A DNA stretch of 64,000 nt from Brevibacillus laterosporus DSM 25 (GTDB lineage Bacteria; Bacillota; Bacilli; Brevibacillales; Brevibacillaceae), in assembly GCF_002706795.1 (NCBI RefSeq), contig NZ_CP017705.1:2974501-3038500 (forward strand), read 5' to 3'. A model generated the notes under the pieces. The model did no database searches. It was not told where the DNA came from and saw only the letters and a program-made list of their open reading frames with translations. Every line of letters begins with the position of its first letter. The stretch's first letter is position 1. Shown piece by piece: positions 1-64,000 of this stretch. The translations under genes were made by a program, and so were the position numbers.

Positions 1-138
1 GAACAGTTTATCGGTTCTGATCGGTATACAGAGGTTCAGAAAGATATCATTTCTGCTCTATTAGACAAAGAGAACACCTATACGAGGGAAGAAGTAGACA
101 ACATTCTCTTAGATTTTTCGAGAAAGGAGTTTGGTTGA
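1..138 (+). CDS. Phage protein upstream of tail sheath, C-terminal part
   Basis: The window opens inside a reading frame that reaches TGA at 136-138 and gives 45 residues, acidic and predicted helical. It lies directly upstream of the sheath gene, and the sheath ribosome site AAGGAG (124-129) sits inside its last codons, so the two are translationally coupled. In PBSX-type clusters this slot holds small head-tail or sheath-adjacent proteins. I do not recognise the family and the start lies outside the window. Confidence 0.6.
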   Translation, partial: EQFIGSDRYTEVQKDIISALLDKENTYTREEVDNILLDFSRKEFG

Positions 139-139
139 T

Positions 140-1453
140 ATGATGCAAAATTGGATAGCTCAGAACAAAGTGCGTCCTGATACGTACGTTAATGTTGTCA
201 GTGAGGCAAAACCACAAGGTGCTATTAGTGACCGAGGAACAGTTACAATGGCCCTTTCATTGAGTTGGGGACCATCCGGCGAAGTTATTGAGATACAGGC
301 AGGAGAGAACACGCTAGACAAGTTAGGTTACGATATTTCCGAACCTCAGATCCTTTTAGTTCAGGAAGCTCTAAAGCGAGCTAAAACCTTGCTGTTGTAC
401 CGACTTAACACAGGATCAAAAGCGCAGGCCACAAGTGATAACTTAACGGTTACAGCTCTATATGGTGGGGTTAGAGGTAATGACATCACTGTTGTGGTAG
501 AGCAAAACATTGATGATGAGACAACTTTCATTGTAAAAACTCTGGTAGCTGGTTCTATCGTAGATAATCAGCTTGCTAAGAAAATTGAGGACTTGAAAGC
601 TAATAAATTTGTAACATTTTCCGGTACAGGCACCCTTGTCGCAAGCGCTGGTATCCCATTAACAGGCGGTACAGACGGAACAGAAACAGGAGTAAACCAC
701 ACGTCCTACCGAGAAGCTATTGAGCTACATGACTTTGATGCAATGGCTGTTCCTTACGATGATCCAACGGTTAAATCAGTCTACGTTGCCTTTGCTAAAC
801 GCTTGGCAAATCAACAAAACAGATTTATACAAATCGTGGTCCCTAACTACACACTAGCTGACGATCCAACAGTTATTAGCGTATCGAACGGCGTTGTACT
901 ATCAAATGGCACTGTAATTGATGCAGTAAAAGCAACAGCTTGGGTGGCAGGTGCAACAGCAGGAGCCAACGCTAACCAATCTCTTACACATACGGCCTAC
1001 GATGATGCAGTAGCCGTACATGGTCGCCTGAATGATTCACAGATCACCAAAGCTCTCCTTAATGGGGAGTTTTTATTTGAATTGCACAACAGCAAAGTGG
1101 TTGTAGAACAGGATATCAATACGTTTACTAGCTTTAGCCCAGATAAACGTAAGCATTTCAGTAAAAACCGTGTTATTCGTGCTACAAATGGCGTTGTAAA
1201 GGATTGGAACCGTGCTTTTGATAGTGATTACTTAGGGAAGTTCGATAGCAGCGATGATGGACGCAATCTTTACAAGAAAGAATGCATCAAGATAGCAGAG
1301 GAGTATCAAGCAATGGGAGCTATCCAGAATTTTGATGCTCAAAAGGACGTTATTGTTTTGCCGGGTGAAGATAGTGACTCATTGCTAACTAGTGGATATA
1401 TCCAACCTGTTGATGCTATGGAGAAAAACTACTTAGAGGCGGTGGTACGATAA
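140..1453 (+). CDS. xkdK: Phage contractile tail sheath protein (XkdK-like)
   Basis: This is the tail sheath subunit of a contractile (myovirus/PBSX-type) tail, the protein that contracts round the tube. The product is 437 residues, the usual size. The N-terminal stretch has the sheath pattern of a 'VVSEAKP' and 'SDRGTVTMALSLSWGP' region followed by a domain with 'TVTALYGGVRGN'. The C-terminus carries the conserved region around 'AIQNFDAQKDV'. ATG 140 is preferred over TTG 131 because AAGGAG at 124-129 lies ten bases before it; ATG 143 is also possible. The stop abuts the tube gene start. Identification rests on family resemblance plus the correct next gene. Confidence 0.9.
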   Translation: MMQNWIAQNKVRPDTYVNVVSEAKPQGAISDRGTVTMALSLSWGPSGEVIEIQAGENTLDKLGYDISEPQILLVQEALKRAKTLLLYRLNTGSKAQATSDNLTVTALYGGVRGNDITVVVEQNIDDETTFIVKTLVAGSIVDNQLAKKIEDLKANKFVTFSGTGTLVASAGIPLTGGTDGTETGVNHTSYREAIELHDFDAMAVPYDDPTVKSVYVAFAKRLANQQNRFIQIVVPNYTLADDPTVISVSNGVVLSNGTVIDAVKATAWVAGATAGANANQSLTHTAYDDAVAVHGRLNDSQITKALLNGEFLFELHNSKVVVEQDINTFTSFSPDKRKHFSKNRVIRATNGVVKDWNRAFDSDYLGKFDSSDDGRNLYKKECIKIAEEYQAMGAIQNFDAQKDVIVLPGEDSDSLLTSGYIQPVDAMEKNYLEAVVR

Positions 1454-1918
1454 ATGTCATTCTTAAAATTCGAAGATACTATTTCAGGTGCAGGTGGTCG
1501 TGCCTACGCCACTATCAATGGACGTGTGGAAGAGATGTTCTATCTCAAAAAGTTTGAAGCCAAGATGGAGAAAACAAAAAAAGAAGGCAAAACACTTGGA
1601 AATCTTGGTACACAACATAAGGCAACAGGATGGAAGGGAACGGGTTCGATGACGATCTACTACGTCACTAGCCTTTTCCGACAGATGATGCTGGACTATA
1701 TGAAAACGGGCAAAGATATGTACTTTGATGTACAGATTGTTAATGAAGATTCAACATCTTCTATCGGTAAACAAACAGTGGTTATCAAAGGGGTAAATAT
1801 CGATTCTATTACGATGGCACAACTTGATATTGATTCAGAGGAGTTAGACGAGGAAGTAAGCTTCACGTGGCAAGGTGCCGACATTTTGGATAGTTTCGCA
1901 AAACCAACATTAGGTTAG
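1454..1918 (+). CDS. xkdM: Phage tail tube protein (XkdM-like)
   Basis: This 154-residue protein is the inner tail tube subunit of PBSX/skin-type tails. It has the typical start 'MSFLKFEDTISGAGGRAYA' and the basic segment with 'GTQHKATGWKGTGSMTIYYV' characteristic of XkdM/YqbM. It begins immediately after the sheath stop, as in PBSX. The stop codon lies in a perfect 11-bp inverted repeat (1915-1925 with 1945-1955) that could stabilise or end the sheath-tube message. Confidence 0.92.
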   Translation: MSFLKFEDTISGAGGRAYATINGRVEEMFYLKKFEAKMEKTKKEGKTLGNLGTQHKATGWKGTGSMTIYYVTSLFRQMMLDYMKTGKDMYFDVQIVNEDSTSSIGKQTVVIKGVNIDSITMAQLDIDSEELDEEVSFTWQGADILDSFAKPTLG

Positions 1919-1955
1919 ACAAATATAAGAAATGAACTATATTGTATTTGTCTAA
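1915..1955. repeat. Inverted repeat over the xkdM stop codon
   Basis: TTAGACAAATA (1915-1925) and TATTTGTCTAA (1945-1955) form a perfect 11-bp stem that includes the stop codon. No U-run follows on either strand, so it is more likely an mRNA processing or stabilising structure than a classic terminator. Confidence 0.55.
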
Positions 1956-1965
1956 TCATAAAAAT

Positions 1966-2085
1966 TCTATTTAAAAATGTTTTAAACTCTTGCTGTTGCT
2001 AAAAAGGGTAGTGTATCATAGGGATAACAAGGAATGTTTAAAAATGTTTTAAATTATTTTAAATTGTTTTAAACATGTTTATAAT
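1966..2085 (+). promoter_or_regulatory. Repeated TGTTTTAAA motifs and candidate antitoxin RNA promoter
   Basis: The stretch repeats AATGTTTTAAA-type units (around 1976-1986, 2034-2050 and 2064-2074) and ends in TATAAT at 2080-2085. A second promoter-like pair is TTGCTG (1990-1995) and TATCAT (2014-2019) with an 18-bp gap. Transcription rightwards from here would run antisense through the toxin message at 2100-2390, as expected for a RatA/SR4-like antitoxin. The repeats could be operator sites. All of this is inferred from sequence. Confidence 0.4.
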
Positions 2086-2089
2086 CGTC

Positions 2090-2230
2090 AGGATACGCAT
2101 ACAATAAAAAGACCGCAGGTGCTGGTAACACCTACGGTTTGTGTACAAGAGACTGTCCCCTCAAAGGGGCGACTCATCTAATGTTGCAAGGGTGACTTCC
2201 CGAGTTGTCTAGGCTCAAGGGAGGTCATTT
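2090..2230 (+). ncRNA. Putative RatA/SR4-like antisense antitoxin RNA
   Basis: In txpA/ratA and bsrG/SR4 loci the antitoxin is a convergent antisense RNA that overlaps the 3' end of the toxin message. Here TATAAT at 2080-2085 would start such a transcript near 2091, crossing the toxin terminator hairpin and 3' end. The 3' end given is approximate; I see no clear terminator on this strand. Confidence 0.35.
2102..2140 (-). terminator. Terminator of the type I toxin mRNA
   Basis: Read leftwards, a hairpin pairs ACCGTAGGT with the complementary ACCTGCGGT (one G-U pair) and is followed by TTTTTATT. This GC-rich hairpin plus U-run is the usual 3' end of BsrG/TxpA-type toxin mRNAs. Confidence 0.7.
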
Positions 2231-2308
2231 CTTTTTTAGGTAGGTAAGCAGAGCTAAAATGAACATGCCAAACATGAGCATTAAAGTCAAAGCTTGATAT
2301 ACCTCCAT
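2225..2308 (-). CDS. Holin-like type I toxin peptide (TxpA/BsrG family)
   Basis: This 27-residue peptide, MEVYQALTLMLMFGMFILAL followed by LTYLKKK, is one membrane helix with a basic tail, matching Hol_Tox-type toxins. GGGGGTGAG lies just upstream of the ATG. The message would run from an extended -10 box (2394-2401 region) to the hairpin near 2102, about 280 nt, the size known for these toxins. In the B. subtilis skin element txpA also sits between the XkdM and XkdN homologues, so gene position supports the call. It probably stabilises the prophage. Confidence 0.85.
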   Translation of the reverse strand: MEVYQALTLMLMFGMFILALLTYLKKK

Positions 2309-2393
2309 GTTCTCACCCCCTTTCCCTATTGCTGGGGTAAAGCGAGGTGAGTCGACCACCCTTGAGAGAGTCGAGTCTATGTACTTGTGGAAA

Positions 2394-2401
2394 ATTATAA
2401 C
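2394..2401 (-). promoter_or_regulatory. Extended -10 promoter of the toxin gene
   Basis: On the minus strand the sequence reads TGTTATAAT, a TGn extended -10 with consensus TATAAT. There is no good -35 box, as usual for extended -10 promoters. The predicted start near 2387 leaves an 80-nt structured 5' leader before the toxin ATG. Confidence 0.6.
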
Positions 2402-2486
2402 ATGATTTTACAAAAAGGCGCCCTTTTAATTTAGAGCGTCTTTTTTGTATGCATTTTAAATAAGCAATTTGAGAGGGGAATATAAT

Positions 2487-2897
2487 ATGAGTTTTCAAGA
2501 TTTCTTTATGGATGAGTTCGAGGATGCAGAAGTAGTTGAACGTGTGGTGAAAATTGCAGGGAAAGAAAAGAAAATGCAGTTCAAACCAATCAGCGCGGCA
2601 AAAGGGGAGGAACTCCGTAAAAGTTGTCGTAAAGTTACCCACTATAAAGGATCTAAACAGGTCTATACAGATCATAATGCTTTTGTGGCTAAGATGATCA
2701 TTGAGTCAACGGTGAATCCTGATTTCAAGAATAAGGAGTTACAGGACAATTGGGGAGTAATAGGGGCGGATAATCTTTTAGTAGCTATGAAAACTAAAAT
2801 GGGTGATGGTGAGTACAATCAGCTTGCGGCTGTAGTAACAGATATCAATGGCTACGATAAAGAAGTAGACGAGATGGCAGAAGAAATAAAAAACTAG
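2487..2897 (+). CDS. xkdN: Phage tail assembly chaperone (XkdN-like), short form
   Basis: The 136-residue product ('MSFQDFFMDEFEDAEVVERV') matches XkdN/YqbN, the chaperone that coats the tape measure during tail assembly. ATG 2487 is chosen because GAGAGGGG at 2471-2478 precedes it; an upstream in-frame TTG at 2469 lies before that site. The gene ends in ATA AAA AAC TAG, placing a slippery heptamer directly before the stop (see next entry). The tape-measure gene follows after a moron, as expected for a chaperone. Confidence 0.85.
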   Translation: MSFQDFFMDEFEDAEVVERVVKIAGKEKKMQFKPISAAKGEELRKSCRKVTHYKGSKQVYTDHNAFVAKMIIESTVNPDFKNKELQDNWGVIGADNLLVAMKTKMGDGEYNQLAAVVTDINGYDKEVDEMAEEIKN

Positions 2898-3073
2898 TCG
2901 AGGAAGGCGATGCATGGTGGAATATAGCCTACTACGTCTTCCACAAACATAGGATAATGCCTTGGGAATTATCGGAATATCCGCCAAAATGGAAAGCTGC
3001 TATATATGCTTTTGTTAAGATTCGACTAGAAGAAGAGAAAAAGGCAAAAAAGGCAATGGAAAATATGAATTAA
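2487..3073 (+). CDS. Tail assembly chaperone, -1 frameshift extended form
   Basis: A AAA AAC at 2888-2894 lies in the XkdN frame immediately before its TAG stop. After a -1 slip, reading continues from 2894 through 59 more codons to TAA at 3071-3073. The extension ('LVEEGDAWWNIAYYVFHKHR', later 'MPWELSEYPPKWKAAIYAF') is rich in aromatic residues and ends in a Lys/Glu helix, typical of the XkdN 3' extension in skin-type phages. It has no ribosome site of its own. The long form would be about 195 residues. Programmed frameshifting between two chaperone forms is conserved across tailed phages; here it is inferred from sequence. Confidence 0.8.
2888..2894 (+). other. -1 ribosomal frameshift slippery heptamer
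   Basis: A AAA AAC in frame, directly followed by the zero-frame TAG stop, is a classic -1 slippery site. I did not resolve a clear downstream pseudoknot. Confidence 0.75.
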
Positions 3074-3151
3074 TAAATAAATCGCCCATATCCTGCCAAA
3101 CCCCTTTTAGTCGTGTTAAACTTGTATAAAACACATGAAAGGGGTTTCTTC

Positions 3152-3841
3152 ATGTCTATTAAAAGGGAGAGTACAACAAAAAAACTTGTGTTGTCTCTAA
3201 TTGTTGCAGGTGTCTCAGCTCTCACAACAGCTTGCGTTAATGCTGAGGGGGAAGTTGATGCAACACATGCTATCAAGGTGGAAGCAAAGATTTTAAACAA
3301 CGATAAAGTGAATAACGTTGGCCAGATAGAATGGGTAATTCGAAACGAAAGTGATAAGGCTTTTACTGGTAAAGTACAAATATCGGGTAATTTTGAGGGG
3401 TCTCCTGAGGTCTATGAATATGAAGTATCCGATTTGAGAAAAGACGCAACGGAAAGACGGATTCAAGTCACAAAACAGATACACGAAGACAAGTTAGACC
3501 TGAACATAAAGGCTGTCGGTAAACTTTCTGATGTAAATGTCGAAAAGTCAGATGTTAAGTATGAAGTGATTTACAACCTAGAAAAACAAAATATGTTGTT
3601 TATCCAAACTGATGTAGTAGACAAAGCAAGCACAACTGCAATTATTAAAGAACTAAAATCAAAATATGGAGACAAGCTTGGTGTGGTTCATTTCTTTAAT
3701 AAAGATCAAAATGTCAAAAAGGGAACCAAGCCTAATTTAGGGAAGATTGATCCAAGTGGTGGATATGCTCCAGGTGATTCCAGTATTTATATATGGGATT
3801 TGAAAGCAGAAAAAACAATAGATGAATTTTTTGTACCTTAA
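3152..3841 (+). CDS. Secreted protein encoded by a phage moron
   Basis: The 229-residue product begins with a signal sequence (basic MSIKRESTTKK, hydrophobic core, then ALTTAC). The Cys at about residue 28 could be lipidated, though L-T-T-A-C is not a standard lipobox. The remainder looks like a beta-rich extracellular domain. ATG 3152 follows GAAAGGGG (3137-3144). It interrupts the conserved chaperone/tape-measure pair and has its own terminator at 3844, the layout of a moron (cargo gene expressed from the prophage). Function unknown: surface modification, exclusion or host benefit are all possible. Confidence 0.7.
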   Translation: MSIKRESTTKKLVLSLIVAGVSALTTACVNAEGEVDATHAIKVEAKILNNDKVNNVGQIEWVIRNESDKAFTGKVQISGNFEGSPEVYEYEVSDLRKDATERRIQVTKQIHEDKLDLNIKAVGKLSDVNVEKSDVKYEVIYNLEKQNMLFIQTDVVDKASTTAIIKELKSKYGDKLGVVHFFNKDQNVKKGTKPNLGKIDPSGGYAPGDSSIYIWDLKAEKTIDEFFVP

Positions 3842-3843
3842 CT

Positions 3844-3866
3844 AGCACCCTTTTGGGTGCTTTTTT
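3844..3866 (+). terminator. Rho-independent terminator after the moron
   Basis: AGCACCC (3844-3850), loop TTTT, GGGTGCT (3855-3861) and a run of T. It separates the moron from the tape-measure gene; phage operon transcription presumably reads through or is antiterminated. Confidence 0.85.
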
Positions 3867-3881
3867 GATTGGGGAGATAAC

Positions 3882-5936
3882 ATGGCTACAATAAGTTCTA
3901 GCTTAAAATTATTCGATGGCTTTTCAGGTCCCCTACGACAAATAACTCAAGCCATGAACATGACTATTGGTGTAATGCGACAAATGGCTGTAACTACAAA
4001 TGCAGATACCTCTGCTATCAAAACGCTTGATGCGGTTACAAGAAAACTAGCAAGCGCAGAAGTGGAATTAGCAAGTGCTACAAGACGCGCTGTATCAGAT
4101 CAAGAACATTTGAGAAATTCATTAGGAGGCACAGCAGGAATAGGAAATAGGTTAATTACTACCTTAAAAGGTGTTGCGTCAGCTTATTTAGGTATTCACG
4201 CTCTAGCTCAATTGGGTGGAGTTACTGTTGGTGAGGCTATGAAGCAACAAACATACCTTGATATGTTTAAGGCTCGTACAGGTAATCATGCATTAGGAAC
4301 AAGGATGTTTGAAGAGTTTAAAGCTGATGCTTTAAGAGCTGGCGCGGATGTTGCGGAGTATATGCAAGGAGCTTTAGGTAATATCTCTGTAACTACTGAT
4401 ATAGGGCAATTAAAAGACCTGAATATGATGGCTAAACAATTGGCTGCTTTTGATAATACAGGACAAGGCATTCAAGGGGCGTTCTTCTCGTTAAAAGAGG
4501 CTTTAAGTGGTGATATTGTCAGCCTTTCTGAACGATTTAATATTGGTAAAAAGAATATAAGAGATTTTAAGATTGATGAACTAGGTAAAAAAGGTGATGT
4601 TCAGGGATTTATTAAAGCGTTCAAATTACTGTTAGACAAACAGAACATGGGTAAAAAAGCCTTTGAGGAGATGCTCAATTCTCCCTTAAAACAATGGGAG
4701 ATTATGTTGAATCGAATGAAGTCTTTGTTTGCGGATGCTGGTAAAGGAGCCGTAACAGCTCTAATGCCAATGATTACTACACTAAACAAAGCTTTTGAAT
4801 CAGAGAAGTTCATGAGCTTTTTTGTGTTGCTTAGTAAAGGCTTGACGGTTGTTGCTACAGCTTTTGCGGCTGTAGTAGATGGAGCCTTATGGCTGTGGAG
4901 TGTGATTGATAGGTATTACCCTGAGATACTTGCTTTCTTCTTAATTTTATCAACAGCTTATTTACCAGCACTACTTGTTAAGGTAGGTTCGTTAACGATG
5001 GCTTTATGGGGTATGGTGGCACCTATATTAGCCTCAGGAGCAGCGTGGGCTATAGCTCACTGGCCTATTGTATTGGTAGCAATCGCAGTAGTGTCATTAA
5101 TTGGTACACTTAGATATTTTGGTGTGACTACTGAAGAGGTTGTAGGTTTTGCGGTAGGTCTCTTTTATACTTTCTTCGCTTCGGTTTATAACGGTATTGC
5201 TTTCCTGTGGAATCGAGTTTTAGCCTTTGCTGAATTCTTTGTGAACGTGTTTATTGATCCTGTGTATGCCGTTCAAAAGTTGTTCTATGATATGGCTGTC
5301 CTCTTCGGGGGGCATATGTACAATATGTCGCGTGCAGCAGAAGATTTTGCAGGAAACTTTATGAAGGCCATTCTTCGATCAATAAACAAAACGCTTGAAG
5401 GGTTCAACTGGCTTGCTCAAAAAACAAATGAAATGTTTGGGACCGATTTTAAAGGGGCCAAGTTGTTTGATGAAAACAACATTCATGCCGTTAGCAACAA
5501 CATCAAATCTATGATGGATATGATAGAACGACCTACTACTGATAGAAATGTTGTTGATCTATCCAAGTATCGTATGGCAGAGAAAAACTTAAACCAAGCT
5601 TTCGGAGAAGGTTATTACAAAGGATTTAACTTAACGGCTAAAACTAATAATCCATTCAATCCAAACGTAAACGGGAAAATCAATAATATTGGTAGAGTCG
5701 ATGAAGTAGGGAAAATCAAAGACAAAGTAGACATCTCAAATGAAGACCTGAAAATGATGCGTGAATTAGCTGAGATGAAGAATATACAGAATTTCGTTAC
5801 TCTGACACCTACCGTGCAGGTTCAGACAGGAGACATCAACAAAGGCGCTGACATTGATACGGTTGTCGCTGAGATCACTAAGAAACTACAAACGGATGTA
5901 GCTAACTCAGCGAAAGGAGTATATAACCATGCCTAA
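3882..5936 (+). CDS. xkdO: Phage tail tape measure protein (XkdO-like, short)
   Basis: The 684-residue product starts 'MATISSSLKLFDGFSGPLRQ', the usual opening of XkdO/YqbO tape measures. An Ala-rich helical N-terminal half is followed by hydrophobic stretches around residues 300-460 and an amphipathic C-terminus. It sits between chaperone and LysM baseplate protein, the tape-measure slot. PBSX XkdO is about twice as long, so this tail should be short. The start follows GGGGAGATAAC. Its end overlaps the next gene by 8 bases. Confidence 0.85.
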   Translation: MATISSSLKLFDGFSGPLRQITQAMNMTIGVMRQMAVTTNADTSAIKTLDAVTRKLASAEVELASATRRAVSDQEHLRNSLGGTAGIGNRLITTLKGVASAYLGIHALAQLGGVTVGEAMKQQTYLDMFKARTGNHALGTRMFEEFKADALRAGADVAEYMQGALGNISVTTDIGQLKDLNMMAKQLAAFDNTGQGIQGAFFSLKEALSGDIVSLSERFNIGKKNIRDFKIDELGKKGDVQGFIKAFKLLLDKQNMGKKAFEEMLNSPLKQWEIMLNRMKSLFADAGKGAVTALMPMITTLNKAFESEKFMSFFVLLSKGLTVVATAFAAVVDGALWLWSVIDRYYPEILAFFLILSTAYLPALLVKVGSLTMALWGMVAPILASGAAWAIAHWPIVLVAIAVVSLIGTLRYFGVTTEEVVGFAVGLFYTFFASVYNGIAFLWNRVLAFAEFFVNVFIDPVYAVQKLFYDMAVLFGGHMYNMSRAAEDFAGNFMKAILRSINKTLEGFNWLAQKTNEMFGTDFKGAKLFDENNIHAVSNNIKSMMDMIERPTTDRNVVDLSKYRMAEKNLNQAFGEGYYKGFNLTAKTNNPFNPNVNGKINNIGRVDEVGKIKDKVDISNEDLKMMRELAEMKNIQNFVTLTPTVQVQTGDINKGADIDTVVAEITKKLQTDVANSAKGVYNHA

Positions 5937-6606
5937 AGAACTGATGAGCCTTAGCTTCAATAATCGGGCAGAAGTAATTGCTTTCCCTATACTTCCTGAG
6001 AGCATAGAGATTAGCGATGGTAATAACAGCAAAACTTATACGACGGTGGGATTAGGTGAAATCAACGTGATTAAAGACCCTAAGCTCACCGTTTATAAAT
6101 TTAGCAGCGAGTTTCCGAATCAAGCCTATCCGTGGGTTGTCTATCCGGATAATTTGTTATCGCCAGCTCAATATGTAAAGTACATTGAGACGTGGAGCAA
6201 AACGAAAAAACCAGTCCGATTTATATACACTGGAGAAAGCTTTGACATTAACGAGGCCGTTTCAATTGAATCATTTGATTGGAAAGAGGTAGCTGGCACA
6301 GGTGGAGACATAGAATTTAGTATCACATTAAAAAAGTACCTGTTCTATGGAGCCAAGCAAGCAAAGGTATTAAGCGATCTAGCAGATCCTAAAAAGAAAG
6401 TTGTACAAAAGAAATCTGCTCCACGTCCTTCTGATCGACAGCCACCTAAGACACACAAAATAGTCGCTGGTGATGATTTATGGTCCATTGCAAAGAAGAC
6501 ATACGGTAATGGCGCTAGATACAAGGAAATCCAAAAACTAAATGGGTTAACTGATGCACAGGTAAAGAAATTAAAAGTTGGAACAGTACTTAAAATGCCT
6601 AAATAG
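5929..6606 (+). CDS. xkdP: Phage baseplate/tail protein with C-terminal LysM (XkdP-like)
   Basis: This is a 225-residue XkdP/YqbP-type protein. Residues 1-140 form the tail-tube-proximal domain ('MPKELMSLSFNNRAEVIAFP') and residues ~175-225 form a LysM peptidoglycan-binding domain ('THKIVAGDDLWSIAKKTYG', 'KLKVGTVLKMPK'). It probably anchors the tail tip to peptidoglycan at infection. It overlaps the tape-measure gene by 8 bases and precedes XkdQ as in PBSX. Confidence 0.9.
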   Translation: MPKELMSLSFNNRAEVIAFPILPESIEISDGNNSKTYTTVGLGEINVIKDPKLTVYKFSSEFPNQAYPWVVYPDNLLSPAQYVKYIETWSKTKKPVRFIYTGESFDINEAVSIESFDWKEVAGTGGDIEFSITLKKYLFYGAKQAKVLSDLADPKKKVVQKKSAPRPSDRQPPKTHKIVAGDDLWSIAKKTYGNGARYKEIQKLNGLTDAQVKKLKVGTVLKMPK

Positions 6607-6620
6607 GAGGGGAGTACCGA

Positions 6621-7589
6621 TTGGAATTATTAATTGATAACAAGAAGGGAAATGTTTGGGACATAACAGACATTACAACTGATATCACATGGAAGACAAG
6701 TAGAATCGGGAAACCCTCTAGCTTGTCTTTTTCTTTTGTCGATCGAGGTATCTATCAGGATAAAACTTCATTCACTGTACAGAATGGCGATATCGTACGC
6801 TTTATGAAAGATGGAACGAACGTTTTTTACGGTTATGTTTTCTCTGTCATTGGTGGAATGGATGAGGATGTAAAGGTAACTGCTTATGACCAGCTCAGGT
6901 ATTTGCTAACGAATGATACCTATGTATTTGCAAAGAAAACAGCAACAGAAATTATTAAGCAGATTACAGAAGATGTGGGCCTAAAAGTAGGGGAGCTTGA
7001 AAACAGTGGTCACAAGATACCTACTATGATTGAGGATAACCAAAAACTACTAGATATCATTTGGAAAGCGTTGGATTTATCTATCGTTGCCAACGGAAGA
7101 AACCTTGTGTTCTATGATGATTTTGGCAAGTTGGTCCTGAAAGACTCCACTAAGATGCTGCTTGATTTTTACTTAGGTGATGATAGCTTAATGACCGATT
7201 ATGCCATAGATCGGAATATTGATTCGGACACGTATAACAGAGTAAAGATTGTGCAGGACAATAAGAAAACAAAGAAGCGAGATGTATACATTGCCCAAGA
7301 CTCAGCAAATATCGCCAAATGGGGACGTTTGCAGTTGTTTGAAAAAGTGGATGAGGGCATGACGAAAGCACAGATCAAGCAACTACTTGATACATTAATT
7401 GCTGTAAAAAACAAAGAGACACAGAGATTATCGCTTACTGCTATTGGCGATATCCGAGTAAGAGCAGGCTGTTTTGTTCCAGTTTCCATTGAGAGACTAG
7501 GGATTAACCAGCCTTTTCTTGTGGACGAATGTACTCATAAATTTGATGGCTCAGAACACACGATGACAGTCGATCTAAAGGTGGTGTAA
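6621..7589 (+). CDS. xkdQ: Phage baseplate hub-like protein (XkdQ-like)
   Basis: The 322-residue product matches the XkdQ/YqbQ family, related to gp27/D-type hub proteins, with an N-terminal tube-like domain ('GKPSSLSFSFVDRG') and a middle region 'TATEIIKQITEDVGL' typical of these hubs. The TTG start is supported by TAGGAGGGGAG ending six bases upstream. It lies between XkdP and XkdR homologues, consistent with PBSX order. Confidence 0.88.
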   Translation: MELLIDNKKGNVWDITDITTDITWKTSRIGKPSSLSFSFVDRGIYQDKTSFTVQNGDIVRFMKDGTNVFYGYVFSVIGGMDEDVKVTAYDQLRYLLTNDTYVFAKKTATEIIKQITEDVGLKVGELENSGHKIPTMIEDNQKLLDIIWKALDLSIVANGRNLVFYDDFGKLVLKDSTKMLLDFYLGDDSLMTDYAIDRNIDSDTYNRVKIVQDNKKTKKRDVYIAQDSANIAKWGRLQLFEKVDEGMTKAQIKQLLDTLIAVKNKETQRLSLTAIGDIRVRAGCFVPVSIERLGINQPFLVDECTHKFDGSEHTMTVDLKVV

Positions 7590-7593
7590 AAGC

Positions 7594-7953
7594 ATGCTAG
7601 AAGCAATTAAACAAATAGTCGTAGGGGTTGATGAAGCAAGTAATCGGGTGGCTATTTTTTACGGGACCGTGACCAGCGATAAACCTTTAGAGGTCAACGT
7701 CGATCAACGATTCACACTGACAGAGGAGTTTCTAGTCATTCCAGAACGGCTTACCTTATATGAAGTTGATCTAAGCCACACCCATACCTACACCGATGTA
7801 ACACCAACTGGTACGGTCAATAAGAACACAGGTGTAGCTTTACCAGAGAAATTAATTATTCGGCGTGCTTTTAAAGTCGGTGATACGGTCTTACTCATGC
7901 GTGTACAAGGTGGAAACAGTTATGTTGTACTGGATCGGGTGGTGGCCACATGA
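7594..7953 (+). CDS. xkdR: Phage baseplate protein, DUF2577 (XkdR-like)
   Basis: This is a 119-residue DUF2577-type protein. A beta-rich fold with 'TLTEEFLVIPERLT' and the terminal 'GDTVLLMRVQGGNSYVVLDR' segment are typical. It is thought to be a baseplate component. The start lies 4 bases after XkdQ and it overlaps XkdS by 4 bases (ATGA), so the genes are translationally coupled. Confidence 0.82.
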   Translation: MLEAIKQIVVGVDEASNRVAIFYGTVTSDKPLEVNVDQRFTLTEEFLVIPERLTLYEVDLSHTHTYTDVTPTGTVNKNTGVALPEKLIIRRAFKVGDTVLLMRVQGGNSYVVLDRVVAT

Positions 7954-8348
7954 TTCTGCCACAAGGCTCTACAATTGATTCAGTCACTTTGGAAGAGGTG
8001 GAACAACCGAGTAAAACATATAAGCTAGACCTTGTAAATAAACGCATAGTCGGCTTTGTAGACGGTCTGGACGCGGTTAAACAGGCTGTATTTAAAATAC
8101 TTTCTACCATTCGCTTTGAATACCTCATTTACTCTCATGACTACGGATTCGAGTCCCAAAGCATGGAGGATGAGGCTATTTTTCGTTCTGAGATACAACG
8201 GTGTGTCAGGGAGGCTCTTTTGCAAGATGACCGTATCCTTGATGTGACAGACTTTAAAATCACGATAGAAGGAGACACGTCTTTAACTGAGTTTGTTGTC
8301 GTATCTAAGTATGGTGATTTTAAAGAGACAAAGCAGGTGGCGCGATGA
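7950..8348 (+). CDS. xkdS: Phage baseplate wedge protein, DUF2634 (XkdS-like)
   Basis: This 132-residue DUF2634 protein is a gp25-like wedge component, with 'YLIYSHDYGFE' and an 'EIQRCVREALLQDDRI' helix as in XkdS. ATGA overlaps join it to XkdR upstream and XkdT downstream. Size and order match PBSX. Confidence 0.88.
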   Translation: MILPQGSTIDSVTLEEVEQPSKTYKLDLVNKRIVGFVDGLDAVKQAVFKILSTIRFEYLIYSHDYGFESQSMEDEAIFRSEIQRCVREALLQDDRILDVTDFKITIEGDTSLTEFVVVSKYGDFKETKQVAR

Positions 8349-9418
8349 AATGGACATTTGAGTCTTTATTCCAATTCATGCTTGATCAGGTACGTGATGA
8401 TGTAGACAAAAGACCTGATAGTAGTGTGATCTATGATGCGCTTTCTTCTGTAGCTTTAGCTATTATCAAGATACAAACTGAACAAGAGATAAACGAAAAT
8501 CTGTACTATGCTGACACCGCGACAGGAGAATATTTGGATCGAAGGACAGAAGAAGATGGAATTGAAAGGCGTCTGGCAACGAATGCAAAGCGTAAGGGTG
8601 TATTCTACGACCAAGAAGGCAGATTGTTTGATATTCCACTCAGAAGTAGATATTCGCATGAAGACTTGAATTTTATTGCATTAGAACGACTAGCAGCAGG
8701 TGAATTTCTCTTAGAGTGTGAGACATCTGGTTCGGCTGGAAACATGGTATTTGGTTCCCTTATTCCAATCGAATACATTGAGGGACTAGGAAAAGGAGAA
8801 ATCACAGATGTTTTAATACCTGGGGCCGATGAGGAAGACAATGAATCGCTACGAAAAAGATATTTTGATGCACAAGAAAGTAAGCCGTTCGGAGGCAACA
8901 TTGCAGATTACAAAGAAAAGGTAGGAAACATACCAGGTGTTGGGGGTGTACAAGTCACGCCTGCTTGGAAAGGTGGAGGCACAGTCAAATGTACCATTAT
9001 AGGTAGTGACTACAATCCGCCGTCACAAAAGTTGGTGGATGATGTCCAAACCTTTGTTGATCCAGTAGTGAATAGTGGTCTTGGCTTAGGATTAGCTCCT
9101 ATGGGGCATCGGGTTACGATAGTGGGCAACAAAAAGAAAACGATAGACCTACGTACTAAACTAATCTTGGAGGCTGACATGCATCCAGATCAAATAAAAG
9201 GCGATGTCGAAAAGGTCTATTCCGATTATCTCCTAGAGCTACGTAAGGCATGGAAAAATACAAAGAAAACCGTTGTTCGTATCAGTCAGATCGAGTCACG
9301 GTTTCTTTCTATTGCAGGGGTATTAGACGTAATGGATTCTACATTAAACGGTTCCTCTGGAAATCTGGAGTTAGACACGGAAGAAGCGCCGTATATGGGG
9401 GCGGTGACGATTGTCTAA
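8345..9418 (+). CDS. xkdT: Phage baseplate J-like protein (XkdT-like)
   Basis: This 357-residue Baseplate_J (gp6/J-like) protein forms the outer wedge of the contractile baseplate. The N-terminal 'YLDRRTEEDGIERRLA', the central 'DEEDNESLRKRYFD' and 'PFGGNIADYKEKVGNIPGVG' segments are family hallmarks. It overlaps XkdS by ATGA and the following YmfQ-type gene by 8 bases. Confidence 0.92.
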   Translation: MKWTFESLFQFMLDQVRDDVDKRPDSSVIYDALSSVALAIIKIQTEQEINENLYYADTATGEYLDRRTEEDGIERRLATNAKRKGVFYDQEGRLFDIPLRSRYSHEDLNFIALERLAAGEFLLECETSGSAGNMVFGSLIPIEYIEGLGKGEITDVLIPGADEEDNESLRKRYFDAQESKPFGGNIADYKEKVGNIPGVGGVQVTPAWKGGGTVKCTIIGSDYNPPSQKLVDDVQTFVDPVVNSGLGLGLAPMGHRVTIVGNKKKTIDLRTKLILEADMHPDQIKGDVEKVYSDYLLELRKAWKNTKKTVVRISQIESRFLSIAGVLDVMDSTLNGSSGNLELDTEEAPYMGAVTIV

Positions 9419-10085
9419 TGAATTAATGAAATATCTTCCCCCGTACTATCATGACATTCTCGAAATGCAAGAATATACACGTGCAGCCTCTCTTGCTGTC
9501 GATATGGTAGCCAAAGCTGTTGAACAAGAGTTAGCAGACCAATTCATCGAAACAGCAAGCGAAAAGGGCATAGCTCGCCGTGAGAGAATGCTACGGATTA
9601 AACCAAGAAGTGATGAGACACTGGAGTTCCGTAGGATGAGGCTAAAGAATCGAAAATCTATCAAACCGCCATTTACAGAGAGTTGGCTACAGCATCAATT
9701 AGACCGTTTACTCGGCAAAGGAAGGGTAACGGTTGAGATTGATATCCTCAATTTCATTCTTAGTGTTAACGCTGAAATCGAAAATGCACCAGCTTTCCGA
9801 GAAGTGGAGCATACAGTTCGGACAACGATTCCAGCTAATCTAGTGTATCAGCAGCGAACACAAATTAGAGAAAGTATCACTCTTTCAGAAAAGATCATTA
9901 AACAAACGATTGTTCGTCAAACAAGACTTTCTACTACATGGAGGCTAGGCCGGACACCGTTTGCAGAGGCACTAGATGAAAAAGAAGTGATTCAGCTTCC
10001 TCTAAACCGACTCACAAAACTTTCAACAAAATGGCAAGTAGGTTCCACTCCATTTGCGGAGGCGATAAGAGATGATAACCAATGA
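9411..10085 (+). CDS. xkdU: Phage tail protein, YmfQ/DUF2313 (XkdU-like)
   Basis: This is a 224-residue member of the YmfQ/XkdU family, gpI-like proteins that link wedge and tail fibre. 'LPPYYHDILEMQEYTRAASLA' at the N-terminus (TTG start overlapping XkdT) is typical. The C-terminal ~60 residues carry an imperfect internal repeat ('RLSTTWRLGRTPFAEA' near residue 168 and 'KLSTKWQVGSTPFAEA' near 204), possibly a fibre-docking peptide. ATG 9429 is an alternative start. Confidence 0.8.
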   Translation: MSNELMKYLPPYYHDILEMQEYTRAASLAVDMVAKAVEQELADQFIETASEKGIARRERMLRIKPRSDETLEFRRMRLKNRKSIKPPFTESWLQHQLDRLLGKGRVTVEIDILNFILSVNAEIENAPAFREVEHTVRTTIPANLVYQQRTQIRESITLSEKIIKQTIVRQTRLSTTWRLGRTPFAEALDEKEVIQLPLNRLTKLSTKWQVGSTPFAEAIRDDNQ

Positions 10086-10350
10086 TTTGATACTAGATAC
10101 AACGAATTTTGTAAAGGGCAAGCTAAAGAAAATAACGCTTAATGGTTCATTTGAAGTTACAGGCTTTACGGTAACGCAAGATAAAAACCTTTTGTTCGTA
10201 GAGTTTTCAGTAAGCCCTTCTGATGTTCAATTGATCAATCTAATTGAGATTCGCGATTCCGAATCAACCGTAGTTAGTTCCAGCGTAGTCTATGTTCCTA
10301 TCAATTCAGAAACGATTATTAAACACACAATTACGATTAAGGAGGGGTGA
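10072..10350 (+). CDS. Small phage tail protein, unknown
   Basis: The 92-residue product is predicted beta-rich ('FEVTGFTVTQDKNLLFVEF'). It overlaps XkdU by 14 bases and precedes the fibre genes, so it is probably a structural component of the tail fibre or baseplate periphery. I do not recognise a family. Confidence 0.6.
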   Translation: MITNDLILDTTNFVKGKLKKITLNGSFEVTGFTVTQDKNLLFVEFSVSPSDVQLINLIEIRDSESTVVSSSVVYVPINSETIIKHTITIKEG

Positions 10351-10353
10351 TAC

Positions 10354-10644
10354 ATGTTTAATGCAAAAACAGATTGGAAATACGATGAGATCGTTACAGA
10401 GAAGGACATGAACCGAATAGAAAAGGGAATCGGGGATGCTCACACGGCTGTAGACAATATACAAAAGAAGCTCACACCAGAAGGTATAGGGGCAGAAACT
10501 CCAGCAGGAGCGCAAAATAAAGTTTCCGTACACGAAGCGAAAGGTGCGCCACACGCTGACCACGTGAAAGGCAATATGCGTATTACAGTATCAACAACAG
10601 CTCCATCTAACCCAAATAAAAATGACATTTGGATCGTAATTTGA
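10354..10644 (+). CDS. Phage tail fibre N-terminal-type protein
   Basis: The 96-residue product begins 'MFNAKTDWKYDEIVTEKDMN', followed by a short helix, a motif seen at the N-terminus of many Firmicute phage fibre and neck-passage proteins. A 'HEAKGAPHADHVKGN' segment follows. GGAGGGGTGATAC precedes the start. It is probably the baseplate-docking part of the fibre, encoded separately from the adhesin domain downstream. Confidence 0.65.
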   Translation: MFNAKTDWKYDEIVTEKDMNRIEKGIGDAHTAVDNIQKKLTPEGIGAETPAGAQNKVSVHEAKGAPHADHVKGNMRITVSTTAPSNPNKNDIWIVI

Positions 10645-10653
10645 GGTGAGACT

Positions 10654-11760
10654 ATGGCTAAAATTCAACTGGCTAACGGACAAACAGTTAAGGCAATTCG
10701 TGTTTGGGATGGAGTGAAGTGGACGGATCGGATTGGACGAGTCTACACCGATAAGTGGTTAGATTTTATTTCTTACTATGAAAAGTATTTATATACTGGT
10801 CTAGGATGGGGGGGGAATAGTAATTATCCCCTTGAGATGGTGCAATTCAGTTACGATGGTGCAGAAAAGAATCGTTATAATTTTAATATAAACGGAATTT
10901 GCAATACCCTCGAAACTGATCCTAACGGAAATGTTTATTACGGACATACAAAAGGATATGCTATCTTCGATAAAAGCCTTGGGATTATTAGAAGTAGTAA
11001 TTCTTATGTTACGGATATTGCTGTAAGTAAAAACGGAGATTACGCTTTTATATCTAACTACGGAGCATATGATAATGTAGCGCTATTTTTTATGTCTAAA
11101 AACGGAGAAACAAAAAAAATAGTAGAGATTCCAAAAAGAAATCCATATATGGTCAACAGAGGTATGTGTTACGACAATGAAGGTAATATCTACACACATA
11201 TAAATCCGGGAGAATTGACTAAATTTGATGTTGCTGGTAACAAGCTTTTATCCTTCCAAGTACCAACAACATCTTATGGTTATTCTTACGGGAGTATTGA
11301 TATTGATAATGACGGGAATTTATATCGTTTGAGGGATGAAACTATAGAAAAATATGATAAAACAGGGAAGTTAATAAAGAATGTGAAATTATCTGATAAA
11401 CGAGATGTTAGGGGGTGTCTTTACGTTGATAAGGATTTTGTTTTTGTAGCTATAGCAAACTACTTTTCAACAGGTACAATGGGAGAAGTGGAAGATTCAT
11501 TGATTAAACTCACCAAGAACCTTGAAGTTGTTCAAAGGATAAATGGCGAAAGATTTAAAACAGGTAGCGACCCGTCATTTGGTGATTCTATATATTGTGA
11601 CCGAGAGAATGGAGTTTATACGGTAGGAGTAGGAAAAGTTCGAAAAAACTCTAAGAATGATCTTTCACTTATTTTGGAAAAGAATCTTAACATAGGCTCT
11701 TTAAACGGCGGTAAGTGCGCTTGTACACCGGGACGATATGGAGCATTTGGAGAAGTATAA
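10654..11760 (+). CDS. Beta-propeller tail adhesin (candidate receptor-binding protein)
   Basis: A 368-residue protein. Residues 1-40 ('AKIQLANGQTVKAIRVWDGV') are a docking segment common in phage fibre proteins. From ~45 to the end it has repeating units with 'D-x-N/D-G-N-x-Y/V' turns (for example 'TDPNGNVYYG', 'YDNEGNIYTH', 'DNDGNLYRL'), typical of NHL-like beta-propeller blades. It occupies the fibre/receptor-binding slot between fibre base and XkdX. Base composition is AT-richer than the tail genes, as often in exchanged adhesin modules. Receptor unknown. Confidence 0.65.
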   Translation: MAKIQLANGQTVKAIRVWDGVKWTDRIGRVYTDKWLDFISYYEKYLYTGLGWGGNSNYPLEMVQFSYDGAEKNRYNFNINGICNTLETDPNGNVYYGHTKGYAIFDKSLGIIRSSNSYVTDIAVSKNGDYAFISNYGAYDNVALFFMSKNGETKKIVEIPKRNPYMVNRGMCYDNEGNIYTHINPGELTKFDVAGNKLLSFQVPTTSYGYSYGSIDIDNDGNLYRLRDETIEKYDKTGKLIKNVKLSDKRDVRGCLYVDKDFVFVAIANYFSTGTMGEVEDSLIKLTKNLEVVQRINGERFKTGSDPSFGDSIYCDRENGVYTVGVGKVRKNSKNDLSLILEKNLNIGSLNGGKCACTPGRYGAFGEV

Positions 11761-11774
11761 AGGAGGGAATTTAT

Positions 11775-12122
11775 TTGTATTTACTTGTTGGTAGTAAACA
11801 ATCAGAAGAAAAGTTGACTGTACAGGAAATTTATAACCTAGATCATCCTGATAACACAGGAATAACACCTGATAGCTTTGAGAATTCCGTAATAGTTAGT
11901 GATCTGCTTGTACCCTCAGCAGAAAAACAAATTGGAAAAAGGGAAGTACATTGTGTAAATCCGAAAACTAAGGAGCAATTCTGGGAATACGTTGATCGAC
12001 CACTTACACAAGATGAAGAGATATTACAGTTAAAACAGGACAAACAGATGTTACAGCTTGCGATCACTGATTTATATGAGCAATTCCTTGCACAATCTAC
12101 TACAGGAAAGGACGTGGAATAA
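11775..12122 (+). CDS. Small phage tail/fibre-associated protein
   Basis: A 115-residue protein. TTG 11775 is chosen because AAGGAGGGAAT lies just upstream, after the previous stop. Residues 75-100 form a charged helix ('QDEEILQLKQDKQMLQLAI') that may be a coiled coil. Its position between adhesin and XkdX suggests a fibre-assembly or structural role, comparable to XkdW. No family is recognised with confidence. Confidence 0.6.
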   Translation: MYLLVGSKQSEEKLTVQEIYNLDHPDNTGITPDSFENSVIVSDLLVPSAEKQIGKREVHCVNPKTKEQFWEYVDRPLTQDEEILQLKQDKQMLQLAITDLYEQFLAQSTTGKDVE

Positions 12123-12236
12123 TTGAAATATATTGCAAAAATCTACTGTGATTTAATAAACGATGGGGTGAAGGCGCTGGAAGAAGTACCTAGTTGTATA
12201 CGCCCCGAAGTCGAACAACTACTAACTGAAAAGTAA
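12123..12236 (+). CDS. xkdX: XkdX-family small phage protein
   Basis: A 37-residue protein beginning 'MKYIAKIYCDLINDGVKALE' with a TTG start, matching the XkdX family that closes the tail operon of PBSX-type phages. Two terminators follow, so this is the last gene of the tail transcription unit. Function unknown. Confidence 0.8.
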   Translation: MKYIAKIYCDLINDGVKALEEVPSCIRPEVEQLLTEK

Positions 12237-12237
12237 G

Positions 12238-12292
12238 CGCCTTTTCCGATCTGGAGAGGGCGTTTTTTAATGGGAGCTTTGGCTCCCTATTT
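12238..12292 (+). terminator. Tandem terminators at the end of the tail operon
   Basis: A 10-bp stem pairs CGCCTTTTCC (12238-12247) with GGAGAGGGCG, followed by six T. A second hairpin, GGGAGC-TTTG-GCTCCC near 12272-12287, is followed by TATTTTATTT. Confidence 0.85.
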
Positions 12293-12327
12293 TATTTGCC
12301 CCAAGGGGGTGATAAGGAGAGGGAAGC

Positions 12328-12594
12328 ATGGAGGAGCAAATTTTTAATTCTTTATTAACACAAGGACCATTTGCGCTTTTATTTGTATGGCTATTGTTTT
12401 CTACAAAAAAAGAGGGAAGGGAACGGGAAACAAGATTGGTAAAACAGGCCGAGGAACGCGAAACAAAGCTTATGGACCATAACGAACGAATGGTAATCCA
12501 ACTGGAACGAAATACAGGTACATTACAGCAGATTGAACGCAGTCTAAACGGCTTAGAAAACGAATTACAAGAACTAAAAGAAAAGGTGGGCTAA
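12328..12594 (+). CDS. BhlA/UviB-type holin-like protein
   Basis: An 88-residue protein with one N-terminal membrane helix ('LLTQGPFALLFVWLLFSTKK') and a charged coiled-coil C-terminus ('ERNTGTLQQIERSLNGLENE'), the layout of BhlA/UviB holins. It overlaps the next holin gene by one base and precedes the amidase, so it belongs to the lysis cassette. Confidence 0.85.
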   Translation: MEEQIFNSLLTQGPFALLFVWLLFSTKKEGRERETRLVKQAEERETKLMDHNERMVIQLERNTGTLQQIERSLNGLENELQELKEKVG

Positions 12595-12848
12595 TGATGA
12601 TAGAGATTGGTTTAGTAATTGCAGTAGTAATGGCGTCAGGAGCATGGCTTAAAACGCGGAGTTGGTTCCCAAATGATTACATTCCTCTTGCTATTGTTGT
12701 CATGGCAGTTGCTTATAATGCGATCAATGCTTTGCTGTTCGGGGGAGATTTACTCGAAGCTGGCAAGATGGCTTTTATTGAGGCGACGGCTGCTATCGGA
12801 ATTCATTCGGGAGTTAAGAATTCGTTTCAGAAGGGAGAAGTGGAGTAA
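12594..12848 (+). CDS. Phage holin
   Basis: An 84-residue membrane protein with hydrophobic segments at ~1-18, ~29-47 and ~60-73 and a short polar C-terminus, located directly before the endolysin with a one-base overlap. With the BhlA-like gene it would form the membrane part of the lysis system. ATG 12594 and ATG 12597 are both usable. Confidence 0.8.
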   Translation: MMIEIGLVIAVVMASGAWLKTRSWFPNDYIPLAIVVMAVAYNAINALLFGGDLLEAGKMAFIEATAAIGIHSGVKNSFQKGEVE

Positions 12849-13495
12849 TGCAGACTATACAAGATTTTGTTCCAGCAGGGCAAAAGAACCGTCCGGGGCG
12901 TAAAATGATTCCGAAATACATCACGATTCATAATACAGGCAATGCAGGAAAAGGCGCTGATGCTCTTTCTCATGCTAAATACATCAAAGGTGATGCGGCT
13001 GAACAAAGACAAGCATCTTGGCATTTCACTGTAGATGATAAACGCATCATTCAGCATCTGCCGTTAGATGAAATGGCATGGCATTGCGGTGATGGTAATG
13101 GCCCTGGTAACTCATCATCTATTGGAATTGAAATTTGTGAGAACATTGACGGAGATATCCGAAAAGCAGAGGACTTAGCTGCTCAACTGGCTGCTGATCT
13201 ACTAAAGCAGTTCAATCTTGGAATTGATAGAGTTAAGCAACATTGGGATTGGAGTGGGAAGAACTGCCCTCACGTTTTAAGAGCGCGTCCCAATGGCTGG
13301 AGAGACTTTGTAGCATTAATTAAATCAAAAGGAGAGGTTCAAATGAAACCAGAGGTAGCGAATGAAATTATCAGCCATTTACAAGGACAATGGGCTTTTT
13401 ACAATCAAATGGGTATGAAGGATGATGCTGTGAGGATCGGGCAACTGGCAGATGAGTTGAGGGTTGCTAGTGGACAGAAAGTACAAAATAAATAA
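12848..13495 (+). CDS. N-acetylmuramoyl-L-alanine amidase (endolysin)
   Basis: A 215-residue Amidase_2 enzyme of the XlyA/CwlA type that cleaves the MurNAc-L-Ala bond of peptidoglycan. Residues 20-150 form the catalytic domain, with zinc-ligand motifs 'ITIHNTG' (His28), 'WHFTVD' and 'HWDWSGKNCPH'. Residues 166-215 form a helical C-terminal domain ('MGMKDDAVRIGQLADELRVA') whose start has its own strong ribosome site. It closes the lysis cassette. Confidence 0.92.
   Translation: MQTIQDFVPAGQKNRPGRKMIPKYITIHNTGNAGKGADALSHAKYIKGDAAEQRQASWHFTVDDKRIIQHLPLDEMAWHCGDGNGPGNSSSIGIEICENIDGDIRKAEDLAAQLAADLLKQFNLGIDRVKQHWDWSGKNCPHVLRARPNGWRDFVALIKSKGEVQMKPEVANEIISHLQGQWAFYNQMGMKDDAVRIGQLADELRVASGQKVQNK
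13330..13345 (+). promoter_or_regulatory. Strong internal ribosome site inside the amidase gene
   Basis: AGGAGAGG starting at 13330 lies five bases before the in-frame ATG 13343. Such a consensus site inside a reading frame, exactly at a domain boundary, suggests separate translation of the C-terminal domain. Confidence 0.65.
13343..13495 (+). CDS. Candidate separate 50-residue endolysin C-terminal subunit
   Basis: Internal initiation at ATG 13343 would yield a 50-residue product from 'MKPEVANEII' to 'VASGQKVQNK'. Some Gram-positive phage endolysins make such an extra binding-domain subunit that joins the full enzyme. Support here is the internal ribosome site and an independent gene of exactly 50 codons for the same domain at 22859-23011. 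Confidence 0.5.
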   Translation: MKPEVANEIISHLQGQWAFYNQMGMKDDAVRIGQLADELRVASGQKVQNK

Positions 13496-13499
13496 GCAC

Positions 13500-13530
13500 A
13501 AAACCCTCCTCTAATCGGGAGGGTTTCATT
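13500..13530 (+). terminator. Terminator of the lysis cassette
   Basis: AACCCTCC and GGGAGGGTT flank a short loop and are followed by a T-rich stretch (TCATTCTTTTC). Confidence 0.8.
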
Positions 13531-13633
13531 CTTTTCTTGACAATCATCTCTGCAACCATTTTGCTTATTTTCATGAAATTTTGCAACCAACGTTCATGAA
13601 TCGACGAACGGAGTTTAACTCCACTCGTCATAG

Positions 13634-13837
13634 TTATTTAAACAACTTACCAATCACCTTAAATATATCAAACGTAGTCCTGTTGTAAACTTTATTATAA
13701 GCATACTTCTTAGGATTTCTGAGCCATCCCCAACCTCTAGGCATCTTCAATCCAGCTCGATGTACTAACTGTCTTTTTAGGCTTGTCCTAGCTGCTACAC
13801 GCTTTTTGAAACTCGGCTTACGTATTCCAAACTTCAT
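13634..13837 (-). CDS. Small basic protein of unknown function
   Basis: A 67-residue, strongly basic protein ('MKFGIRKPSFKKRVAARTSL', then 'RAGLKMPRGWGWLRNPKKYA'). Similar short proteins are common on Firmicute phages and conjugative elements, from memory. ATG 13837 is chosen because AAGGGTGG (13850-13843) lies just upstream; an in-frame GTG at 13846 falls inside that site. It is transcribed against the lysis cassette. Confidence 0.65.
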   Translation of the reverse strand: MKFGIRKPSFKKRVAARTSLKRQLVHRAGLKMPRGWGWLRNPKKYAYNKVYNRTTFDIFKVIGKLFK

Positions 13838-13878
13838 AGCAACCACCCTTTATTTTGATTTAGCGAGACGAAGATAAT

Positions 13879-13920
13879 ACGAAAACCCTCTGACGAAATT
13901 TAAACCGCTAGAGGGTTTTC
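13879..13920. terminator. Bidirectional terminator-like hairpin
   Basis: CGAAAACCCTCT and AGAGGGTTTTCG form a perfect 12-bp stem with an 18-base loop, separating two leftward small genes. Confidence 0.65.
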
Positions 13921-13941
13921 GATTATTAGGTTGTGGTGTTT

Positions 13942-14118
13942 TCATTTATTATTTTTTCGCAAAAGAGCCACTAATAAAGCAATAGTGAATGATTGAGCGA
14001 TTGCAAGTAATATCACCATATTCTCAATAAAAGAACCTTTGGTACTTCCGATAACTAAAAACACTAAAAACATTATTGCCATCGTGAGTAACCAGTATAG
14101 TATAACGCGTAATACCAC
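13942..14118 (-). CDS. Small two-helix membrane protein
   Basis: A 58-residue product with a GTG start preceded by AAGGAGAGAAG. Two hydrophobic segments (about residues 3-24 and 32-52) are joined by a short polar turn and followed by a basic end ('LLRKNNK'). It is probably a small integral membrane protein linked to the prophage edge. Family unknown. Confidence 0.6.
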   Translation of the reverse strand: MVLRVILYWLLTMAIMFLVFLVIGSTKGSFIENMVILLAIAQSFTIALLVALLRKNNK

Positions 14119-14194
14119 AGAAGCTTCTCTCCTTCAAATCAATAGTTTATAGTGTCTAACATTAGCGGAAAAACCAGCAATAAGGTTGGATAAA

Positions 14195-15013
14195 TTAAAG
14201 TTCTGGATACTTAAATTCTATACCAAAATCTGCCACTTGGGTAGTTTTTTCGGGTTGAATGGAAAGTCCCACGGGCTTATAAGAAACTGATATAGAACCG
14301 CCTATAATTGCATGCCCGTATTGGAACTTAATATTAATCGTACCTCTTTCATGTTTATCAGCGTAAACATATTGAGAAATGTATCCAGAGTGTAGTTGTC
14401 TATTACCCATTTGTAAGTCATACTCTGCTGCTACACCAATACCCGGATCCCAATCAGATGCTTTTGAAGAATCTTCGCATTCCCATTTCTTTTTAAAAGC
14501 TGGTTTAGTACAATAGCGATTTTCATGATCATCTGGTTTACCTTTTGAGGTCATAGGCATAAAGAATTTGGAGGTTGCAGGGTATCCAATTGACATTTTA
14601 TCAGTTAACGTCCAAATCGGGGGTTCTGACCACTCGAATTTACCGTATAAATAGTATTTTCGATAACCACTTCTATCACTTTTGACTTCGAAAGCTTTTG
14701 CCTTTAACTCTATTTCGCTAAAATCATCTTCTTCATCCTTCTTTTTGGCCAATGATTTATTCATCTCAGATTGACCTTCATCAAATTTATGAGTAACCGT
14801 TTTCGAACCAATTTTTTTAGCGCCTTGATCAATCAATGCTTGCAAGATATGAGGAGGCATATCTTCCAGTTCCTCTTCATCCAAACCAATGTCTGAAACA
14901 AGGGCTTCTCGTTCATTTTCTTTCAATTCTGTTTGAGTTGTTTCGGCATAAGCGCTAAAACATAAACTTAAAGATAGAAAAACAGTAAGAGCAGAAAACA
15001 GTAATCTCTTCAT
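14195..15013 (-). CDS. Secreted protein of unknown function
   Basis: A 272-residue product with a clear signal peptide ('MKRLLFSALTVFLSLSLCFS', cleavage near AYA-E). ATG 15013 follows AAGGAGAAATATT. Residues 25-100 are acidic, with a helix 'DEEELEDMPPHILQALIDQG'. Residues 110-272 look beta-rich with two Cys (about 190 and 198). No family recognised. It is AT-rich and lies between prophage and YolD gene, so probably accessory cargo. Confidence 0.7.
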   Translation of the reverse strand: MKRLLFSALTVFLSLSLCFSAYAETTQTELKENEREALVSDIGLDEEELEDMPPHILQALIDQGAKKIGSKTVTHKFDEGQSEMNKSLAKKKDEEDDFSEIELKAKAFEVKSDRSGYRKYYLYGKFEWSEPPIWTLTDKMSIGYPATSKFFMPMTSKGKPDDHENRYCTKPAFKKKWECEDSSKASDWDPGIGVAAEYDLQMGNRQLHSGYISQYVYADKHERGTINIKFQYGHAIIGGSISVSYKPVGLSIQPEKTTQVADFGIEFKYPEL

Positions 15014-15164
15014 AATATTTCTCCTTTTCTTATATTTAAGAATAGAATAATTATATATGGAAAAAATGTCAAATATTGATAAATCATGTAGAACTCGTTT
15101 TGCTGGTCGAACTTTAAATACCATTTCTAACCATTGCATATTTTCCTCATCATAAAATAAAATA

Positions 15165-15178
15165 AGAACATACATTCG
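15165..15178 (+). promoter_or_regulatory. LexA (DinR)-like SOS box with promoter
   Basis: AGAACATACATTCG differs at two positions from the Bacillus LexA consensus CGAACRNRYGTTCG. It lies just downstream of a promoter-like pair TTGCAT (15134-15139) and TAAAAT (15158-15163), a position suited to repression. YolD-type genes are known SOS targets, which supports the site. Confidence 0.5.
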
Positions 15179-15197
15179 TATTCAAGGAGATGTTTTG

Positions 15198-15536
15198 ATG
15201 GCTAGCAAAATTCTTGATCCACTTGTAACGAAATTTATTTTGCCAGAGCATGCAGAGATTTTACGCCAGCTTCACGAGGATAAGAAACTGATCGAGAAGC
15301 CGATCATTGAAGAGGATGAGCTAGCCGAGTTTTGCTACAGGATATCTGACTCGCGTCAGCATGACTATGTCCTTACAATTAGCTGGTGGAAAGAGACAAA
15401 AGAGGGCAGAGGCGTGATAGAATCCGCTTGGGGATGGGTAGATAAGTTTGATTCAACGTTTAAACAGATCAAGTTAAAGAACGATGAAGATTTCTGGTGG
15501 ATACCTGTAGAAGATGTAGTGGATATAACTACATAA
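15198..15536 (+). CDS. YolD-like protein
   Basis: A 112-residue member of the YolD family, small proteins usually next to Y-family DNA polymerase (UvrX/YqjW) genes and induced by DNA damage. 'KPIIEEDELAEFCYRI' and the C-terminal 'WWIPVEDVVDIT' match the pattern. ATG 15198 is placed by AAGGAGATG. No polymerase gene follows; the neighbouring DNA is decayed, so the partner may have been lost. Confidence 0.75.
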   Translation: MASKILDPLVTKFILPEHAEILRQLHEDKKLIEKPIIEEDELAEFCYRISDSRQHDYVLTISWWKETKEGRGVIESAWGWVDKFDSTFKQIKLKNDEDFWWIPVEDVVDITT

Positions 15537-15576
15537 TAAGTATGTAATGCATATAATAATGAAGAAATAAGTTATT

Positions 15577-15756
15577 TTGGGGTTAATTCGTATATATGTT
15601 GGGGAGTTCAACCAGTATAATCGCCACAGTACTCTCATGTCGGCCTATCGTCACATTAAAGATCCGAAATTCATGTACTCAATCATTCGAGAAAAAGGTG
15701 AGGTTTACAAGGCTTTGAAGCAGTTTTTTGGTAAAAAAGAAGTAGAGGTTTACTAG
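15577..15756 (+). pseudogene. Gene remnant, probably transposase or phage C-terminus
   Basis: An open frame of 59 codons carries '[20 protein letters not shown]' and ends '[12 protein letters not shown]'. It lacks a good start or ribosome site. The last ~12 codons and the following 30 bases recur, inverted and diverged, at 26542-26599, and an inverted-repeat element begins right after it. The 3' end of an insertion-sequence gene is the simplest reading, but the family is not recognised. Confidence 0.4.
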
Positions 15757-15767
15757 AAAAAATAAAA

Positions 15768-15861
15768 ATTCACAATAAAATCCCCCGTGGTTAATTATAG
15801 GTATGAATCCTTATTTTAAAGGAAACAGACATAATCAACCAAAAGGGGATTTTTTGTGAAT
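15768..15861. repeat. 94-bp inverted-repeat (MITE- or IS-end-like) element
   Basis: ATTCACAATAAAATCCCC (15768-15785) is inverted at 15845-15861. The similarity continues inward (GGTTAATTAT against ATAATCAACC), giving ~31-bp imperfect arms round a ~30-base centre. No certain target duplication. A related end is found at 26542-26599. Confidence 0.6.
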
Positions 15862-16600
15862 AAATGGTTAGTACGTTTTTATGTAACTTACTTCCCTATC
15901 CAACTTTAATCATACTCATACAATTTTATCATGTGAACAGAATGGAAATTCTAAAGGTTAAAAATGAAACATTACCTACTCCACTGAAAATAGCTTGTAA
16001 CTGATTTGACAAAAGGGGAGTTTTAGTTTGAAGAAAGTAAGGATGATTACATCCTCGGTGCATGTGACAACCCAAACATTCTTTTTGAAATGAGGTTTAT
16101 TTCCATATGATACAAGAGGATTAGGTATAAAAATACTTTTGACAACAGTAATTTTTTCTATTTCTATTTTGTACCATCTATCATACAATTTCAATTACCC
16201 TCAAGGACTGGGAACCTTACTTGGAATAACAGCTTCTATAGTCATGAAAGAGAGAAACTTCTCAAGCGTGAAGATATTAGGATCTTTGGAACTTTGTCTA
16301 TAAGCTGAAACCCGGACGTGGATCCGGGGTATTTGTATTGTTTTAAAGTGTCAAATAATCCATCTCAAATGGTGATTATTTGACACTTACGTTAAAGCAG
16401 ATATTTATTTTTGGCCCTGCTGGTAGCTTGTAGAACGAATCTAGAAGAAGACTGAACTCGTAAGAATCTATTTACAGTTTTACGGCGGAATCCGATAAAT
16501 TGCCCGATTTCATCCAGTATTAGCAGATTCGTCAAAGTGGTGGGAGCAATATAGAATTTAAACCAAGTTTGGGGTTTTCACATTTTGTGGGTTAAGTGAT
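15862..16600. other. Gene-poor stretch with decayed sequence
   Basis: No convincing gene. Around 16105-16310 a short plus-strand frame with membrane-like residues ('LLTTVIFSISILYHLSYNF') lacks a start and ribosome site and may be a remnant. A GC-rich hairpin (CCCGGA...TCCGGG, about 16311-16329) may be a terminator. A perfect 15-bp inverted repeat follows (see next entry). Confidence 0.5.
16346..16388. repeat. Perfect 15-bp inverted repeat
   Basis: AAGTGTCAAATAATC (16346-16360) and GATTATTTGACACTT (16374-16388) around a 13-base loop. It could be a regulator site, an IS end or a recombination scar; no gene context decides. Confidence 0.6.
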
Positions 16601-16912
16601 CAATTTGATGTTGTATCATTCGTAGCTTTTCCTGAAGCTCCTGATACCATTCCCATGCCTAGTGGACTAAAGCAAGCAACAAACATGGCAACTTTCAAAG
16701 TATTCTTTAAAGACCTTACTGCTAGTGACTGATTTAAAGGTTGGAGTAGCATTGCGGTTAGTGGAGACCTAGCAAAAGGGGAGCTAGACAAAGCATTCCG
16801 TCCAACCAAAACAGTAACATACGCGGAAGCATCTACTGAATGATCTAGACATCATGAAACAAACAGCTTTAGAAGTACTTCCAGGTGTTTATGGTTATAA
16901 CATCGCTTAATT
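16582..16912 (+). pseudogene. Decayed SLH-domain (S-layer-type) protein
   Basis: One frame reads 'FVAFPEAPDTIPMPSGLKQA', 'FKVFFKDLTASD', a TGA stop, then 'FKGWSSIAVSGDLAKGELDK' and 'AFRPTKTVTYAEASTE'. The pattern F-x-D-L...W..IA...G...FRP...T.AEA is the SLH cell-wall-binding motif. A second stop and a frame change follow, then a short open stretch ends at 16912. It is therefore a broken remnant of a wall-anchored surface protein. Confidence 0.65.
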
Positions 16913-17029
16913 ATATAAGTAAATGTATGGATAGCTTAGAGGTCAAAGTCTCTTATCTGTCTAAAACATATATGTTATGTAAACAAGGGAATGAGATACT
17001 TCAATATACGATATTTGGAGGGGTTGTAA

Positions 17030-17662
17030 GTGAATAAAAAAGTAATCCTATCAGTGCTATCTACAGCACTAGTAACTAGTATGGCTACTTCTGCTTATGC
17101 AGCAGATGGCGGTGTATATATTGGTGGAAACGTAGACAGATACTATTCTGACAAAGCACTAATTAAACAAACTCATAAATTTGTAGCAGATTTATATGAT
17201 TCTGGTTTAAAGAATGTTGAAAACAATGTTCTTTATGTAAACTGGGATGGGGAAGTAGCTACTTTACAAGAAATGATGGTTGCTAAATTAGCGGGAAAAG
17301 AAGTTGAATACAAAACAGTAACTAGCAAAGATTTCGAAAAAATCGGTGGAGAAAAAGGTTTCTACGCTGTAGATGCTAAAGGTAACGTTTCTACTGTAAA
17401 AGAAATGCAACCTGAGCAAAAATCACTTACTACAGAAGTTATTGTTACTAATGCTACTGAGTTTAATATCGCATTACAAAATCCAAATGTGAAAACCATC
17501 ATTTTGGGAACAGATATTCAAGGAGATATTACTGTAGCTCGTAGCATCATCATTAAAGGTTCAGGCAAAAAGATTATTGGCGATCTGAAGATTACGAATG
17601 TGGACAAAAATAATGTGGAGTTAAGCGATGTTACTGTTGAAGGAAAAACAATTGTAGGGTAG
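17030..17662 (+). CDS. Secreted S-layer-type protein with short beta-solenoid end
   Basis: A 210-residue product with signal peptide ('MNKKVILSVLSTALVTSMAT', cleavage after AYA). Residues 25-125 ('GGVYIGGNVDRYYSDKALIK') resemble the N-terminal domain of Brevibacillus/Paenibacillus surface-layer proteins. Residues 140-210 ('NATEFNIALQNPNVKTIILG') resemble the first coils of a pectate-lyase-like beta helix. Such S-layer proteins are usually much longer, so this is a mini-version or a truncated gene. GGAGGGG precedes the GTG start. It lies 90 bases before the repeat protein. Confidence 0.65.
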   Translation: MNKKVILSVLSTALVTSMATSAYAADGGVYIGGNVDRYYSDKALIKQTHKFVADLYDSGLKNVENNVLYVNWDGEVATLQEMMVAKLAGKEVEYKTVTSKDFEKIGGEKGFYAVDAKGNVSTVKEMQPEQKSLTTEVIVTNATEFNIALQNPNVKTIILGTDIQGDITVARSIIIKGSGKKIIGDLKITNVDKNNVELSDVTVEGKTIVG

Positions 17663-17753
17663 GTATAGATCCACAATGCTTTTTTGGAATATTAGGGAGA
17701 TCGATAAATTTTTTTATCGTCCTCTCCTTACATATATGAGGGAGTGAATAGTA

Positions 17754-20700
17754 ATGAGTAAGTTTAATTTCAAAAAATTATCTGTATTAGCTGTTCTTTC
17801 TACTGCTGCATTTAGCATGATTGTAACACCTGCATTTGCAAAAGTTACGGTAACGAATTCTACATTCAATGAGGTAGTTGTAAATAAAGCTACCGAAATT
17901 GAATTTGATAATAAAGTTAACGTTTCTAAAATACTATTTAATACATCTGATGTAACGGTCATAGGATTACCTTCTACTACAAATATTCAAGTAGGAGAGA
18001 ATGTGGATACTGAAAAGATAGGTGGTTTATCAAAAGAGCAGAAAGACAAAGCAAAACGAGTAGTCCCTGCTATCACTAATCAAGTAGTAGCCCCTGTCAT
18101 CAGTAAAGTTGAAAAAATTACGATCACTAGCAAAGCAAAAGGTAGTGTTGCTAAGAGTGTAAAATTAGATTTGCCAAATGCTGGTGGAAATAGCTATAAA
18201 ATTTTAAAACAAAATCAGGTATTTGATACACCAAATAAAGGTGCTAAGGCCCCTATTAAGGCAGTAGCTTATATTTCTGGAAATGATATCACAGATGCAC
18301 AAGCTAATGAGTATGTTGGTGTCTATGAAGTAGACGGATCTGATAACATTGTGAAGTTCGTATCTGTTCAGTTGGAAGCTAAGGATATTAAAGCTGCGCC
18401 GGTTGTTGCTCCAATTATAAGTGGTCATAAGGTAGAGGCAGGTAGTGCTACTGGAACAACAAAAGTAACCTATACGGTAGGCAATGGAAACAGCCTGAAA
18501 TACAAGCTAGAAGATAAGGCATTCACGATACCAAATGTAGGTGATGTTCTTAGTGGAGGGACAGGCTACACCTCCGGTCAAGACATCACGGCTGAAGCAA
18601 ACAAGTATCTTGGTCTTTATGAAGTAGACGGATCTAATCACATTGTGAAGTTCGTATCTGTTCAGTTGGAAGCTAAGGATATTAAAGCTGCGCCGGTTGT
18701 TGCCCCAACTATAAGTGGTCATAAGGTAGAGGCAGGTAGTGCTACTGGAACAACAAAAGTAACCTATACGGTAGGCAATGGAAACAGCCTGAAATACAAG
18801 CTAGAAGATAAGGCATTCACGATACCAAATGTAGGAGAAGCCCTTTCTGGTGGTGAGCAAGACTACACTTCTGGTGGTGACATCACGGCTAAAGCAGGCC
18901 AGCATCTTGGTCTTTATGAAGTAGACGGATCTGATAACATTGTGAAGTTCGTATCTGTTCAGTTGGAAGCTAAGGATATTAAAGCTGCGCCGGTTGTTGC
19001 TCCAATTATAAGTGGTCATAAGGTAGAGGCAGGTAGTGCTACTGGAACAACAAAAGTAACCTATACGGTAGGCAATGGAAACAGCCTGAAATACAAACTA
19101 GAAGTTCATGCATTCACGACACCAAATGTAGGAGAAGCCCTTTCTGGTGGTGAGCAAGACTACACTTCTGGTGGTGACATCAAGGCTGAAGCAAACAAGT
19201 ATCTTGGTCTTTATGAAGTAGACGGATCTGATAACATTGTGAAGTTCGTATCTGTTCAGTTGGAAGCTAAGGATATTAAAGCTGCGCCGGTTGTTGCTCC
19301 GACTATAAGTGGTCATAAGGTAGAGGCAGGTAGTGCTACTGGAACAACAAAAGTAACCTATACGGTAGGCAATGGAAACAGCCTGAAATACAAACTAGAA
19401 GTTCATGCATTCACGACACCAAATGTAGGAGAAGCCCTTTCTGGTGGTGAGCAAGACTACACTTCTGGTGGTGACATCAAGGCTGAAGCAAACAAGTATC
19501 TTGGTCTTTATGAAGTAGACGGATCTGATAACATTGTGAAGTTCGTATCTGTTCAGTTGGAAGCTAAGGATATTAAAGCTGCGCCGGTTGTTGCTCCGAC
19601 TATAAGTGGTCATAAGGTAGAGGCAGGTAGTGCTACTGGAACAACAAAAGTAACCTATACGGTAGGCAATGGAAACAGCCTGAAATACAAACTAGAAGTT
19701 CATGCATTCACGACACCAAATGTAGGAGAAGCCCTTTCTGGTGGTGAGCAAGACTACACTTCTGGTGGTGACATCAAGGCTGAAGCAAACAAGTATCTTG
19801 GTCTTTATGAAGTAGACGGATCTGATAACATTGTGAAGTTCGTATCTGTTCAGTTGGAAGCTAAGGATATTAAAGCTGCGCCGGTTGTTGCTCCGACTAT
19901 AAGCGGTCATAACGTAGAGGCAGGTAGTGCTTCTGGGACAACAAAAGTAACCTATACGGTAGGCAATGGAAACAGCTTGAAATATAAACTAGCAGATAAG
20001 ACATTCACGATACCAAATGTAGGTGATGTTCTTCCTGATGGCGAGCAAGACTACACCTCTGGTAACGACATCCCGGCTGAAGCAAACAAGTATCTAGGTC
20101 TTTATGAAGTAGACGGGGCTGATAACATTGTGAAGTTCGTATCTGTTCAGTTGAAAGCTAAGGATATCAAAGTTGCTCCGATTGTTGTTCCGACTATAAG
20201 TGGTCATAAGGTAGAGGCAGGTAGTGCTTCTGGGACAACAAAAGTAACCTATACGGTAGGCAATGGAAACAGCCTGAAATATAAACTAGAAGATGATGCA
20301 TTCACGCCACCAAATGTAGGTGAAGCCCTTTCAGGTGGCGAGCAAGACTACACTTCTGGTAACGACATCCCGGCTGAAGCAAACAAGTATCTAGGTCTTT
20401 ATGAAGTAGACGGATCCAATCACATTGTGAAGTTCGTATCTGTTCAGTTGGAAGCTAAGGATATCAAAGCTGCGCCGGTTGTTGCACCGACTATAAGTGG
20501 TCATAAGGTAGAGGCAGGTAGTGCTCCTGAGACAACAAAAGTAACCTATACGGTAGGCAATGGAAACAGCTTGAAATACAAACTAGAAGATCATACATTC
20601 ACGCCACCAAATGTAGGAGAAGCGCTTCCTGGTGGCGAGCAAGACTACACTTCTGGTAACGACATCCCGGCTGAAGCAAACAAGTATCTAGGTCTTTATG

Positions 20701-21653
20701 AAGTAGACGGATCCAATCACATTGTGAAGTTCGTATCTGTTCAGTTGAAAGCTAAGGATATCAAAGCTGCGCCGGTTGTTGCTCCGACTATCAGTGGTCA
20801 AGTAGTAGCAGAAGGTAGTGCTACTGGGACAACAAAAGTAACCTATACGGTAGGCAATGGAAACAGCTTGAAATACAAACTAGCAGATCATGCATTCACG
20901 ACACCAAATGTAGGAGAAGCACTTCCTGGTGGCGAGCAAGACTACACTTCTGGTAACGACATCCCGGCTGAAGCAAACAAGTATCTAGGTCTGTATGAAG
21001 TAGACGGATCCAATCACATTGTGAAGTTCGTATCTGTTCAGTTGAAAGCTAAGGATATCAAAGTTGCTCCGATTGCTGTTCCGACTATAAGTGGTCATAA
21101 GGTAGAGGCAGGTAGTGCTCCTGGGACAACAAAAGTAACCTATACTACAGGCGAAGGAAACAGCTTGAAATATAAACTAGCAGATAATGCATTCACGATA
21201 CCAAATGTAGGTGATGTTCTTAGTGGAGGAACTGGCTACATCTCTGGTGAAAACATCCCGGCTGAAGCAAACAAGTATCTTGGTCTTTATGAAGTAGATG
21301 GATCGAATAACATTGTGAAGTTCGTATCTGTTCAGTTGAAAGCTAAGGATATCAAAGCTACGCCGGTTGTTGCCATCAGTGGCCATAAGGTAGCAGAAGG
21401 TAGTGCTTCTGGGACAACAAAAGTAACCTATACGGTAGGCACAGGAAACAGCTTGAAATATAAACTAGCAGATAATGCATTCACGCCACCAAATGTAGGT
21501 GATGTTCTTCCTGGTGGCGAGCAAGACTACACCTCTGGTGAAAACATCACGGCTGAAGCAAACAAGCATCTTGGTCTTTATGAAGTAGATGGATCGAATA
21601 ACATTGTGAAGTTCGTATCTATTCAGTTGGAATCTGGGAATATTTCGGAGTAG
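17754..21653 (+). CDS. Large secreted tandem-repeat surface protein
   Basis: A 1299-residue protein. Signal peptide residues 1-29 ('MSKFNFKKLSVLAVLSTAAF', cleavage after AFA). Residues 30-120 are a unique N-domain. From ~121 to the end there are about twelve repeats of 98-99 residues (first degenerate), each with 'GTTKVTYTVGNGNSLKYKL', 'TPNVGEAL', 'YTSGGDI', 'YLGLYEVDGSDNIVKFVSV' and 'AKDIKA'. Each repeat is likely one beta-sandwich (Ig-like) module. No LPXTG, SLH or other anchor; the protein ends two residues beyond the last repeat. It probably builds a long surface or parasporal fibre, or an adhesin held by the N-domain. Function inferred only. Confidence 0.8.
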   Translation: MSKFNFKKLSVLAVLSTAAFSMIVTPAFAKVTVTNSTFNEVVVNKATEIEFDNKVNVSKILFNTSDVTVIGLPSTTNIQVGENVDTEKIGGLSKEQKDKAKRVVPAITNQVVAPVISKVEKITITSKAKGSVAKSVKLDLPNAGGNSYKILKQNQVFDTPNKGAKAPIKAVAYISGNDITDAQANEYVGVYEVDGSDNIVKFVSVQLEAKDIKAAPVVAPIISGHKVEAGSATGTTKVTYTVGNGNSLKYKLEDKAFTIPNVGDVLSGGTGYTSGQDITAEANKYLGLYEVDGSNHIVKFVSVQLEAKDIKAAPVVAPTISGHKVEAGSATGTTKVTYTVGNGNSLKYKLEDKAFTIPNVGEALSGGEQDYTSGGDITAKAGQHLGLYEVDGSDNIVKFVSVQLEAKDIKAAPVVAPIISGHKVEAGSATGTTKVTYTVGNGNSLKYKLEVHAFTTPNVGEALSGGEQDYTSGGDIKAEANKYLGLYEVDGSDNIVKFVSVQLEAKDIKAAPVVAPTISGHKVEAGSATGTTKVTYTVGNGNSLKYKLEVHAFTTPNVGEALSGGEQDYTSGGDIKAEANKYLGLYEVDGSDNIVKFVSVQLEAKDIKAAPVVAPTISGHKVEAGSATGTTKVTYTVGNGNSLKYKLEVHAFTTPNVGEALSGGEQDYTSGGDIKAEANKYLGLYEVDGSDNIVKFVSVQLEAKDIKAAPVVAPTISGHNVEAGSASGTTKVTYTVGNGNSLKYKLADKTFTIPNVGDVLPDGEQDYTSGNDIPAEANKYLGLYEVDGADNIVKFVSVQLKAKDIKVAPIVVPTISGHKVEAGSASGTTKVTYTVGNGNSLKYKLEDDAFTPPNVGEALSGGEQDYTSGNDIPAEANKYLGLYEVDGSNHIVKFVSVQLEAKDIKAAPVVAPTISGHKVEAGSAPETTKVTYTVGNGNSLKYKLEDHTFTPPNVGEALPGGEQDYTSGNDIPAEANKYLGLYEVDGSNHIVKFVSVQLKAKDIKAAPVVAPTISGQVVAEGSATGTTKVTYTVGNGNSLKYKLADHAFTTPNVGEALPGGEQDYTSGNDIPAEANKYLGLYEVDGSNHIVKFVSVQLKAKDIKVAPIAVPTISGHKVEAGSAPGTTKVTYTTGEGNSLKYKLADNAFTIPNVGDVLSGGTGYISGENIPAEANKYLGLYEVDGSNNIVKFVSVQLKAKDIKATPVVAISGHKVAEGSASGTTKVTYTVGTGNSLKYKLADNAFTPPNVGDVLPGGEQDYTSGENITAEANKHLGLYEVDGSNNIVKFVSIQLESGNISE
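18415..21620 (+). repeat. Tandem ~297-bp coding repeats
   Basis: About eleven copies of a 294-297 bp unit. The three copies spanning roughly 19010-19905 look identical or almost identical in DNA, including silent positions, whereas copies after ~19,905 differ in linker codons (GATATC for GATATT) and residues. This points to recent unequal crossing-over in the middle of the array. Confidence 0.9.
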
Positions 21654-21698
21654 ACGATAGCAATAAAATTGTAAACTAAAGATTAAAGAAGATTAAGT

Positions 21699-21735
21699 TT
21701 ATCCGCTCAGAGTTTGTCCTGAGCGGATAATTCTA
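21699..21735 (+). terminator. Terminator of the repeat-protein gene
   Basis: TTATCCGCTCAG (21699-21710) and CTGAGCGGATAA (21719-21730) form a perfect 12-bp stem, followed by TTCTAT. Confidence 0.75.
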
Positions 21736-21744
21736 TATGCGCCC

Positions 21745-22021
21745 AGCATGGGAAATACACGTTCAAAGTGTTGCTACAGGTACATGTTATGTTATGGGGA
21801 AACGCCTATGCTTTGATTAATTGGGGATTGATGGAGGTAACTACCGATCTGAAATCACATGAAGTGTGGTAAATAACAACCTTGCCAAATAGAGAACAAC
21901 GTAAAATTCCGTGGTTTGATTTACTACATTTAAAGGCTATTAGTAAGACAGGATTAAAAGGACTTTCTCCTATTTCATTCAGTAATCCCAGAAAAGATTG
22001 GAATACAACAAGCGTCAAATA
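21745..22021 (+). pseudogene. Phage portal protein remnant
   Basis: Two out-of-phase pieces match HK97-type portal proteins: 'VMLWGNAYALINW' (portal motif LWGNAYAxIEW) near 21785-21825, then after stops and a frame change 'IPWFDLLHLKAISKTGLKGL' and 'SPISFSNPRKDW' (portal ...D(L/I)LH(L/I)...GL.G.SPI). No start or terminator. It derives from a different, capsid-bearing phage than the PBSX-like tail cluster and shows the zone is a prophage graveyard. Confidence 0.7.
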
Positions 22022-22109
22022 AATTCATTGGAGTGCTTTATAGATATTTATGATTTTAATGTAATATAGTAATTAAGTAATCTATATTCTTAAAAGGGAG
22101 GTGATTCAT

Positions 22110-22562
22110 ATGAAAAAATATATTGTTGTAGTAATGATTCTAATAACTGTGTCTGCTATTGTGTTTTTTATAAAGCCGAAGTTAGAATTTGGAACACAAG
22201 CAACAAATGAGGATAAAACATTTTTATTGCTGGCACTTGGAAATGATGGGATTGCGGACATAAAAATCAAAAATGTTGAGGTAAATCAGAAACAACCTTT
22301 AAAAGCAAAAATTCAACTAAAAACGGATAAAAAAGAATTTCATCTGGAATCTGAAAATTTTGATAGTAAAAAATTCGATTCAATCAATATTCAAAACGCT
22401 ATTATAAGTAAACACACACCTATTTCATATGATGATGAGTATAAAGGTGCGAGATATGCTTTAATGTTGAAACAAGAAGAACCAATCACCACAGTGACGA
22501 TTGATTATTCCTATTTAGGGATAGGCTTTAGTACAACATTGCCTATAAATAGAATCCAATAA
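22110..22562 (+). CDS. Membrane-anchored protein of unknown function
   Basis: A 150-residue product: one N-terminal membrane segment (residues 4-22, 'YIVVVMILITVSAIVFFI') and a ~125-residue extracytoplasmic beta-rich domain. ATG 22110 is supported by AAGGGAGGTGATT. Very AT-rich, and lying between prophage remnants. Family unknown. Confidence 0.6.
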   Translation: MKKYIVVVMILITVSAIVFFIKPKLEFGTQATNEDKTFLLLALGNDGIADIKIKNVEVNQKQPLKAKIQLKTDKKEFHLESENFDSKKFDSINIQNAIISKHTPISYDDEYKGARYALMLKQEEPITTVTIDYSYLGIGFSTTLPINRIQ

Positions 22563-22858
22563 CTAGCAAGGATTGTTTAGGAAGCACACGGAGCGAGAGA
22601 ATCAGGCAAGTTAGATGAGGTACTTAAACATGCAGACAAAACCTAGGAATTACATAAACAGCTTGATCGAACATACTCTTACAGTTGAAGCTACAGACAA
22701 GGAATGACATATATTCGATCCTGCACATTCAAGAGATTCGAAAATAAAAAGGGGAAGGTTGCATCTGACATCGTGAAGTACGCTTTTATCAAGACAACGT
22801 TGACATGAACTGTATGGAGAAAGACTTTTGGAATGCAATTACGTAGGGGGAAACAACT
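22563..22858 (+). pseudogene. Decayed coding sequence between remnants
   Basis: One frame stays largely open but has three stops; readable pieces include 'SGKLDEVLKHADKT' and 'FENKKGKVASDIVKYAFIKT'. No recognisable family. It resembles an eroded phage gene, consistent with the portal remnant before it and the lysin domain after it. Confidence 0.35.
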
Positions 22859-23011
22859 GTGGATAAAATGTTAGCAGATGAACTTATGTTGGTATTGAAA
22901 ACACAATGGAAAGTTAGTGACGCAATGGGGATGAAGGAACAGGTGAAATATCTTGGTGAGCTTGCCGATCGGGTAAGGATTGTAAGCGGACAGAAGCCGC
23001 AGAATAAGTAA
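22859..23011 (+). CDS. Orphan endolysin C-terminal domain
   Basis: A 50-codon frame from GTG, preceded by GTAGGGGGAAAC. Its sequence ('AMGMKEQVKYLGELADRVRI', ending 'SGQKPQNK') is clearly homologous to residues 166-215 of the amidase at 12848-13495 ('QMGMKDDAVRIGQLADELRV', ending 'SGQKVQNK'). The catalytic domain is absent. It is either a prophage leftover or a genuine stand-alone subunit. Equal length to the internally initiated form is notable. Confidence 0.65.
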   Translation: MDKMLADELMLVLKTQWKVSDAMGMKEQVKYLGELADRVRIVSGQKPQNK

Positions 23012-23221
23012 TCTAGCTTTGAGAAAAAAAGAATAAATAATGGCTAATAACAACAAAACCGTCACAATATGAGGAAGTTGTATAGAATGGTCTATACCAT
23101 AGTATCATGATTCATGTTGTTCATTAATGGATGTAATTTGAGTTGAAAGAATATTTGGATAAAATTATCTTTAATGGTATAATAAGCAAGTGATGTTGTA
23201 GTGTAAGAAGGAGGGTGGAGT

Positions 23222-23569
23222 TTGAAAAAAATATTTTTGTCTGTTATAACCTTAGTGATTGCATTTTTAGTTATTTATAATTTTGAGTGGCTTATTGGCG
23301 GTTACTCATACAAGAAAGAAGAAATGAAAAGTCAAATAGAAGCCTACCTTATAAATGAAAAAAAGTACAAAAAAAGTGATATTACAGAAATTAGGGTTGA
23401 TTATCTAAGTAAGTTCGGTACGTATGGTGCTAGAGTCATTTTTAGCGATGAGAAAGATAAAACCTATGGCTATAGAGTTATTGATGGAGAGGTCATGCAA
23501 ACAGGTTATGGAGCTTCTAAGTATAAAAAAGATGATTTAAGTGATGAAACAAAACATAAGGAACCATAA
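23222..23569 (+). CDS. DUF3139-type small membrane-anchored protein
   Basis: A 115-residue protein with an N-terminal membrane segment (residues 3-22) and a domain with 'YLINEKKYKKSDITEIRVDY' and 'GTYGARVIFSDEKDKTYGYR', matching the DUF3139 pattern of small Firmicute proteins (from memory). The TTG start follows AAGGAGGGTGGAG. A strong hairpin ends the unit. Function unknown. Confidence 0.65.
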   Translation: MKKIFLSVITLVIAFLVIYNFEWLIGGYSYKKEEMKSQIEAYLINEKKYKKSDITEIRVDYLSKFGTYGARVIFSDEKDKTYGYRVIDGEVMQTGYGASKYKKDDLSDETKHKEP

Positions 23570-23606
23570 AAAAGTTACCTGTCAAATGGCAGGTAACTTT
23601 TTTGTA
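23568..23606. terminator. Bidirectional terminator
   Basis: AAAAAAGTTACCTG and CAGGTAACTTTTTT flank an 8-base loop. It serves the rightward DUF3139 gene and the leftward peptidase-fold gene. Confidence 0.85.
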
Positions 23607-23613
23607 CTCTTTT

Positions 23614-24249
23614 TTAGAAATTGCCTTGAGTAAGTACAGTGGTCACATCTGAACTGTCTTCCAGATCGTAAGGAGCAGCGATTTCTAGTTTAATTGGAGA
23701 TGTACCCCCTGGCCCAGGTACATATGTCGTAGATGTATTCAATCGAACATCCGCACCAAAATAGTATGCATTCCATACAATTTTTGAGCAATATGTTTTG
23801 TACTTATAATTGTATAAATCAGAGATGGCATATTCTACATCTGAATATTTTCTTACATACCAGTCTGCCCAATCTGCTGCCTGGTTCCGAATCTTGGTTC
23901 GATTATGCCGAACTACTTTCGTCCCATATTTTTTACCTACATTTTTTCTGAAAAAACTCTTAATTGAATTTTTTTCCGGATTATACCCTGTTCCTAGTAT
24001 TTCAACAACATTTTCTGTATCTACAACAATGGCAGCATGACCAGTAAGTCCTTTGGAAATGGTATTGCTTGTTATAAGAATATCCCCTGGCTTAATCTCA
24101 ACTCTTGAATTTGGATATGTTGCTTCGACTGGAACATCCTCTGGCTTATTGATTTTCTGACCTTCTGTTTCAGAAGCTGACACACCTAAAGCCCCAGTAA
24201 ATATGAGTGAGACTGACATCAAAAACATAAGTAATCTTTTCTTAACCAT
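23614..24249 (-). CDS. Secreted YycO/YiiX-like NlpC/P60-superfamily protein
   Basis: A 211-residue product with signal peptide (residues 1-25, ending near SAS). Residues 45-200 fit permuted NlpC/P60 (YiiX/YycO-type) cysteine hydrolases: 'KPGDILITSNTISKGLTGHA' with a catalytic-type His, and 'YKTYCSKIVWNAYY' with a catalytic-type Cys. Such enzymes act on peptidoglycan or lipids outside the cell; the substrate here is unknown. GGAGG precedes the ATG. Confidence 0.72.
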   Translation of the reverse strand: MVKKRLLMFLMSVSLIFTGALGVSASETEGQKINKPEDVPVEATYPNSRVEIKPGDILITSNTISKGLTGHAAIVVDTENVVEILGTGYNPEKNSIKSFFRKNVGKKYGTKVVRHNRTKIRNQAADWADWYVRKYSDVEYAISDLYNYKYKTYCSKIVWNAYYFGADVRLNTSTTYVPGPGGTSPIKLEIAAPYDLEDSSDVTTVLTQGNF

Positions 24250-24264
24250 ATTTAAACCTCCGAA

Positions 24265-24417
24265 TTATTTGTATTTTTCTTCTGCTATCTTTATAAACAA
24301 AATATTTTTAGCCTGAACTTTCAACTCAAGTTGGCGTTTAGACCATTCTTCTTTTAATTCTTGGCTTCGCAATATTTCATCTGGCTCTTTCAATTTCAAT
24401 TTCTTAATAGGAGTCAC
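24265..24417 (-). CDS. Possible small charged protein
   Basis: A 50-codon frame from GTG ('TPIKKLKLKEPDEILRSQEL'), lysine/glutamate-rich and helical, ends 15 bases before the secreted hydrolase gene. The ribosome site is poor (GATATGGG). It may be a real leader gene or the tail end of a decayed one. Confidence 0.3.
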   Translation of the reverse strand: MTPIKKLKLKEPDEILRSQELKEEWSKRQLELKVQAKNILFIKIAEEKYK

Positions 24418-24524
24418 CCCATATCAACATAATGAAACATTCTAGCTGTCTTCAAAGAATAGTCGAACCACGGCTTTATTTTGTTCAACAAGTTTTCCGT
24501 ACAGTTTATTCATATGTGAGACAA

Positions 24525-24710
24525 CTACTTTTCCAATAAAAAATATTTTTTCCCCTTTGAACGCAAGGGCATGATAAACTTGAATGGAGCATTTTTTAAA
24601 TGCTTGTTATGGGGTGTTCCTAAGCTTTCTGAGGGCATGTGGGAACATCCCGTTTTTATTGCCTTTTTGGACTCCTTCTCTCGAAGTCTATCGTCGTCCC
24701 ATGCTAACAT
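24525..24710 (-). CDS. Possible small protein with good ribosome site
   Basis: A 61-codon frame ('MLAWDDDRLREKESKKAIKT') begins seven bases after AAAGGAG. No family recognised and codon use gives no clear signal. It could be the decayed N-terminal part of a longer gene. Confidence 0.3.
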   Translation of the reverse strand: MLAWDDDRLREKESKKAIKTGCSHMPSESLGTPHNKHLKNAPFKFIMPLRSKGKKYFLLEK

Positions 24711-24886
24711 CTTTCAACTCCTTTCTATGAGTATTTCTTGTTTGCTATCCTCCTTTCTCTGGTAACCATAAAAATGATAAAAATGATGTAATTTTCTATA
24801 TTTTACACATATTACCAGTTATTAGCTTAATTATATATCAAGATAGACAAAATTCCCTAAAAAAAATTTTGTTTAATTTTTTTTCA

Positions 24887-24910
24887 AAAAAAAGAGAGGA
24901 TACCCTCCCT
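24887..24910 (-). terminator. Terminator after the signal-peptide gene
   Basis: Reading leftwards, AAGGGAGG, loop GTAT, CCTCTCTT (one G-U pair) and a run of T. It ends the regulator/peptide transcript. Confidence 0.75.
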
Positions 24911-24911
24911 T

Positions 24912-25034
24912 CTACCAGCCTTCACCTACACTTTTTGAAGAAGCTGTTGCTTCAAATTCCTTTACCTTAAAATTCGTTTCTGTAAAGCCGTACAAGGAAA
25001 GAATCGCTAGTAAGAAAATTATTCCTCGCTTCAT
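24912..25034 (-). CDS. Candidate secreted quorum-sensing pre-peptide (Phr/NprX-like)
   Basis: A 40-residue product: basic start and hydrophobic core ('MKRGIIFLLAILSLYGF'), polar middle ('TETNFKVKEFEATASS') and C-terminus 'KSVGEGW'. This is the layout of exported Phr, PapR, NprX and AimP precursors, whose C-terminal 5-10 residues are released and re-imported. GGTGA lies five bases before the ATG. The gene overlaps the 3' end of the HTH-TPR regulator in another frame, the usual arrangement for RRNPP peptide genes, and a terminator follows. The mature peptide is inferred to lie within the last ~8 residues. Confidence 0.75.
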   Translation of the reverse strand: MKRGIIFLLAILSLYGFTETNFKVKEFEATASSKSVGEGW

Positions 25035-26316
25035 GTAAATCACCGTCCCTTTCTGTCATAACATCGACAAATTTTTCTTTTTGCTCTGGTGTTGCAAGAT
25101 AATCATATTCATAATATTTCAAAATAATGCTACGGACTCTTTCTACATTTTTAAACATGATAGCTAGCTCCAGAGCTTCAAAGATGTATGCAAACCCTTT
25201 GTTGCTATTCTCAATTATAAAATAGTATGAGGCTAATGCTTGATAAAGTTTTAACTTATGTCTTTTGGTAGGAATACTCGTTTGACAAGCAATTTTTTTG
25301 ATTTGTTCTTCAAAGGTACAGATCAGTTTTTGAATGCTTTCTATATCTTTCTTCTGTAAATATGTTTCAATAGCAACTGGCAATAACATAAATATTTCAA
25401 CATCAGTAGCTAAACTAGCAAAGTTGTCAACGTATTCGACATAGCCCATTTCTATTGAAAATAATAATTCGTTTAATTTGGAAATTTGCTGATAGCCTTC
25501 ATAGTTAGCATATTCTTTAGTTATAAGTAATGCTTTATCATAATCTTTCATTTCTCGATAACTAAAGGATTCATATAGTAAGGCTTCCGCTATGAATTTG
25601 CTATCGTTAAACGTGATAGCTAGTTCCTTTAATTCTGCAGCATATTTTAATAGTTCCCCCCATTTTTCTACAGCATTATAAAAAGTTAATATTTTATAAT
25701 ACGCTTCTAGTTTGTATTCCTTTGGAAGTAGAGGAAGGTATTCTAAAAGTTGGTGAAGCATTTTATATCCAGAGACAGTAAGGTCGACATCTCTAGCTAT
25801 TACAAATCGTTTAAAATAACAAATGGCTACTCGTTCATTACGTGTTGTACTGTTCGCGATCACGATATCGTATAGGGGCAGACTGTAGTTTCTTTTATCG
25901 GAGGAAAATATGTATTCTGCCATCTTAAAAGTATTATCAAGGAGTCTTTTTCTATCAGTATCCTCATTGATTAATGCCATGATCTTTTTTGTAATATCAT
26001 ATCGTTCAGCTTTGATACAACTTATGAAAAATTCTGCTGTTTTAATAGGGGACATTTTTCCCGATTCATTAAAACAATCCCCTAAAAATTCCTCATAAAA
26101 AGTATCTTCTTGTAAGTCCAAAGCTTTAGTAACAGCCACTAATTGAGAAAGCGTTATTTTTTGCTTGTTGTTAAGTATTTGACTGATGGTTACTGAATCA
26201 ATTTCAGTTGCTAAAACAAGGTCTTTTTGCTTCCATCCTTTTTTATCAAGTGTATCTTGTAAACGCTGGCGCAATTCTATTTGCGCAACTTGATAATTGT
26301 ATTCCAAGACTTGCAT
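24967..26316 (-). CDS. HTH-TPR transcriptional regulator, RRNPP type
   Basis: A 449-residue product. Residues 14-72 form a Cro/C1-type HTH ('KKGWKQKDLVLATEIDSVTI', 'QILNNKQKITLSQLVAV'). Residues ~80-440 are helical TPR-like repeats ('ALLYESFSYREMKDYDKALL', 'LKLYQALASYYFIIENSNKG'). This matches peptide-sensing PlcR/NprR/AimR-like regulators. The 3' end overlaps the exported peptide gene. Targets are unknown; no obvious regulated operon is adjacent apart from small peptide genes on either side. The prophage-rich surroundings leave an arbitrium-like role open, though the peptide lacks the usual arbitrium ending. Confidence 0.8.
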   Translation of the reverse strand: MQVLEYNYQVAQIELRQRLQDTLDKKGWKQKDLVLATEIDSVTISQILNNKQKITLSQLVAVTKALDLQEDTFYEEFLGDCFNESGKMSPIKTAEFFISCIKAERYDITKKIMALINEDTDRKRLLDNTFKMAEYIFSSDKRNYSLPLYDIVIANSTTRNERVAICYFKRFVIARDVDLTVSGYKMLHQLLEYLPLLPKEYKLEAYYKILTFYNAVEKWGELLKYAAELKELAITFNDSKFIAEALLYESFSYREMKDYDKALLITKEYANYEGYQQISKLNELLFSIEMGYVEYVDNFASLATDVEIFMLLPVAIETYLQKKDIESIQKLICTFEEQIKKIACQTSIPTKRHKLKLYQALASYYFIIENSNKGFAYIFEALELAIMFKNVERVRSIILKYYEYDYLATPEQKEKFVDVMTERDGDLHEARNNFLTSDSFLVRLYRNEF

Positions 26317-26700
26317 TAACCTATCCCTCTTTTATTTTTGGAAAAATAAGTAAAGATATAATTACCACATCATACTTTAATTAGATAATATTGTAAATAA
26401 AAATGAAAGTAAATAAGTAATATTTTTAAAAATATTAAGTACCTATAGGTTCTTTATTGTTGTAGGTAGAGAGTAGAAACTCTACTCATTAATGTCTATT
26501 GTTCCCGTTCCCATTCATAGAGGTGTAAGTAAGATGCCATAGGGAATTTTGTTGTGATTTTTTATTTCTTCTAGTAAACCTCTACTTCTTTTTTACTGGT
26601 TCCGCTGCTTTCTCCTTTAGACTAGGTATTCACCCGATTGCATTTGGACAATGATCTAAAACTCTATAGTCAAATATAATAAGGAAAACTGAATGGATAA
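26317..26700. other. Intergenic region upstream of the HTH-TPR regulator
   Basis: Contains the AT-rich promoter area of the regulator (about 26330-26400), a diverged inverted copy of the element end found at 15731-15785 (see 26542-26599), and TATAAT at 26675-26680 that could serve the small frame at 26716. No other gene seen. Confidence 0.5.
26542..26599 (-). repeat. Second copy of the IS-end-like sequence
   Basis: On the minus strand this reads like 15731-15785: codons for KKEVEVY-stop, then an AT-rich spacer and TCACAACAAAATTCCC (compare TCACAATAAAATCCCC). Both copies keep the end of a gene plus the putative terminal repeat, which supports an insertion-sequence origin. Confidence 0.55.
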
Positions 26701-26715
26701 CAGGAGGAATATACT

Positions 26716-26796
26716 TTGTATAAAGCATTAGCTAGACAGTCGCCATGCGATAATCCAATTCCACTTTTCTATCCATTCCAATTTACTGAAGAATAG
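26716..26796 (+). CDS. Candidate 26-residue peptide gene
   Basis: TTG start eight bases after AGGAGG. The product is MYKALARQSPCDNPIPLFYP followed by FQFTEE. TATAAT lies at 26675-26680 and a U-tailed hairpin at ~26806-26841, so it looks like a self-contained unit. It has no signal sequence; one Cys and four Pro. It might be a leaderless signalling or toxin peptide, or chance. Confidence 0.4.
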   Translation: MYKALARQSPCDNPIPLFYPFQFTEE

Positions 26797-26805
26797 TGCT
26801 TTTAA

Positions 26806-26843
26806 CTTCTCTCTTTTGGACAAATCCGGAGGAGAGCTTTTTG
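26806..26843 (+). terminator. Terminator-like hairpin after the 26-residue frame
   Basis: CTCTCTTTTGGA and TCCGGAGGAGAG pair (several G-U) round CAAA and are followed by CTTTTTGG. Confidence 0.6.
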
Positions 26844-27124
26844 GTGCGAATAGAATATCGTGCGTGTAATAAGATAGATAATTTCAATAAAAGCAACCTA
26901 TTTTTAGGTATAATTATATGCTACGCTTAATAGATAAGGATACAATGTTTCCGTATCCTAAAACCGTTACTAATATGTGAACGATACCATTGACTGAGGT
27001 GATGTAAATTGTTAGAGCGTTCAATGGAAAATGTAAGGGGAGTAGAAAAAGGAAAGGGAGTGATTTGAAGGAGAGCTTGTTTTTTAATAGCTCTTCTTAA
27101 AAAAAGGAAAAGAGGACTATTAAA
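26844..27124 (+). other. Leader region of the hydrolase gene
   Basis: Holds a 19-codon frame (TTG 27009 to TGA 27068) after GAGGTGATG, and a 10-bp hairpin (AAGGAGAGCT / AGCTCTTCTT, about 27069-27099) directly before the next gene's ribosome site. This could be a leader peptide with a sequestering hairpin, but evidence is thin. Confidence 0.3.
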
Positions 27125-27976
27125 ATGAACGAATATAAAAGTGTAAGCAGTGATGGATTTGAATTGAATTATTGTATAAAAGGGTTCGGAAAGCCAGTGC
27201 TGGTGGTAGGGAGTAGTATATATTATCCTCGGCTATTCTCAGAAGATTTGTATAAAAAATTTCAATTTATCTTCTTGGATCATAGGGGATTTGTTAAGCC
27301 ACCGCGTGCTTTAGAACCAGAAGATTATAGATTGGATAAAGTTTTAGATGATATAGAAACGGCAAGACAGGCCCTCGATCTAAAGGATTTTATTATATTG
27401 GGACATTCAGGACATGCCTTTATGGCCTTAGAATATGCCAAAAAATATCCAGAATCTGTTCAGAAAGTTGTTCTACTTAATTCAGCACCTACAAATAGTC
27501 AAGAAAGACAACAACAAAGCTCCGCGTTTTTTTATAAGACTGCAAGCTTAGAGAGAAAGCGCCAGTTTGAAAAAGATATTGCTTTTTTAGAAAGTGACAT
27601 CAAAAAAGATCCTGAAAGACGATTTGTCCACATGTGCATTCGTATGGGAGCCCAAAGTTTTTACGATTATATATTTGATGCAGCGTATATGTGGGAGGAT
27701 GTATATACCCATATGCCAATTATTGATCATTTGTGGGGAGAAGCGTTTGGAAAACGTAATTTGATACAATCGTTGGCTAATTTCAAAAAACCAGTATTCA
27801 TTGGCTTAGGAAGATATGATTATTTGGTTGCCCCTGTTTCGTTGTGGGAATCTATTGATGACACATATGGGAATGTGAAGAAAGTAATTTTTGAATATAG
27901 TGGGCATAATCCTATGTTTGAAGAACCACAGCAATTTAATAAAAGCTTGATTGAATGGATGAATGAGGACAAGTAG
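27125..27976 (+). CDS. Alpha/beta hydrolase
   Basis: A 283-residue alpha/beta-hydrolase. The nucleophile elbow is 'GHSGHA' (Ser near 95), the oxyanion-side motif 'DHRGFVKPP' lies at ~56, an acid-containing 'LGRYDYLV' follows, and the catalytic His is in 'YSGHNPMFEEP' near 262. The pattern resembles prolyl aminopeptidase/epoxide hydrolase-like members. No signal peptide, so cytoplasmic. GGAAAAGAGG precedes the ATG. Substrate unknown. Confidence 0.85.
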   Translation: MNEYKSVSSDGFELNYCIKGFGKPVLVVGSSIYYPRLFSEDLYKKFQFIFLDHRGFVKPPRALEPEDYRLDKVLDDIETARQALDLKDFIILGHSGHAFMALEYAKKYPESVQKVVLLNSAPTNSQERQQQSSAFFYKTASLERKRQFEKDIAFLESDIKKDPERRFVHMCIRMGAQSFYDYIFDAAYMWEDVYTHMPIIDHLWGEAFGKRNLIQSLANFKKPVFIGLGRYDYLVAPVSLWESIDDTYGNVKKVIFEYSGHNPMFEEPQQFNKSLIEWMNEDK

Positions 27977-28057
27977 GCTCCATTGTTCTTTTTGCATAAG
28001 GAAAATTAAATCTTTCCTTTTGAGGAAGTAGTGAGTCCAGTTATTTAATCAAGACCA

Positions 28058-28101
28058 TGAAAAGGCCGTTTCCTTCACTTCAAAGAAAACGGCCTTTTTG
28101 A
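28058..28101 (+). terminator. Terminator after the hydrolase gene
   Basis: AAAAGGCCGTTT and AAACGGCCTTTTT flank a 14-base loop. Confidence 0.85.
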
Positions 28102-28323
28102 CTACCTGACTCCAATGAATGTAGGAGAACCTAATGTTCATTGCATAATAATCAAGCTGGTATCATATCGATAGCGTGGATCATCTACGCAACGTTGTTA
28201 TGATGATAAGTGGTGAAAAGATGGTTCCCCCTGTTGATGTTCGTAGAATTAGCGTTTTAAGTTCATTCTACTATAGCTAAACAAGTACTTCATACTTAAA
28301 TTTAAGATGTGAAGGTGATGCAA
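28102..28323. other. Intergenic region before the DUF3626 gene
   Basis: Contains an imperfect palindrome (CAATGAATGTAGG / CCTAATGTTCATTG, about 28112-28142) whose role is unclear. No other gene seen. Confidence 0.4.
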
Positions 28324-29424
28324 GTGTCAGGTAAGAAAGAGTTATCTAGTTCACAACACTTGGCTATTGAGCATATTACACAGTACGCCAGAATCCGAAA
28401 ACACGAGGCTCAAAAGTCAATTAAGGAAGTTCTTCAGATGTCAAATATCTCTTGGAATACATTTGAAGATGCCGTCGCTAAGCTGTTGTCGCACGCGAGG
28501 GTAGCGCTGCATTTTCATCCTGATCGGCCAATGGCGGACATGAAAAGTGTAGCTCAGTCATTGCTTGAGCAGGGAATCTATAAGAGTCAGTTCGAAACTC
28601 ACATTTCCAATGGTAGCGTATCGGCTTATCCAGGTGGCGCACGGGATCTTTGGGAGAAAAAGATGTTTGGAGGTGCTTATCAGTTGGATGGCGTGACCAA
28701 TAATCAGCGCCCAAAGTACGGGGCACTACATGTAATGTTACACCCGGATGGACCGGCTCCACGGTTTGGATCATGCTACTTCCTTCTCTCACCAAAGGTC
28801 TCCTATCGCTGCACGTACACTTATTTGGATTCGTATCAAGATCCGAAGGAAAAGGGTACCTATGCGGAGTTTGATGACATTTTAGCAGCGATTTTTAAAG
28901 ATGCATTTTTTCAAGATTATGCGATCGGTGAAAAAGATCTGACACCACGGAAATTGATCGATCATCTCTTGTATAATCTTGAATGGCCATTCAAGGATTC
29001 TTCAAAGTGTGAGCCCAGTCGAAACCTTAACCACTATATCGAGGCCCAGGTTCATGGTGATATTGCCTTAAAAGATGACGTAGAAGTGCTTGTTGCGGAT
29101 CCTTCGTTCAAAGGAACGTACATAGGAGGATTTTTAGAGAAAATGTGCGTAAAGTATTCTATCGAACTTTATTGGCATATGGGATTTTCTATGCGAGTGG
29201 AAGAAATACCCGAGGATTTTAGGGGGCCAACCATGCCCTCCTTAGCCCAGCGGATAGCACGGAATAATTATATCGACGCCAGTGTGATCGGGGTTGCCGC
29301 CAACGATTTGAAACGTAATCCAGAACTATGGAGCGACAGAGGGGGCTATGAAAAGGTACTTCAAGAATTAAAATACATGTGGCATGTCTTAGTTCGATTT
29401 GGTAACTCGTTTGCACGGGAATGA
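28324..29424 (+). CDS. DUF3626 domain protein
   Basis: A 366-residue cytoplasmic protein matching DUF3626: 'LHFHPDRP' near residue 60, then 'GIYKSQFETHISNGSVSAYP' and 'GGARDLWEKKMFGG', the signature of the family. The biochemical role is not established to my knowledge. GTG 28324 is chosen because AAGGTGAT lies just upstream; GTG 28309 and ATG 28318 are alternatives. It forms a single-gene unit with its own terminator. Confidence 0.75.
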   Translation: MSGKKELSSSQHLAIEHITQYARIRKHEAQKSIKEVLQMSNISWNTFEDAVAKLLSHARVALHFHPDRPMADMKSVAQSLLEQGIYKSQFETHISNGSVSAYPGGARDLWEKKMFGGAYQLDGVTNNQRPKYGALHVMLHPDGPAPRFGSCYFLLSPKVSYRCTYTYLDSYQDPKEKGTYAEFDDILAAIFKDAFFQDYAIGEKDLTPRKLIDHLLYNLEWPFKDSSKCEPSRNLNHYIEAQVHGDIALKDDVEVLVADPSFKGTYIGGFLEKMCVKYSIELYWHMGFSMRVEEIPEDFRGPTMPSLAQRIARNNYIDASVIGVAANDLKRNPELWSDRGGYEKVLQELKYMWHVLVRFGNSFARE

Positions 29425-29465
29425 AGGACTTATCTTTGAGCTATTGAGCTTGTACTGTCACTTTA

Positions 29466-29500
29466 TAAAAACCTCTCCGGCTGGAGTTTTTTTATTTTTT
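29466..29500 (+). terminator. Terminator of the DUF3626 gene
   Basis: A short CTCC-GGCT-GGAG hairpin is followed by seven T. Confidence 0.65.
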
Positions 29501-29541
29501 ATCCATACGCGCAACTTTTCGCAGGGATATAGTTTTTACGC

Positions 29542-29571
29542 CGTTAGATACATTTAGCATATCTAACGGCT
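29542..29571. repeat. Inverted repeat between convergent genes
   Basis: GCCGTTAGAT and ATCTAACGGC form a 10-bp stem round an 11-base loop. No U-run follows; role unclear. Confidence 0.45.
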
Positions 29572-29693
29572 ATCAGCGAGAAAAAGAACTCTTTTTTTGT
29601 TCTTAACACCATCTTCTGAAAGATGCAGAGCAAAGTGCCTTATATCCTCATAGCTAAAGCAAGGGATTTTACGGCACGGTTGATAAATAGAGA

Positions 29694-31700
29694 CTATTTT
29701 TTGAATATAAGCTGGGCATAGTTATATAGTAAAGCAGCCGCTTCCTGACGAAGTAGTGGTTCCTTTGCCTTGTAATCAATGAGGTTTTTGGAGGAAATAA
29801 CTTCAGGACCATATAGACCTTTGGATACTACATACTGAACGGCTTGATTAGCCCAAGGATCGACGGAGCCTTTAAGGCTAGCATTTGCAGGCTGAGCATT
29901 GAGTAATGATTTGGACACTTCAAAAATAATCACAGCTGCCTCCTGTCTTGTAATGGGGCGATTGGGTTCAAATGTAGTAGTCGTGGTTCCTTTTAAAGCA
30001 TCTGCCTCTACAAGAGCTTGAATTTCTTTTCCGTATGGACTATTTTTGGAGTCTGTAAATGCTACAGGATTCGTAGAGGTATGAACCCCAATAAGTCGTA
30101 TGAAATCACTTGCAAACTCAGCTCTTGTAATGGGGGCTAAGGGACGGAAGGCATGATTCGAATCTCCTTGTAGCACTCCAAAGTCTTGAACACCATAGAT
30201 ATATGTGGCATATGGATGTGAGTCAGAAACATCAGAAAAATGTTTAGAAGGAGAAATTTTTTGAGCCATACTGACCGTATTATGATATTGTAAATAGCCA
30301 ATGTTACCATCATCGGATTTCTTAAAGGCTAAAAAAGCGCCTTTTTCATCCTTGAACAGCAATGGATCGATTTGGCGCAAGATATTTTTACCCATCGGAT
30401 CTTCTGCTATGAGCTGTCCCTGTGAAGTTGCTGTAATTTTTGTTATCCATGGATTTATTCGTAAATCCCGATAAGTACCTTCAAAGCGTTTCAATTGCTG
30501 GGGGGACGATGTCATATAGGATTGTTCTATCTTTGGTAGAGGATAATACCGATTCATGAATGCTCTAAATAACTCCTCACGAAACTCTTTATCTTTATTA
30601 ACAACAATAAAGCCACCAACTTTATGCTCTGGCAACAGCCACATCCAAGAGTGGAAACCAGGTATATCTCCACCTTTACCAATCACAAACTGCTTGTTGT
30701 GACTCGAATGGTAGTATGTTTCAAAACCGTAAGCCATATTAGGAATCTTCGGATGGACAGAATAGTGAATAGTATGCATCTTTTCAGCCGTATCCTGCTT
30801 CAGGATAGTCTTACCTTCAAACGAGCCTTTATTGAGGTGAGCCATCATAAATTGGGCCATGTCATAACCAGTTGAAACCATTCCTCCTTCAGGTAGTTCA
30901 ATTGGATTGGACAGAAAAATAGGAAAGGGCTGGTTGCTAGCATTGTATCCAGTGGCTAAATTAGCTTTTAATTTCGGTGTAAGTAAGAAACTGCTATTTT
31001 CCATTTTCAAAGGTTTATAAATATGTTCTGTTATGTAGCGATTGAAGGATTTTCCAGACAGCTTCTCCAAAATATACCCTTGAAGAGTAAAGCCAAAGTT
31101 ATCGTAGCGAAATACTTCGCCTGGTTTACGGACAACGCTAGGCATGTTCTCTTTAACATATTTCTCTAAAGAAATGGGTTGAATACTACGGTTATGAATA
31201 GATTCCAATCTATCTGTAAAGTCAAAACCTGTTGTGTTGGTTAATAAATGCTTCATTGTTAATTTATATTTTGTTTTATTGTTTATCTTTATGTCCTCAA
31301 GGTAGTTCTGTATATCTTCATCAAGGTTGAGCTTTCCTTGTTCTACTAGCTGCATAATTCCTGTTGACGTAAATACCTTAGAAATAGAAGCTAGCGGAAA
31401 AACAGTATGATTTGGATTAACCGCGATTTTTTTCTCTAAATCGGAGTAACCGTACCCTTTATTTAGCAATATCTTGCCATCTCGGACAACAACAAAAACT
31501 GCCCCCGCCATCTGATCTTTAATATGTGATTGATTAAAAAATTGATCTGCAAAATTTTCTACTTCTTTAGGATCGGTAGGGCCCAAGGGTACTCCTTTTA
31601 CAAGTGAACTATAGGTATAAGCTGTAGGGAAAATAATGGATACAAACAGAATTACGACAAACATACATATACTGCATGTCTTTCTATACCCTCTAAACAT
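29694..31700 (-). CDS. Serine beta-lactamase-fold hydrolase with three SLH domains
   Basis: A 668-residue exported protein. Residues 1-30 signal/anchor. Residues ~45-370 form a beta-lactamase/PBP4*-type domain with the SxxK motif 'PLASISKVF' (Ser ~105, Lys ~108) and the YxN motif 'RYDNFGF'. Residues ~375-470 are a small C-terminal beta domain. Residues ~485-668 contain three SLH motifs ('HFSDVSDSHPYATYIYGVQD', 'AFTDSKNSPYGKEIQALVEA', 'VDPWANQAVQYVVSKG') for wall attachment. ATG 31700 is chosen over 31715 because GGAGAG lies seven bases before it. Probably a wall-bound D-Ala peptidase or esterase. Confidence 0.85.
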   Translation of the reverse strand: MFRGYRKTCSICMFVVILFVSIIFPTAYTYSSLVKGVPLGPTDPKEVENFADQFFNQSHIKDQMAGAVFVVVRDGKILLNKGYGYSDLEKKIAVNPNHTVFPLASISKVFTSTGIMQLVEQGKLNLDEDIQNYLEDIKINNKTKYKLTMKHLLTNTTGFDFTDRLESIHNRSIQPISLEKYVKENMPSVVRKPGEVFRYDNFGFTLQGYILEKLSGKSFNRYITEHIYKPLKMENSSFLLTPKLKANLATGYNASNQPFPIFLSNPIELPEGGMVSTGYDMAQFMMAHLNKGSFEGKTILKQDTAEKMHTIHYSVHPKIPNMAYGFETYYHSSHNKQFVIGKGGDIPGFHSWMWLLPEHKVGGFIVVNKDKEFREELFRAFMNRYYPLPKIEQSYMTSSPQQLKRFEGTYRDLRINPWITKITATSQGQLIAEDPMGKNILRQIDPLLFKDEKGAFLAFKKSDDGNIGYLQYHNTVSMAQKISPSKHFSDVSDSHPYATYIYGVQDFGVLQGDSNHAFRPLAPITRAEFASDFIRLIGVHTSTNPVAFTDSKNSPYGKEIQALVEADALKGTTTTTFEPNRPITRQEAAVIIFEVSKSLLNAQPANASLKGSVDPWANQAVQYVVSKGLYGPEVISSKNLIDYKAKEPLLRQEAAALLYNYAQLIFKK

Positions 31701-31886
31701 AATGCATCTCTCCATTCTATAAGTGTATTAGATGCATATGAATTCAACTTGCCCAAAAGTACGAGAATCGCCTAGTATCGGAATAATAATGGATGTCTCG
31801 CTTGCTTGGATCATCCTATGTACTCCTTTTTATATAAAAATTTCAGCAAAGGATACAAAGACAAACGCAATTTAGCATTGTCATGT

Positions 31887-31930
31887 AAAAGAACTTTTTC
31901 TCTAGTAAGGGAAAAAGTCCTTTTACATAG
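31887..31930. terminator. Terminator hairpin
   Basis: AAAAGAACTTTTTCTC and GGGAAAAAGTCCTTTT pair over ~14 bp. It lies just downstream of the leftward HExxH gene. Confidence 0.7.
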
Positions 31931-31949
31931 CATAGTGCTAAGAGAAATA

Positions 31950-33446
31950 TTACCTTGGTTCTAGCACATGCATAAATGGCTCATCAAACATGGGGAGCAA
32001 CAGCTCACGAGTGGCTGTATGGCGTAATCCACAAAGAATGATCCGAATCTCTCTTAGCATATTTTCAACAGGAATAATTTCACCTGTGTGATTTTTATAT
32101 ATTGTCCCCTCTGCAGAATGATTGTTCAAATGATGAGCATGTCGTTTAGCGACGATCAGTAATCGATCCAAAATATCTGGGATGGCATCTGTGAGGGGAG
32201 CTTCCATTTCAATATACCCGCGAATCTCAGCCAGCCGAGCATATGCTTCTCGCCATCTCCATAATTGTTTTTTCTGTTCTCGATGGTGTGGATTTGGTTC
32301 TGGTAACGTTGTTTTGGACACCCGAGCTACTGAAGTAGTACATGTGTCTGGATGTAGAATTTCTTGTACTTTTGTAAACCCATACAAATCAGGAGCCATT
32401 AATTCAATTACTTCTCGATAGGCTGCGATATGATTATAGGCTCCACTCCGAATTGTCCATAGACAATGCTGCTTGGTATTTTCTATATGCGGTTGACAAG
32501 GAGGTATGATAGAGAACATCTTCTCCTCTGTGAGTGGATGATTAGCTACAATCAGCTGGCTAGCTGAGTTTGAGTGATGTGGTGTGTGATTATTTTCTGT
32601 TCCTACTTGCATGTAAGCCTTGGTGAACCATTGCAAAGAGCGAGCAGATACTGTGGAAATGTCTCCACGTATGACGCTAAGACTATATTCTCTGAATTCA
32701 GGGGAGTTAGATCCATTAAACCCATCATGAATCACATGCAGGTTATCTCTTACAGAAACAAGCTCGGAAAGAACGGTTTCTTCAAGAGTAACAATACCTT
32801 CTTCCACGTAGGAACGATAATTGTTCGCTCCATTTTCATCGGCTAAGACATGTGAATAAAGGTTATAACACAACAGAATGTGAGCCATTTCATGAAAATA
32901 GCTTTGATAAGGAAAATTGACGTAGTCCGTTTGGAGAAAATATTGATGATTCTGATAAATCAGTCCATACTCAGGACGGAAAAGAGAAAGATGGGAGTTG
33001 GCTTTATCTGCGATGTACAGAGTAAGTCCCTCGTTGTAACTAGTAATCCAAATAGCTTGATAAGTAGGGCTTAGCAACAGTGCAATCGAATGGTTAGTAA
33101 TACGACCAGGAAGATTAAAAAAATCACTCTGAAAATGAGGATAGAAAGACAGCCAAGTCATCCCCAAAGCGAGTGCTTTGTATAATTCAAATTCACTTTC
33201 TTTAGCACAATCAACAGTGAATTGGTGTAGGGAAGTTAAACATCGCATAAAAGAATGTGAATCATATGTATAATTTTCAACAAATTGTTTATAGGTAGCT
33301 TCGAAATCAGCAGGTTCTATCGTCAAAAAAACTTGTAAGCCATCAATCCACAGGTCCCCACCAATAGAGGAATTCATCCATGCTTCATGATCCTGAGTAA
33401 GAGAACGAATCTCTTGATATTTTTCAAATAGTTGGCTGTATTGCAC
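31950..33446 (-). CDS. Unrecognised protein with HExxH zinc-protease motif
   Basis: A 498-residue protein without signal peptide. 'SYFHEMAHILLCYNLYSHV' has an HExxH motif (His185, Glu186, His189), and 'EEGIVTLEETVLSE' follows 25-45 residues later and could give the third ligand, as in gluzincins. The C-terminal third (380-498) is helical with several His. I cannot place it in a named family. Single-gene unit; start preceded by an AGGAGG-type site (AAAAAGGAGGTCATTTCG). Function unknown; metalloprotease is inferred from the motif alone. Confidence 0.7.
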   Translation of the reverse strand: MQYSQLFEKYQEIRSLTQDHEAWMNSSIGGDLWIDGLQVFLTIEPADFEATYKQFVENYTYDSHSFMRCLTSLHQFTVDCAKESEFELYKALALGMTWLSFYPHFQSDFFNLPGRITNHSIALLLSPTYQAIWITSYNEGLTLYIADKANSHLSLFRPEYGLIYQNHQYFLQTDYVNFPYQSYFHEMAHILLCYNLYSHVLADENGANNYRSYVEEGIVTLEETVLSELVSVRDNLHVIHDGFNGSNSPEFREYSLSVIRGDISTVSARSLQWFTKAYMQVGTENNHTPHHSNSASQLIVANHPLTEEKMFSIIPPCQPHIENTKQHCLWTIRSGAYNHIAAYREVIELMAPDLYGFTKVQEILHPDTCTTSVARVSKTTLPEPNPHHREQKKQLWRWREAYARLAEIRGYIEMEAPLTDAIPDILDRLLIVAKRHAHHLNNHSAEGTIYKNHTGEIIPVENMLREIRIILCGLRHTATRELLLPMFDEPFMHVLEPR

Positions 33447-34015
33447 GAAATGACCTCCTTTTTATTTTTCGATAGATTAGGAACTAATTCCACAAAGAAG
33501 AGCACTCTAAGTAGGTGTGCCTATCTAACAGAGTACGATTTCTTACAAACTATTTTGGGTTATAGATAAATGAGAAAAGTGACAGCTTTTCATTTTTGAA
33601 TAGCAGTAGAAATGATAGTTTACTTTTCTACTTTTTTGTGGGTAAATCTCCTTTCTTAGATAATATATAACAAACATTACAAATATAAAGTAAATTAGTG
33701 TTTGTTTATGTAGTATATGGTAATATTTGGTTACAGTCAATAGATTTTATATACAAAAATTCATTGCTATTTTTTTAAAACCTTCTCATTCCAATTTGCA
33801 GACGGGAAGGGTATTACGTATTCCAGAATTTGAAAACAATATATTATGTTTTTAGATGTTCTGCTAAACTTGTAGTAGTGCTTTTTGGTAATTTTTATAA
33901 AAAACTTTGGAAGTGTCTCCCTCGTTTTTAGGCTCGACTACGTTTTCCTTCTCATTAGGAAGTAGCCGATGGAAAACGTTTGTCACAGTATTATTGCAAG
34001 GAAAGGTGATTCTAG
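33447..34015. other. AT-rich intergenic region before the CheB-CheR kinase gene
   Basis: No gene found. An inverted repeat (ACGTTTTCC 33940-33948 with GGAAAACGT 33971-33979) encloses a smaller hairpin and lies 36 bases before the kinase start; it could regulate the leader. AAGGAAAGGTGATT is the kinase ribosome site. Confidence 0.45.
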
Positions 34016-37000
34016 ATGTCCAATCGAGAAGAAGATTCTATCCAAAGAAATGAAACGAACAAGCAGAATACGGAAGAAATTGTAGTAGTAGGGATTGGTG
34101 CATCTGCTGGGGGATTAGAAGCGTTACAGGAATTTTTTGAGCATGTACCAGAGACGACAAACATGGCATTTGTTATTGTCCAACATTTATCGCCACATTA
34201 TAAAAGCTTTATGGCTGAACTGTTGGAAAAACATACATCACTTAGGATAAAGCAAGTGACTGACGGCATGCAAATTGAGCCCGACTCAATCTATTTACAT
34301 CCACCTAAGAGATATATACAACTCATTAATGGTCATTTTTCTTTAACTACGTATCCTGAAGTATCAGGGATCCATTTACCTATAGATGCATTTTTGGCAT
34401 CCTTGGCTACTGAGAAAAAACAACGTGCTATCGCCATTATTCTCTCGGGAACAGGGACAGATGGGTCCAATGGAATAAAGGCCATCCATGCATATGGAGG
34501 AATGGTTATGGCACAAGATTGCGATTCGGCCAAGTTTGATGGGATGCCAAGAAGCGCCCTATCTACGGGAGTAGTAGATTTTATTTGTGCGCCATTTCAA
34601 CTAGGAGAGCTTTTAGTACATTATGTAAAACGCTATGTGCTTGGTGAAATGGAAGAGGTACAAAATAATGCGGAAGATCAGGTAACAGAAATACTCACCC
34701 TACTTACAAGGTACAACGGAATAGATTTTACTGGATATAAACGTGATGGTATCATCCGGAGAATTGAACGACGAATGAAAATAAATAACAAGGAATCTTT
34801 GGAAGAGTACCTTCAGTTTTTAGAGGAAACACAAGAGGAGCAAGGAGCTCTACAAAAAGATATGCTTATTAATGTCACCCATTTTTTTCGAGATCAAGAA
34901 GCGTTTCACATTGTAAAAACAAATGTAATACCAAATATTATCGAAAATAAACAAGCAAATGGTGAACAACATGTACGTATTTGGGTAGCCGGATGTTCCA
35001 CAGGAGAAGAAGCTTATTCTCTTGCTATGCTGTTTGATGAATATTTATGTAAAAAGGAAATCACACTTGATGTGCGAATTTTTGCTACCGATTTAGATAA
35101 AGAAGTCATAAACTATGCTGCTCAGGGTATTTACCCAGCATCAATTGAAAAGGATATTTCCAAAGATTTGTTAGATAGGTATTTTAAGAAACAGGGTGAT
35201 GTATATCAAATTATTAAAAATATCCGTAGAATGATCGTTTTTGCCCCACATAATATCATAAAAGATCCACCGTTTGTCAATATGGATTTTATCACATGCC
35301 GAAACATGATGATTTATTTTCAACCAGACGTGCAGAAAAGGGTACTGAGCTTGTTTCATTTTTCTTTGCATCCCAAGGGATATTTATTTTTAGGACCAAG
35401 TGAGAGTATAGGTAAGCTAGCGAATTTGTATGTTCCACTCAATCGCAAATGGAATATTTTCACCATTCGGAAATCGAATCAGATCATTCCCAACCATTCT
35501 ATACGTATTGATAAAGAAAGTGGACGTCCAATCCTCCAGACCAACCCGATGAAAATAGGGGAAAGAGAAATGATTTCTGGAACCAGTAAGATGGACGATA
35601 TATATGCAACAATCATAGAGGAGTATTTACCAGCATGTGTTATTGTCGACCGAAACTATGACATCGTTCATACTTCAGGTTCTGTCAATAAGTATCTAAC
35701 CTTACCACGTGGCAAAATTACACTCAATATTTTTAAGTTAGTTTCTCCAACCCTATCAGTAGCCATTGGATCGGCTATGCATAAAGTCAGGAAGGAAAAT
35801 AAAGAGATTACTTTTACCAATGTCAAAGTAAAGGGGGAGGATGACGTTTCTGAGCTAATAACACTTAGCATTACCAATTTTGCTCCACATAAATATAGCG
35901 GGCAATATATGATGATTACATTTAGGGATGAAGCAAAACCTGTCATACACCCAGAAGATACGCAGCAAAATTTTAATGCCCAAAGTACGACAACACAACG
36001 AATCCGTGAGCTGGAGCAAGAATTACAATATGCGCAGGAAAGTCTACATGCAACCATCGAAGAACTAGAAACCTCGAATGAAGAACTACAATCTACTAAT
36101 GAAGAATTAATTGCTGCAAATGAGGAACTCCAATCCACTAACGAAGAACTCCAATCTATTAACGAAGAATTAATTACAGTCAATGCTGAACATCAAGCAA
36201 AAATCCAAGAATTACTAGACTTAAATAATGACATAGATAATTTCCTGTTAAGCACGAAAATCGGGACGATATTTTTGGACAGAGATATGTGCGTACGCCG
36301 ATTTACACCAGCGGTAACCACCCTTATTAATCTAATGGATATGGATATTAATCGTCCGATTAGTCATATTACCCATCAATTGAAATATAACAATTTGGTA
36401 GAAGATGCAGAGCACGTCTTACATAGCATAATGCCGTTGGAAAAAGAAATTCAAAGCCTGAATGGACAATGGTATAGCATGGAGATTTTGCCCTATCGGA
36501 CACAGGATAATTTTATTAAGGGTGTAGTCATTACGTTTGTAGATATTACGGAACTGAAAATGGCAAACAAAGAGCTACAGAAACTTTCATACGCTATTCA
36601 TCAAATACCCAATAGCATTATCATTACAGGTCTTGACGGTAAAATTCAGTATATAAATCCTTCTTTTACAGAAAAGACAGGCTACACAGGAGAAGAAGTG
36701 ATCGGTCAAAAGCTTAATCTTATTGAAGATCACGAGGATTATGAAGGGAATATTCAAGAGGAAATAATTCAAACCCTAGCCAAGGGGAGGAATTGGTATG
36801 GTGAATTGCAAAGCAAACGCAAAAACGATGAGGCCTTTTGGGAACGAACGGCATTCTTACCAATTAAAAATGAGGAAGGGGAAACCATTCATTTCCTTAA
36901 AATTGGAGAGGATATTACCCAACAGAAAAAAGCAGAAGAGATGTTGCGTAAATCTGAAATGTTATCTGCTGTTGGTCAACTAGCTGCGGGAATTGCTCAT

Positions 37001-37612
37001 GAGATACGAAATCCATTAACAGCATTAAAGGGATTCATACAGTTAATGATGGCAGATGGGCAGGGAAACGAGAAGTATTTTCAGATTATGATGGGCGAGT
37101 TTGATCGTATTGAGTTAATTATTACAGAATTACTGTTATTATCTAAACCACATGCCCTTAGCTTCCAGACAGAGGATATTGGAATTATTCTCAATGATGT
37201 ATTAATGCTAATCGAAACTCATGCATTAATGAACCAAGTAAATATGATCCCAGTAATTCCAACGCCTTTACCTAAGATTCATTGTGTGGAAAATCAACTA
37301 AAACAAGTATTGATTAACGTGCTGAAAAATGCCATCGAATCTATGCCAGCTGGTGGCAGTGTTGACGTACATGTTCGTAAAAAGGCAGGAGGAAAAATTG
37401 CTATAGAGATTACAGATCAAGGCAAGGGAATTCCTCAGGATAAATTAGCAAGAGTAGGTGAGCCATTCTTTACCACTAAAGAAAAAGGAACGGGATTGGG
37501 ATTAATGGTTAGCTACAAAATTATTGAAAACCATAATGGTGAAATACAGATTGAAAGCGAGCTAGGTAAGGGAACGACAGTCCGGATTATTTTGCCAACT
37601 GTTTCCATATAA
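34016..37612 (+). CDS. CheB-CheR-PAS hybrid sensor histidine kinase
   Basis: A 1198-residue fusion. Residues ~22-200 CheB methylesterase ('[13 protein letters not shown]' with the active Ser, 'QHLSPH', 'SGTGTDG'). Residues ~215-480 CheR methyltransferase ('[15 protein letters not shown]' SAM loop). Residues ~660-740 a long coiled coil of '[11 protein letters not shown]' type. Two PAS domains (~745-850 and ~855-970). HisKA with '[15 protein letters not shown]' (~985) and HATPase_c ending near 1195. No membrane segment and no receiver domain. Such fusions sense cytoplasmic signals; no chemotaxis genes are nearby and the partner regulator is elsewhere. Confidence 0.92.
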
Positions 37613-37624
37613 AAAGTTCAGTGT

Positions 37625-37665
37625 AACCTCCTTTTTTTCGTGACATCCCGAAAAAAAGGGGGTTG
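37625..37665 (+). terminator. Terminator-like hairpin after the kinase gene
   Basis: AACCTCCTTTTTTTCG and CGAAAAAAAGGGGGTT pair round a short loop. No long T-run follows, but position and stem fit a terminator. Confidence 0.55.
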
Positions 37666-37858
37666 ATTACATTCAGGATGTTTTTATATCTCCTCGATAA
37701 TTAGTGGTTGGGGTAGGGAGTATTTGAAAAAAGTGTGGAAATTGTTGGTTGAAAAATAAGGGACTTGAATGTAGGATAATAAATTGTGAGGCGAAGTAAA
37801 ATAATGGTATAAATGAGAAAGAATGAGTTTGGATAAAAATCACGAAAGGAGAAAGAAC

Positions 37859-39289
37859 ATGCAGAAAAAAGGGAGATATTCAGGAGTGTTGCTACTTATA
37901 GGCTGCTTACTACTGGCTGGTGTTAGCATGGGAGGAATTACTACAGAAGCAAGCAGATTTCAATCAAGTACATTCGTAGACAAGCAAACAAACGAATCTG
38001 TAAGAAAGCAAGTACTCGATCAACAGACTTCTGGTGAAGAAATTCCAACTAGAGTGTCTAAACAAACCTTTCCTTTCTATGTGGCCATGCAGAATGAACA
38101 AACGGTCTTGTTATGGGATGCATCCAAGCAAGATAGTCAGCTGATACCTGTAGCGACAGATGGCAAGGTTCAGATTATAGATTGGTCAGCTAACAAAGAG
38201 TGGATTGCCTATTTACGTAGTCCTGATAGAAAAAGCTACTCAGGTCCGTGGTATTTATGGATATCGAAGGCGGATGGGAGCAAGAAATATCAAGTAGACT
38301 CAAGAGAAATTACGGGTACTCCCAAATGGTCACCTACAGAAAATATGTTGGTTTATCAGACAAGAGAAGGTTCACGAGAAGAAGGCATAGTCGTTCGAAT
38401 TACTCCAAATGGCATAGAGAGAATACAGACTATTTTTCAACAGAATGAGGTAAATGAAGTATCTGATTACTCATGGTATCCAGACGGAAAAAGTCTTGCA
38501 GTATCCTTCCCACAAACTCAAATTGAAAATTTGCATATTAATCAAGTTTTCTTAGATGGTACCTCACGAACGCTATACCGCCAAATGACCTCTACTATTA
38601 CTGAAGGAATCTATGCTCGTGATGCTACCGGACTAGTATGGTCGCCAAATGGGGCCTATCTTGCCTATTTCGAAAAACCTAATTCCGGTTCGATATCAGC
38701 AGATGGAGTACCCATTAAAGTGTTACAAATTCACTCACAAAAAATTTTTCAAATAGGTGTGGGGTTAGCTTATCCAGAGTGGCTGACCTGGTCCAAGGAT
38801 AGTACTCGACTTGCCTTTATAAATGGGGGAGATCGCATGGCCACCTATGGAAAAAATTTAAGAATATGGGAGGTGCTAAATAAACAGGTATATAACAAAG
38901 GTCAAACGGATAAAGTGGATTCCTTGCCCACTTTTGGTTCAAAAGAAGATGCTCCACTTCTATTTTTACGTGGACAGGAAGCTCCGTGGCCAACCGAAAT
39001 GGAAAATCACCCCTTAGTGCCGGGTCAACGTATCTGGCAGCTAAATCAGGCAGATCAAGCAAAACCTATCACCACTGGTTCATCAGCAACAGCGGACAGT
39101 TCTTATTCTTTGGCACCAACAGGTCGTCAAGTAGCATATGTTCGCTTGCAAACTCCTACTACTGGTTCGTTATTTGTAAAAGATTTACGTACGGGTAAAG
39201 AGCATGAGCTTCTTAAAGGTGTAACACTTTCCAGTGGTTATTATGGAAGTTACCTACCAAGCTGGATACAGATTGCCTGGAAAAGGTAG
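37859..39289 (+). CDS. Exported TolB/WD40-like beta-propeller protein
   Basis: A 476-residue product with N-terminal signal or membrane anchor ('YSGVLLLIGCLLLAGVSMGG'). Repeated 'W-S-P/K-x-x...L-A-Y/F' units ('TPKWSPTENMLVYQ', 'LVWSPNGAYLAYFE', 'LTWSKDSTRLAFI', 'YSLAPTGRQVAYV') are TolB-like propeller blades. ATG 37859 follows AAAGGAGAAAGAAC. The role is unknown; such proteins often bind partners at the cell envelope. It is followed by a signalling protein gene but probably transcribed alone. Confidence 0.75.
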   Translation: MQKKGRYSGVLLLIGCLLLAGVSMGGITTEASRFQSSTFVDKQTNESVRKQVLDQQTSGEEIPTRVSKQTFPFYVAMQNEQTVLLWDASKQDSQLIPVATDGKVQIIDWSANKEWIAYLRSPDRKSYSGPWYLWISKADGSKKYQVDSREITGTPKWSPTENMLVYQTREGSREEGIVVRITPNGIERIQTIFQQNEVNEVSDYSWYPDGKSLAVSFPQTQIENLHINQVFLDGTSRTLYRQMTSTITEGIYARDATGLVWSPNGAYLAYFEKPNSGSISADGVPIKVLQIHSQKIFQIGVGLAYPEWLTWSKDSTRLAFINGGDRMATYGKNLRIWEVLNKQVYNKGQTDKVDSLPTFGSKEDAPLLFLRGQEAPWPTEMENHPLVPGQRIWQLNQADQAKPITTGSSATADSSYSLAPTGRQVAYVRLQTPTTGSLFVKDLRTGKEHELLKGVTLSSGYYGSYLPSWIQIAWKR

Positions 39290-39510
39290 GTTTAGAAAAA
39301 ACGGAAGAGCTTGACAACCTGGGGCATTGCTTCAGGCTTTTTTATGCTTAAACCAGATAGAACGGTACTAGTAACAAAGAAGGGGAAAAGCCTATTAACA
39401 TTTTTAAATCATAGTCACTCCGACCCTTTTATATTGAGACAAGATGGGGTATTGTGGAAAGCAGGATGGATGGAGAAAAAATGAAGGTTACGACAGAAGG
39501 AGAAGTTGCA

Positions 39511-41346
39511 ATGAATGACGTTTCAGAAATGATGAATTCGCTCATCCTCTCTTTTCTTGTCGGGATGGGGGTAACCCTACTCATTGTGGGGACCGCCGGA
39601 CTGTTACGCAAACAGGGGAAATTAGACATCGAGAAAAGAACTATTTGGAAAAAAGCGAATCGTAGCCAAACGTTTTGGGAAACAAATAGTGATGCTTGCC
39701 TACTTCTTAACACAAATAGAGAGATTTTAGAAGTAAATCCTGCCTGGAGAAAACTGATAGAGCATGAAGATTCTACAGAAGCTGGATGTTCAAGCATAGC
39801 ATTTATGGACTATGTAGGCCAAGAAGAAGTACCAGCTATACGAAAGCATTTACACCGAATGTTCCAAGGTGAAACCCTGAATGCTAATGTTACATTAGTT
39901 AAAAAGAGCCATCTTTCCTTACACGTCAATGTAACATTTCTGCCGTTGATCAGGCGAAAACGCGTCTTAGGAGGTCTTCTAATGATACGTGATTATACTG
40001 ATCAAAAGAATGTGGAGGAGCAGCTTTACCATATGGCATATTACGATGCCATAACCGACTTACCTAATCGACGTTTGCTAGAAGTGAGATTTCAAAAAGC
40101 ACTGCAAACGATGAGTAATCCAGAACAAATAGATAAACTAGCTGTACTATTTTTAGATATAGATAGCCTTCAAGGAATTAATCATTCTCTAGGTCACCAA
40201 TTTGGTGATTTGGCACTTATCACGGTCGCTAACCGTTTAAAAGCGTGTGTACGTGAATGCGATACCGTATCGCGGTTAGATGGAGATGAATTTATTTTAT
40301 TACTACCTAGCATTATGCAAGATGAGCTTTACCTTATCTCAGATAAAATTATTCAAGCCATTGAACAGCCTTGTTTAATTAAAGGGCATAAAGTGCATGT
40401 AACAGCGAGTATTGGAATTGCTCTTTACCCAGATGATGGGCAAGATGTACAAGCTCTTATTAAACAAGCTGATACTGCAATGTTCCACGCAAAAAGCCGA
40501 AATGGCAGCCATTATAAACTTTTTTCTCCCATAATGAATGATATAGATTTTGAACGGCTACATGTAGAAAGCGAATTACAACGAGCGTTGGAAAATCGCG
40601 AATTACGGTTATATTATCAACCAAAGGTCTCTTTAGAGACACAACGAATTGTAGCCATGGAGGCCTTGATACGTTGGGAACATCCTTTTAAGGGACTTAT
40701 TTTACTAGATGAATTTCTACCATTAGCTGAACAGACAGGCCTTATTATACCTATCGGTGAATGGGTATTACGTACTGCTTGCACACAGGCAGTAGAATGG
40801 CACCAACAGGGATATCCTCCAGTACGAATTTCAATTAATCTTGCGAATCGTCAAATTTGGAAACATAATTTTATTGATATGGTAGCTACAATTTTAAAAG
40901 AGACAGGTCTACAGGCAGAATATCTGGAGCTCGAGCTTACTGAAAATATGCTATTAAATAACAAGCGAGGATACGAGCTTGTCTACCAGCTAAAAGAGCT
41001 AGGCGTACAAGTAAGTCTTGAGCAATTTGGCAGTGATTTGCACAGTTTACGTCACCTAATCGAATTGCCAATTGATCGAATTAATATCGATCGCCGGTTT
41101 ATCTATGAGTTACCGTATGAGGATAAAAATCAGGCTGTTGTATTATCTGTGATTGCATTAGCTCAAAAGCTAGATTGGACAATATTGGCAAAAGGGGTAG
41201 AAACTCAGGAAGAATTAGATTATTTAAGCAAACATCGCTGTGATGAATATCAAGGATACCTGTTTCAAAAGCCTGTCTCTTCTGACAAAGTCAAAGCATT
41301 ACTACGTCAAAACCTGGTGCTTTTAAATAGAATGAATGAAAGATAA
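39511..41346 (+). CDS. PAS-GGDEF-EAL protein with degenerate motifs
   Basis: A 611-residue product: N-terminal membrane helix (residues ~10-30), PAS (~50-160), GGDEF (~180-345) and EAL (~360-605). The GGDEF signature reads 'RLDGDEF', first Gly replaced. EAL itself is present ('AMEALIRW') and ELTEN is intact, but the usual DDFGTG is 'EQFGSD', LKID is 'INID', and AEGVE is 'AKGVE'. These residues bind metal or catalyse in c-di-GMP phosphodiesterases, so the EAL half is probably inactive and may only bind c-di-GMP. ATG 39511 follows AAGGAG; 39454 is an alternative. Confidence 0.85.
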   Translation: MNDVSEMMNSLILSFLVGMGVTLLIVGTAGLLRKQGKLDIEKRTIWKKANRSQTFWETNSDACLLLNTNREILEVNPAWRKLIEHEDSTEAGCSSIAFMDYVGQEEVPAIRKHLHRMFQGETLNANVTLVKKSHLSLHVNVTFLPLIRRKRVLGGLLMIRDYTDQKNVEEQLYHMAYYDAITDLPNRRLLEVRFQKALQTMSNPEQIDKLAVLFLDIDSLQGINHSLGHQFGDLALITVANRLKACVRECDTVSRLDGDEFILLLPSIMQDELYLISDKIIQAIEQPCLIKGHKVHVTASIGIALYPDDGQDVQALIKQADTAMFHAKSRNGSHYKLFSPIMNDIDFERLHVESELQRALENRELRLYYQPKVSLETQRIVAMEALIRWEHPFKGLILLDEFLPLAEQTGLIIPIGEWVLRTACTQAVEWHQQGYPPVRISINLANRQIWKHNFIDMVATILKETGLQAEYLELELTENMLLNNKRGYELVYQLKELGVQVSLEQFGSDLHSLRHLIELPIDRINIDRRFIYELPYEDKNQAVVLSVIALAQKLDWTILAKGVETQEELDYLSKHRCDEYQGYLFQKPVSSDKVKALLRQNLVLLNRMNER

Positions 41347-41598
41347 AGCCCCTTTATTTTCAAAATAGCTGAAAAATGGTAAAGACTGAGCAATAGGCTA
41401 ATTGTTCGGTCTTTTCTTTTATAAGGAAGAAAAGATATTTATCCACATTCTCTCAACTTTTTCTCAAAACTATGAATACTCTATCCCCTTCATTCATATA
41501 GTAGAAGAGAGGATGTACAGCTTTTGATGTGAACGAAACCATTTTGTCTAGTTTATCAATAGACAAACAAATGATTTCCGAATAAGGGGGAGTGTAAT

Positions 41599-42318
41599 AT
41601 GTTAAACCATGAACGATTGCCAAAACGAATGATCGTCTTACCTATCATTGGAATATTGTTGGCTGGATGCGGTAATGGTGTTCAAGCCACTCCTGACTCT
41701 GAAAAAACAGATCAGATAGTCAATTCAGGTATTACAGCTACTGTCTCGGAAGAAAACAAAAGCAACGATCAGTCAAGTAAGACACTTCAACCATCTACAA
41801 ATCAAAATTCTAGCAATCCAGCTAGTAGTAAGGGACAACCGCCAGCTCAAACAAAGGAATTGACTTACACGATTGATGGAAAGCAAGTAAGTGAGCAGGG
41901 GCAGCTCTTTGAAAGCCACTTAGGGTATTATCTTTATTATTTACCTGACTTTAAAGCCACAGGTGAAGAGCCAGGGAAAGATATGCTCTTTTCTGAGAAG
42001 AATGACCGCTACGCTGTCCGTATTGAGCAAATGCCGGATAAAATAGATCTAACTGCTCAAAAGAAGCTAATGGAAGTTGAATTAAGTGATTTAGGAAATG
42101 TACAGAACCTGAAAAAAGAGCAGGAAACAGATCCTTTTTTGCAAAAAACAGCTCTTCATCTCGGTGTAGATACGAAAGACGATCATAAGGAAATTATCGT
42201 TACAAAAATAGATAAAAGGTGGTTCAGGTTTACGCTATTTGCTCCTAAAGAAAAGGAGAATGCTGTTATTCTCCCGCAACTCTTCGCTATGCTGAAAACC
42301 ATTATGGTAAAAGAATAA
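41599..42318 (+). CDS. Lipoprotein of unknown function
   Basis: A 239-residue product with a clean lipobox 'LLAGC' (Cys near residue 25), then a Ser/Thr/Asn/Gln-rich linker to ~residue 90 and a folded domain to the end. GGGGGAG precedes the ATG. No family recognised. It is probably attached to the outer face of the membrane. Confidence 0.7.
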   Translation: MLNHERLPKRMIVLPIIGILLAGCGNGVQATPDSEKTDQIVNSGITATVSEENKSNDQSSKTLQPSTNQNSSNPASSKGQPPAQTKELTYTIDGKQVSEQGQLFESHLGYYLYYLPDFKATGEEPGKDMLFSEKNDRYAVRIEQMPDKIDLTAQKKLMEVELSDLGNVQNLKKEQETDPFLQKTALHLGVDTKDDHKEIIVTKIDKRWFRFTLFAPKEKENAVILPQLFAMLKTIMVKE

Positions 42319-42509
42319 TCGACAACAAACCATAGATGAGGGTAAGTCTCAAAGAATCAACTAAATAAGATGAAGTTAAAATAGTGGATATATGACCAAT
42401 ACAATTGAGCCTTGTGGATTTCGATGTATTGGTTTTTTGTTGCATGAAAATACCTCTATCCTTCATAATGTAAGAACATATGATCTTATATTATAATAGG
42501 TGATAATAA

Positions 42510-42869
42510 ATGGAAATTCAAGAACAAATTTTTGCTTATGTCATTTGGAAAGAGGCAGGAAAACATTTAAAAAGGGATACAGAGCTACTAATCAATTCTT
42601 CCTTAAAACTTGGGAAGGCATATGGGCAATTGCTCACCTTCCTTTGCGAAGTAGCGTATGCGATGGAGAAGGCAGCCGCGAAAGACTTACGAAAAATAGA
42701 TGTAAGAATGCTTGCCATCGAGGAGGATCATGGGGAGACATTTGTACTATGGAAGCATAGAGGAGAAAATCGGTTAATGAGAATTCCTTTTGTACGAATA
42801 AAAAGACAGATTCAAGAAAAAATGGAAGATATGATTGAGTCTTTACATAAACGTACGGAAAAACTTTAA
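42510..42869 (+). CDS. Conserved-looking small cytoplasmic protein, unknown
   Basis: A 119-residue helical product ('MEIQEQIFAYVIWKEAGKHL') with a basic C-terminus ('VRIKRQIQEKMEDMIESLHK'). AGGTGATAATAA precedes the ATG. An overlapping frame at 42500 is rejected for lack of coding character. No family recognised. Confidence 0.6.
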   Translation: MEIQEQIFAYVIWKEAGKHLKRDTELLINSSLKLGKAYGQLLTFLCEVAYAMEKAAAKDLRKIDVRMLAIEEDHGETFVLWKHRGENRLMRIPFVRIKRQIQEKMEDMIESLHKRTEKL

Positions 42870-42927
42870 ATATATCCGCTTACATTACCAATTTTGCGAC
42901 AAAAAGATGGGGGAATCCAAAAAAACT

Positions 42928-42936
42928 TGGTATAAT
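42928..42936 (+). promoter_or_regulatory. Extended -10 promoter of the 5'-nucleotidase gene
   Basis: TGGTATAAT (TGn plus consensus -10) lies 42 bases before the ATG, with no intervening gene. Confidence 0.6.
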
Positions 42937-42977
42937 AGCTACGACATTATATCTATTTTTGAGAGGAGACTCAATAC

Positions 42978-44831
42978 ATGAAAAAGAGTATTACCGGATA
43001 TTCCCTCTTAACAGGCTTACTTGCTTCTTCTTTATTTGCAACAAGCGCATTTGCAGCACCTCTTCAACCAGTTACACATGCAAACTGGATGAAAGAACAA
43101 AACATTATCTCTGATTTGTCCTTGGAAAGAAATATTACATTGGCGGAAGTAGCAGCAACAATGGTAAAAGTGAAAGGTGTTACCTTGGGTGCAGCGCAAG
43201 GTAAAGCACATTGGGCTACCCCTGCATTGCAATGGTTGGAAAAACAAGGTGCACTAACAGCAGCAGAAGTAAAAACACCAGTAGTGAATGTTTCTTCTGA
43301 CAAAGCGATCGCAATTGCCAAAAAACTAGGCTATGACTTGAAAGTAGACAAAAAAGCTACGCTAACTCGTGGTGATTTCTTACAAGCACTAGGTAATGCT
43401 ATCACGACTCATATAACAATCGCACATACAAATGATGTACATGGTCATATCGATGAAAATGAGAGCGGTAAAGAATTTGGTTATGCCAAAATGTCTACCT
43501 TAATCAAAGAATGGCGTGAAGAAAACAAAAACTTCTTATTGTTAGATGCTGGAGATACGTTCCAAGGAACAGTATTTGTAAACCAGTTTAAAGGTGAGTC
43601 TATTCTTCCGATCCTTAACTACTTAAATTATAATACGATGGCAGCAGGTAACCATGAATTTGACTTTGGATATGAGCAACTGTTGAAATTGCGTGATCAA
43701 TTGAAATACCCAGTCATTAATGCGAATGTAATCAAAGAGGATGGTACTAACCTTCTAGTTCCGGTATACAAAACAGAAATTAATGGCAAAAAGTTTGCTT
43801 TCCTCGGCTTTGTAGCTGAAGATACGCCAATCCTGACGCATCCTGACAATGTAAAGGCTTTAACTTTTAAATCGCCAGTAGAAGTGGCTAAGAAAATGGT
43901 ACCTGAGTTGAAGAAAGAAGTAGATCATGTTGTAGTCGTTTCTCACATTGGTGTGGATGTTGACCGTGAAGTAGCAAAAGCGGTTGATGGTATTGACCTT
44001 ATCGTAGGCGGTCATTCGCATACACCATTACAACAACCTGAAAAAGTAAATAATACGTACATCGTTCAGGACTGGGAATATGGTAAATCACTAGGTCGTG
44101 CTGATCTTTTCTACTACAAGAACAAGCTCGTAGGCTTTAGCGGTGGTTTAGTTGAATATGATAAAAATGTAAAAGCTGATCCAGAAGTAGAAAAACTGGT
44201 AAAAGAAGTAGTAAATAAAGTAGATGACGCTATGAAAGTAGTAATCGCAAAAGCTGAAGTACCGCTTGATGGTGACCGTGAATTAGTTCGTAAAAAAGAA
44301 ACAAATATCGGTAACTTAATTGCGGATGTTATGCGTGAAAAAACGCAATCCATCAAAGGACATGAAGCGGATATTGCCATTACAAATGGCGGTGGAATCC
44401 GTACTCAATTGCCAGCGGGTGATATCTCTAAGAAAGATTTGTATACGTTGCTACCATTCCCGAACACGCTCGTAACGATCGAGGCAACTGGGGATGAGAT
44501 CGTTAAAGCATTGGAAGTAGGTGTGAGTGAAGTAGAGAAAGGTGCAGGTCGATTCCCGCACATCAGCGGCATGTCCTTCTCCTACAATCCGACAAAACCT
44601 GCAGGTCAGCGCCTTGTGGAAGTTAAGGTAGCAGGTAAACCAATCGATCTGAAGAAAACATATCGCATCGCAACGAATGACTTCATTGCGACTGGTGGCG
44701 ACGGCTACTCAACACTGAAAAAACCAGCGTTTGATACCGGCTTCACTCTTTACAGCATCATGGAAGATGCATTAAAAGAGCGCAAGATGATTGCACCTAA
44801 AGTTGAAGGTCGCATTGTAGAAGTAAAATAA
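42978..44831 (+). CDS. Secreted 5'-nucleotidase/2',3'-cyclic phosphodiesterase family
   Basis: A 617-residue secreted enzyme. Signal peptide 1-26 (AFA-A). Residues 30-140 resemble a degenerate SLH region ('NITLAEVAATMVKVKGV'). Metallophosphatase domain ~145-400 with 'HTNDVHGHI', 'DAGDTFQG', 'GNHEFDFG', 'VVSHIGVD' and 'GGHSHTPL' supplying the two-metal site. 5_nucleotid_C domain ~425-600 with 'NIGNLIADVMR', 'NGGGIRTQLPAG' and 'TNDFIATGGDGY'. It would release phosphate and nucleosides from extracellular nucleotides. Own promoter and terminator. Confidence 0.93.
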   Translation: MKKSITGYSLLTGLLASSLFATSAFAAPLQPVTHANWMKEQNIISDLSLERNITLAEVAATMVKVKGVTLGAAQGKAHWATPALQWLEKQGALTAAEVKTPVVNVSSDKAIAIAKKLGYDLKVDKKATLTRGDFLQALGNAITTHITIAHTNDVHGHIDENESGKEFGYAKMSTLIKEWREENKNFLLLDAGDTFQGTVFVNQFKGESILPILNYLNYNTMAAGNHEFDFGYEQLLKLRDQLKYPVINANVIKEDGTNLLVPVYKTEINGKKFAFLGFVAEDTPILTHPDNVKALTFKSPVEVAKKMVPELKKEVDHVVVVSHIGVDVDREVAKAVDGIDLIVGGHSHTPLQQPEKVNNTYIVQDWEYGKSLGRADLFYYKNKLVGFSGGLVEYDKNVKADPEVEKLVKEVVNKVDDAMKVVIAKAEVPLDGDRELVRKKETNIGNLIADVMREKTQSIKGHEADIAITNGGGIRTQLPAGDISKKDLYTLLPFPNTLVTIEATGDEIVKALEVGVSEVEKGAGRFPHISGMSFSYNPTKPAGQRLVEVKVAGKPIDLKKTYRIATNDFIATGGDGYSTLKKPAFDTGFTLYSIMEDALKERKMIAPKVEGRIVEVK

Positions 44832-44853
44832 GTAAAGTGAATAGATAATAAAA

Positions 44854-44893
44854 CGGGCAACTTTCTGGTCATGAGACTGGAGAGTTGCTTTTT
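44854..44893 (+). terminator. Terminator of the 5'-nucleotidase gene
   Basis: GCAACTTTC...GAGAGTTGC hairpin followed by seven T. Confidence 0.8.
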
Positions 44894-45055
44894 TTGTTGC
44901 TCATGAATCCAGTAATAGTTATTTTTATCCAATGTGACTAGGTTTGGCTATTCTTGAATTGTTCATCACATTTATGGATTATTATTTATAGTGTTACTTT
45001 ATGTCTGTATATAAAGAACAAAATAAAAAAATGATGAAAAATGTAAAAAAATAAG

Positions 45056-45083
45056 TTGACAATATTTTCGAAATATTTAAAAA
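45056..45083 (+). promoter_or_regulatory. Candidate promoter of the neutral protease gene
   Basis: Consensus TTGACA (45056-45061) with a weak -10 (TAAAAA, 45078-45083). The spacer is a near-palindrome round TTCGAA, which could be an operator for growth-phase control of the protease. Confidence 0.5.
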
Positions 45084-45127
45084 TGGGAATGTATTCAAAA
45101 AATTTTATTGGGAATGGAGGAATTATT

Positions 45128-46822
45128 TTGAAAAAACGTCAGGTCTCATCTAGTATTATTGCTACTGTTTTGTTAGGGTCTAGCTTATTGGGAGGTGGAC
45201 TTCCAGCATTCGCAAAGAGTGATGTCATGTATAACAGTGACTGGGAAACTCCTTCGTACATGAGTGAGAAATGGAAAGCACCTAAGAAAGTCAAAAAACA
45301 AGAGATTGTATGGAAGTATTTATCCGACAAGAGTGATGTCCTTAAAGTACAAGGCGAGGTAGAGAATCAGTTTGAGTTGCTAAACGAAATAGAGGATGAA
45401 GAGACTGACACAACTCATTATCGTCTACGTGAGGTATATAAAGGAGTTCCAGTGTACGGTTCAGATCAAACTGTGCATTTAAATGAAGATGGGGATGTAA
45501 CGTCCTTCTTTGGACAAGTAGTTCCTACAGAGTCTTTGGAAAAAGTAAAAACAACACCCAAATTAAAAGAAAAAGATGCGATTAAAGCTATCAAAAAGGA
45601 TTTGAAGAAAGAAGTAGGAGAAGTAGAGGAGTTTAGCGTTGAGCCAGAGGCAGATCTATTCATCTATCCTCAAGAGAATAAAGTTTCGTTGGCCTATGTA
45701 ACAGAAGTAACCTTCCTTGAACCAGAACCAGGTCGTTGGTTCTACGCAATTGATGCTCAAAATGGAAAAGTATTAGACAAATATAACATTATGGAGCATG
45801 TTACAAAGGCGCATAAGTCTAATATCAAAGTAGGAGAGGCAGTAGATTCAACTGTGGATGCTCGTTCCTTGGATGGACAAGCAGATGAAGCTGGTTCAGA
45901 GGACCCAAATGCATTAGGTACAGGTAAAGGAGTTTTAGGAGATACAAAAACATTCCAAACCACATATGCGAATGGTACCTATTCTTTAAAAGATACTACT
46001 CGTGGTAAAGGGGTAGAAACCTATACTGCACGTAATGGTACCTCCTATATGTACCCAGTAACAAGTACAAATAACACTTTTAACGATCCAGCGGCAGTTG
46101 ATGCTCACGCTTATGCGGGTAAAGTGTACGACTATTATAAAAATACGTTTAATCGTGATAGCTTTGATAATGCTGGTGCCAAACTAAATTCTATCGTTCA
46201 TTATTCTACGAACTATAACAATGCCTTCTGGGATGGCGCTGAGATGGTGTATGGCGATGGAGATGGCAAAAGATTCATCAGCCTATCTGGTGGGCTTGAT
46301 GTAATCGCTCATGAATTAACTCATGCTGTAACAGAAAGAACAGCAGGTTTGATTTATAGAAATGAGTCGGGTGCATTGAATGAATCTATTTCTGACATTT
46401 TTGGTGCAATGGTAGACCGTGATGATTGGGAAATCGGTGAAGATATTTTCACTCCTGATATCCCTGGTGATGCTTTACGCTCACTATCTGACCCAGCTAA
46501 ATATAACCATCCTGATCATTTGAGCAAAAAATATACAGGAACTGGAGATAATGGTGGCGTTCACACCAATAGCGGTATCAATAATAAAGCAGCCTACCTT
46601 ATTTCTGAAGGTGGCACGCATTATGGAGTTACCGTTGAAGGAGTAGGACGTGAAGCAACTGAAAAAATTTACTATCGTGCATTAACTGTTTATTTAACTT
46701 CAACTTCTACCTTTGCTCAAATGCGTCAGGCAGCAATCAACGCAGCAACAGATTTGTTCGGTGCTGATTCCGCTGAAGTAGAAGCAGTAAAAGATGCTTA
46801 CAAAGCGGTTGGTATCAACTAA
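45128..46822 (+). CDS. Thermolysin-like neutral metalloprotease (bacillolysin, M4)
   Basis: A 564-residue secreted preproprotease. TTG 45128 follows GGAGGAATTATT; signal peptide to about residue 30 (AFA-K). Propeptide ~31-265 with FTP and PepSY domains. Mature M4 domain starts near '[17 protein letters not shown]'. Catalytic '[12 protein letters not shown]' (HExxH) and '[12 protein letters not shown]' (third zinc ligand Glu) are intact; the C-terminal helical domain ends '[12 protein letters not shown]'. An active-site His occurs in '[13 protein letters not shown]'. Full length and apparently functional. Confidence 0.95.
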
Positions 46823-46857
46823 GCTATTATTTTCTTTCTCTGAAACGACATATACCA

Positions 46858-46893
46858 AAAACCTCGACCAAATGATTGCGGTCGAGGTTTTTT
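46858..46893 (+). terminator. Terminator of the protease gene
   Basis: AACCTCGACC and GGTCGAGGTT flank a 10-base loop and are followed by T's. Confidence 0.88.
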
Positions 46894-47002
46894 GAGTGTG
46901 TCGAGCTACATGAAAAGTTTTAGAGAGGATAAAGTTGACCTTCTTCTTAACTCTTTACACTAGACATACAAATAAATGACGGAATAAAAGGGAGGGAACG
47001 GG

Positions 47003-47812
47003 ATGGCTTTCATAGAGGTAGAAGAGGGTGTACACATCTACGTGGAGGATTTGTATCCAGAGGGCGATAAAACAGTGGTGTTTATTCATGGATGGCCAGT
47101 GAATCATCAGATGTATGAATATCAGACCACTTGGTTGCCAAGCTATGGATACCGTTGTGTCGGAGTGGATCTGCGCGGATTTGGTGATTCGGATCGTCCT
47201 TGGCAAGGATACTGTTATGATCGACTAGCAGACGACATTCACGTCATAATTGAGACGCTTTGTTTGGAAAATGTTACGTTGGTCGGACATTCGATGGGAG
47301 GAGCTATTTCCATTCGATATATGGCCCGACATAAAGGATACCAGGTGGGAAAATTGGCTTTGTTAGCAGCAGCAGCACCATCGTTTGTTCAACGAAAGGA
47401 TTATCCGTATGGAATGACGAAACGGCAAGTAGATGAATTAATCCATAAGACGTACACAGACCGACCAGCTATGATGCGTGACTTTGGAAATATCTTTTTC
47501 CACCTTCCTGTTAGTGAAGAGCTTCGTTTATGGTTTTGGGGGCTTGGTATGGCAGCTTCTAACCATGCTACAGCCATGACAGCAATGTCGTTGCGAGATG
47601 AGGATTTACGTTCCGACTTAGCTCAGATACATGTACCTACGGGAATTTTTCATGGAAAACATGATATGGTATGCCCATTTGAATTTGCTTTGGTGATGCA
47701 TCAAGGAATATACGGATCGCAATTGTTTCCGTTTGAGCAGAGTGGGCATGGGGTATTTTATGAGGAATTAGCTCTTTTTCAACACAGATTTTTATCTTTT
47801 TTAGAGTCCTAA
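47003..47812 (+). CDS. Alpha/beta hydrolase (haloperoxidase/esterase-like)
   Basis: A 269-residue hydrolase: 'FIHGWPVNHQMY' oxyanion motif (~28), nucleophile 'GHSMGGAI' (Ser ~98), acid 'GKHDMVCPF' (~217) and His 'QSGHGVFYEE' (~248). This is the non-haem chloroperoxidase/esterase pattern. Cytoplasmic. AGGGAGG precedes the ATG. Substrate unknown. Confidence 0.87.
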   Translation: MAFIEVEEGVHIYVEDLYPEGDKTVVFIHGWPVNHQMYEYQTTWLPSYGYRCVGVDLRGFGDSDRPWQGYCYDRLADDIHVIIETLCLENVTLVGHSMGGAISIRYMARHKGYQVGKLALLAAAAPSFVQRKDYPYGMTKRQVDELIHKTYTDRPAMMRDFGNIFFHLPVSEELRLWFWGLGMAASNHATAMTAMSLRDEDLRSDLAQIHVPTGIFHGKHDMVCPFEFALVMHQGIYGSQLFPFEQSGHGVFYEELALFQHRFLSFLES

Positions 47813-47912
47813 CATTTTTTATAGATTGAGTAGAGAGAACGAATGTATTAAAATGTATATCGTTGAATAATTATTTGTTTGTATGCAATATGACAAACTT
47901 CTGAGGAGACTT

Positions 47913-49283
47913 ATGCAGACAGTTAAAAAAGACAACTATTTTCATATAACTACATCTAAGCAGCTTATGCGTTTTCTGATCCCATCTATCATCGGGGTGT
48001 TATTATTTATTACCCCGGTTTCTATGGGTGGACAAGTTACTATTCCAATAGCATTATTGTCCCGATTGTTGCAGGAGCAATTCGCTAATATTCTACCGCA
48101 GCTCGTAACAATCTTTATTAGTATTACAGCTCTATTGAGTTTGTGGGCCAAGCTATTTCGCCCAGCGGCTCTGACTACCAAAACCTCTTTCTGGACGACC
48201 TTATGCCGGGTTTCGCCTTTTTGGCTGGTAATGCGGGTGGTTGGAATGCTTTTGGCTATTTGCACATTGTTCCAAATAGGCCCAGAATGGATTTGGTCTG
48301 AAAGTACTGGTGGTATGCTTTTATACAATTTGTTGCCGTTACTATTTACCGTTTTTTTATTCGCTGGTCTATTCATGCCTCTTTTAATGAATTTTGGGCT
48401 ATTAGAATTTTGCGGTACGTTATGTATAAAAGTAATGCGTCCTTTATTCAAACTGCCGGGGCGATCCTCTGTCAATTGCATTACATCTTGGCTTGGGGAC
48501 GGGACGATCGGCGTATTGCTTACTAGCAAGCAATATGAGCAGGGGTTTTACACGAAGCGTGAGGCTGCGGTTATTAGTACGACATTTTCGGCTGTATCTA
48601 TTACGTTTTGCTTTGTTGTGCTGTCCCAAGTAAATCTTGCGCATATGTTTGTACCGTTTTATCTGACTGTTACTTTTGCAGGGCTGATTTCGGCTATTAT
48701 TATGCCGCGTATACCGCCATTATCACGTAAAGCAGATACGTACCATGAAGGTGTAATTCCACATCAGGAGGATGGAGAAAACGAACTATCGTTAGTAAAA
48801 AAAGGATTGAAACTAGCGGTGGCGAGGGCGGGGCAAAATAAAAGCATGTTTGCTTTTCTGCGAGAAGGCTCACACAATGTATTGGATCTGTGGCTTGGTG
48901 TTACGCCAATCATTATGGCAGTCGGAACCGTTGCGCTGATCATTGCGGATCAAACTCCTATTTTTGCTTGGCTAGGCTTGCCGTTTACTCCTTTGCTAGA
49001 GTTATTACAAATACCTGAAGCACAAGCGGCTTCGCAAACATTAGTTGCTGGTTTTGCTGATATGTTCTTGCCAACTGTACTTGCCAGCGGGATTCAGAGT
49101 GAGTTGACTAGATTTGTCATTGCTTGTATTTCAGTTACTCAGCTAATCTATATGTCTGAAGTAGGTGGCCTGTTATTAGGCTCCAGATTGCCTGTTACGA
49201 TCAAAGATCTTCTACTGATTTTTCTATTACGGACCTTAATTACATTACCAATTATAGCTGGTATAGCACATTTGTTGTTTTAA
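47913..49283 (+). CDS. YjiH-family membrane protein (nucleoside-gate domain)
   Basis: A 456-residue integral membrane protein with ~10 hydrophobic segments. It has the Gate-type 'GRSSVNCITSWLGDGTIGVL' and 'SEVGGLLLGSRLPVTIKDLL' segments typical of YjiH proteins, related to nucleoside transporter gates; the substrate is not known. ATG 47913 is chosen because TGAGGAG lies just upstream; an ATG at 47883 lacks a ribosome site. Confidence 0.8.
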   Translation: MQTVKKDNYFHITTSKQLMRFLIPSIIGVLLFITPVSMGGQVTIPIALLSRLLQEQFANILPQLVTIFISITALLSLWAKLFRPAALTTKTSFWTTLCRVSPFWLVMRVVGMLLAICTLFQIGPEWIWSESTGGMLLYNLLPLLFTVFLFAGLFMPLLMNFGLLEFCGTLCIKVMRPLFKLPGRSSVNCITSWLGDGTIGVLLTSKQYEQGFYTKREAAVISTTFSAVSITFCFVVLSQVNLAHMFVPFYLTVTFAGLISAIIMPRIPPLSRKADTYHEGVIPHQEDGENELSLVKKGLKLAVARAGQNKSMFAFLREGSHNVLDLWLGVTPIIMAVGTVALIIADQTPIFAWLGLPFTPLLELLQIPEAQAASQTLVAGFADMFLPTVLASGIQSELTRFVIACISVTQLIYMSEVGGLLLGSRLPVTIKDLLLIFLLRTLITLPIIAGIAHLLF

Positions 49284-49397
49284 ATTATGATAAGTTAGCG
49301 ATGGTTCCATAAGAATCATCGCTTTTTTACTGCTCCTTGTTGAGAATTTGATATAATACCAAATAGACTTGCTATTTAGATAGAAAGGATAAAGCAT

Positions 49398-51035
49398 ATG
49401 AACAATACGGCTAAAGGAGCCAATCATTTTATAAAAGCAGCAGCTATCCTGGCGATTGCAGGATTAATTTCTAAGGTTCTAGGCGCAGCTTATAAAATTC
49501 CTTATCAAAACATTACAGGAGATATCGGTATGCATGTGTACGGTACCGTGTATCCGCTCTACACCACCTTAATTGCCTTGGCTACAGCTGGGTTCCCTCT
49601 AGCTATTTCCAAAATGATTGCAGATCGTCATGCAGTGGGAGATAGCAAGGGTGTACAACAAATCTTTCGAATTTCATCGTTTACATTGGGGATATTAGGC
49701 GTTGTTTTCTTTTTACTAACCTTTATCACTGCACCAATGATTGCGAATTTGATCGGCGACCCTAATTTGACCAATCCGCTTCGAGCTATTTCAGTCTCAC
49801 TAGTACTGGTACCACTAATAGCCAACACACGCGGATATTTCCAAGGTCATCAAAACATGCTTCCGACGGCTGTATCACAGGTGACAGAGCAATTCTTCCG
49901 GGTAATTATTATCATTGTGGGAGCTTATTTTGTGATGAAGCTCTATGGTGATCCTTATTTTGCTGGTACGATTGCCGTGTTTGCAGCAACCCCAGGAGCC
50001 ATTATTGCTCTGTTGGTATTAGGCTATTTCTATCGAAAACAAAAACGAGAATTAATTGCTCTGCCAAATCAAGCGGGAGAACAGGCGGTAAGCCTATCAG
50101 ATGGAGCGGTTTTTAAACGGATTATCACGTATGCGATTCCGATCTGTTTAGCTTCACTGGTGTTGCCGTTAATACCACTTGCCGATAGCTTTACCATAAT
50201 TAATATGTTGGTGTACAAAGGAATAGATAACGAGGCGGCCATCTTATTAAAAGGTGCTTTTGACCGTTCTCAGCCTTTATTGCAGTTTGGAACATTCTTT
50301 GCTACATCTCTATCGCTTGCCATTGTTCCATCGATAAGTGAAGCCATTGTCCGAAAACAAGATGATCTTATTCACTATCGTACACAAACAGCGATTCGGT
50401 TGACCTTCCTCTTGGGAGCGGCTGCTACAATAGGATTGGCTATCTTAGCAAAACCAATTAATATCATGTTATTTGGAGACGAAAATGGAACGCTGGCACT
50501 TGCCATCAATGCTTTCGCTATTCTTTTCTCAACACTTGGTATAGTATCCTCAGGTATCTTGCAAGGGATGGGGAAAGTGAACCTGCCACCTAAGTATTTA
50601 TTAATTGGGGTACTTGTAAAATTTGCAGCGAACTTGATTTTATTGCCTCTTCTTGGCATTGCAGGTGCAGCGATCGGCACAGTGCTTGCTTACCTAGTAT
50701 CAACGGTTTTAAACCTACGAGCCATTGGACGACTAACACAGGTGACTCAGCAGGACAAACAGAAATATGGTCGCTCGGTGCTGGCTGTAGTGATGATGGG
50801 GATCATTGTAGCTGTTGTTGCCTTTGGACTGATGGCGGTATTACCTGCTGCAATTGGGAAGGGGCGTCTGTTATATACCATTGTCTCTCTTGCTTCTGTA
50901 GGATTAGGAGTTCTTGTGTATGGAATTTCACTGATAAAGTTTGGCGGGGTTACTAGAGACGATATTCAATTCCTACCCAAGTCAGGTAAGATTTTGGCTT
51001 TATTGCAGAAGATGAGATTGCTAGAGAAAAAGTAG
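49398..51035 (+). CDS. MOP-superfamily lipid flippase (SpoVB/MurJ-like)
   Basis: A 545-residue membrane protein with ~14 hydrophobic segments. 'AIAGLISKVLGAAYKIPYQN' at the N-terminus and 'GVVFF...SVSLVLVPLIANTRGYFQGHQNM' are hallmarks of the SpoVB/YtgP (MurJ) branch that flips lipid-linked cell-wall precursors. Which paralogue it is (SpoVB, YtgP, YabM or YkvU type) cannot be fixed by eye. AGAAAGGATAAAGC precedes the ATG. Monocistronic with a terminator. Confidence 0.88.
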   Translation: MNNTAKGANHFIKAAAILAIAGLISKVLGAAYKIPYQNITGDIGMHVYGTVYPLYTTLIALATAGFPLAISKMIADRHAVGDSKGVQQIFRISSFTLGILGVVFFLLTFITAPMIANLIGDPNLTNPLRAISVSLVLVPLIANTRGYFQGHQNMLPTAVSQVTEQFFRVIIIIVGAYFVMKLYGDPYFAGTIAVFAATPGAIIALLVLGYFYRKQKRELIALPNQAGEQAVSLSDGAVFKRIITYAIPICLASLVLPLIPLADSFTIINMLVYKGIDNEAAILLKGAFDRSQPLLQFGTFFATSLSLAIVPSISEAIVRKQDDLIHYRTQTAIRLTFLLGAAATIGLAILAKPINIMLFGDENGTLALAINAFAILFSTLGIVSSGILQGMGKVNLPPKYLLIGVLVKFAANLILLPLLGIAGAAIGTVLAYLVSTVLNLRAIGRLTQVTQQDKQKYGRSVLAVVMMGIIVAVVAFGLMAVLPAAIGKGRLLYTIVSLASVGLGVLVYGISLIKFGGVTRDDIQFLPKSGKILALLQKMRLLEKK

Positions 51036-51058
51036 TAAATAGCTAAAAACTAGATAAA

Positions 51059-51099
51059 TAAAAAACCAGCAAAGACCAATTCCTTGCTGGTTTTTTTGT
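51059..51099. terminator. Terminator of the flippase gene
   Basis: AAAAAACCAGCAA and TTGCTGGTTTTTTT flank the loop; functional in both directions by sequence. Confidence 0.85.
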
Positions 51100-51179
51100 G
51101 ACAGTAGAGATGTAGCTTCCAACAATAACTCAAAAAAGCGAAGATAGGAGTTAGATCCTATTTCCGCTTGAACTACCTT

Positions 51180-51701
51180 CTATTTTGCTAGTAGATCAGC
51201 AAATGCTTTAGCATAGGCAGGTAGGTCGGGTGGTCGACGCGAGCCTACGATGTGTCCATCTACAACTACCTCTTCATCAACCCAAATCGCTCCGGCATTT
51301 TCAATATCATCCTTAATCCCTGGTGTAGAAGTCGTAGTTACACCTTTGAGAATTTTGGCCGAGATTAGTACCCATCCCGCATGGCAAATGTGACCAATTG
51401 GCTTTTTGGCCTGATCCATCTGTTGGATGAAGGAAATAATTTCTGGATAACGACGCAATTTATCTGGTGCCCATCCTCCTGGCACAAGTACAGCATCATA
51501 GTCTGATGCCTTCACCTCGGAGATTGATTTATCGGAGGTGCAAGGAACACCGTATTTACCCATATATGTTTTATTCGCTTCTGGTCCTACCAAATGAACA
51601 GTAGCCCCTTCTTCACGCAATCGATAAACTGGATACCATAGTTCCAAGTCTTCAAATTCATCTTCCACATAACATACTACTTGTTTACCCTGTAAGCGCA
51701 T
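51180..51701 (-). CDS. DJ-1/PfpI-family protein
   Basis: A 173-residue DJ-1/PfpI protein. The nucleophile-elbow Cys is in 'HICHAGWVL' (~107), and the partner Glu in 'DEFEDLELWYP' (~16). Members act as proteases, glyoxalases or protein deglycases and are often stress-related. Start preceded by AAGGAGGGCAATC on the minus strand. Single-gene unit. Confidence 0.9.
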   Translation of the reverse strand: MRLQGKQVVCYVEDEFEDLELWYPVYRLREEGATVHLVGPEANKTYMGKYGVPCTSDKSISEVKASDYDAVLVPGGWAPDKLRRYPEIISFIQQMDQAKKPIGHICHAGWVLISAKILKGVTTTSTPGIKDDIENAGAIWVDEEVVVDGHIVGSRRPPDLPAYAKAFADLLAK

Positions 51702-51891
51702 GATTGCCCTCCTTGTATTTCCTACATCATTACCTTTCCTATTGTAACCGTTTCTGGTCGATGAGACTCGTTTTAATGTGCTCTTGCCTTACGTGATGTC
51801 AAAGATAAATCATCGTTCTAATCTTTTTAAACAAGTCGTATAAATCTGGATAAGGAAAGCCCCAGCTAGTGACAAAAGAAAGGATGAAAAG

Positions 51892-52017
51892 ATGCTTTAC
51901 ACGGAATTTATTGTGGATGTGATTTTACTTGGAACTGTGATTTTTGTAGTAGGAGCATTTTTTATCATAACGAGTGACCAGAAAAGAGAAAAACAGAAAA
52001 AGAAACATCAACAATAA
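51892..52017 (+). CDS. Small single-span membrane protein
   Basis: A 41-residue product: one hydrophobic helix ('VDVILLGTVIFVVGAFFIIT') and a strongly basic tail ('DQKREKQKKKHQQ'). AAAGGATGAAAAG precedes the ATG. Probably a membrane peptide; family unknown. Confidence 0.5.
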   Translation: MLYTEFIVDVILLGTVIFVVGAFFIITSDQKREKQKKKHQQ

Positions 52018-52221
52018 CCAACAACCAACACTCTTTTCACAGCACCATTTTATTTGTCTATGTTCGAATAAAATGCGATCAGTTACTAATCTAATGGTCT
52101 TTTAAATTCGAACAGCACATGTTCTTGGCGTATAACGAGAAGATGTGCTATTTATATTTCGAAAATAACTGGAAATGACGTGGGGTTTGATGAAACCTTT
52201 TTCATATAGCAGTAGGCTTTT

Positions 52222-53178
52222 TTAGCTATCAATTATATTAGATTGTTTTTCTGATGGAGATGGTTTTTGGCTTAACAAGAAAACCATGATGAGAACAGAT
52301 AGAGTTCCTACAGATTGGAAAAATCCAAACGGTACATGTAAAAACAGGACGGACGTAATAATAGCTGCCAGCGGCTCTGTACAACCTAGCAAACTTGTTT
52401 CTTTTGGAGTAATATATCTAATACTTTCAAGATAGAGATAGAACGCAATTAAGGTACCAAAAATAACTACGAATCCAATTAATAAAAAGGCTTCTAATGT
52501 TACATTCTCAATACGAGCTAGCAATACGAATTTTTTTGTGGAGATAAAGTGTAAGATTGTTAATCCAATTCCCCCGATAATCATGCCCCAGCCAACCACT
52601 ATAGAGGAGGCCCATTTTTCCAATAAGCCCTTTGAATAAAGTGTATAGAACGCCAAAGACAAACCAGATAAAATGCCCCATATGATTGCTGGCTTCGATA
52701 CTGTTAAATTATCTGTTGATCCATTTGTAAGTAATAAAAAGGTTCCTAATAAGGCTAACAAAATAGAAACAGCATCTTTTTTGGTTGGAATATTTTTACA
52801 TTTTATAATAAGATAGAAAGTAATAAAAATAGGTGCTAAGTACTGTAATAAAGTTGCTACAGCGGCATTTCCTTCGTTAATCGAGGCAAAATATGTGTAC
52901 TGAACTCCTAGCATGCCTAATACTCCGAACAAAAGAATTTTTATTGATTCGTTTTTTTGCTTCCAAATCCCAAATATTTGATATCTATTTGGACTACATG
53001 ATGACAGAAGCAACAAGATCATGCCTGAAATCAATAGTCGGACCGTAACTAGCCACTCTGTAGAAATGTTTACTTGTTGGAAAAGCTGTTGAGCAACGGT
53101 ACCTGATATTCCCCATAAACCAGCACCTGTAACTACCATTATCATTCCTTTCATTCGATTCCTAGCTACTACTTTCAA
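52222..53178 (-). CDS. EamA/DMT-family metabolite exporter
   Basis: A 318-residue protein with ten hydrophobic segments in two EamA halves ('GAGLWGISGTVAQQLF' near 20 and 'FLIGFVVIFGTLIAFYLYLE' near 240; 'EPLAAIITSVLF' near 275). EamA proteins export amino acids and small metabolites. It is divergent from the diaminopropionate operon across a 180-bp shared promoter region, which suggests it exports that product. Confidence 0.85.
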   Translation of the reverse strand: MKVVARNRMKGMIMVVTGAGLWGISGTVAQQLFQQVNISTEWLVTVRLLISGMILLLLSSCSPNRYQIFGIWKQKNESIKILLFGVLGMLGVQYTYFASINEGNAAVATLLQYLAPIFITFYLIIKCKNIPTKKDAVSILLALLGTFLLLTNGSTDNLTVSKPAIIWGILSGLSLAFYTLYSKGLLEKWASSIVVGWGMIIGGIGLTILHFISTKKFVLLARIENVTLEAFLLIGFVVIFGTLIAFYLYLESIRYITPKETSLLGCTEPLAAIITSVLFLHVPFGFFQSVGTLSVLIMVFLLSQKPSPSEKQSNIIDS

Positions 53179-53357
53179 GTGAAAACCTCCTTTTTACAAA
53201 AAATCCAAAAAACTACAAATATATAATGAAATATATCATGAGTGATGTTAAAATAAAATGGGTTAAAAAGATTATAAATATTTTAAATTTTTTACAGATA
53301 GGTTTCGTATATATAGGTAGCTGATCATTTCAATTTAGCTGTAAAGGAGGAATTGAT
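53179..53357. promoter_or_regulatory. Divergent promoter region, exporter and diaminopropionate operon
   Basis: Strongly AT-rich; contains a near-palindrome (TATATAATGAAATATATCA, ~53220-53238) between the two start regions and several -10-like boxes in both directions. No Fur-like or known box recognised with confidence. GTAAAGGAGGAATTGAT is the ribosome site of the first operon gene. Confidence 0.45.
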
Positions 53358-54119
53358 GTGTTATCTGAGCTAAAAGTAGTACCAATTAGTCAAGTATTTT
53401 TACATGAAGAATACGAAGTAGAAAGGTTAGAAAAACTTTGCAGCAAAATTAAAAATGAGCAAAAAGTAAAAAATCCTCCTATCGCTTTGCAACTTGAACA
53501 TGACAAATATTTGATTCTTGATGGAGCTCATCGCACATTATCTTTACAAAAATTAAATTGCAAACGAATTGTGATACAGGTGGTTGATTTGGAATACCTC
53601 TCCATAGAAGCTTGGGCTCATCACATTTTAGATGCGGATAATCTCATTGAGGAATTACTACAGAACCCAGATTTATTGTGGAGAAAGGAAAAATATGCTG
53701 TAGATCCGATTGCGACCCTTTTCGTTAGGAATGAGAAGCACTATGTATACACTGCTTCAGATTTTCACATAGATGTAAAAAAGAGGATTAAGATTTGGAA
53801 GGAGATCGTTAATTCTTATTCCAGTAAATATAAATTTGATCGTATAACAGCAGGGCAATCGCCTGTTGATAGAGGCATTATTTTTCAATATCCTGCTTTT
53901 CATATTGATCAAATTAAAAATATAGTGGATGAAAACCTCCTTTTACCAGCAGGTGTAACAAAATTTACCCTTACTTGTGGGCGGATTTTGAATTTAAACA
54001 TTCCGCTCAGTTTTTTAATTCGAGAAGATTACGTAGAAGAGGATTGGTTCGAATTGCTGGAATTATGGAGGACTTCTATAAGGCTTTATACTGACCCAGT
54101 TTTTTTGTGTGAAATTTAA
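53358..54119 (+). CDS. sbnI: SbnI-like free L-serine kinase (ParB/Srx fold)
   Basis: A 253-residue protein, the size of staphylococcal SbnI (~254). An N-terminal ParB/sulfiredoxin-like fold has 'KVVPISQVFLHEEYEVERLE' (acidic cluster Glu17-Glu20 for catalysis) and 'LILDGAHRTLSLQKL' (Asp55-His58-Arg59 nucleotide/phosphate site), followed by an SbnI-type C-terminal half. SbnI makes O-phospho-L-serine from L-serine, the substrate of SbnA. GTG start after AAAGGAGG. First gene of a four-gene operon. Confidence 0.82.
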   Translation: MLSELKVVPISQVFLHEEYEVERLEKLCSKIKNEQKVKNPPIALQLEHDKYLILDGAHRTLSLQKLNCKRIVIQVVDLEYLSIEAWAHHILDADNLIEELLQNPDLLWRKEKYAVDPIATLFVRNEKHYVYTASDFHIDVKKRIKIWKEIVNSYSSKYKFDRITAGQSPVDRGIIFQYPAFHIDQIKNIVDENLLLPAGVTKFTLTCGRILNLNIPLSFLIREDYVEEDWFELLELWRTSIRLYTDPVFLCEI

Positions 54120-54155
54120 GAGAGGGAAATGTAAAAAAAGAGGAGGGGACTTTAG

Positions 54156-55037
54156 GTGGAGACCAAAAAGGCAAAAGCTCATCTATTACTGACAGAGGGA
54201 AGTTTTCACGCTGTCTATTTAATTAGGGATTGGTATGAAAGCTTTAAAGATACAACTTCATTCAAGGGCATTGTTATTAGAGACACGCAAGATACCAGCG
54301 GGCAAAAGGTACAATTTCACAGTACCTACTCTGGTAAAAAGCAACTCACAGAGAGTGAATACAATGAGCTTCTTTTGTTATATGGAACCATCAGTGAAGC
54401 AGAAAAAAGCATGATGACATTATACGGAATCCCCTCCTATCCCGCTGAGGTCATTCCACATGTCCATTATAGTGGACCCAATTTGAATCATGCTGATATG
54501 GAAGTGTTCATAGCTAATTTGGCCAAAAAGTATGATCTCACTGTATACATTTTTTTGGATCAAATTTTAAAACCTTGGTGGATTGAGTATACAGATGGCA
54601 ACATTATTAATGCCCATTCGGCCGTTCTCCCCTATGCGAGAGGAATGTATGCCATCGAAAATATGGCTGTAAAAGGTAATGAGAAAGACTTTCAAAGAGC
54701 TACTGGAGCTTCCATACATTATGTGGATAACGGAATAGATACAGGTCCAATTATTAGAGCGGTAAGGATAAAGGAACCTTTTCGTTATGAATCTATTTGG
54801 GAAGTTAAAGCTACTTGCTATCAATTAGCTTTTGAGCTTTTGGTCAATCAGGCGAGAGTAGAATTTGAAAACCCTGATTTGCAATATGTAGGGATCAAAT
54901 GTGATGTAAGTAGCTTGGGAGAAAATTTTTTAAGTAAAAATTTTGATGAGGATAAAAAGAAGATAGCCCAGGAACAATTTCTATCAATGAAAAAGTCTCA
55001 AATGTCATTCAAAAAAGCATGGGAGGCGAGAACATGA
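54156..55037 (+). CDS. Formyltransferase-fold enzyme (Fmt/PurN-like)
   Basis: A 293-residue product. Residues 85-210 carry the formyltransferase core: 'NAHSAVLPYARGMYAIENM' and 'GASIHYVDNGIDTGPII', giving Asn152, His154 and Asp195, the N-H-D catalytic set of 10-formyl-tetrahydrofolate enzymes. The first ~85 and last ~80 residues do not match Fmt or PurN as I recall them. GTG start after AGGAGGGG; its stop overlaps the SbnA-like gene (ATGA). It likely formylates an amino group of the pathway product or a related amine. Not part of the staphyloferrin B or zwittermicin sets I know. Confidence 0.8.
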   Translation: METKKAKAHLLLTEGSFHAVYLIRDWYESFKDTTSFKGIVIRDTQDTSGQKVQFHSTYSGKKQLTESEYNELLLLYGTISEAEKSMMTLYGIPSYPAEVIPHVHYSGPNLNHADMEVFIANLAKKYDLTVYIFLDQILKPWWIEYTDGNIINAHSAVLPYARGMYAIENMAVKGNEKDFQRATGASIHYVDNGIDTGPIIRAVRIKEPFRYESIWEVKATCYQLAFELLVNQARVEFENPDLQYVGIKCDVSSLGENFLSKNFDEDKKKIAQEQFLSMKKSQMSFKKAWEART

Positions 55038-56020
55038 TTTATGAAAGTGCTCTAGAACTAATAGGGAATACACCGGTTGTTAAGCTTAAACATTTAGTAC
55101 AGCGTGAAAATAGCGAATTGTTCGTAAAACTAGAGGGCTTTAATCCTGGTGGTAGCTCAAAAGATAGGGTTGCCAAACGTATCATTGAGTTTGCTGAAAA
55201 AAATGGACATTTGAAACCAAATGGAACAATTGTTGAGTCCTCATCAGGCAATCTGGCTATAGGACTAGCTATGGTGGCTAAGATGAAAGGCTATCAAATG
55301 ATTTGTGTAGTAGATCCTAAGATTAGCAAGGTCAATTTGAACCTGATTAAAGCATTTGGAGCACAGGTTCATATGGTAGATAAGTCAGATGAGCATGGTA
55401 ATTATTTGAAAACAAGATTGGCTACGGCACAACTATTAGAGAGCTCGATAGAGGGGGCTTATTGGCCAAATCAATATAACAATCCAGAAAATCCTAAAGC
55501 GTATATGCAGTCATTAGCCCGTGAAATCCATAGTGATTTTCAGGATACATTAGATTGGATTGTATGCCCGGTTGGTACAGCAGGATTAATAACAGGAGTA
55601 GCAACGGAAATGAAAAAACTAAGCCCTTCTGTGAAAATTTTAGCTGTAGACGCTGTAGGATCGGTGATTTTTGGTGGGCAACCAGGTCCTCGAAGATTGC
55701 TTGGTATTGGAAATGCAATCGTTCCCGGCAATTTAGATAAAAGTTTGTATGATCAATTAAGCTATGTAAATGATGCAGATGCGTTTTATATCACAAGGCA
55801 ACTAGTATTACAGGAAGGACTACTTGTTGGTGGGTCATCAGGGGCAACTGTTTGTGCTGCTTTACGCTTACTGGAGGATTTACCTAAAGGACAAAGAGTA
55901 TTAGCAATCCTGCCTGATAGAGGAGATAGATACTATAGCACCATTTTTTCAGATGAATGGATGAGCGAACATGAAATTACATTGCCTACATCCATTTATA
56001 AATCTGTTTCGATTAAATAA
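55034..56020 (+). CDS. sbnA: SbnA-like O-phosphoserine/glutamate condensing enzyme
   Basis: A 328-residue PLP enzyme of the cysteine-synthase fold, the size of SbnA. 'NPGGSSKDRVAKR' holds the PLP lysine (Lys43); 'ESSSGNLAIGLA' and 'VGGSSGATVCAAL' are the phosphate-binding loops. SbnA joins O-phospho-L-serine and L-glutamate to N-(1-amino-1-carboxy-2-ethyl)-glutamate. SbnI and SbnB neighbours decide for SbnA over CysK/CysM. ATG 55034 follows GGGAGGCGA and overlaps the previous stop. Confidence 0.85.
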   Translation: MIYESALELIGNTPVVKLKHLVQRENSELFVKLEGFNPGGSSKDRVAKRIIEFAEKNGHLKPNGTIVESSSGNLAIGLAMVAKMKGYQMICVVDPKISKVNLNLIKAFGAQVHMVDKSDEHGNYLKTRLATAQLLESSIEGAYWPNQYNNPENPKAYMQSLAREIHSDFQDTLDWIVCPVGTAGLITGVATEMKKLSPSVKILAVDAVGSVIFGGQPGPRRLLGIGNAIVPGNLDKSLYDQLSYVNDADAFYITRQLVLQEGLLVGGSSGATVCAALRLLEDLPKGQRVLAILPDRGDRYYSTIFSDEWMSEHEITLPTSIYKSVSIK

Positions 56021-56044
56021 AGCGATAGTGATAAAGGAGTGGTT

Positions 56045-57067
56045 ATGATGTTAGTGGAAACAAAGCCAGAATTAATCTATCTGAACAAGCAAGATATTAT
56101 TAATGTAGGTGGCTATAAGTCTGAGATATACGTTCAAGCTATAAAACAAGCTCTTGCACTACATTCAGAAAAGAACTTTAGTCAGCCATTAAAACCGTAT
56201 TTGAAGACAAATAAAAAAGATGAGCATATCGCAGATCGAATCATAGCTATGCCGGCCTACTTGGGAGAACCTTCTATTTCAGGAATCAAGTGGATTGGAA
56301 GTAAGTTTTCAAATCCAACGAAAAAAAACATGGAAAGAGCTAGTGCTTTGATCATTTTAAATGATCCTGAAACGAACTTCCCCATTGCGATTTTAGAGGG
56401 CAGTGTTATCAGTGCCATGAGAACTGCGGCAGTAACAGTAGTAGCAACGGAATATTTGGCTAAAAAAGGGTTCCAACATTTATCCGTTATAGGTTGTGGA
56501 TTAATTGCTAAGATGCAAATAAATTCTTTATTGGAACAGTTTGACCATATAAAGAACGTACATTTGTTTGATTTAGATTTACAAAAGGCTGAGATGTTTG
56601 GTAAGGAGATGCAACAGCGCTTTAGTCATGTTGTATTCCAAATTCATCAATCAGCTCAAAGTGCGGTAGAGAATGCTGAAGTTTTAGTCACTTGCACAGT
56701 AACAGACCAGCCTTATATTAAAGCAGAGTGGATTCAAAAAGGGACATTTGTAAGTAACATTTCTATTATGGATATAGAGAAGAAAGCTTTCTTACGGGCG
56801 GATAAAGTGGTTGTTGATGACTGGGATCAATCCAATCGAGAGAAAAAAATTATTAATCAATTAGTATTAGAAGGAAAGTTTTCAAAAGAAATGCTACATG
56901 CAGAGCTAGGGGATATTATTACTAATAAAAAAGCAGGCCGAGAAACCGATGACGAGATCATCATTCTAAATCCGATGGGGATGGCTATAGAGGATATCTC
57001 TTGCGCCTATGAAATATATAAAAAAGCACGGCAAGAAAAAATCGGCACAACATTGAGCCTGTACTAA
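56045..57067 (+). CDS. sbnB: SbnB-like NAD-dependent dehydrogenase (L-Dap release)
   Basis: A 340-residue ornithine-cyclodeaminase-family protein, size as SbnB. N-terminal 'LIYLNKQDIINVGGYKSEIY' and Rossmann motif 'LSVIGCGLIAKMQIN' are typical; 'SGIKWIGSKFSNPTKKNMER' matches SbnB substrate-side residues. SbnB oxidatively cleaves the SbnA product to L-2,3-diaminopropionate and 2-oxoglutarate. AAAGGAG lies five bases before ATG 56045 (ATG 56048 also possible). Last gene of the operon. Confidence 0.85.
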   Translation: MMLVETKPELIYLNKQDIINVGGYKSEIYVQAIKQALALHSEKNFSQPLKPYLKTNKKDEHIADRIIAMPAYLGEPSISGIKWIGSKFSNPTKKNMERASALIILNDPETNFPIAILEGSVISAMRTAAVTVVATEYLAKKGFQHLSVIGCGLIAKMQINSLLEQFDHIKNVHLFDLDLQKAEMFGKEMQQRFSHVVFQIHQSAQSAVENAEVLVTCTVTDQPYIKAEWIQKGTFVSNISIMDIEKKAFLRADKVVVDDWDQSNREKKIINQLVLEGKFSKEMLHAELGDIITNKKAGRETDDEIIILNPMGMAIEDISCAYEIYKKARQEKIGTTLSLY

Positions 57068-57125
57068 ATGGAATGAAAATTAAGTAATGGGCTAGGCTGG
57101 ATGGAAACGATTTTGTAATGGACAA

Positions 57126-57172
57126 AGAAGCACATTTTTGACGCTAGTAGTCAAACAATGTGCTTTTTTTTA
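57126..57172 (+). terminator. Terminator of the diaminopropionate operon
   Basis: GAAGCACATT...AATGTGCTT with an inner TTTGAC/GTCAAA stem, followed by eight T. Confidence 0.85.
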
Positions 57173-57237
57173 TTTACCTTATTTCTTTTCCACGCTTTAC
57201 ATATACATGGTGTAGAGGGGAAAAGGAGGGATCTTGG

Positions 57238-58662
57238 ATGAACCAGGAGGAACAACGTCAACTGGAGTATGCGATTGATGAAATAACGGAAATTGCCAAA
57301 GGGTTTGGCTTAGATTTTTATCCCATGCGGTATGAGATATGCCCAGCAGAGATTATTTATACATTTGGGGCCTATGGTATGCCGACCAGATATTCGCATT
57401 GGTCATTTGGAAAAAGCTTCTATAAAATGAAGCTTCAGTATGATTTAAATCTCAGCAAAATTTATGAATTAGTGATTAACTCTAATCCATGCTATGCTTT
57501 TTTATTAGACGGAAATAGCTTGATCCAAAATAAATTAATCGTGGCCCATGTACTGGCTCACTGCGATTTTTTCAAGAATAACGTACGCTTTAGCAATACC
57601 AATCGCAATATGGTAGAGAGCATGGCAGCTAGTGCTGATCGTATTCGGGAATACGAGATTGCCTATGGAAAAGAGAAAGTGGAGGAGCTATTGGATGCTT
57701 GCATCGGAATTCAGGAGCATATTGATCCAAGACTGATCCAGCCCAACAAAGAAAGAGCAAAACCATATGGAAATGAGACGGATGCCCCTAAGATTTCTAA
57801 GCCTAGTTCGCCCTATGATGATTTATGGAAGTTAGATCAAGCAGACCTACAAACAGATGTTGCTTCTAATCAACCACAACGGTTTCCTGCGCAACCGGAG
57901 AAAGATCTGCTCTGGTTTATCCAGGAATATAGCCCATATTTGGCACCATGGCAACGCGATATCATGACTATTATACGCGATGAAATGCTCTATTTTTGGC
58001 CACAAATGGAAACGAAGATTATGAATGAAGGCTGGGCTTCCTTTTGGCATTGTCGGATTCTTCGGGAGATGGATTTGACCGAAGCTGAAACAATCGAATT
58101 TGCTAAGCTACACTCTTCAGTGATACAGCCATCTACTACCAGCATTAATCCGTATCATTTAGGCCTGAAAATGTTTGAGGATATTGAGATGCGTTTTAAT
58201 AATCCTACGAAAGAAGAACAGGAGCGTTTCGGTCGCAAGCCAAATCAAGGACTGGAAAAAATCTTTGAGGTGCGTGAACTGGATGGAGATATTTCGTTTA
58301 TCCGTAACTATCTGACAGAAGACCTCGTAAGGCAATTGGATATGTATACATTCGGAAAGCAGGGGAACGATTGGGTGATCACACAAAAACAGTGGGAGCT
58401 GGTGCGTGATCAATTAGCACTTTCTCGTGTAAATGGAGGCTTCCCGTACTTGATCGTACAAGATGGTGACTACCTCCGTAGCGGAGAATTGTATATCAAG
58501 CATCTATATGAAGGATTAGAGCTAGATGTGAAATACGTTGAGAAAACCTTACCGTACGTCTTCACGATATGGGGTAAAAATGTACACATTGAGACTACAT
58601 TAGATGGTCGGTCTGTGGTTTTTAGCTACGATGGAAAAAAGGTTCATCGGCGGTTTTTATAG
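57238..58662 (+). CDS. spoVR: SpoVR family protein
   Basis: A 474-residue protein matching SpoVR, involved in spore cortex formation in B. subtilis: '[20 protein letters not shown]', '[14 protein letters not shown]', '[15 protein letters not shown]' and the C-terminal SpoVR domain are visible. ATG 57238 is chosen for AAAAGGAGGG eight bases upstream. It supports a sporulating host. Monocistronic. Confidence 0.93.
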
Positions 58663-58971
58663 GATGTAGGAAGTTAGTGTGGTTAGATCCATGTCTGTAT
58701 GTTTACATCTCGAATCATCTGTGAGGATGAGACGGGATGTTTTTTGTTTTCTTGACTATTCATAAAATCCTCTCTATTATCGACAATTTACAAATCTTTT
58801 TTGATAACAATAGTACATATCTATGAAGTTTAGTATAATGGGTAAAACAGCGTAAAAAACTAAGGAGTAATCTGTCAGTTGCATAGAGAAACATAGCGAC
58901 TTAGGGGGTATAGCACCTTAGCCTATTCATAAGTAACTAGACATCTCGAGCAGAAGGAGCTTAGCCTGTTC
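58663..58971 (+). promoter_or_regulatory. Leader/promoter region of the two-component operon
   Basis: TATAAT at 58834-58839 is the likely -10. A 14-base direct repeat CTTAGCCTRTTCAT occurs at ~58918-58930 and ~58960-58973, the second copy covering the kinase start codon. AGAAGGAG (58952-58959) is 12 bases from the ATG, unusually far. Confidence 0.45.
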
Positions 58972-60588
58972 ATGAACAAACCTGGCAAAAGGAAGTTGCA
59001 GCTTAGCTTACACACAAAAATTATTTTGCTTATTGGAATTGTCGTTATTAGTTCTCTATTGGTTACAAATATGCTGATTAGCAGGGATATTGCTAGTCAA
59101 ACCAAGGATAGCTTGTCTGAGAAGCTGACCGATATTGGGCGGATTGTAGCTAATTCGGTCGTTGTTATTGAGGGATTAACAGGCAAGCGAGATCAAGCAG
59201 AAATTCAGACCTATTCTAATCGGATCAAAGATTTGACGAATGTGAGCTTTGTGGTCGTGCTTGATATGAATTTAATTAGAAAATCTCACCCTCTTCCTTC
59301 CAGAGTAGGACAATCCTTTATGGATCGGGAAGATGCGAATGCTTCATTATCTGGCAAGGAATACATCTCCATCGCAGTAGGGGTGCTGGGCGAGGCATTA
59401 CGAGTATTTACGCCTGTATATGATAATAATGGCAAACAGATTGGTGTTGTGACTGTCGGCATCGCATTAGATGATGTAGGAAAAGCAGTTAAGCAGAGCC
59501 GGTCGGTGATTTACCTAAGCATGATACTTGGAATTGCGATTGGTATTATTGGAGCGTTGCTGTTTGCCAGACATATTAAAAAGATTTTGTTTGGACTAGA
59601 GCCTTTTGCTATTGCGAAAGTGCTAGAAGAACAAAGTGCGATGCTTCAATCCGTGCGTGAAGGTGTTATAGCTGTGGATCGGGAAGGGATCATTACCTTG
59701 GTCAATTCGGAGGCGCGCCGGTTATTACAACTAGCAGATAGCTCTGAGGAAATCGTAGGCAAGTATGCGAGTGATCACATGTGGATATTGGAGGAAACCT
59801 TGCGTACGGGCAAGGCACAGTTGGATGAGCATTATAGTATCAATGGAATCTCACTTGTGATTAACTGTGTACCAGTAGTAGTTGATGATTATGTAGTAGG
59901 AGTTGTGGCTACTTTCCGAGATAAGACAGAAATACAACAACTGGTAGAACAAATTACAGGAATCCAGCTCTACGCCGATGCGCTTCGGGCCAAATCGCAC
60001 GAATTTAAAAATAAATTGCATGTTATTCAAGGCATGATACACATGGGCTATTATGACCAGCTCAATGAATATATTAAACAAATTTCAATCCAACACCAAA
60101 AAGAAATTGGGTTTATTGTGAGAAGGATTAAGAGTTCAGTTTTCGCTGGATTTCTATTGGGAAAAATAAGCGATGCTAGAGAAGATGATGTAGAGCTGAT
60201 CTTAAACGAAGAGAGTTATTTAGCTGAAACTGAAGATTCAGAGCTGATTCATTCTCTCATTACCATTGTCGGAAATCTGATTAATAACGCTATGGAAGCT
60301 TCTATACATGCAGAGGTTAAAAAAGTAGAGCTCAAAATTGAACAAACAGAAGAACAGATTTTAATTGAACTAACCGATAGCGGACAAGGAATTCCACCAA
60401 CATTTAGACGAGAAATCTTTGTTAAGGGTTTTTCGACTAAAGGAGAAAATAGAGGATTGGGGCTGTATTTTGTTACTCAGCATGTGGATAAGTGGAAAGG
60501 TGAGATTGCTATCCATTCTGTTGAGGGAAAAGGAACGAGCTTTGTAATAGCCCTGCCTTACAAAATGAAGGATGAGTATGATGATTAA
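58972..60588 (+). CDS. CitA/DcuS-type sensor histidine kinase
   Basis: A 538-residue kinase: membrane helices at ~15-33 and ~178-198 flank an extracytoplasmic PDC/CitA-type ligand domain (~40-175). A cytoplasmic PAS (~225-330) follows, then the H-box 'KSHEFKNKLHVIQGMIH', N-box 'NLINNAMEAS' and 'GQGIPP'/'GLGLYFV' ATP motifs. The family senses citrate, malate or other dicarboxylates. It overlaps the response regulator gene by 11 bases. Confidence 0.9.
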   Translation: MNKPGKRKLQLSLHTKIILLIGIVVISSLLVTNMLISRDIASQTKDSLSEKLTDIGRIVANSVVVIEGLTGKRDQAEIQTYSNRIKDLTNVSFVVVLDMNLIRKSHPLPSRVGQSFMDREDANASLSGKEYISIAVGVLGEALRVFTPVYDNNGKQIGVVTVGIALDDVGKAVKQSRSVIYLSMILGIAIGIIGALLFARHIKKILFGLEPFAIAKVLEEQSAMLQSVREGVIAVDREGIITLVNSEARRLLQLADSSEEIVGKYASDHMWILEETLRTGKAQLDEHYSINGISLVINCVPVVVDDYVVGVVATFRDKTEIQQLVEQITGIQLYADALRAKSHEFKNKLHVIQGMIHMGYYDQLNEYIKQISIQHQKEIGFIVRRIKSSVFAGFLLGKISDAREDDVELILNEESYLAETEDSELIHSLITIVGNLINNAMEASIHAEVKKVELKIEQTEEQILIELTDSGQGIPPTFRREIFVKGFSTKGENRGLGLYFVTQHVDKWKGEIAIHSVEGKGTSFVIALPYKMKDEYDD

Positions 60589-61294
60589 GGTGCTAATCGT
60601 AGAAGATGACCCAATGGTTGCAGAATTTAATAAAAGATACTTAGAGATGGTGGAAGGCTTCACCGTTCAAGCAGTGGCCAATGATGTTAACAAGGCTTTA
60701 GAGATGATTGACGAGATAGAGGTTGATCTTGTACTTCTTGATGTTTATTTGCCTGGCAAGAGTGGATTTGACTTTCTCACACAAATCCGTCAAAGAGAAA
60801 GAAGTATTGATGTCATTATGATCACAGCAGCGTGTGATACGAAAAGCATTAATAAGGCGTTGCAATTTGGTGCTGTTGATTATTTAATTAAGCCATTTGA
60901 GTTTGAACGCTTACAGGAGGCCCTTCAAGGTTATAAAGAGAAAGCTAGCGTGATGAAACGTCAAAAAAAATTAAGTCAAACCGATTTGGATAAATTATTG
61001 TTAGCCAAGGATAAAGACCATGTCCATATGTTATTGGACCTTCCAAAAGGATTGACGCGTACGACATTACAATTGATTTGGGATCATATTACCGAAAGAA
61101 GAGGGCAAGCATTTTCCACGGAAGAAATGGCTCACGAAGTAGGTATATCGCGTGTATCTATGCGGAAATACCTGAACTTTTTAAGCGAAATCGGAGTGTT
61201 AAAGGCTGAAATTATGTATGGGACCGTAGGACGTCCAGTGTGTAAGCACCGGACTGTCGAAGATAGTAGCGAGCGCATTAAACAATATATGTAA
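60578..61294 (+). CDS. CitB/DcuR-type response regulator
   Basis: A 238-residue regulator: receiver domain 1-120 with 'VEDDPMVAE' acidic pocket, phospho-acceptor Asp55 in 'LVLLDVYLPG' and the conserved Lys in 'YLIKPFEFERL'; C-terminal HTH (~165-215). Partner of the upstream kinase. Target is likely a transport or metabolism gene; the AEC transporter next door is an obvious candidate. ATG 60578 follows GAAGGATGAGT; ATG 60572 and 60581 are alternatives. Confidence 0.9.
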   Translation: MMIKVLIVEDDPMVAEFNKRYLEMVEGFTVQAVANDVNKALEMIDEIEVDLVLLDVYLPGKSGFDFLTQIRQRERSIDVIMITAACDTKSINKALQFGAVDYLIKPFEFERLQEALQGYKEKASVMKRQKKLSQTDLDKLLLAKDKDHVHMLLDLPKGLTRTTLQLIWDHITERRGQAFSTEEMAHEVGISRVSMRKYLNFLSEIGVLKAEIMYGTVGRPVCKHRTVEDSSERIKQYM

Positions 61295-61299
61295 GAAAC

Positions 61300-61334
61300 A
61301 GGCGACTAGCATTTGACTGGTCGCCTTTTTTTAT
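61300..61334 (+). terminator. Terminator after the two-component operon
   Basis: AGGCGACTAG and CTGGTCGCCT (one G-U pair) followed by seven T. Confidence 0.85.
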
Positions 61335-61445
61335 TTTTAAAAGCAGACATTTTCTTTGTTTGGTTACATTAGTTACATAATCAGTTTAATAAGTTAGATA
61401 AGGTAGGCAGAATAGAAAAGTAAGATTATGATAGAACCATAAAGA

Positions 61446-61463
61446 ATGTGAATTGATTCACAA
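61446..61463. promoter_or_regulatory. Rex-like operator, site 1
   Basis: ATGTGAATTGATTCACAA differs at one base from the Rex consensus TTGTGAANNNNTTCACAA. Rex represses fermentation genes, including lactate dehydrogenase, until NADH rises. Confidence 0.65.
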
Positions 61464-61501
61464 GGGTAAAACAAATAACTTACTTATTTTTTTGAGCCAT
61501 G

Positions 61502-61519
61502 ATGTGAAAGTATTCACAT
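61502..61519. promoter_or_regulatory. Rex-like operator, site 2
   Basis: ATGTGAAAGTATTCACAT matches the Rex consensus core TGTGAANNNNTTCACA, with its outermost bases differing. It lies 25 bases before the AEC start, within the leader. Confidence 0.6.
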
Positions 61520-61543
61520 TTGCAATACAAGGGGGAGTGCTCG

Positions 61544-62599
61544 ATGAATATCGGGGAAATTTTTATTAGCACATTAACAGATAGCAAGATTGTTAGTGCC
61601 ATTAGTTCTTCTGTCTTCATTATTTTCTTAGGATTCTTTTTACGTAAGAAAGAAGTGCTATCAAAGCAAACAGCTAAGATTTTAAGTAACGTTATCTTAT
61701 CTGTAGCTCTTCCAGCACTAGCATTTACGGCTTTTATGACCGACATCAATACAGAATCCTTGAAACAAGGGATTAACCTTCTGATTTGGGGAATCTTGGT
61801 CTACATCGTACTCATTATTGTTACTAAACCACTGTTTGCGAAATTTGCAGGTGATAAACAAGATGTACTACGTGTTCTAACGATCTTTGGTTCAACTACC
61901 TTCTTCGGAATTCCAATCGTACAAGTTATGTATGGTGCAGTTGGTGTTATGTATGCTTCTATCTTTAACATTGGATATCGTATCTTCCTTTACTCTTACG
62001 GCTATATCAAGATGTCTGGTTTAAAAATGGAAGCGAAAAACATCAAAACAATGTTTTTAAATCCAATCGTATTGGCTACCTTTGCTGGATTATTTATCTG
62101 GATGTTCCAAAATTATATTCCACAGGTTCACATGATGGCAGATGGAAAAGAAGTAAGCTACGCATTCCTTCGTATAGACCAAACAGCCTTGTGGTTATTT
62201 AAACCAATGGATTATCTAGCTAAATTAGCTTCTCCGCTTGCTTGGTTGTCTATCGGTGCTACTCTTGCTGAGATTTCTTTAAAAGATGCTGTACGAGTAA
62301 AAGATGCTTGGTACTACAGCTTAAATAAAGTTGTCATCGTTCCGATTGTTAATATCGTGATCTTGACTGTCCTAACAATGACTGGTCTATTGCCAATCTC
62401 TCATGTAGCTTTGGCAACGGTAGTAATCATGATGGCTACACCAACAGCAACAGTGGCAGCAGCTTATGCCATCAGCTTTGATAAAGAGGCAGTATTAACA
62501 TCTAACTGCTCCTTGTTATCCACAATACTTGGTGTGCTAGCAATGCCTTTATGGATTGTTGTCCTAGAAATGATTAAATCTTTGGGACTGTTTGTATAA
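61544..62599 (+). CDS. AEC-family transporter (malate/lactate-type permease)
   Basis: A 351-residue membrane protein with ten hydrophobic segments and the AEC pattern 'LSVALPALAFTAFM' (N-half) and 'ATPTATVAAAYAISFDKEA' (C-half). AEC (auxin efflux carrier) proteins include bacterial malate and lactate carriers. It precedes a D-lactate-type dehydrogenase by ~60 bases and shares its Rex-like promoter; export of fermentation acid is a reasonable inference. ATG 61544 follows AAGGGGGAG. Confidence 0.85.
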   Translation: MNIGEIFISTLTDSKIVSAISSSVFIIFLGFFLRKKEVLSKQTAKILSNVILSVALPALAFTAFMTDINTESLKQGINLLIWGILVYIVLIIVTKPLFAKFAGDKQDVLRVLTIFGSTTFFGIPIVQVMYGAVGVMYASIFNIGYRIFLYSYGYIKMSGLKMEAKNIKTMFLNPIVLATFAGLFIWMFQNYIPQVHMMADGKEVSYAFLRIDQTALWLFKPMDYLAKLASPLAWLSIGATLAEISLKDAVRVKDAWYYSLNKVVIVPIVNIVILTVLTMTGLLPISHVALATVVIMMATPTATVAAAYAISFDKEAVLTSNCSLLSTILGVLAMPLWIVVLEMIKSLGLFV

Positions 62600-62661
62600 A
62601 AGAAATAACGAAAACTAGAGAAAATGGCAAGTAGGTTCACAAAAGAGAGGGAGGATTTCAA

Positions 62662-63663
62662 ATGAAAACAGTTAATTTAGTTTGCTATGGTGTACGCGAT
62701 GTAGAGGTTGAATTCTTTCAAAAACTAAACAAATTCAATTATAATTTAACACTAGTAACAGATTTAATGAATGATACGAATGTTGAGATGGCTAAAGGTG
62801 CAGATGCGGTTATGGTTCGCGGTAATTGTAAGGCGACTCGCACGAATATCGAAAAATTAGCTAGCTACGGAGTGAAATATTTACTCACTAGAACGGTAGG
62901 TTTTAACCATATTGATCTACAAGCAGTGAAGGATTGTGGTATGAAAGCAGCTCGCGTACCAGCTTATTCTCCAAATGCGATTTCTGAATTAGCACTTACA
63001 CTTGGCATGATGTTGATGCGCAATGCTTCTTATACAGCTAATAAAACAAAAGATAAAGACTTCACAGTAGATGCTTCTATGTTTAGTAAGGAAATTCGCA
63101 ATTGCACAGTAGGTATCTTGGGTACTGGTAAAATTGGCTTAACAACTGCTAAATTATTCAAAGGCTTGGGAGCTCATGTAGTAGCATACGACGTTTTTGA
63201 AAATGAAACAGCCAAAATAATTGTAGATTATCTGCCTCTAGATGAAGTATTAGCAAAATCTGACTTAATTTCTGTCCATGTTCCGTTCTTCAAAGATCAG
63301 AATTACAAAATGATTAACGACGAGTTCCTAGCGAAAATGAAAGATCAAGCTGTGCTGATCAACACATCTCGCGGTGAGTTGCAAGATAATGAAGCAATTC
63401 TACGAGCTTTAGAAACAAATAAACTAGCTGGTTTCGGTACCGACGTATTTGAAAATGAATCTACTTTCTTCTTCAAAAACTTGAAGGATCAGGCTTTGCC
63501 TAATGAAACAATTGAAAAGCTAATCAACATGTTCCCGCGAGTTCTGGTAACACCACATATCGGTTCTTACACAGATGAAGCGCTCACAAACATGGTAGAA
63601 ATCTCTTATGAGAACCTGTATAGCTTCCTTACTGCGGGAAGATGTGATAACGAAGTAGCATAA
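62662..63663 (+). CDS. D-lactate dehydrogenase-type D-2-hydroxyacid dehydrogenase
   Basis: A 333-residue NAD-dependent D-2-hydroxyacid dehydrogenase. Rossmann motif 'VGILGTGKIGLTTAK' (~152); catalytic Arg in 'LINTSRGEL' (~236), Glu in 'GTDVFENES' (~265) and His in 'TPHIGSYTDEA' (~298). The 'TRTVGFNHID' and 'YSPNAISELA' segments point to D-LDH/VanH rather than phosphoglycerate dehydrogenase. It probably reduces pyruvate to D-lactate. GAGAGGGAGG precedes the ATG. Confidence 0.92.
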   Translation: MKTVNLVCYGVRDVEVEFFQKLNKFNYNLTLVTDLMNDTNVEMAKGADAVMVRGNCKATRTNIEKLASYGVKYLLTRTVGFNHIDLQAVKDCGMKAARVPAYSPNAISELALTLGMMLMRNASYTANKTKDKDFTVDASMFSKEIRNCTVGILGTGKIGLTTAKLFKGLGAHVVAYDVFENETAKIIVDYLPLDEVLAKSDLISVHVPFFKDQNYKMINDEFLAKMKDQAVLINTSRGELQDNEAILRALETNKLAGFGTDVFENESTFFFKNLKDQALPNETIEKLINMFPRVLVTPHIGSYTDEALTNMVEISYENLYSFLTAGRCDNEVA

Positions 63664-63696
63664 CAATTTTGTAAAAGTAATAGTCTCTTTGCAAGT

Positions 63697-63738
63697 AGCC
63701 ACCTTTCATCTGGGTAGAGAAAGGTGGCTGTTTTTATT
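63697..63738. terminator. Terminator after the D-LDH gene
   Basis: AGCCACCTTTC and GAAAGGTGGCT flank a 12-base loop, then GTTTTTATTTG. Confidence 0.88.
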
Positions 63739-63751
63739 TGACCAATTAGCT

Positions 63752-64000
63752 CTATTGAATATGTAATTGTTTCTGAGCTGGTTCTGGAATGTCTTTAATG
63801 GCTACGTTATCAAGATTTGTCACATCGCCTTGATGATTTATTGTGAATTTAACTAAAGAACCTTCTGGTATTTTAGAATCCGCGATGTAAGTAAGGATTT
63901 TTTTATTTCCATCTTTATCATAGGTGGGGAGAGTATATTTCTTGCCTTGATTGGTTACATCTTTACCTTCACTTAACATGGCAGCATAAAACTCTGTTTC
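63752..64000 (-). CDS. YxeA-family protein, partial
   Basis: The frame runs in from beyond the right end and ends at 63752; 82 residues are visible. 'KYTLPTYDKDGNKKILTYIA' and 'EGSLVKFTINHQGDVTNL' match the C-terminal half of YxeA-like (DUF1093) secreted proteins, OB-like small exported proteins. A Met at 63979 is in frame but upstream codons remain open, so the gene continues outside the window. Confidence 0.7.
   Translation of the reverse strand, partial: ETEFYAAMLSEGKDVTNQGKKYTLPTYDKDGNKKILTYIADSKIPEGSLVKFTINHQGDVTNLDNVAIKDIPEPAQKQLHIQ

Follow-up and report, generated by a model that had tools for sequence, protein, structure and literature searches.

A probable staphyloferrin-type diaminopropionate module paired with a rare formyltransferase gene and a divergent EamA exporter gene in Brevibacillus laterosporus: a possible route to a formylated diamino acid

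The DNA analysed here (the window) is a stretch of 64,000 nucleotides from Brevibacillus laterosporus DSM 25. An EamA-family exporter gene occupies positions 52222–53178 on the minus strand (TTG start) and is divergent from an operon on the plus strand with the order sbnI-FT-sbnA-sbnB, where FT stands for a formyltransferase. The SbnI-like gene (53358–54119) and the FT gene (54156–55037) both have GTG starts; the SbnA-type gene (55034–56020) starts with ATG, the mechanical open reading frame beginning at 55019; and the SbnB-type gene (56039–57067) again has a GTG start. The intergenic gaps within the operon are 36, −4 and 18 bases, sbnA starting at an ATGA, a 4-base overlap that includes the FT stop. 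The operon is followed on the same strand by an intrinsic terminator (57124–57169), consisting of a fold and a U run, with a folding energy of −20.5 kcal/mol (z −6.15) that none of 200 shuffles equalled. Scans for promoters and terminators gave a yield no higher than in shuffled sequences; the terminator is visible in the fold. The four genes form a single tightly packed, transcription-unit-like block with one terminator, confirming the initial annotation, which had described such a unit with its ATGA overlap, terminator and divergent EamA gene.

The EamA gene and the operon have a common divergent promoter/operator region (53179–53357). Across three genomes, an alignment of 251 columns that spans this region has a mean column identity of 95%, and an AT-rich imperfect palindrome was read by eye near 53219–53236. 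No match to the Fur box TGATAATNATTATCA with up to three mismatches was found in the promoter region. Fur regulation was considered and rejected, there being no Fur-box-like site at the operon and only 8 matches in the window at this tolerance, against 11.05 expected. As to riboswitches, the window yields a single Rfam match that reaches the gathering score, BsrG (2114–2385), far from the operon.

The whole set, operon and EamA gene together, is intact as a unit in three of the five genomes of the genus, and in all three FT sits between sbnI and sbnA. In these genomes the five genes are intact, have no internal stops and evolve under purifying selection, with dN/dS values of 0.03–0.16 (0.08–0.11 for the EamA gene, present in 3/3). 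Across the bacterial family, SbnI is present in 18 of 39 genomes: three have the FT form, five a staphyloferrin-B-type (NIS) cluster and nine an NRPS/PKS cluster, in which sbnI directly follows sbnB, while in one it stands alone. Of the nine NRPS/PKS stretches, five were classed by a BLAST hit to one of the NRPSs in the window genome (in one case weak, at 24% identity) and four by eye from the same neighbouring genes. No FT was seen in these nine, nor in what was read of the five NIS clusters; for two of these (G019 and G021) the stretch ended before sbnA/sbnB.

The SbnI-like protein matches NF033589 over nearly its full length. Because it scores only 174.7 bits against an NCBIfam equivalog cut-off of 350 bits, despite an E value of 2.1e-51, it is by this profile a divergent SbnI, which we call SbnI-like and do not file as an SbnI equivalog. 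Its structural relatives are PDB 5ujd/6nr6 (E about 1e-38 to 1e-37), and the kinase residues Glu20 and Asp58, cited as such in passages of PMC9641203, are kept as the aligned Glu17 and Asp55. It is probably a free-serine kinase producing O-phospho-L-serine, and possibly also a regulator. It is about equally distant from the staphyloferrin and NRPS types and joins neither in the tree.

SbnA and SbnB both exceed their NCBIfam equivalog cut-offs, with 399.7 against 349.95 bits for SbnA (TIGR03945) and 403.9 against 326.9 bits for SbnB (TIGR03944), although two NIS-type SbnA proteins score higher on TIGR03945, at 440.6 and 444.9 bits. SbnB matches the S. aureus SbnB structure 4m54 with an E value of 9.6e-137. 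It is 60–61% identical to staphyloferrin/NIS-type SbnB (partners in three genomes), and only 33–34% identical to SbnB from NRPS/PKS clusters; SbnA is 41–44% identical to staphyloferrin-type SbnA. In the tree, SbnA and SbnB of the FT sets group with the NIS type with 100/100 splits, long branches being flagged. By identity and tree position, the window SbnA and SbnB are of the staphyloferrin type and not of the NRPS type.

Selection of O-phosphoserine by SbnA is credited, in passages of PMC12414870, to Arg132, Tyr152 and Ser185. The equivalents of Arg132 and Tyr152 are kept, but Ser185 is replaced by Gly181 in 3/3 FT-set sequences; serine is found here in all six NIS/NRPS SbnA compared, and glycine also in three cysteine-synthase-like proteins of the window genome. 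Including Ser185, 20 otherwise invariant positions are changed in SbnA, compared with 3 in SbnB. We describe SbnA as a predicted, divergent PLP enzyme of the type that joins O-phosphoserine and L-glutamate to give N-(2-amino-2-carboxyethyl)-L-glutamate, and SbnB as a predicted enzyme of the NAD-dependent dehydrogenase type, releasing L-2,3-diaminopropionate (L-Dap) and 2-oxoglutarate. Because SbnA is non-standard in these positions, the cassette may produce Dap itself or a close analogue of it. It is unlikely that SbnA has been re-tuned to another donor (for example O-acetylserine or another activated serine) or to another amine, giving a Dap analogue that is then formylated and exported. The glycine shared with the cysteine-synthase-like proteins, at a position said to select O-phosphoserine (PMC12414870, in part), the uneven number of changed positions, and the lower identity of SbnA than of SbnB to staphyloferrin-type partners would all fit such a change, but the two other selecting residues are kept, SbnA passes its family cut-off, SbnI is retained and should make O-phosphoserine, and there is little change in SbnB, an enzyme that depends on the glutamate adduct.

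The same three enzymes, SbnA, SbnB and SbnI, constitute the corresponding module of staphyloferrin B, as found in the S. aureus sbn cluster and in a staphyloferrin-B-type cluster of the same-genus genome G001. The staphyloferrin B cluster further encodes the NIS synthetases SbnC/E/F, the decarboxylase SbnH and the citrate synthase SbnG, none of which adjoin the window operon. The window set differs from it in having no SbnC/D/E/F/G/H alongside, in the inserted FT, in an EamA gene in place of the MFS exporter gene, in an SbnA without Ser185, and in that no Fur box was found. The presence of the G001 cluster and the shared type of SbnA and SbnB might suggest that the set is the decaying remnant of a staphyloferrin B cluster without its former synthetases. 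We disfavour this as very improbable, since all five genes are undamaged in three genomes, with the low dN/dS values above, and no FT was seen in the stretches read of the NIS clusters.

FT exceeds the PF00551 cut-off (45.1 against 26.1 bits), and its residues Asn152, His154 and Asp195, which from alignment with PurN we take to be the catalytic Asn-x-His...Asp, are invariant in 10/10 aligned members. The best PDB matches of its AlphaFold2 model (mean pLDDT 82.3) are Fmt and ArnA, with Z about 15, the LgrA F domain coming further down the list. Fmt, ArnA, the sugar N-formyltransferases and the LgrA F domain share the fold and the Asn/His/Asp triad with FT; however, identity is only 12–22% in the 50 structure alignments listed, and FT belongs to a rare family apart from these, which has a C-terminal helix of its own. 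Fold and catalytic residues together support its identification as a putative 10-formyl-tetrahydrofolate-type N-formyltransferase. An ordinary PurN, Fmt or PurU was rejected, since all five NCBIfam matches are far below their cut-offs, as was a defence gene, there being no PADLOC match. Among 72,556 plasmid records only nine match FT, none over 80% of its length; where the matching gene is annotated, in six records, it is PurN or PurU. No assigned function was found for the family, and the literature listings for Dap with sbnA/sbnB yielded no mention of 'formyltransferase'; nor do the portions consulted of the paper on Fusadapamides contain 'formyl'.

Weak matches to FT occur at two other loci of the window genome. 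The relatives found in profile searches of sampled genomes (398 from the phylum, 386 from the cyanobacterial phylum, 243 from a single cyanobacterial order) are cyanobacterial, and SET-domain genes, not Dap genes, adjoin them in six of seven loci. SbnB above cut-off is absent from all three cyanobacterial genomes with FT relatives that were tested. Because of these neighbours and the lack of SbnB, a link to Dap is not a property of the FT family as a whole.

The EamA gene product matches PF00892 (E 1.3e-39, 136 bits) in two stretches that correspond to two EamA units. It shares its family and its two units with B. subtilis AexA (YdeD), which, according to parts of PMC11005379, exports C3 amino acids including Dap, a compound that inhibits growth of B. 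subtilis; we propose the same substrate class for the window protein. AexA is controlled by the AraC-type AerA (same source, in part), whereas the window neighbours scanned included no AraC-type gene. Since AexA exports Dap itself, and FT relatives elsewhere occur without Dap genes, L-Dap might be made and exported unformylated, with FT acting on an unrelated amine or merely detoxifying surplus Dap by N-formylation. We consider this quite improbable in view of the position of FT within the operon in 3/3 genomes and its overlap with sbnA in the window.

The initial annotation held that no NRPS or NIS genes lie alongside, and named a Dap-using NRPS elsewhere in the genome with the same regulation as evidence that would count against its reading. 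Locally the first statement stands: the condensation-domain match nearest to the operon is at 3172601, about 141 kb away (a distance taken from condensation-domain matches alone), and the nearest IucA/IucC match, from the only such pair found in the genome, is at 3071583, about 40 kb away. The latter genes form an operon with petrobactin asbABCDEF-like order; they were rejected as users of Dap, since order and sizes, read by eye, fit asbABCDEF, and petrobactin is made with spermidine and not Dap. On the scale of the genome, however, the strain is NRPS-rich (102 C-domain matches), and a Dap-type NRPS/PKS cluster does exist at 5.16–5.22 Mb, some 2.1 Mb from the operon, with its own sbnA and sbnB and no sbnI. 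Both of the DIW-type codes found among 73 A-domain segments, read from motif columns with no predictor and presumably Dab/Dap-like, fall in this cluster.

The cassette, above all its SbnI, could accordingly feed O-phosphoserine, Dap or formyl-Dap in trans to the 5.16–5.22 Mb cluster, an explanation that we regard as unlikely. The gene missing from that cluster is the one that follows sbnB in the nine related clusters, and a search at E 1e-12 found no further SbnI in the window genome; G000, G003 and G004 have one match each. Moreover, a second SbnB, of about 313 bits, occurs in both FT-set carriers G003 and G004 (within an NRPS locus in G003), and no second match of this strength was found in G001 or G002, but this co-occurrence in three close genomes may reflect kinship alone. 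O-phosphoserine also arises in ordinary serine synthesis, sbnA and sbnB are already present in the distant cluster, a complete second pair with an exporter gene would be superfluous, and the window pair is of the staphyloferrin and not the NRPS type. In the edeine-like NRPS/PKS clusters of Brevibacillus relatives, within the same bacterial family, SbnI (edeB in edeine is SbnI-like, according to part of PMC9641203), SbnA and SbnB likewise make up a Dap module. The window set differs from these in having no NRPS/PKS genes alongside and another gene order; their SbnB is the 33–34% identical form, and they have no FT in nine stretches.

The reading that we prefer is that the cassette is a self-contained pathway, which makes L-Dap or a close analogue, N-formylates it and exports it through EamA; we put its probability at a little under one in two (about 0.45). 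SbnI would phosphorylate free serine to O-phospho-L-serine, SbnA would couple this to L-glutamate, and SbnB would oxidatively free Dap or a very close analogue. FT would then move a formyl group from 10-formyl-tetrahydrofolate onto an amine of the SbnB product, most likely the side-chain N3, to give an N3-formyl-Dap-like compound (+28 Da), and EamA would export it, thereby also protecting the cell. Homology and conserved residues are the basis for assigning the three Dap enzymes; the formyl acceptor, the order of steps and export we infer from gene order and precedent. The proposal in the initial annotation that Dap or formyl-Dap is made and exported gains from a Dap module kept with FT and EamA in three of five genomes without a local synthetase, and from the AexA precedent, and loses from the Dap-type NRPS/PKS cluster elsewhere, FT relatives without Dap genes, the lost Ser185 and an SbnI below cut-off.

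Because N3-acyl-Dap compounds such as albizziin and FMDP are glutamine-like, an antimetabolite seems the likeliest use of the product. More tentatively, a staphyloferrin-B-type Dap module may have left siderophore synthesis behind and combined with a rare FT and an EamA exporter, yielding a formylated diamino acid not described before (N3-formyl-Dap, or the analogue from a re-tuned SbnA) that serves the Brevibacillus laterosporus group as a glutamine-like antimetabolite or signal. A precedent by description, not sequence, is 4-formylaminooxyvinylglycine (FVG) of Pseudomonas, whose gvg cluster contains a formyltransferase gene, gvgI, and LysE transporter genes (PMC8064604, in part). Like the window set it would combine a small non-protein amino acid with a formyltransferase gene and amino-acid transporter genes; it differs in its carbamoyltransferase, of which no gene was found among the window neighbours scanned, in other genes, and in the LysE transporters.

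The locus is of interest as a case in which the three Dap-producing enzymes known from siderophore synthesis are kept with a formyltransferase and with no siderophore or peptide synthetase alongside. Formylated Dap, if this is the product, would be new as a small amino-acid metabolite and would provide a first functional lead for the cyanobacterial members of the FT family. SbnA is pursued as an antibacterial target (PMC12414870, in part), which lends interest to a natural variant at Ser185.

The site is variable, since G002 lacks the cassette and has different genes between the DJ-1 gene and spoVR. The G+C content of the cassette is 33–39%, compared with 40–43% just upstream.

The block at window positions 52222-57172 was confirmed as initially annotated: an EamA gene on the minus strand, then sbnI, a formyltransferase gene (FT), sbnA and sbnB on the plus strand, in a genome (G000) where a single contig of 5.40 Mb contains the window (at 2974501-3038500) and whose near kin include Brevibacillus laterosporus. 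The last four genes are separated, in order, by 36, -4 and 18 bases, and a terminator follows sbnB at 57124-57169 (fold z -6.15). Two of the other four genomes of the genus, G003 and G004, carry these five genes in this order next to a DJ-1/PfpI gene. The other flank is spoVR in G003; sbnB is followed by an IS-like insertion in G003 and by a recombinase gene in G004. The promoter region is 95% alike in all three genomes. Over 15 gene pairs, none with an internal stop, the cassette has a dN/dS of 0.03-0.16, against 0.01-0.02 for a flanking control gene, so it evolves faster than the control and is yet constrained. In G002 the site is occupied by other genes, and in G001 the cassette was found neither by FT search nor at the spoVR site. 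The intact order, promoter likeness and dN/dS indicate a unit maintained by selection, though it occurs in three of the five genomes of the genus.

SbnA and SbnB both score above their NCBIfam equivalog cut-offs, while the SbnI-like protein gives a near full-length fit at half of the cut-off score. Their structural relatives include Staphylococcus aureus SbnI (5ujd, 6nr6), SbnA (5d84-5d87) and 4m54, titled in the database as a putative ornithine cyclodeaminase, for SbnB. The SbnI residues Glu20 and Asp58, cited in PMC9641203 as required for kinase activity, both have equivalents in the window protein. Compared with homologues from staphyloferrin-B-type (NIS) and NRPS/PKS clusters, SbnB is 60-61% identical to the former and 32-34% to the latter, and SbnA 41-44% and 33-39%; SbnI, at 33-41% and 35-37%, is nearer to neither. 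Against six NIS and NRPS reference proteins, two of them near-identical, the proteins of the FT form are uniformly changed at 20 otherwise invariant positions in SbnA and three in SbnB (one a gap). PMC12414870 assigns the selection of O-phosphoserine by SbnA to Arg132, Tyr152 and Ser185 (S. aureus numbering); Arg132 and Tyr152 are retained in the window protein, and Ser185, one of the 20 positions, is replaced by Gly181, a glycine shared by three cysteine-synthase-like proteins encoded in this genome. Given this replacement and the disparity in invariant-position changes, SbnA may have been re-tuned, and SbnB would still expect the glutamate adduct.

The FT matches PF00551 above the gathering score. 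Its predicted model (mean pLDDT 82.3, pTM 0.83) best matches methionyl-tRNA formyltransferase and ArnA, both at Z about 15; the formylation domain of LgrA ranks lower, at Z 12.9. All 10 aligned family members share the Asn-x-His and Asp residues, for which alignment to PurN indicates a catalytic role. When the genome_contigs collection, which covers 84,980 species, was scanned with the single FT protein by a pattern-seeded search that detects close relatives only, four were returned: B. laterosporus and three cyanobacteria (38-41%). An FT profile matched 1 of 386 genomes in a cyanobacterial phylum sample, namely its centre genome, and 6 of 243 in the order of that genome. At six of the seven intact cyanobacterial loci read (L030, L031, L032, L101, L103, L104) the FT homologue adjoins a small SET-domain gene, forming an FT-SET pair; at the seventh the neighbours resemble by eye a methyltransferase, a P450 and an amidinotransferase, the first and last without a Pfam match. 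None of the three cyanobacterial genomes tested has an SbnB above cut-off. The family is thus sparse and amine-formyltransferase-like, and is tied to L-2,3-diaminopropionate (Dap) here only by the window operon. In an Okeania genome there is a second copy of the FT (G454:C124:55390-56097; L091, L094), which seems decayed because it contains an in-frame stop and transposase-like reading frames (by eye) part it from its C-terminal portion.

SbnI occurs in 18 of 39 family genomes, which were classed by reading the gene surroundings. Three are of the FT type (G000, G003, G004), and five hold staphyloferrin-B-type NIS clusters (G001, G016, G019, G021, G027; in G019 and G021 the stretch read ends short of sbnA/sbnB). 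Nine have NRPS/PKS clusters with sbnA-sbnB-sbnI, which we infer from content to be edeine-like, and one, G033, has a lone, shortened SbnI. In a phylum sample of 398 genomes the window genome alone matched SbnI (E 1e-12), and likewise the FT profile (1e-20). The FT form is thus rare and, within these samples, confined to this group. The NIS cluster of G001, within the genus, comprises sbnA, sbnB, three NIS synthetases, an MFS gene and sbnI (L092:1-12194).

The most likely order of action is SbnI, SbnA, SbnB, FT, EamA. By analogy with their known families, SbnI would convert serine to O-phosphoserine, SbnA would couple this to glutamate, and SbnB would release Dap; the fold, residues and operon position of the FT suggest N-formylation. 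EamA would then export the product, a step suggested by B. subtilis, in which Dap inhibits growth and is exported by AexA, a protein of the EamA family (PMC11005379). A parallel is the FVG pathway, which has a formyltransferase gene, gvgI, together with genes for amino-acid transporters (PMC8064604). A literature search on Dap with a formyltransferase found nothing of this kind, which is weak evidence of absence, most subscription papers lying outside the search.

The initial annotation proposed that the cassette, with no NRPS on either side, may make and export Dap or an N-formyl-Dap-like compound. The main rival is supply in trans, in which the cassette feeds an NRPS elsewhere. The genome has 102 condensation-domain matches, the closest about 141 kb from the cassette, and two IucA/IucC matches about 40 kb downstream, within a petrobactin-like asbABCDEF operon (L051:7172-14276; about 3071-3078 kb). 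Among 73 A-domain segments, from stretches spanning all 102 matches, two have a DIW-type code, which denotes a diamino acid; both belong to one NRPS/PKS cluster, located at 5.16-5.22 Mb (G000:C1:5155001-5235000, L041-L044). The initial annotation had named a Dap-using NRPS or siderophore synthetase elsewhere in the genome, under the same regulation, as a refutation. This is partly the case, for a Dap-type NRPS is present, but it has its own sbnA and sbnB: a second SbnA (about 404.6-404.8 bits) and an SbnB-like protein (311.7 bits, below the 326.9 cut-off). No SbnI was seen in this cluster, whereas in the nine related clusters sbnI adjoins sbnB; at E 1e-12 the genome as a whole gave one SbnI.

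Beside the cassette, spoVR (window 57160-58662) is uninterrupted in the window and in G002 and G003, and is split at different points in two relatives (L048:11016-12643 and L141:11872-19334). It is broken after about residue 102 in G004, with the remainder not found in the stretch examined, and after about residue 272 in G001. In both cases the interrupting DNA carries a large serine recombinase gene (Resolvase and Recombinase domains), and the interruptions resemble excisable elements lodged within a sporulation gene. Elsewhere, window 2114-2385 (minus strand) matches the BsrG small-RNA family (120.9 bits), and phage-like genes, identified by eye, lie immediately upstream of the window (L046).
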